DNA of 20,619 nt, from positions 1 to 20,619 of the IMG/VR virus record IMGVR_UViG_3300050026_000643. One strand, given 5' to 3'. A program made the position numbers and the translations under genes. Source of the stretch: a virus. The notes beneath the pieces are model-generated. The model saw only the letters and a program-made list of their open reading frames with translations. It ran no database searches and was not told where the DNA came from. Below are positions 1 through 20,619 of this stretch, one piece after another; the stretch's first letter is position 1, and each line of letters begins with the position of its first letter.

Positions 1-260
1 ACGTTGCCCTTGGTGGATCGATGGAGAGATATTTTGATAAAGCCTATGCTCTTTAAACCGGATAGGATGTGGGCTACCCGTCCTTCGGATAGGCCGATTG
101 ATTGCGCGATATAGGCATTTCCGGCGCGGGTGTGGCCGTTCTTCTTGGTGAGGTAGATGATTACCCCGAGGACGAGCTTTTCCCCGCTGGACAGATCGGT
201 CCTGGCGCAGAACTCCTGCGGTACTTGGATGAAGGGAAGAGGCTTCCGGGTATATGCCAC
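1..260 (-). CDS. Helix-turn-helix DNA-binding protein, C-terminus cut off by window edge
   Basis: An open minus-strand frame of 86 codons runs off the left edge. The visible part has a segment around residues 22-80 containing SSGEKLVLGVIIYL, then NAYIAQSIGLSEGRVAHIL and LKSIGFIKI. This is the pattern of a winged helix-turn-helix of the kind found in phage replication or regulatory proteins (HTH_36-like): a recognition helix around SEGRVAHIL followed by a wing. I used the GTG at 260, which follows the RHH gene directly. A TTG at 326 is in frame and has an AAGGAG 6 bases upstream (333-338), which would give 22 more residues overlapping the RHH gene; either start is possible. The gene probably shares the RHH transcript. 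Its job, replication initiation or transcription control, cannot be decided without the rest. Confidence 0.65.
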   Translation of the reverse strand, partial: MAYTRKPLPFIQVPQEFCARTDLSSGEKLVLGVIIYLTKKNGHTRAGNAYIAQSIGLSEGRVAHILSGLKSIGFIKISLHRSTKGN

Positions 261-264
261 GGAG

Positions 265-426
265 CTACTTTTTAATTCTGTCTCGTTGAATCTTCTCGTT
301 GATTGCGCGGCGTACCCATTCGGCAATGCTCACTCCTTCCTGATGGGCTATGTTGTCAATATCCCTGTGAAGCCCTTTGGGCATTTTCATGTTGAAGATA
401 GTGTCCTGCTTGATTTCCTTTTTCAT
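265..426 (-). CDS. Arc/MetJ-type ribbon-helix-helix repressor, 53 aa
   Basis: This short minus-strand frame starts with ATG at 426 and ends with TAG at 265. After a basic start (MKKEIKQD) comes TIFNMKMPKGLHRDIDNIAH, a beta-strand with alternating residues followed by helix A. Then come QEGVSIAEWVRRAINEKIQR, the turn and helix B of the ribbon-helix-helix fold. The P(K/R)xLHxxI...G.S..E.(V/I)R.A(I/L) pattern and the length of about 50 aa are typical of Arc-like repressors, which bind DNA as dimers of dimers with the strand in the major groove. It is transcribed away from the late genes, from a promoter-like sequence at 459-487, so autoregulation and control of the divergent plus-strand promoter are plausible. 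A GGGGG-rich ribosome binding site lies about 12 bases upstream, which is rather far. Confidence 0.75.
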   Translation of the reverse strand: MKKEIKQDTIFNMKMPKGLHRDIDNIAHQEGVSIAEWVRRAINEKIQRDRIKK

Positions 427-448
427 TTTATTTGACTTCCCCCTGAGC

Positions 449-476
449 TTGATGTACTATTCTATCATTATATAAC
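449..476 (+). promoter_or_regulatory. Sigma70-type promoter for the plus-strand genes
   Basis: TTGATG (449-454) and TATAAC (471-476) are 16 bases apart and lie just upstream of the ribosome binding site and ATG at 491. The pair is divergent from, and interleaved with, the RHH promoter. The segment TTCTATCAT (460-468) lies between the boxes and could be an operator half-site. Confidence 0.45.
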
Positions 477-487
477 TAAGGGGTCAA
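459..487 (-). promoter_or_regulatory. Sigma70-type promoter for the RHH repressor
   Basis: On the minus strand, TTGACC (487-482) and TAGAAT (464-459) are separated by exactly 17 bases; each box matches the consensus at 5 of 6 positions. It points to the RHH gene starting at 426. It overlaps the opposing promoter at 449-476, so one bound repressor could block both. Confidence 0.55.
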
Positions 488-490
488 GAC

Positions 491-682
491 ATGGCCGATC
501 AAAGTTCCATGATTAGGGACAGAAGGATGCGTCCGGATAAGACGGAGGTATACCGAGGGGTGGTCGGGAGGAACGTGGTAACTCTTCATTCCACAGGTCA
601 GGCATGGGTTACGAGGCAGGACGGTACGCTTGTTCTTTACCATGACGGCCATTGCGGATTTGGCTGCATGCCGAGGGGGTAA
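491..682 (+). CDS. Small uncharacterised protein, 63 aa
   Basis: ATG at 491 has AAGGGG 8 to 10 bases upstream and follows directly on the divergent promoters, which is the main support that it is expressed. The protein is basic at the N-terminus (MIRDRRMRPDK). Its middle, VYRGVVGRNVVTLHSTGQAWVTRQDGTLVLYHDGH, reads like a small beta-rich fold. Two cysteines (CGFGC) lie near the end. I do not recognise a family. It is the first gene rightward of the regulatory switch, so an early or regulatory role is possible. Confidence 0.5.
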   Translation: MADQSSMIRDRRMRPDKTEVYRGVVGRNVVTLHSTGQAWVTRQDGTLVLYHDGHCGFGCMPRG

Positions 683-893
683 CGGTCTTGTCTTGTGTGG
701 TGTTGTTGCGTATTGGTAAGGTAGCGTGTCGTTTGGTGCTGTAAGGGTAAGGTCGTGTGCCGTAATGTGTTGTTGTTGTATCGTCATGTCAAGTGCTGTG
801 CGGGTGACGTAGCGTGACGTCTCGTTGGGGTTATGTATTGTATCGTTGCGTAATGGTTATGTACGGTTCAGTAATGTAAGGTGACGGTAATTC
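683..893 (+). repeat. G+T-rich non-coding block with seven GTAAKG iteron-like motifs
   Basis: No convincing gene lies here. The plus strand is strongly enriched in G and T and poor in C. GTAAGG or GTAATG occurs at 716, 741, 747, 762, 850, 871 and 876; two of these are in tandem and two overlap by one base. GTGACGT is repeated 10 bases apart around 804-820, and GTAGCGTG and TTGTATCGT each occur twice. Repeated short sites in a skewed, gene-free stretch suggest a protein-binding array such as a replication origin or a packaging start site, but nothing shows which. Confidence 0.45.
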
Positions 894-917
894 CAAAAAC
901 TTTAAGGGGGAAGAGAC

Positions 918-1526
918 ATGGAAGAGAGAGCGTATCACATTAATATGATTACGGAGATGTTGGGCACAGTTCCCAAGGACCCGGAGATTTACAAGTCGTT
1001 CATCGAGTCCAAAAAACCTGCGGGAATCGAAGAGAACGAGGCCGCAACCGTGGAGAAGATCGAGGATAAAGGGTGGACAGGGTTTCACTCCGACGACAAC
1101 GGCCTCTTCATTTATGACTATATGATCCGGGGATTCTTGAAGAACGCCGGGGAAGTCCTGCAGTCCACAATCGATGTTGAAAAAGAGAAGAAGGGCGTGG
1201 TGAGCCGGGAGAAGCTCAAAGGGATAAGGGGCAAAATAGACAGATTCGTCTTTGTCTTTCCCAGGAAGATATACCTCGACGGGAAGACGGAGCCTGACGG
1301 AGTGGTTGAGCGTCCTCTTCGCGCCATGACGATGCAGGGACCCAGGGTAACGCTCGCTCGGTCGGATTCGGTGAACGAGGGAATTAATCTTTTCTTTTCG
1401 ATAAAACTTGTTCCGAACAAGGAAATATCCTGGGAGATCATCGAAAAGCTCCTGGAATACGGCGAGCTATGCGGCTTGGGCCAGTTCAGGAACGGAAGTT
1501 ATGGGAGATTCGAGGTAGTGAAGTAA
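918..1526 (+). CDS. Uncharacterised phage protein with RAMP-like glycine loop, 202 aa
   Basis: ATG at 918 has AAGGGGGAAG about 8 bases upstream. Near the C-terminus, residues 185-201 read CGLGQFRNGSYGRFEV. This resembles the G-x-G-x4/5-G-x-x-G loop that closes the ferredoxin-like fold of RAMP proteins (Cas5/Cas6/Cas7 relatives). Before it lie VERPLRAMTMQGPRVTLARSD (about 131-151) and a strand ending in FSIKLV. From memory, similar 'PLRA.T.QGPRV.LA.S' proteins occur as uncharacterised genes in other phages. No CRISPR repeats or cas genes are present here, so a CRISPR role is not supported. RNA binding would be an inference from the fold alone. The stop codon abuts the ATG of the next gene, so the two are probably co-translated. 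Confidence 0.55.
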   Translation: MEERAYHINMITEMLGTVPKDPEIYKSFIESKKPAGIEENEAATVEKIEDKGWTGFHSDDNGLFIYDYMIRGFLKNAGEVLQSTIDVEKEKKGVVSREKLKGIRGKIDRFVFVFPRKIYLDGKTEPDGVVERPLRAMTMQGPRVTLARSDSVNEGINLFFSIKLVPNKEISWEIIEKLLEYGELCGLGQFRNGSYGRFEVVK

Positions 1527-1781
1527 ATGAGTAAATATGGCAGGACAATAGAAGAGATCCAGGCCCGAGTACAAAATTTGGACAAACAAGGGATAATTGA
1601 TGAGTGGATCGTAAAGACGCAGAAATATTCTGTAGCCGATCTGGTCCTCAGTGCTATCACCCTATGCGTACAAGTAGTCACCGACAACCCTGGAGATGAA
1701 AAGGTTGCCTACGCATCAACTGTGGCAACAAGAGATTTGATATTACAAATCATAGAGGTAAAAAAGAATGCCGGCCATTAA
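1527..1781 (+). CDS. Small helical protein of unknown function, 84 aa
   Basis: The ATG follows the previous stop directly (TAAATG), with GAGG about 10 bases upstream, so translation is probably coupled. The sequence predicts as mostly helical: an N-terminal helix (RTIEEIQARVQNLDKQGIIDEW), a hydrophobic stretch (ADLVLSAITLCVQVV) and a C-terminal helix (ATRDLILQIIEVKK). I recognise no family. Its place upstream of the large terminase would suit a small terminase subunit, but it is short for one and shows no clear DNA-binding motif. Confidence 0.55.
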   Translation: MSKYGRTIEEIQARVQNLDKQGIIDEWIVKTQKYSVADLVLSAITLCVQVVTDNPGDEKVAYASTVATRDLILQIIEVKKNAGH

Positions 1782-1802
1782 TCTTTTTGAGGAAGGTGTA
1801 AA

Positions 1803-1833
1803 TTGACGCATAAGGAAATCCCTTATGCGTCAA
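1803..1833. repeat. Perfect 13-bp inverted repeat, 5-base loop
   Basis: TTGACGCATAAGG (1803-1815), AAATC, then CCTTATGCGTCAA (1821-1833) form a perfect hairpin. No T-run follows on either strand and the stem is not GC-rich, so it is not a standard intrinsic terminator. It may be a dimeric-protein binding site, an RNA hairpin at the end of the 918-1781 transcript, or a packaging or recombination site. Confidence 0.7.
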
Positions 1834-1862
1834 TCCAACTGCGACATTTCGCAATTATCCTC

Positions 1863-1893
1863 TTGACTCCATTTTACAAATGTGGGATATATC
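1863..1893 (+). promoter_or_regulatory. Weak candidate promoter for the late operon
   Basis: TTGACT (1863-1868) is a good -35 box. The -10 is uncertain: GATATA at 17-base spacing matches at 3 of 6 positions, and TATATC at 19-base spacing matches at 4 of 6. A phage late promoter needing an activator would be consistent with this. Confidence 0.3.
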
Positions 1894-2013
1894 CGCTTAG
1901 GGCGTATGTGGGAACTCACGGTCACGGTGCAAAAAGGGTAGGCCGGGTCTCATAAGAGATACCAAGGAACGGGAGATTGCGCAGCGCCCTAATAAAGTCC
2001 GCAAGGGTGTTGA

Positions 2014-3933
2014 TTGGCCCCGCCTAAGGGATCGAAGAATGAGACCAAGCTGCCTAAGCCGGTTGTAAAACAGGGGCGAAAACACCCCGGACGTCCTCGA
2101 AAATCTGCCGTTCCCATCGAAGCATCTTCAATGACTCCAGAAGAAATAGAGGCCCGCCTTGATGCAATCCTCCCCGTTGTCGAGTCGTCCGGGTTATCAA
2201 AAGATGGCCTTATGGCGGTTTATCGGGAAGACCCCGACGTAGTTCTTACGGTTATCCGTGAGCTCGAAACATTGGAAAGGCAGGAGTATGAGAAGGTTGT
2301 TAACCTCAAAAGCTACGAGGATTCGCACCAACTCAAATACTTCAAACCATACGTTTATCAGCAGGCTATCATAGATGCTTTCCGCCAAGGCTTCAATGTT
2401 GTCATCATCCCCGTATCGAACAAAGTTGGCAAAACTAAATTAGGCGCGGCCCTCATCCATTCATGGGCGATAGGTTATGAGCCTTGGAACGAGGTAGACA
2501 AAGACTTCGTCGGGGCGGTCAATGTTGAGGGCCATTATTACATGCCTTCATCCCTTGGTAAAAAACCTCCGGTAAAAATTCTCATCAGTGGTGAGGACTG
2601 GGAAGAGCACGTGGGGGAAACCCTTGTCCCGGAACTCAGGTTTTTTTGCCAAGATGACGAATGGAAAACCACAAAGAACAACGTGGGCGTCGAGAACCAT
2701 TGGGTCCATAAGAAAACCGGAAGCGAACTCCGTATCATGACTTATCGGCAGGATAAGGACCTCTTCGAGTCGTTCAAGTGCGACGCCTGGTGGCCCGATG
2801 AACCCCCTCCTCAAACCGTATGGATCGGTATGGCCCGTGCTCTTTTCATGACAAACGGCAAAGTGTTCATGTCCATGACCCCCTTGAAGGAAGCATGGAT
2901 ATTCGATGATCTCATCAACGAGCTCAGGCCCGACGTGAAGGTCATAACCAACGTATCCTTATGGGATGCCCCACACCTTTATGACAACGATATGGCTGTC
3001 CTCATGAAGTGCGGGTTAACGCAGGACCAGGCCGTCAGCATTCTTACGCTCCAAAAACAGGAAGCCAGAAAAACAAAGAATCTCCCCGACACAGAGCGGA
3101 TGATTAAAGAATCGATCGGCAACAAGACCGTTGAATTTCGTAACGACTTCGGGCAAGTATTCACCATCGATGCCGTGGTCTTCGCTTTGCAGCGCCTCCA
3201 AATACATAGGTTTATCAAGGAATTGAAGGACGATAGTGAGCGCATACCCCGCGTCTTCGGTGAACCCAAGCACCTTATGGGAAAGGTATGGAAACATTTT
3301 CAGGCAGACGTCCACCGGGTCAAAGGCTTCTCGGTGCCGGTGGGATGGCCGGTAGACTTTCAAATTGATTTTCATCCTGCAGAGAATATTGCTATCAGCT
3401 TTCGCGCTGTAGACCCGTGGGGACGTCATTTCATCGTCGATGAAGTGTGGGAGCACCTTACCAACGAACAGATCGTCAGCGAGATTGTGAGACGGAAAGA
3501 ACGGGAAGCTTGGCGTATGAAGGGCGGAGAAATTGACGCCCTTGCCAAGGGAGACTCGGCGTATGTAAGAAATCGGCGTGGGGTGGAGACTGAAGATTCA
3601 TACTACGAGATCGAGCGCCTTTTAAAACAACATGGCCTTAAACTCGCCGTAGGGTCAAAAGCCGAGGAAAATTATATAGCCAAGGTCGATGAATGGATGA
3701 CCCATGAACCTCCCCTTTTCTTTGTCCAGGAACACTGCGTGGAAACCCTTCGTCAGATCGATAGATGGATATACGATGACAAAGGGAAGCCGAGCGATAA
3801 GGGACATTTCCCCGAATGCATAGGTAGATTTTCACAAACAGGGCTTAAGTACACTGAACCGAATCAGGACGTCAAGCCCGACCATGCGGAGCTTCGTGCG
3901 AGACTTAGGTTACCCCTGGAGGGCCGGTTATGA
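2014..3933 (+). CDS. Terminase large subunit (DNA-packaging ATPase/nuclease), 639 aa
   Basis: This is the packaging motor that docks on the portal, pumps DNA into the procapsid and cuts the concatemer. After a basic N-terminus containing GRPRK (26-30, AT-hook-like) comes the ATPase domain. It has a Walker A variant VSNKVGKT (134-141), Walker B ending CDAWWPDE (256-263, acidic DE 262-263) and the coupling motif MSMTP (286-290). The nuclease domain starts near residue 445; acidic candidates are D452 in FQIDFHP, D476 in IVDEVW and D514 in GDSAY. A helical stretch of about 70 residues (335-410) separates the two. At 639 aa it is longer than P22 gp2 (about 500). The TTG at 2014 is the first start after an in-frame TGA, with AAGG 7 bases upstream; the next ATG is residue 40. 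The TGA overlaps the next gene's ATG. Confidence 0.92.
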   Translation: MAPPKGSKNETKLPKPVVKQGRKHPGRPRKSAVPIEASSMTPEEIEARLDAILPVVESSGLSKDGLMAVYREDPDVVLTVIRELETLERQEYEKVVNLKSYEDSHQLKYFKPYVYQQAIIDAFRQGFNVVIIPVSNKVGKTKLGAALIHSWAIGYEPWNEVDKDFVGAVNVEGHYYMPSSLGKKPPVKILISGEDWEEHVGETLVPELRFFCQDDEWKTTKNNVGVENHWVHKKTGSELRIMTYRQDKDLFESFKCDAWWPDEPPPQTVWIGMARALFMTNGKVFMSMTPLKEAWIFDDLINELRPDVKVITNVSLWDAPHLYDNDMAVLMKCGLTQDQAVSILTLQKQEARKTKNLPDTERMIKESIGNKTVEFRNDFGQVFTIDAVVFALQRLQIHRFIKELKDDSERIPRVFGEPKHLMGKVWKHFQADVHRVKGFSVPVGWPVDFQIDFHPAENIAISFRAVDPWGRHFIVDEVWEHLTNEQIVSEIVRRKEREAWRMKGGEIDALAKGDSAYVRNRRGVETEDSYYEIERLLKQHGLKLAVGSKAEENYIAKVDEWMTHEPPLFFVQEHCVETLRQIDRWIYDDKGKPSDKGHFPECIGRFSQTGLKYTEPNQDVKPDHAELRARLRLPLEGRL

Positions 3934-4106
3934 TCTGCGAATCATGTAAGGAAGAAAAACCTCTTCCTTTTGTCATCAGACTGACTTCACCAACAATTAT
4001 ATCTCATTACGATGACGATAGCCTTCCATGTAGGTTTACCCCCATGGCGAGGTACGTTAGGCAATGTTTAGACTGTGCCGCTAAGGAAGAATCCGATGTC
4101 AACTGA
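3930..4106 (+). CDS. Small zinc-ribbon-like protein, 58 aa
   Basis: ATG at 3930 overlaps the terminase stop (ATGA), and the gene's own stop overlaps the portal start, so the frame bridges two firm genes by translational coupling. It has CESC at residues 3-6 and CLDC at 46-49, a CxxC...CxxC spacing that fits a treble-clef or zinc-ribbon knuckle pair, with a further Cys at 34. The C-terminus is acidic. No family is recognised. Small zinc proteins between terminase and portal could be packaging accessories, but this is inference. Confidence 0.55.
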   Translation: MICESCKEEKPLPFVIRLTSPTIISHYDDDSLPCRFTPMARYVRQCLDCAAKEESDVN

Positions 4107-6549
4107 AGACGAAAAGACAAAAGAACTCACTGAAAAGTACAAAGGCGAGAAGAAGCCAAAAGAGAAGAAAGAAAAGAAGTTCGATGAGGAAGAGTTTCTT
4201 TCTCTTATGCGTAAAAGGCACAAGAGGGAGGTTAAATCAGACAAGAGTAACAGGGACGAAGCCGTCAAGGATCAGAAGTTCAGACGCGCTGGCGTAGACG
4301 ACCAGTGGGATGCACAAGAACTTACCCGCAGAAAGAACATGCTGAGACCCGCTATTGTTCTCGATCAGCTTTCTCGACCCATCAATCAAGTCACCGGAGA
4401 GATGCTTCTCAACGAGGCCCATGCGCTTGTCGTTCCGGCGACCGACGATGCCAGTCTCCAAGTAGCCCGGGCCTATAAAGACCTCATCCACGAGATAGAA
4501 TACGTTTCCAAGGCAAGCGATATTTACGGGTACGCCGGAGATATGATTGCGGGATGCGCCTATGGTGCGTGGCGTATTCTCACACGGTATTGCAAAGACA
4601 ACCCCTTCGAGCAGGAAATATACCTTGAGCGTATTCGAAACCCGCTTCTCGTCTACATGGATTCATCGGCCAAGGATAAGTATTACTCCGATGCAGGATA
4701 TGGCTTCGTCATGGAAGCGATCACAAAGGACGAATGGGAAGAGAAGTTTGAGGGTAAGGATATGCCCTCCGCCGAGAAGTTCAAAGACATGCCCGGAACC
4801 AATATGGAGCTTTGGTTCGAGGACGACAAGGTTTGGATCGGTGATTACTACGTCATAGAGCCGGAAAACACCACATTTGTCATGACCGAAGATGATGATG
4901 TCGTCACCGAAGAGGATCTTGAAAAGAACATAACGAAGTGGACCGACGAGCAGGAAGAAATTCTTGCTAAAAAAATGGAGTTATATAGCAAAGCTCAAGA
5001 GCTTATAGCATCCATGCCGCCTCAGACGCCTCAGACTGCTTTACCGCCTGGGCAACCTCCAATGCCGCAGCAAGGTGAACAGCCCCAGGCTTCCGCCCCC
5101 GATATGACTTCTGCCCCACCCGCTGCCCCACCTGCTGCCCCTCCGCCGGCACAAGGACAGCTTCCGGCCCCCGAGCCTCCTATACAGCTTCCCCCACCCC
5201 CGGCTATGCCTCCCATGCCCGCCTCGCTTAAAATAGCGAAGGACAAGAAAGGCAAGGAAAGGAAGCGGGAAATCGAGGTGCCTAAGGTTAAGCACTATGT
5301 CGTATCGGCAGATCAGATACTTGAGGGGCCACATGATATTCCCGGTCAGTATGTTCCCATTATTCTCATCCACGGCATAGACACGAACGTCGAGGGCAAA
5401 CAGGAATTCTATTCACTCATCAGGAAGCCCAAGCAGGCACAGATGCTTTTTAACCAGGTGGAGACAAACAAGGCTGAGATCATCGATATGATCCCTAAGG
5501 CTCCATGGATTATGACTGCCGAGCAGATGGGGCAGTCCGTCGATGAATTTGCCGCGGCGAATGTCGAGAACCGGGGAGCATTGCTTTACGAGCCTCACAT
5601 CGTCATGTCCGAGGACGGTCAGCAGTCGTTTCTTGTCCCGGCTCCTCAGCGTGTCAATATCGGCCAAGTCCCCGTTGCCATCTTTCAATACGCCGACAAC
5701 ATCAAGAGCTATATCGAAGACGCTTTAGGGATAGCGCGGGCCGATACCATGAATGTGGCCTCGCCTGAGCGCACGGGGGCTGCTAACAGGGGCAAACGAA
5801 AAGCGTCCGACGTTGGTACGTATCACTTCATTAATAATTTGAATGGTGGAATAGAACATAGCGCCCGAGTTATCGTGTCGATGATCCCGGAAGTCTATGA
5901 CACCGACAGAGATGTAAGAACCATGGCAGATGACGAGGTGCAATCGTTCATTCCCATCAACACAACTGCCGCATCCGCTCACGAGAAGATCAGCAAGAAC
6001 CCCCAAAGATATTCTGGTATAGATCCAAAGGAACTTGAAGCGCATGCCAGACAGCACCCCGCGGATGAGTACAACGACCTTTCCAAAGGCAGATACGATG
6101 TTCATATCAAGATTGGCCCTCCTTTCTCAACGGCCAGGGAAGAAGCGGCAGACCAGAAAATGACACTCGCGGTCCAGGGGCAAAGGATGAGCGCCCTCGA
6201 CAAATATTTCGCCGTAAAAAGCCTCGACCTCGCGGACGGTGGGGAATACGCTGAGGCGTTAAAACGACAGATACCTTCATGGCAGCTTCCGCCTAAGGAA
6301 GGGGAACAAAGGGTGGACCCGCCCATGAACCCACAAATGAAGCTTGTGGCCGCGAAGATTGAGACCGAACAGGCGAAGCTCAAACAGCAAGAGCTTCACA
6401 TGAGGCTTCGTATGATCGAAATAGCAAAGGAAATTCAGGACAAGGGTGACAAGGCGGCCAAGGAAGAGAAAGAATTACGCAAGATCGTCATAGATGAACT
6501 GCAGTACGTTTTTGTTCCCCAAAAGGGGGGGGGAGGACAACAGGCATGA
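4096..6549 (+). CDS. P22-type portal protein, 817 aa
   Basis: The portal forms the dodecameric ring at the capsid vertex through which DNA enters and leaves. The segment from about residue 68 (DDQWDAQELTRRKNMLRPAI, then LDQLSRPINQVTGE) is characteristic of P22-family portals, and later parts (DALGIARADTMNV, ERTGAANRGKRKASD) also fit. I chose ATG at 4096 because AAGGAAG lies 6 bases upstream; a GTG at 4075 lacks a site. Unusual are a highly charged N-terminus (1-60), a proline-rich insertion (about 307-375) followed by a lysine-rich patch, and a helical, charged C-terminal barrel-like tail (about 735-810). It is longer than P22 gp1 (725 aa), mainly because of the insertion. The gene ends in a run of nine G (6525-6533), and its TGA overlaps the next ATG. 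Confidence 0.88.
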   Translation: MSTEDEKTKELTEKYKGEKKPKEKKEKKFDEEEFLSLMRKRHKREVKSDKSNRDEAVKDQKFRRAGVDDQWDAQELTRRKNMLRPAIVLDQLSRPINQVTGEMLLNEAHALVVPATDDASLQVARAYKDLIHEIEYVSKASDIYGYAGDMIAGCAYGAWRILTRYCKDNPFEQEIYLERIRNPLLVYMDSSAKDKYYSDAGYGFVMEAITKDEWEEKFEGKDMPSAEKFKDMPGTNMELWFEDDKVWIGDYYVIEPENTTFVMTEDDDVVTEEDLEKNITKWTDEQEEILAKKMELYSKAQELIASMPPQTPQTALPPGQPPMPQQGEQPQASAPDMTSAPPAAPPAAPPPAQGQLPAPEPPIQLPPPPAMPPMPASLKIAKDKKGKERKREIEVPKVKHYVVSADQILEGPHDIPGQYVPIILIHGIDTNVEGKQEFYSLIRKPKQAQMLFNQVETNKAEIIDMIPKAPWIMTAEQMGQSVDEFAAANVENRGALLYEPHIVMSEDGQQSFLVPAPQRVNIGQVPVAIFQYADNIKSYIEDALGIARADTMNVASPERTGAANRGKRKASDVGTYHFINNLNGGIEHSARVIVSMIPEVYDTDRDVRTMADDEVQSFIPINTTAASAHEKISKNPQRYSGIDPKELEAHARQHPADEYNDLSKGRYDVHIKIGPPFSTAREEAADQKMTLAVQGQRMSALDKYFAVKSLDLADGGEYAEALKRQIPSWQLPPKEGEQRVDPPMNPQMKLVAAKIETEQAKLKQQELHMRLRMIEIAKEIQDKGDKAAKEEKELRKIVIDELQYVFVPQKGGGGQQA

Positions 6550-6779
6550 TATTGGAACTCACCGCGCCAAATGGGAAGCCCTTCATGTTCGTCATTCCGT
6601 CATCGGCAATCGTATTCTTGGAGCCGAATCGGGTAGCGACTGACAACACGGGGGGCACACAACAGGTTACGAAACTGGTAGTAGGATCTCTCACAACGGT
6701 TTGCATGGAGGATTACGAGACCGTCAAAGGTATGATCGTAAGTCAACAAATTGGTAAATTCATGGGGGTGGAGTCATGA
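6546..6779 (+). CDS. Small beta-rich phage protein, 77 aa (FlbD-like layout)
   Basis: ATG overlaps the portal stop (ATGA), and GGAGG at 6532-6536 gives a good ribosome binding site. The layout is MILELTAPNGKPFMF, IVFLEPN, TKLVVGSLTTVCMEDYETVKGMI. This resembles small FlbD-like proteins, in which a conserved N-G-K/strand pair is followed by a 'V.ES.EEV...I' helix. In this setting it is probably a virion or assembly accessory. No function is claimed. Its stop overlaps the next gene's start. Confidence 0.65.
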   Translation: MILELTAPNGKPFMFVIPSSAIVFLEPNRVATDNTGGTQQVTKLVVGSLTTVCMEDYETVKGMIVSQQIGKFMGVES

Positions 6780-7177
6780 ACATTCGCCCTCCTCACGACA
6801 AGATATGGGTCAAGCGCGATCAGCCTCTCAGCCGGGTAGGGCTTATATATCTTCCCGAATCCCATTGGTCAAATCAATGGTCAGGCGTCATCGTTGCCAT
6901 CGGCCCCGGTGAAGTGAACAAGCGTGGCGTATTCGTTCCTACTACCTTACGGGTTGAAGACCACGTCGTGGTTGATACGGGCCGAGCGGTAGAAACTACC
7001 TATGGCGATCCTCCAGAAGAGTACCTTGTGACCAGAGAGAAGGAAATCCTCGGTATCATTTCAGAAGGCGGCGTGGTCCATTCATGGCAGAACCAGCGCA
7101 GGCCGACGCGCCGGGAATGGGAAGAGACGATGAAGGACACCTTGAAGGGGCAGGTTCATAGGCCCGATCGCATATAA
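6776..7177 (+). CDS. GroES-like co-chaperonin, 133 aa
   Basis: The N-terminus MNIRPPHDKIWVKRDQ nearly copies the GroES start MNIRPLHDRVIVKR. It is followed by a mobile-loop-like segment (residues 18-35, with GLIYLPESHWSNQWSG) containing a hydrophobic stretch in the place of the GroEL-binding tripeptide. Then come the barrel strands SGVIVAIGPGEV (36-47), LRVEDHVVVDTGRAVET (58-74) and EYLVTREKEILGII (80-94). GroES is about 97 aa; this protein has a basic tail of about 35 residues. Phage T4 gp31 is the known case of a viral GroES needed to fold the coat protein. Its position just before scaffold and coat fits that role. ATG overlaps the previous stop. Confidence 0.85.
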   Translation: MNIRPPHDKIWVKRDQPLSRVGLIYLPESHWSNQWSGVIVAIGPGEVNKRGVFVPTTLRVEDHVVVDTGRAVETTYGDPPEEYLVTREKEILGIISEGGVVHSWQNQRRPTRREWEETMKDTLKGQVHRPDRI

Positions 7178-7338
7178 TGACAAAAACGTCGAATTGCGAA
7201 ATGTCACAATATTCTCTTGACAAAATAAAACAAACAGAGGATAGTATTGACATTATGGTGAAAGTCCCTAAAAAGGACGTAATCGACGCACTCAAAATGC
7301 TGGCAGCAGCAAAAAGAAAACTGGAGAGGCTCTTATGA
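7177..7338 (+). CDS. Small helical hypothetical protein, 53 aa
   Basis: ATG at 7177 overlaps the co-chaperonin stop (TAATG), which suggests coupled translation. A second in-frame ATG lies at 7201. There is no separate ribosome binding site. The C-terminal half (KKDVIDALKMLAAAKRKLERLL) should form an amphipathic, basic helix. No family is recognised, and it may not be a stable protein. Confidence 0.4.
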   Translation: MTKTSNCEMSQYSLDKIKQTEDSIDIMVKVPKKDVIDALKMLAAAKRKLERLL

Positions 7339-7528
7339 AATAACAATTAAAAACAACAGATAGAAGCACCCTACCGCCCCGCGGAAACACATAGGGGGCA
7401 CGCAAGGGCAGCACTCAGAAATGAGGCGCTGCCCTTTTCTTTTGCTAATGAACCGGCCCTTTTGGATACCCGGTTCAAATAAATGGAAACCTCCCCCGCA
7501 TAAGCGGACACGGAGCAGGAGAGCAAGC
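7339..7528 (+). other. Hairpin-rich leader upstream of scaffold gene
   Basis: This gene-free stretch contains the terminator at 7404-7443, a second perfect 7-bp inverted repeat (GAACCGG 7450-7456 and CCGGTTC 7470-7476) and a small CCGC-ATAA-GCGG hairpin near 7494-7505. Together these look like a structured 5' leader or a transcription punctuation point before the scaffold and coat genes. I see no convincing promoter after the terminator. Confidence 0.5.
7404..7443 (+). terminator. Intrinsic terminator before the scaffold gene
   Basis: AAGGGCAGC (7404-7412) pairs with GCTGCCCTT (7428-7436). Inside it, CTCA and TGAG pair around a GAAA tetraloop (7414-7425). The T-rich tail TTTTCTTTT follows at 7435-7443. 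It would end or attenuate the terminase-portal-chaperonin transcript. Confidence 0.8.
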
Positions 7529-8596
7529 ATGACTGAACGGAAGATTTACAGGAAGGTAGTAATCGACATATTCACCGGGGATACCCTTTTTGAGGATTCA
7601 TACCTCTACAAAGGCCCCATGGCGCTATGTGATGATGCCCCCGTGCCCGACGCACCTCAGAGCGACGATATTACTTCCGGCGATCCGGCCCCCGACACCA
7701 ATAGCCTTTCCGATAGCGGTGGGGAGCAGGACAGTCATGACGAATCACTGACGCAGGACGACGCGCCCCCACCTCCTCCACCCAAGCAGTACAAATACAA
7801 AGACCAGGATGAGGCGGAAAAGGCGTACAAAGAGCTTGAAAAGAAGCTCGGGCACCAAGGGACGGAGATAGGCACTCTCAAACAGGTCATCGAACGGCTT
7901 GCGATTCAGCAGCCAGGCGGGAATACTCCCCAGGATAAAAACCCGGAGACTCCCGTAATGGATGCTCCCCCGGTCAAGCCAAAAATCGAGGATTTTGACA
8001 ACATCGACAAGTTTGATGATGCGGTTGAGGCGTGGCGTTCAGATATGGTCGATTACCGCGTTGACCAGAAGCTCAAGGCTAAGGAAGCCCAGAGCCAGAC
8101 CCTTACGGTGCAAAAGAAGCAGCAGCAACAGAAGCAAGAGGTTATTGACTCCCATCGGCAGCGTATCGAAAGCGCCCTGAAGACCGATCCAGGTCTTCTG
8201 GATATCATTGACGATGGGAACCAAAAGATCAGCGATGCGATGTCGTGGGCAATCATGATGTCGGAACATGGCCCCAAGGCTATCCGATATCTCTATGAGC
8301 ACCCGGACGATGCGGAGAGAATATATAACCTCGCCCCAACGTATCGGCTTCCCGATGGGCGAATAGTTCCCGTACCGGGAAAATCGCACAATCCTATTCT
8401 GGCTTTTATGGAAATGGGAAAAATTGTTGAAAAGCTTACACATCAGCCCGAACCAAAACCGAAAAAAGCAAGCGATGCACCGGCCCCTCATACGCCTGTA
8501 GGCGGTAACAAAGGAACAGGGTCACATGACGATTTATCGTCTCTGGCCCGGTCCAACCCTGCGGAGTACCTGAGGAGAACGGGCACGATAGCTTAA
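7529..8596 (+). CDS. Scaffolding protein, 355 aa
   Basis: It directs coat assembly into procapsids and is then released or degraded. Support is its position directly before the coat gene and its composition. There is an N-terminal domain with FTGDTLFEDSYLYKGPMALCDD (about 15-36), an acidic, proline-rich disordered stretch (40-90) and a coiled coil (about 93-125 and again 175-215, with QKKQQQQKQE). The C-terminal part is rich in charged and proline residues, and an exposed helical end (DDLSSLARSNPAEYLRRTG) could bind coat. ATG at 7529 has AGGAG 9 bases upstream; the 36 extra codons further upstream would lie within the terminator and are not used. Confidence 0.8.
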   Translation: MTERKIYRKVVIDIFTGDTLFEDSYLYKGPMALCDDAPVPDAPQSDDITSGDPAPDTNSLSDSGGEQDSHDESLTQDDAPPPPPPKQYKYKDQDEAEKAYKELEKKLGHQGTEIGTLKQVIERLAIQQPGGNTPQDKNPETPVMDAPPVKPKIEDFDNIDKFDDAVEAWRSDMVDYRVDQKLKAKEAQSQTLTVQKKQQQQKQEVIDSHRQRIESALKTDPGLLDIIDDGNQKISDAMSWAIMMSEHGPKAIRYLYEHPDDAERIYNLAPTYRLPDGRIVPVPGKSHNPILAFMEMGKIVEKLTHQPEPKPKKASDAPAPHTPVGGNKGTGSHDDLSSLARSNPAEYLRRTGTIA

Positions 8597-8622
8597 CCCC
8601 AAAGCAATAAGGAGCAGAGGCA

Positions 8623-9903
8623 ATGCCCAATAAAACCCTAACCAACACCGAAGTTGCTGTGACGGCAATCGCTGTATTGCACAACAACTCTTACATGCTC
8701 AAAGTCATCGATAAGCAGCATTCCAAGGAATTTGGAAAGACAGGGGCTCAGATCGGGTCCACGTACAACATTAAGCGCCCGTGGAGGCCAGTCGTTTCAC
8801 GACAGACCGCGCTCGTCGTCCAGAACTTCGCGGAAGACTTGGTGCCCCTTACCTTGCAGTATCCTTACCAGGTGGGCCTAAATTTCACCGATGCAGAGCT
8901 TGCCTTGTCCATCCAGGACTTTCGCAAACAGGTTCTTGACCCGGCTCTTCCCGCAATGGCAACCGCGATAGACCTCGATGGCTTAGGGCTGTCCCTTAAC
9001 GGCTTCCGGCAGATCGGGACCCCCGGGACCCTTCTTGGAACCACTTCCGCAAGCGTTTTTACCGGCCCTACTGCGACCGGGACCATCGCTAACTATACAA
9101 GCCCCGCATGGCCTCTTTTTGCGGGTGCTTTGCTCGACGATCAGTCGGCCCCGAATGATGTCAGGAGGGAGATTATATGCTCTCCGTGGACCATGGCACA
9201 GACTGCCTCCGGTCTCTCAGGGCTTTACAACGATCAGAAGCTCCTGGCCGAACAGTTCAAAACCGGGATAGTCCCGAATGGGACTCTCGGATTCAACTGG
9301 GCGAAGGACCAGAACATCAGGAATATCACCTGCGGTAACCGCTCAGGTTCGCCTCTCGTTTTGGGCGCGTCTCAGGTGGGTTCCAACCTCGTCACAAACG
9401 GTTGGACCTCTGGGCAGGTGAACACGCTCAACCCCGGCGAGATCATCATGGTTCAGGGTATATACCACGTGAACCCCGAGAATCAGCAGGCCCTTACCAC
9501 CTACTACGCGACTTTCGTCGTGACCGCACTGTGTTCCAGCGACCTCAACGGCAACATGACCATTCCTATTTACCCGGCGATTACTCCGGCCGTTTCGTCT
9601 TCGGCATACGGCACGGTGAATGCGTCTCCGGCGAGCGGCGCGACCATCACGACTATGTCGGGGTCGAGCAACACGTCCTATCCCGTCAACGTCATTTTCC
9701 ATGGCGATGCTTTCACGATGGGAACGGCAGAGCTCGTCATGCCTTCCGGCATCGATTTTGCCGCCCGTGAAACCTATGACGGCGTGACGATCCTCATCAC
9801 GAGGGCTTACGACATCACGAACCTTCAATTCCCGGCTCGCTGCGACATCCTTGCGGGCTACTGTTGCACCAGACCTGAGCTGATTACAAGGGGGACGAAT
9901 TAG
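8623..9903 (+). CDS. P22-type major capsid (coat) protein, 426 aa
   Basis: The length is almost that of P22 coat gp5 (430 aa). The layout agrees with the HK97-fold P22 coat family: an N-terminal arm (MPNKTLTNTEVAVTAIAVL), the segment YNIKRPWRPV, a long helix region (TDAELALSIQDFRKQVLDPAL), an inserted beta domain (about 225-350, with SGQVNTLNPGEIIMVQGIY), and the C-terminal LQFPARCDILAGYCCTRPEL, which corresponds to the gp5 ending with ...RPE. A GGAG site lies 9 bases upstream of the ATG. The gene ends with three in-frame stops in a row (TAG TAG TGA, 9901-9909). Confidence 0.85.
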   Translation: MPNKTLTNTEVAVTAIAVLHNNSYMLKVIDKQHSKEFGKTGAQIGSTYNIKRPWRPVVSRQTALVVQNFAEDLVPLTLQYPYQVGLNFTDAELALSIQDFRKQVLDPALPAMATAIDLDGLGLSLNGFRQIGTPGTLLGTTSASVFTGPTATGTIANYTSPAWPLFAGALLDDQSAPNDVRREIICSPWTMAQTASGLSGLYNDQKLLAEQFKTGIVPNGTLGFNWAKDQNIRNITCGNRSGSPLVLGASQVGSNLVTNGWTSGQVNTLNPGEIIMVQGIYHVNPENQQALTTYYATFVVTALCSSDLNGNMTIPIYPAITPAVSSSAYGTVNASPASGATITTMSGSSNTSYPVNVIFHGDAFTMGTAELVMPSGIDFAARETYDGVTILITRAYDITNLQFPARCDILAGYCCTRPELITRGTN

Positions 9904-9971
9904 TAGTGAAATCAACGATTTTTGTGCTTAATCCCCTTTTGTGGAACAGCTAAAATCAAGGAGAACAGACC

Positions 9972-11729
9972 ATGATCAAGTTTCTAGATGACAATAACGG
10001 CGACGGGGTCATTCTTGGACAGAATGCATCTGCCAAGGTCGGCCTTTACGGGGGGCCCGCTATCCCCCAGAGATCTGTCCCGATGCAGGCGAGCATCCAA
10101 GGGCTCGGCGGGGCACAGCTTGTTACGCTTCAGTTTTCTTTGACTCCTACCGCCGTAACGGGCAACGCGATACTCGAGACGACCGTGGCAATAACCCCGA
10201 CTCTGGGGTCTTTTTGCGCCACTTCCGACTTCGTTCTTGCGGTGAGCAAGCCGACTCTTAGCGCGGGGTTAGGTGTTGCGGGCGTGAGAATATCCGCGGC
10301 AAACCAGATCGCTATCAACTTTGCGAACCCCACCGGCGCTCCCGTGACTCCCGGACAGGAGATTTATACGGCGGTCGTGGCTCAAGGGTTCCCGGTCGTC
10401 ACGCAGACCATTACCCCTCTCGCCGTCGCTTCCATGTCTTCGTTAGAGCAAATATTCACCATCCAGGGGTCAGGCGCAATAGGCACCGCCGTAATTAACG
10501 GATCGGGCCAGGTGGTCGGCGTTCAGATCACAGCAGGTGGCTCCGGCTATTTTTATCCTCCTGCGGTTACGTTCGCGGGCGGGCCGCCTCTTGGTTCGAT
10601 CAACTCCGCAATCGTTGGGTCGGGTCCTGGCGCGGCAGGCATCATCGGCGGCTCACCGTTCTCGTCCGCAATCGTTGGGTCGGGTAATGTGTCCGGTACG
10701 GCAGTGGGCCTCGATAGCCCGGCTGCGACGTCTCAGTATCCCTATGGCTCGGGCGCGACTGGAATAGGCGTTGTGTCGGGTGGTGCAGTAGTGGGCGTTG
10801 TCATGACGGCCTTTGGCTCCGGCTACCAGGCTTCACCCGCTGTCACGTTCGTGGGAGGTAACACGTTCTCTCCCGGCATGATAGCTCACGTCAACAAGCC
10901 TTCGGCGACTGCGGGCCTCGGTATCGGCAATGTGCGCGTCGTCGGTCCTTACCAGATCGGCGTAGAGTACATCAATGACACCGTGTCTACGATCACCCCG
11001 CCTACTGAAGTATACCGTTTTCTCGTTACCAACGAGTTACCGGCGGTCAACAACATCCTTCAGTACGTGTGGACAGCGGCTACCCCGATCATGGGCCTCC
11101 TCGGAGCGCTGACGGGTACGACATTGGAAATGCCGGTAACTATTTCCGGCATCCTCGCCAACGACTTGATAGCGGGAGGTGCGTCAAAACCTTCCGCACA
11201 GACCGGCATAAGCCCGGGCAGCGTAAGAATAGCGGCGGCATCGCTCATCCAGGTACAGCTCATCGGCACTGGCTGCGCGACCATCACGGCGGGAGAGTAT
11301 TGGAACATCCCCGTATGGAGACAGCAGCCTGCCGCGCCGTCCAACCTTTTGTACCCGTATCTCAGTTTTACTTCGCAGGCGGCAGCATCCACGACCACGG
11401 AAATATCCGTATCCGTTGTGGGCGTCCCTGCCAACAGCATGGTATATGTCAACAAGCCGTCCATGACCTCGGGGCTTGCACTTACCAACTCTCGCGTGAC
11501 CGGGCTTAACAGCGTGGCATTGCAGTTTCATAACACCACGTCAGCCGCGATCACGATTCCTTCGGAAGTGTACACGGTTGAGTGCTTCAACACCCCGGTG
11601 CCGGCGGCCGGGGTCAATGCCCTTTCCTACCACATTCAGGCGATAAACCCGACCTTCAATGCTATTGTGGACCTCGGCAACGAGCTTCGGGACTCTCTCG
11701 ACGTTTTTAACCAGATCAAAGGCGATTAA
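9972..11729 (+). CDS. Repetitive virion-surface protein candidate (decoration or head fibre), 585 aa
   Basis: The gene follows the coat gene, with AAGGAG 9 to 10 bases before the ATG, and ends in a terminator, so it is probably made in quantity. The protein is rich in G, A, S, T and V and contains four copies of a beta-sandwich-like module, marked by K-P-S/T...G-L/I....R and a closing E-V/I-Y. The KP pairs are at residues 93, 309, 406 and 495. Between modules 1 and 2 lie two copies of a GSGY...P.VTF.GG element (189-204 and 282-296), seen in phage fibres, and a 20-residue duplication around SAIVGSG. A helical end (LGNELRDSLDVFNQIKGD) may be an anchor or oligomerisation segment. Its Ser/Thr-rich surface makes it the best candidate acceptor for the cassette downstream; this is inference. 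Confidence 0.6.
   Translation: MIKFLDDNNGDGVILGQNASAKVGLYGGPAIPQRSVPMQASIQGLGGAQLVTLQFSLTPTAVTGNAILETTVAITPTLGSFCATSDFVLAVSKPTLSAGLGVAGVRISAANQIAINFANPTGAPVTPGQEIYTAVVAQGFPVVTQTITPLAVASMSSLEQIFTIQGSGAIGTAVINGSGQVVGVQITAGGSGYFYPPAVTFAGGPPLGSINSAIVGSGPGAAGIIGGSPFSSAIVGSGNVSGTAVGLDSPAATSQYPYGSGATGIGVVSGGAVVGVVMTAFGSGYQASPAVTFVGGNTFSPGMIAHVNKPSATAGLGIGNVRVVGPYQIGVEYINDTVSTITPPTEVYRFLVTNELPAVNNILQYVWTAATPIMGLLGALTGTTLEMPVTISGILANDLIAGGASKPSAQTGISPGSVRIAAASLIQVQLIGTGCATITAGEYWNIPVWRQQPAAPSNLLYPYLSFTSQAAASTTTEISVSVVGVPANSMVYVNKPSMTSGLALTNSRVTGLNSVALQFHNTTSAAITIPSEVYTVECFNTPVPAAGVNALSYHIQAINPTFNAIVDLGNELRDSLDVFNQIKGD
10605..10685 (+). repeat. 21-bp direct repeat, 60-bp period, inside the surface protein gene
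   Basis: A 21-base sequence beginning TCCGCAATCGTTGGG occurs at 10605-10625 and again, identically, at 10665-10685. The period of 60 bases keeps the frame and encodes SAIVGSG twice. This looks like a recent internal duplication that could expand or contract by recombination. Confidence 0.85.
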
Positions 11730-11735
11730 CACACA

Positions 11736-11763
11736 GGGGGCCGGCAAGTCCGGCCCCTTTTTC
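11736..11763 (+). terminator. Intrinsic terminator after the surface protein gene
   Basis: GGGGCCGG (11737-11744), loop CAAGT and CCGGCCCC (11750-11757) form a perfect GC stem followed by TTTTT. It separates the capsid genes from the glycan cassette, which begins only 33 bases later without a visible promoter, so the cassette is probably expressed by read-through at a lower level. Confidence 0.88.
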
Positions 11764-11795
11764 TAAAAACACCTTCAGGGGGAGGTTATAAAAGA

Positions 11796-12752
11796 ATGAG
11801 CAAGGATAAGCCTACGATTGGACTTGCGATTATCGCCAAGGACGAAGAGGCGGTCATCAAAGGATGTATCGATTCATGCCGGGGAGTTGACGAAGTCTCA
11901 GTCGTCGATACCGGCAGTACGGACAGAACCGTCGATATTGCTAAAGAGTGCGGGGCCATAGTTTCGGAGGGAGAATTCAACTGGCCCAATCCTCCCGATT
12001 ATTCCGGGATTGACTTCTCGGCGGCACGTAACAGGTCTCTCGACCTTCTCTCAACCGATTGGTTCATTTTCCTTGACGCGGACGAGCGGCTTGACAAGGG
12101 ATGTATCTGGAACATCAAGGCGCGGCTATCACGACTCGATCCAAAGATAGATACGCTTCTCGTCACCATGTACTCAGACAAGGGCGATACCTTCTGGCGC
12201 GAAAAAGTCATGAAGAGAAAACCAGAGCTACGTTTTGTGGGCCGAGTGCATGAAGGCATGGCCGATGAGTTCATGTGGGGAGAATATGCCGACAACATCA
12301 AAATAAAGTATGAACCAAGGGGGAACTCTGCACGCAATTATGCGATCCTACGGGAAGAAATAGCCCTCGACCCGGACAACATGCGACTACAATACCTCAT
12401 GGGCCGGGAAGAGTTTTGTTGGGGCAACTGTCCTTCGGCAATCTATTGGCTCGAAAGATATTTTCGGACATATGATCGCTCAGGTAAGAACCACCCTATG
12501 CGCTCGGCAGACGCGCTTTTCACCCTTTCCATGTGCCATGCTCGAATGAATGACATCAGGAAGGCAAAACAGTACGCTGGACAGTGCCTCACGGTTAACC
12601 CCGATTTCAGGGAAGCTGCACAGGTTCTCGCGGATATCGCCCATTTCGAGCAAAACGGGCTTGCCCATAGCCGATGGCTTGAGATGGTAAAAGGCGCACA
12701 AAATCGGGGTTTATGCTTTCAAAAGCGGTCTTTTTCTCAGGTGACCGCATAA
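11796..12752 (+). CDS. GT2 glycosyltransferase with TPR-like C-terminus (SunS-like), 318 aa
   Basis: The N-terminal half is a GT-A fold: GLAIIAKDEEAVIKGCIDS (9-27), VVDTGSTDRTVDIAKECGA (36-54), the metal-binding LDADE (93-97) and FVGRVHE (147-153). From about residue 179 to 285 the chain is helical with TPR-like spacing (ALDPDNMRLQYLMGREEFCWG, then SADALFTLSMCHARMNDIRKA, then CLTVNPDFREAAQVLADI). A GT-A domain fused to TPR helices is the layout of SunS, which puts sugar on a peptide cysteine, and of related protein or polysaccharide transferases, so a polypeptide acceptor is possible. Donor and acceptor are not determined. A GGGGGAGG site lies about 11 bases upstream. The stop overlaps the next ATG (TAATG). 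Confidence 0.82.
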   Translation: MSKDKPTIGLAIIAKDEEAVIKGCIDSCRGVDEVSVVDTGSTDRTVDIAKECGAIVSEGEFNWPNPPDYSGIDFSAARNRSLDLLSTDWFIFLDADERLDKGCIWNIKARLSRLDPKIDTLLVTMYSDKGDTFWREKVMKRKPELRFVGRVHEGMADEFMWGEYADNIKIKYEPRGNSARNYAILREEIALDPDNMRLQYLMGREEFCWGNCPSAIYWLERYFRTYDRSGKNHPMRSADALFTLSMCHARMNDIRKAKQYAGQCLTVNPDFREAAQVLADIAHFEQNGLAHSRWLEMVKGAQNRGLCFQKRSFSQVTA

Positions 12753-13387
12753 TGGATGCGCGAAAGTTCTATTCCGACAAACACCGTTTTTCTCTGATGC
12801 TCTCAGGAACAAAAAAGCGTCATTACATGGGTGAGGATTACCCTATTCTTAACGAAGACGAAAAACAGGATTTCGACCATCACTATATCTACCACACGGC
12901 ATGGGCGGCGCAGATACTCGCCAGAACCAAGCCACGCCGTCATGTCGATATAGGATCGTCTCTTTACTTCGCAGGGATAGTATCAGCCTTTATACCGATG
13001 GAACATTACGATTACCGGAAGCCCGATCTTACCCTTGATGGTCTTACCGTGGGTCATGCCGACCTGATGGCCCTACCTTTTCAGGACAACAGCGTCGAAT
13101 CGTTGTCCTGTATGCATGTGGTTGAACATTGTGGGCTTGGCCGCTATGGAGACCCCCTCGACCCCGATGGAGATCTGAAAGCAATGGAGGAGCTTTCTCG
13201 GGTGCTCGCTCCTGGCGGCCAACTCCTTTTCGTTGCGCCGATAGGAATACCTGCAATATGGTTCAACGCTCATCGTGTGTATACCGAAGGTCAGATCATA
13301 GACGCTTTTGATGGGCTGTATCTGAAAATAGGTGCAGAGCCAACACCAGGGTGCGGATGCTTTTGCTTTGGAAAGGCGGCAGCATGA
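12752..13387 (+). CDS. DUF268-type SAM methyltransferase-like protein, 211 aa
   Basis: A Rossmann-like start RRHVDIGSS (62-70) is followed by [20 protein letters not shown] (101-120) and a long conserved stretch [20 protein letters not shown] (121-140), then [18 protein letters not shown] (148-165) and FNAHRVYT (171-178). I recognise the [15 protein letters not shown] and FNAHR pattern as DUF268, found in surface-polysaccharide clusters and classed with methyltransferases. A sugar or glycan methylation role is inferred. ATG at 12752 overlaps the preceding stop and has AGGTG 8 bases upstream, so I prefer it to the in-frame ATG at 12713. The C-terminal GCGCFCFG is cysteine-rich. Confidence 0.75.
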
Positions 13388-14346
13388 AGGCTCTGGTAAT
13401 CGGGGCTACAGGGCAGGATGGTTCCTATCTTACCGAACTTCTCCTTTCCAAGGGCTACATTGTTCATGCGATGATTCGTCGGTCTTCCGTCATCAACACG
13501 GAGCGGATTGACCACCTTTACGATAATCCAAACCTTCACCGTCATTATGGTGACGTGGCCGACATGGGGTCCATGCTCGACCTCGTCTATAACGTGCAGC
13601 CGGACGAAATATACAACCTCGCTGCCATGTCGCACGTTCGCCTTTCCTTCGATATGCCGGAATATACAGGGGACGTAACCGGCCTTGGCGTCACTCGGTT
13701 ACTTGAAGCGGTAAAAAGGTCGGGCATAAAGACTCGGGTCTACCAGGCCAGTTCATCAGAGCTTTTCGGGTGCCAACCTCCCACCCAAAGCGAGTTAACC
13801 CCCTTTATGCCCGCCTCACCATACGGGTGTGCTAAATTGTACGCTCATTGGATGGCAGTCAACTATCGCAAGGCCTATGGGATGCATGTGTCTTGTGGCA
13901 TATTGTTCAACCATGAATCACCCAGGAGAGGCGAAGTCTTCGTGTCTCGTAAAATAGCGAAGGGATTAGCGGCCATAGTAAAAGGCGAACAGGACAAGTT
14001 GATACTCGGTAACCTCGATGCCTACCGCGATTGGGGGTATGCCCCCGATTTCGTCGAAATGATGTGGCGAATGATGCAAGAGGACAAGCCGGACGATTAT
14101 GTGGTCGGAACGGGGGAAAGCCATTCCGTCTATGAATTTTTGACGACCGCGGCACACTACGTTGGAATAGATGGAAGGGACCTGGGGGCCTTGGTCGAAG
14201 TGGGAGATAAGAGGTATATACGCCCCATAGAAGTAGATCATCTCCGGGCAGATGCAAAGAAGGCCCGCGAAAGGCTCGGATGGGAGCCTAAAACTACCTT
14301 CAACGAACTCGTCAAGATCATGATTGATGCGGAGATGGCGTCATGA
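13384..14346 (+). CDS. gmd: GDP-mannose 4,6-dehydratase, 320 aa
   Basis: This NADP-dependent SDR enzyme turns GDP-D-mannose into GDP-4-keto-6-deoxy-D-mannose, the precursor of GDP-fucose, GDP-rhamnose and related sugars. Seen are the nucleotide-binding [10 protein letters not shown] (7-16), the family segment [17 protein letters not shown] (30-46), the catalytic SSSELFG (123-129, with E126), SPYGCAK (145-151, Y147 and K151), [16 protein letters not shown] (176-191) and [21 protein letters not shown]. Every catalytic element is present, so it should be active. The length is at the short end of the family (about 325-370). ATG at 13384 overlaps the previous stop, with AAGG about 8 bases upstream. 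No GDP-fucose synthase (WcaG-like reductase/epimerase) follows. Confidence 0.93.
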
Positions 14347-16997
14347 GGTGTAACATCGTTTACTGCGATCTTTTGCCGGCCGATGTCCATACCGATAGCT
14401 TGGTTTATAATACGTTCGCCTTTTCCCGTGAACCGCTGCCGGGTTTCGACGTATACGCCTATCTCAACGTGACGAGCTTTAAAAAGCGCGTCGAGGGGAA
14501 GTACAACGTTCTGATTCTCGAAGAGCCTTCAGTTGTTTTGCCTCAACAGTATGACCCCAGGGTGTGGCAATGGTTCGATCATATCTTTACGGCACACGAT
14601 TATTTGTCCGATATGTACCCGGATAAGTTCACCTACATCTACACATGGCGCGGCGCGGACAACGTCACAATTACAGAGGACCTTGCCGAGAGGCAATCCC
14701 GGTATCCTCTCTACGGCAGAAAAAACGCTATTGTTATGGTGGCAGGGAATAAATCATCTCCTGTCCCTTCACAGATATACAGCATGAGAGCGGAGGCTGC
14801 AACGTGGTGGCACGAACATTCGTCCATGGACTTCAAGGTCTTCGGGACCCCCGCTTTCGACCTCCCCAATTATGAGGGGGCGGTAGCTCCGGGCCCTCTT
14901 CCTCGTCTCCGAAAGTTCGCGGAGTACCGTTACACATTTTGCACGGAGAATACAAACCATGACCTCTTCTCGAAAGGCTACCATCAAAAAATCCCCGACT
15001 GCCTTGAAGCACGCACCGTCCCGATCTACTACGGGTGCGCTAACATCGAAAAGTACGTACCAAAAAGCTGTTTCATCGACTTCCGGGACTACGGGAGTTA
15101 CGAAGCCGTGGACACGTATATTAGGGGCCTTACGGAAGACGATTACCTTGCTTATGTCGCGGCGATAGACGATTTTGTCTGTTCGGGTGGCCTTCGCCCG
15201 TGGTCATTGCAAACAACCTACAAGGAAATAGCACACTGGTATGATCTCGCAATCCAAAGGCCTAAGGGGGTATCAATGGAAAGCACGAATAAAACGGTAT
15301 GTATCGTATTCAGCAAGGACCGGGCCATGCAGTTGGACGGGTGTCTGAGAAGTCTATATCGGCACTGTGATGACGTTGACCGCATGGACGTGAAGGTTAT
15401 ATGGACTATTTCAAACACCAGGGCCTACGGTCAATATCGGATGCTTAGTAACGCTGCTTGGTTGACTGACACATCCGACTTCATCGAAGAGACCGACTTT
15501 CAGGCCGACCTTCTTGCCGCCATCAATGGCTACAAATACGTCATGTTCGTGACAGACGACACGATGTTTGTCCAAGACTTCACCGTATCGGGGGCAGTCT
15601 TGGCGTTAAAGCGTAGCTGCACTCTCGGCGTGTCTCTCAGGCTCGGCAGAAACGCCGTATACTGTTACATGCAGAATAAGGAGCAGAGGGTCCCCACAGG
15701 CAACATCTCTCCCTGGCTCGGTGGCGAAGGCGACTTCGGCTACCCCTTCGACCTCTCTTCTTCAATCTACCGGATCGCCGATCTTATGCCCCTTCTGGAG
15801 CAACCCGCATATAACTCACCGAACACTCTTGAGGCTTTCCTCGACTGGAGCAAGGGGCAGTTTGAGAACAAGCCGTATCTCTGGTACTATGATGAGTCGG
15901 TGGCATTTGCCAATCCCCTGAACAAAGTTCAGACGACCTTCACCGGCAACCGCTCCGGATCTGACCCTCGCTTCTCCGCTGAACATCTCGCCGACCTCTA
16001 CGACAAAGGATATCGCATCGACGTATCTGAATTCGACGGCTTTGTTCCTGACGGCGTTCATCAGGAAGTGGACCTTGAGTTTGTGGGACCCGTTGGCGAA
16101 CCTTACAAGGAAGAGAAGCCCATCGAAGTATCAATTCTCATGGTCAATTACGACGGGGGAGAAAATGTCAAGAAGGCACTTCAGTCCGTAGAACGGACGA
16201 TAGGCGATCACTCTTGCCAAATCATCGTGTGGGACAACAACAGCACCGACGGGTCTAAGGACTTCTTGCGAAAAGCAGCAGAGATTTTCGTCGAAAATCC
16301 GTTTTCCTTGATTCAAATGACCGTTATTGAGTCGGACGAAAATATTGGCATGGCCGCCCGCGCAGAATTGATCCCCCTCGCCAAAGGACAATACATAGTC
16401 ATCTGCGATAACGATATCATCTTTACGGACGGGTGGCTCGACAAGTGTCTCGCATGGGCCTCTGTAATCCCCAACCTCGGCATTATCGGACCTCGGACGA
16501 GCTATGCGTCGGGTCCGCAGATGATCGACGTTCCTGTGACCTATGGCGACGAGATAGAAGATATCGAGGCTTTCTCAAAAGCTTGGAGTGATGGATTCTT
16601 TACCGAGACCGAGCTTCCCCGAAAAGGTCAGCTTTGGCAGACGCCTCGCTTGGTGGGATTTTTTTTATTTATAACACCCGCTTGCATAGAGAAAATAGGA
16701 AATATCCGTAGATTCGGCAAGTTCGGATTCGAGGACGAAGATTATACGATACGAGCCTCCCTTGCGGGGCTTTTGGTGTTGATCGATAACGGCCTATACA
16801 TTCACCACACGGGGGGACCCCAGGGACAGGGCAATACCGAATACAACCGCCTCATGATGGAAGCATGGGACAAATTCAAGGTTGTATGGGGACTTCCTCC
16901 CGATTTAAAGTATGGGGCTACTAACCATATCGATACGATCATGCGTACAACGGCGTTTGATGAAGAGCGCCATTATCTACCCATAGAAGGAGAATAA
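14343..16997 (+). CDS. Three-domain glycosyltransferase: GT10 fucosyltransferase-like, GT-A and GT2, 884 aa
   Basis: ATG overlaps the gmd stop (ATGA). The N-terminal region (about 1-305) ends in a GT10-like C-lobe: [20 protein letters not shown] (195-214) and [20 protein letters not shown] (216-235), then CFIDFRDY (243-250), matching the family pattern EN....Y.TEK..DA...G.VP.YYG...I...P...FID. GT10 enzymes use GDP-fucose. The middle domain (about 316-580) begins [20 protein letters not shown] and carries TDD (404-406) as a likely metal site. The C-terminal domain (593-850) is a clear GT2: [28 protein letters not shown] (630-637), [10 protein letters not shown], and DNDIIF with DND at 689-691. 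One polypeptide could add several sugars in turn. A strong internal ribosome binding site precedes M312. Confidence 0.82.
15264..15278 (+). promoter_or_regulatory. Internal ribosome binding site and ATG inside the three-domain glycosyltransferase
   Basis: AAGGGGG (15264-15270) lies 5 bases before an in-frame ATG (15276), precisely at the junction between the GT10-like domain and the next domain. It could start a separate 573-aa protein lacking the GT10 part, or be a relic of two fused genes. Confidence 0.5.
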
Positions 16998-16999
16998 TC

Positions 17000-17143
17000 A
17001 TGGAAGGCAAAAAAGACGGAACGAAGTTCAGCCACACCGCGGCGACCAGCTCAAAGTCTGGCACGGCGCATAACCACACAAAATATGCCGATGCGGCAAA
17101 GACAAAGGTCCCTCACCGGGTCGGGAAGAAAAAAGGAAAGTAA
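17000..17143 (+). CDS. Small basic protein, 47 aa
   Basis: ATG at 17000 has AGGAG 8 bases upstream, overlapping the end of the glycosyltransferase gene. The peptide is rich in Lys, His, Ser and Thr (MEGKKDGTKFSHTAATSSKS at the start, VGKKKGK at the end) and has no acidic cluster, so it is strongly positive and probably disordered. It might bind DNA or be a virion peptide. No family is recognised. Confidence 0.55.
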   Translation: MEGKKDGTKFSHTAATSSKSGTAHNHTKYADAAKTKVPHRVGKKKGK

Positions 17144-17147
17144 CCGA

Positions 17148-17393
17148 TTGGTCGTCCTCGACAACTATTCGACCAAGAAGCATCGGTGTGAAACCTGTGC
17201 TTTGTCTGTCACGTTGTCTCAGTCTAAAAGAGGGCGGGCCCCTGAGTGTGATGATATTCCTCATGACTATTCTGTGTGGGAATACCCTCGTAGTTTGAAT
17301 GGAATACAGGTTGATGTCCCTTTCGCCATTAGATCGTGCAGCGCATACAGGCGAAGGCAAAGGAAGAAGAAGGGAGGTCTATTATGGGCGTAA
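17148..17393 (+). CDS. Small cysteine-containing protein, 81 aa, TTG start
   Basis: TTG at 17148 has AAGGAAAG 6 to 7 bases upstream, overlapping the previous gene's end. CETC (about residues 16-19), with further cysteines near 37 and 63, suggests a zinc knuckle. Between them lies a segment VWEYPRSLNGIQVDVPFAIRS, and the end is very basic (YRRRQRKKKGG). The frame overlaps the next gene's start by 10 bases, and its last codons also serve as that gene's ribosome binding site. No family is recognised. The frame extends upstream to an ATG at 17085, but that would overlap the preceding gene. Confidence 0.5.
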   Translation: MVVLDNYSTKKHRCETCALSVTLSQSKRGRAPECDDIPHDYSVWEYPRSLNGIQVDVPFAIRSCSAYRRRQRKKKGGLLWA

Positions 17394-17773
17394 TGCCGAA
17401 CATAGGCGCGATAGGCGCTAAAAGAGATTACTCGAAAGGGGTCTTCATGTGGCACCCTGTTAAGGACGGCGCACGGCGTGTTGACACCGAAGAGAGTTAC
17501 AAAGAAGCACAGCGAGAGGGCTGGACCGAAGCATATCGGCAGCAGGAATACCCCAAGATGATGCACCATGTCATCCCTGAGCTTTCCCGAGAGGCCAAGA
17601 GCGAAGAAGATGAACAGTCTCTCCTTGAACAGGGTTATGAATACTCCCCGGCGACATTCACGGAGAAGAAGGCGGTACAAGCCAAAATTGCACAAGCCAA
17701 GGCTGAGCTTAAGGAGCTTGAGAAGAAGGATCGGCTGTTGTCGGATGCGTCTGAAATGAAAAAGGCGGGGTAA
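17384..17773 (+). CDS. Phage structural-region protein with duplicated short motif and coiled coil, 129 aa
   Basis: ATG at 17384 has GGGAGG 7 bases upstream; the earlier ATG at 17336 has no site. Residues about 19-45 (FMWHPVKDGARRVDTEESYKE) and 51-80 (YPKMMHHVIPELSREAKSEEDEQSLLEQGY) look like two versions of one motif, 'Y/F-P-x-M-x-H/Y-P...x-x-E-E-x...G-W/Y'. From memory this kind of motif recurs in small phage proteins near head genes. The C-terminal third (EKKAVQAKIAQAKAELKELEKKDRLL) should form a coiled coil. A virion or head-completion accessory role is inferred only from position. Confidence 0.65.
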   Translation: MGVMPNIGAIGAKRDYSKGVFMWHPVKDGARRVDTEESYKEAQREGWTEAYRQQEYPKMMHHVIPELSREAKSEEDEQSLLEQGYEYSPATFTEKKAVQAKIAQAKAELKELEKKDRLLSDASEMKKAG

Positions 17774-17774
17774 A

Positions 17775-18539
17775 ATGGTTGTTACGGCACTTTCCCTGAT
17801 TCAAAAGGCGTGGAAAGATTGCGGGTTGCAGAAAATGGACCAATTGCCCCCGCAGAATGCCATTGCGGACGCTATCATCGACCTGAATATGCTCATCGAT
17901 TCGTGGGGCATACAGAAGGGAATGGCGATGGCCGACATAACGGAATCTTTCACGCTCAAGGCAGGGAAATACCTCTATCAGATTGGCCCGACGGCTCTCA
18001 CGGTAAATGGGGATTTTCAGACCGACAAACCGTGGGCAATCACTTCAGCCTACATTCAAGACCAGATGAATAATAGATATGACGTGGGGATTACCGATAA
18101 GGTGCTATGGCAGACCTACGAAGACGCGCTTATCACGAGTACCAGGCCGACTGAGCTTGTTTACGATCCCGGCCCCACGCAGCAGACCAACCAAGTTGGC
18201 ACAGTCATCATGTATCCGATCCCTGATGCACTACTCACCTACACGCTTTTTCTCGTTCAGCAGAAGCCCTTTACGGAGTTTTCCGGGCAAAACGATCAGG
18301 TGCAGTTTCCATCAGCCTATTACCTCGCCCTTCGGTACAATCTTGCCATTATGCTATGGCCTCAGTATCGGGACGACGGCGCACCCGTGGCCAAATGGCT
18401 TGCGGGGCAGGCAAGCAAATGGCAGCGCAAGATTATAGCCATGAATGCGAAGGCGGGGATATCTCAAATTGAAATAGGAAGGAAGAAGGGGAAGAGCAGC
18501 TATGATATTTTCCAAGGCCCATATTCGGGCGGAGGGTAA
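17775..18539 (+). CDS. P22 gp4-like tail accessory factor (head-tail adaptor), 254 aa
   Basis: In P22, gp4 binds beneath the portal after packaging and starts the tail machine. The N-terminal part, TALSLIQKAWKDCGL, then AIADAIIDLNMLIDSWGIQK and FTLKAGKYLYQIG, is typical of gp4-like adaptors, as are YPIPDALLTYTLFLVQQKPF and the helical AYYLALRYNLAIMLWPQY. It is longer than P22 gp4 (166 aa), which is common in relatives. It lies directly before the gp10-like gene, as in P22; its stop abuts that gene's start (TAAATG). It starts 2 bases after the previous stop. Confidence 0.75.
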   Translation: MVVTALSLIQKAWKDCGLQKMDQLPPQNAIADAIIDLNMLIDSWGIQKGMAMADITESFTLKAGKYLYQIGPTALTVNGDFQTDKPWAITSAYIQDQMNNRYDVGITDKVLWQTYEDALITSTRPTELVYDPGPTQQTNQVGTVIMYPIPDALLTYTLFLVQQKPFTEFSGQNDQVQFPSAYYLALRYNLAIMLWPQYRDDGAPVAKWLAGQASKWQRKIIAMNAKAGISQIEIGRKKGKSSYDIFQGPYSGGG

Positions 18540-20012
18540 ATGCGCTTCGATCTGATTGGCCCAGGGTACGCCGGATTTAACTCCCAATGGGACGCATCCC
18601 GCAACGTGAACCTGTTCCCCGCCCATGGTGCGCAAGGGTCAAAGTCTGAATGGGTGCTTCTCGGGACCCCCGGTACGATCCTGCGGTTTAACGTGGGCGT
18701 CTCCCCCATCCGGGCGATGCATCCCTTCGGCAGCGCTCTTTATGTCATATCGGGCAATCAACTTTACAGCATATCGTCAGCGGGGGCGGTGACGGCGATA
18801 CCGGGAGCGCAGATATCCACAATCGCCGGGAACGTCTTCATGAAAGACAACGCCCTGCAATCGTCAGGAACGGGCGGTAACCAACTAATGATTGTGGACG
18901 GGGCCAACGGTTACATTTGGAACCCCGCAACATCGACGTGGTCTACCATATCGGGGGGAGGATGGCCGGTTACCGCAACAGTAGGCCCAACGAGCCTGGA
19001 ATACATGGATGGATATTTCGTCGTGGGAGTGACAAACTCTCAGGCTATCTATGCATCAAACCTTTACGACGGGACGACTTATACAGGTCTGGCGTTCGCT
19101 TACGCGCAGTCCGCATCCGATTCCGTGCAAGCCTTCGTCAATATGCAGGAACAGCTTTGCATTATTAAACAATACACAACGGAGTTCTGGTACGATACTG
19201 GAATAGCTCCGCAGGTGGGCCTTCCCTTTGCTCGGCAAACATCCGCCGTTATCGATTACGGCACGCCGGCTCCCGCATCGGTGTCGAGAGGGTCGGGCTC
19301 TATTTTTATGCTCGCCAACCGAAGATCGGGAGACAGTCCCAACTTCATCGGCGCGGTTCAGATATTGAATGATATCCCTACCGTGATAACACCTCCGGCC
19401 ATCGTTAAGCAGATGGAGGCATGGGCACCGTGGAGTGATGTGGTAGCGTTCTGCTACGAGCAGGATGGTCATTCTTTCTGGCAAGTGACAAGCCCATCGG
19501 CAAACCAGACCTTTGTTTATGACGCATCGATAGGCGATCCTTCGATGGCATGGCACGAACGGTCAACCTACGTCGAAGGCTCTTTCTATTCGACTGGCAG
19601 ACATGTGGCGAATTGCTACGCCTATTTTAACGGCATGCACCTTGTGGGTGACTGGTCAACAGGAAACATTTACGAGATGAGGGGAGATATCTATCAGGAT
19701 AACGGCAGCCCTCTCATCGCAGTCAGGACATCGCAGATCATAGCCGACAAGAAGGGTGCCCTCAACTCTGTGAACCTCCGCCGGCTCATTCTCGACGTGC
19801 AAACAGGATATGGCGGCAATGTGGCCTTCTCGTGGTCCGACGACGGCGGGAATACATGGTCGGCAGATTATGTTCATTCAATGAGAGCGTCAGGGGATTT
19901 CAGAGGCGTTGACCCGTGGATGCCATTGGGACAGCATCCTTATGGTATGATCCCGAGAATAGCAATCAGTGACCCCGTGCCACGGATGATTGTGGGAGGA
20001 TATCTCGAATGA
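18540..20012 (+). CDS. P22 gp10-like packaged-DNA stabilisation protein (tail hub), 490 aa
   Basis: P22 gp10 (472 aa) forms a hexameric ring beneath gp4 and plugs the portal channel so DNA stays inside. The start IGPGYAGFNSQWDASRNVNLF followed by LLGTPGTI, the repeated 'G.LYVISGNQLYSIS' blades and FVNMQEQLCIIKQYTTEFWYD match the family, as do VSRGSGSIFMLANRRSG, AFCYEQDGHSFWQVT, WHERSTY and the late FSWSDDGGNTWS. The repeated strands suggest a beta-propeller. Order, length and spacing (stop-to-start contact with the gp4-like gene; ATGA overlap with the next) agree with a P22-type head-tail module. Confidence 0.88.
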   Translation: MRFDLIGPGYAGFNSQWDASRNVNLFPAHGAQGSKSEWVLLGTPGTILRFNVGVSPIRAMHPFGSALYVISGNQLYSISSAGAVTAIPGAQISTIAGNVFMKDNALQSSGTGGNQLMIVDGANGYIWNPATSTWSTISGGGWPVTATVGPTSLEYMDGYFVVGVTNSQAIYASNLYDGTTYTGLAFAYAQSASDSVQAFVNMQEQLCIIKQYTTEFWYDTGIAPQVGLPFARQTSAVIDYGTPAPASVSRGSGSIFMLANRRSGDSPNFIGAVQILNDIPTVITPPAIVKQMEAWAPWSDVVAFCYEQDGHSFWQVTSPSANQTFVYDASIGDPSMAWHERSTYVEGSFYSTGRHVANCYAYFNGMHLVGDWSTGNIYEMRGDIYQDNGSPLIAVRTSQIIADKKGALNSVNLRRLILDVQTGYGGNVAFSWSDDGGNTWSADYVHSMRASGDFRGVDPWMPLGQHPYGMIPRIAISDPVPRMIVGGYLE

Positions 20013-20398
20013 TCCAGCTCGACAACGCTCCTGATGGGTCAATCCCCCTTAATAATTCAAGATGGAAGGGATGGTTTACAAAACTTCAAGCCATGGTCAA
20101 CGGGTGCTTCGGCCCCGGTCAGGTGTGGCAAAACATGACGAGTAGCAGGGCAGTGGGGCAGGCATATACCAATAATACTCTTCGGCCAATTATGGCGGAG
20201 GTAACTGTCGTTGAATCGGGATACACCTATTTTGTGGTGACTAAAAAAGTTAATGGAAATGAAGTGTCGCACGATACGATAGCTACTATAATAGGTGGTA
20301 CGTACTATCATGCAGCAACTCTGGTAGTCCCTCCTGGGGCAACATATGAAATAACCGTTTCACAAGCAGCTTTATATGAATGGTGGGAACTATCATGA
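20009..20398 (+). CDS. Tail protein, probably receptor-binding or spike-associated, 129 aa
   Basis: ATG overlaps the gp10-like stop (ATGA). The N-terminus (MIQLDNAPDGSIPLNNSRWKGWFTKLQAMVN) seems to be an attachment helix region. From residue about 38 it has VWQNMTSSRAVGQAYTNNTL and RPIMAEVTVV, then VVPPGATYEITVSQAALYEWWEL. This 'W.....SR..G..Y.N.T.RPI...V' plus 'VPPGATY.' pattern is familiar from small beta-sandwich domains of phage tail fibre or spike tips. Position after gp10 supports a tail role. The receptor is unknown. Short for a full fibre, it could be a tip or cofactor. Confidence 0.65.
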   Translation: MIQLDNAPDGSIPLNNSRWKGWFTKLQAMVNGCFGPGQVWQNMTSSRAVGQAYTNNTLRPIMAEVTVVESGYTYFVVTKKVNGNEVSHDTIATIIGGTYYHAATLVVPPGATYEITVSQAALYEWWELS

Positions 20399-20619
20399 TG
20401 ACCCGCTCTTTGTGCCCGATTTGTTATAAGGAGATTCCCGCCGATGTCGCACTCGGCAACCAGGTCTACATGGTGAAGGTATGCCCCGACCACGGCCCCT
20501 TCACCGGGCTCGTGGAGAGGGACCCCCAGTGGTGGCTTTTGTGCCGCCGGTTGAAAAGCGGCCCTTTCTTCCCCGGCCATATCGTCGACGTGACGAGCCG
20601 GTGTAACCTGACATGCGCC
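20395..20619 (+). CDS. Radical SAM enzyme, N-terminus only, cut by window edge
   Basis: ATG at 20395 overlaps the preceding stop (ATGATGA), so the gene continues the same operon. The first 75 codons show an N-terminal zinc-knuckle-like part, SLCPICYKEIPADV (5-18) and VYMVKVCPDHGPFTGLVERD (25-44). After that comes HIVDVTSRCNLTCA, the beginning of the CxxxCxxC [4Fe-4S] motif. This N-terminal layout resembles a radical SAM group that includes archaeal membrane-lipid (tetraether) synthases and many uncharacterised enzymes. The local base composition is more GC-rich than nearby genes. Substrate and role are unknown; a modification enzyme for a virion protein, lipid or peptide are options. Confidence 0.7.
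   Translation, partial: MMTRSLCPICYKEIPADVALGNQVYMVKVCPDHGPFTGLVERDPQWWLLCRRLKSGPFFPGHIVDVTSRCNLTCA

Follow-up and report, generated by a model that had tools for sequence, protein, structure and literature searches.

The window analysed here is the whole of a viral contig of 20,619 bases (20.6 kb), so that its right edge is also the end of the contig; all of the features described below lie on its plus strand. A head-tail adaptor gene (17775..18539) was recognised by matches to phrog_12985 (E 5.9e-20), phrog_637 (Ad3) and, slightly below cut-off, PF24175 SU10_adaptor (E 1.2e-5). It is followed by a gene for head closure protein Hc3, a packaged-DNA stabilisation protein (18540..20012; phrog_578, E 4.5e-79), with relatives in 46 phage records and three IMG/VR contigs, and by a gene for a short tail-fibre-type protein of 129 amino acids (20009..20398), which matches PHROG tail fibre and tail-like families (E 5.5e-10 to 2e-15) and has a 139-residue homologue at locus L001 of the closest Hc3 relative, G001. 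Genes for a P22-type coat protein, a portal and a terminase are found further upstream of the adaptor. The last open reading frame (ORF) of the window (20395..20619) comprises the N-terminal 75 codons of a radical S-adenosylmethionine (SAM) gene that stays open through the final base and is cut by the contig end; its start codon shares the sequence ATGATGA with the overlapping stop codon of the tail-type ORF, making translational coupling of the two plausible. With coat, portal, terminase, adaptor and Hc3 genes upstream, this ORF is therefore within a P22-like podovirus structural operon. The same operon region contains a glycan cassette (11796..16997) encoding a GT2 glycosyltransferase, a methyltransferase with a DUF268 domain, a GDP-mannose 4,6-dehydratase and a GT10/GT2 fusion. 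The fusion (14343-16997) is a protein of 884 amino acids with an N-terminal GT10 (fucosyltransferase-type) domain, a C-terminal GT2 domain and a middle part to which no domain was assigned.

The truncated protein contains a putative rubredoxin-like site made up of C7 (20413-20415), C10 (20422-20424), C30 (20482-20484) and H33 (20491-20493), with the spacing C7X2C10X19C30X2H33, and then VDVTSRCNLTCA, with which the radical-SAM cluster motif opens and which supplies the first two cysteines of CxxxCxxC, C70 (20602-20604) and C74 (20614-20616). The window ends just after CNLTC, and the third cluster cysteine (C77 in relatives) falls past the contig end. The protein matches Pfam family PF23545 Zn_ribbon_HMPTM (E 1.1e-14; 54.1 bits against a cut-off of 27), the N-termini of the TrsS and tetraether synthase (Tes) models (E 1.3e-11 and 2.1e-9), and the solved Tes structure 7TOL (E 4e-7), the last match extending into the radical-SAM motif (VDVTSRCNLTC in the window, IDVTNRCNLNC in 7TOL). 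The Tes model NF045702 scores 36.6 bits on this 75-residue fragment, a length at which the cut-off of 450 bits is out of reach. A profile of the viral relatives described below (A4) matches the window at E 3.9e-31, which rules out chance, and the full-length relatives pass PF04055 with all three cluster cysteines present, the exception being L100, slightly below the PF04055 cut-off. Judged by these sequence matches, the cut-off ORF is a genuine radical-SAM enzyme gene with a zinc-ribbon-like N-terminus, as a sequence-only reading had proposed from a zinc-knuckle/radical-SAM arrangement; that reading had also put the gene at the end of the tail module, which agrees with its location after Hc3 and a tail-type ORF and with the similar position of the gene in podovirus relatives. 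We regard identity and placement, taken jointly, as nearly certain.

No viral relatives were recovered by a scan with the 75-residue query alone or with a single Tes sequence. The profile that succeeded had four rows, namely the window protein (P0001), Tes and two consensus rows that we composed for pattern choice only; it gave 14 viral loci, each match being confirmed with the window protein itself. A second profile, built on those full-length viral proteins, led to 144 confirmed viral stretches, 80 of which were retained, and 87 proteins were recovered, forming 45 clusters at 90% identity. The recovered proteins are 305-393 amino acids long, with the exception of one that is cut by a contig end; the complete podovirus relatives have 311-330 amino acids, and the highest identities over the stretch present in the window are 59, 55 and 53%. 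Seven ligands (three cysteines and one histidine of the ribbon, three cysteines of the core) are invariant in a 15-row viral alignment, a universality that is partly by construction, as the search patterns contained part of the ligand motifs; no further cysteine is invariant. The 11 best matches of the window protein are all podovirus tail-module members (103 down to 56.6 bits), and the best cellular match scores 46.7 bits. Thus, the window protein, nearest to viral members and encoded after Hc3 and a tail protein, falls within the viral tail-module branch.

When the 50,697 phage records of INPHARED were searched by tblastn with the fragment and four full-length forms, only generic matches to the radical-SAM core were obtained. 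The idea that radical-SAM genes are rare in phage structural operons thus holds for the isolates in INPHARED but fails for uncultured viruses, in which this branch recurs in the tail position. No viral structure with the full architecture was found in BFVD (best TM-score by query 0.50), although the lack of a match in that database does not prove absence. Enzymes of the Tes, TrsS and HMPTM types are already known, as are radical-SAM genes in phages; the literature search turned up no earlier description of this family, or of a virus-only branch that lacks auxiliary clusters and is fixed in the tail module, only a remark on pelagimyophages that is considered below.

The N-terminal ribbon of Tes is a rubredoxin-like iron site with the motif C9X2C12X20C33X2H36 (PMC9433317). 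The enzyme of the closest complete relative, L089, was modelled by AlphaFold with a pLDDT of 93.5 and a pTM of 0.90, and 308 of 315 residues of the model align with 7TOL (Z 30.2, rmsd 2.8); the second-best structural match, MoaA (Z 16.6), is to the core only. On this model, the viral enzyme would be a reduced Tes-type scaffold. Tes, also called GDGT-MAS (MJ0619; PDB 7TOL; NF045702), and the viral proteins have in common the C-x2-C-x(19-20)-C-x2-H site and a radical-SAM core with VTxRCNLxC, but Tes alone has the N-terminal auxiliary [4Fe-4S] triad and the cysteines of a C-terminal auxiliary cluster, the domain of which includes Met439 and Tyr459, its model extends over 486 positions, and its viral counterparts are found among phage tail genes. 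A single Cx(2-3)CxxC motif is present in each of the 45 viral representatives, versus two in 71 of 78 cellular proteins, the first of these two being the Tes N-terminal auxiliary triad (C73, C77 and C80 in 7TOL). In the window, C50 is the sole cysteine between ribbon and core, and in the viral relatives no cysteine downstream of the radical-SAM triad is conserved. The full-length relatives score 61-90 bits against NF045702 (cut-off 450). Membership in Tes was rejected on these scores, far below cut-off, and on the missing auxiliary cluster motifs. The radical SAM (seleno)protein TrsS (NF045646) resembles the viral proteins in its N-terminal ribbon and core and is the top or second NCBIfam match for nine viral members that were scanned, although the full-length relatives reach only 60-97 bits against its cut-off of 490 and the cellular TrsS-type proteins sampled occupy a separate branch of the tree.

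The sequence-only reading had called for a phylogeny against known radical-SAM groups. In a tree inferred by maximum likelihood, 45 viral proteins are separated from 41 cellular ones by one branch with support of 100/100; the cellular Tes/TrsS-type set is the non-exhaustive product of a single pattern scan. When the viral profile was applied to whole genomes, viral members scored 162-440 bits, and the best cellular proteins, a tandem pair from an Omnitrophota metagenome-assembled genome (L012), scored 178 and 170 bits. A threshold of E 1e-35 was passed by no protein in 398 genomes of the Telmatospirillum phylum and 395 genomes of the Citrifermentans phylum, and it was passed in 6 of 285 genomes of the Omnitrophota phylum. 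The scores of a divergent podovirus subgroup (L100, L123, L131 and L163) are about the same as those of the best cellular proteins, and its membership therefore rests on the tree and on genomic position. Relative to the cellular proteins sampled, the viral proteins appear to constitute a virus-only branch of the Tes/HMPTM/TrsS superfamily. The tandem ribbon radical-SAM proteins of L012 (381-2790; 394 and 398 amino acids) are short Zn_ribbon_HMPTM proteins that are like the viral ones in having the ribbon and one CxxxCxxC without the N-terminal auxiliary cluster, but they are on the cellular side of the tree and their neighbours are cellular-type ORFs rather than virion genes.

The gene order in uncultured P22-like podovirus relatives is adaptor, Hc3, short tail protein, radical-SAM enzyme, GNAT acetyltransferase, DNA-ejection protein. 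Among 15 non-redundant podovirus representatives, 13 have Hc3 on the same strand as the radical-SAM gene and no more than four genes upstream of it, with virion genes after the radical-SAM gene, and the possibility of a host gene beyond a prophage boundary was rejected on these grounds. A GNAT gene directly adjoins the radical-SAM gene in 10 of the 15 (clusters c20 and c37; phrog_1249 in L105); in the window, no GNAT gene lies upstream of the radical-SAM gene, within which the contig ends. A gene for a B12-binding radical-SAM enzyme, belonging to a cluster that was assembled from BLAST matches and may comprise more than one subfamily, is directly upstream in L089, L090, L104 and L106, and a DNA ejection protein (phrog_598) is encoded downstream in L104. 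The short structural ORF upstream of the radical-SAM gene varies among relatives, and neither a short precursor peptide nor a constant target gene was evident upstream. In G001, a gene for a cupin-like protein (L001 12057-12560) replaces the radical-SAM gene after the homologous short tail ORF, and thus genes are exchanged at this slot, which accepts varied cargo. Two further podoviruses related by Hc3, G002 and G003, share a pair of radical-SAM enzymes of SPASM type (L002 6209-7153) and B12 type (L003 932-2518), which are found with an aldo/keto-reductase-like ORF in the glycosyltransferase region.

A second context was noted in large contigs, where the radical-SAM gene is beside genes for Mtd_N tail-fibre-type proteins, GNAT-like proteins (cluster c2, called GNAT by eye and without a Pfam or PHROG match) and tandem B12-binding radical-SAM enzymes. 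Genes for an Asp/Arg hydroxylase, a 2OG-Fe(II) oxygenase, a tryptophan halogenase, an aminotransferase, a short-chain dehydrogenase/reductase (SDR) and an AdoMet decarboxylase are also present in this context. Two of these contigs, G1099 (the L117 record, 79,749 bp) and G1100 (the L158 record, 116,456 bp), have 13 and 9 radical-SAM domain matches, respectively, a repertoire of radical enzymes that is unusually dense for a virus, in a group that also has 2OG oxygenases, tryptophan halogenase and GNAT-like genes. On another contig (L169 8935-11035), the ribbon radical-SAM gene is present as two adjoining viral copies. Radical-SAM cassettes are mentioned in the host-recognition cluster of pelagimyophages (PMC7029224), where, as in the large contigs, the radical-SAM genes are amid tail-fibre genes of the structural region; as far as that account was consulted, the family, the N-terminal domain and any occurrence in podoviruses are left undefined. 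By analogy, those cassettes may include members of the tail-module family.

The explanation that best accounts for these features, to which we assign a probability of roughly one half, is that the ORF is a late phage gene for a compact radical-SAM enzyme of a virus-only branch that modifies a component of the tail, the receptor-binding apparatus or the ejection machinery. Radical-SAM enzymes act by reductive cleavage of SAM and removal of hydrogen from a substrate carbon. In the predicted viral enzyme, an N-terminal rubredoxin-like metal site (C7, C10, C30 and H33) would be fused to a radical-SAM core without auxiliary [4Fe-4S] motifs; by analogy with the family, the [4Fe-4S] cluster at CxxxCxxC would cleave SAM to give a 5'-deoxyadenosyl radical, which would in turn take hydrogen from the substrate at an unactivated carbon. 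Because the auxiliary clusters appear to be absent, redox-neutral or simple C-H functionalisation would be the most likely outcome, and cluster-bound intermediate chemistry like that of Tes is unlikely. Location and partner genes suggest that the enzyme would be expressed late and would modify a tail, receptor-binding or ejection protein, and that the GNAT acetyltransferase that often adjoins it, and in some phages the B12-binding radical-SAM enzyme, would act alongside it. A virion component is preferred as the target because what stays constant among the relatives is the tail/ejection slot and, in many of them, a GNAT gene. That the substrate is a protein is somewhat more doubtful: the GNAT and B12 radical-SAM partners would fit a pathway for amino sugars or small molecules just as well, the large contigs include the aminotransferase, SDR and AdoMet decarboxylase, and the upstream tail protein is variable and offers no constant target. 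More tentative still is the idea of a system of virion post-translational modification not described before, in which a dedicated module of a radical-SAM enzyme and a GNAT, in some cases joined by a B12-dependent radical-SAM enzyme, would covalently modify tail or receptor-binding proteins; it would occur in two or more unrelated phage groups, namely the P22-like podoviruses and the large marine phages, which are probably T4-like.

The glycan cassette of the window, which the sequence-only reading had linked to the radical-SAM gene as joint means of altering the particle or the host surface, raises the alternative of an enzyme that, together with the products of 11796-16997, produces or alters an uncommon sugar or another precursor of surface glycans, destined for host lipopolysaccharide or a glycosylated virion. 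The GDP-mannose dehydratase, GT10, GT2 and methyltransferase domains encoded upstream are consistent with this, as are the radical-SAM enzymes of other families within the glycosyltransferase cassettes of G002 and G003 and, since GNATs act on amino sugars, the GNAT partner. However, those radical-SAM enzymes are of types other than the tail-module type, and the window, which has both a GT2 and a nucleotide-sugar epimerase, is not matched in this by its relatives: neither a GT2 above cut-off nor a nucleotide-sugar epimerase was found in 14 other podovirus records with the radical-SAM gene, which may be fragments, in a census that covered these two functions, and G001, G002 and G003 have GT2s without the tail-module radical-SAM family. 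The enzyme and the cassette therefore seem to be carried independently of each other; a functional tie between them was rejected on the GT2 and epimerase censuses, and we consider a role of the enzyme in sugar or surface-glycan synthesis unlikely.

Another alternative is that the gene is a generic auxiliary metabolic gene or moron, acquired from a host into a permissive late slot and without a role in the virion. The cupin-type gene that G001 has at this position, which indicates that varied cargo is accepted, and the multiplicity of radical-SAM domains in the two large contigs would fit such an origin, but the virus-only branch with its 100/100 support and a slot that is kept across podoviruses with enzymes down to 34% identical to that of L089 argue for long residence in phages, and no close cellular donor was found in the genomes of the Telmatospirillum and Citrifermentans phyla that were searched. 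This origin is rather improbable. Modified thymidines are substrates of radical-SAM enzymes and acetyltransferases in some phages, and the radical-SAM and GNAT pair is reminiscent of such pathways of DNA base hypermodification, for which no paper on this pair was found; the gene is, however, in the tail module and not the replication module, and 5-hmdU DNA kinase (PF18723) was found in none of 17 records, a weak indication as the controls gave none either, so that involvement in DNA hypermodification is highly improbable. Least probable is that the enzyme modifies lipids of the host or the virion in the manner of tetraether synthase: the likeness to such enzymes that the sequence-only reading had proposed is real as a resemblance of fold, Tes being the closest solved structure and a full-length fold match, but it does not extend to a lipid activity of the Tes kind, given the low Tes scores (about 60-90 bits against 450), the one cysteine triad in all 45 representatives, the lack of conserved C-terminal cysteines and the length of 305-393 amino acids against a model of 486 positions.

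A directly testable short list is at hand in the complete enzymes of L089 (confidently modelled), L091 and L104 with their candidate partners, and the contrast with tetraether synthase is a clean one, the scaffold being the same and the auxiliary clusters absent. Radical-SAM enzymes carry out C-H reactions that are among the most difficult in biology. The presence in more than 100 uncultured viral contigs, but in none of the 50,697 phage records searched, of a virus-only branch set in the tail operon suggests that radical chemistry may take place during the assembly of these virus particles.
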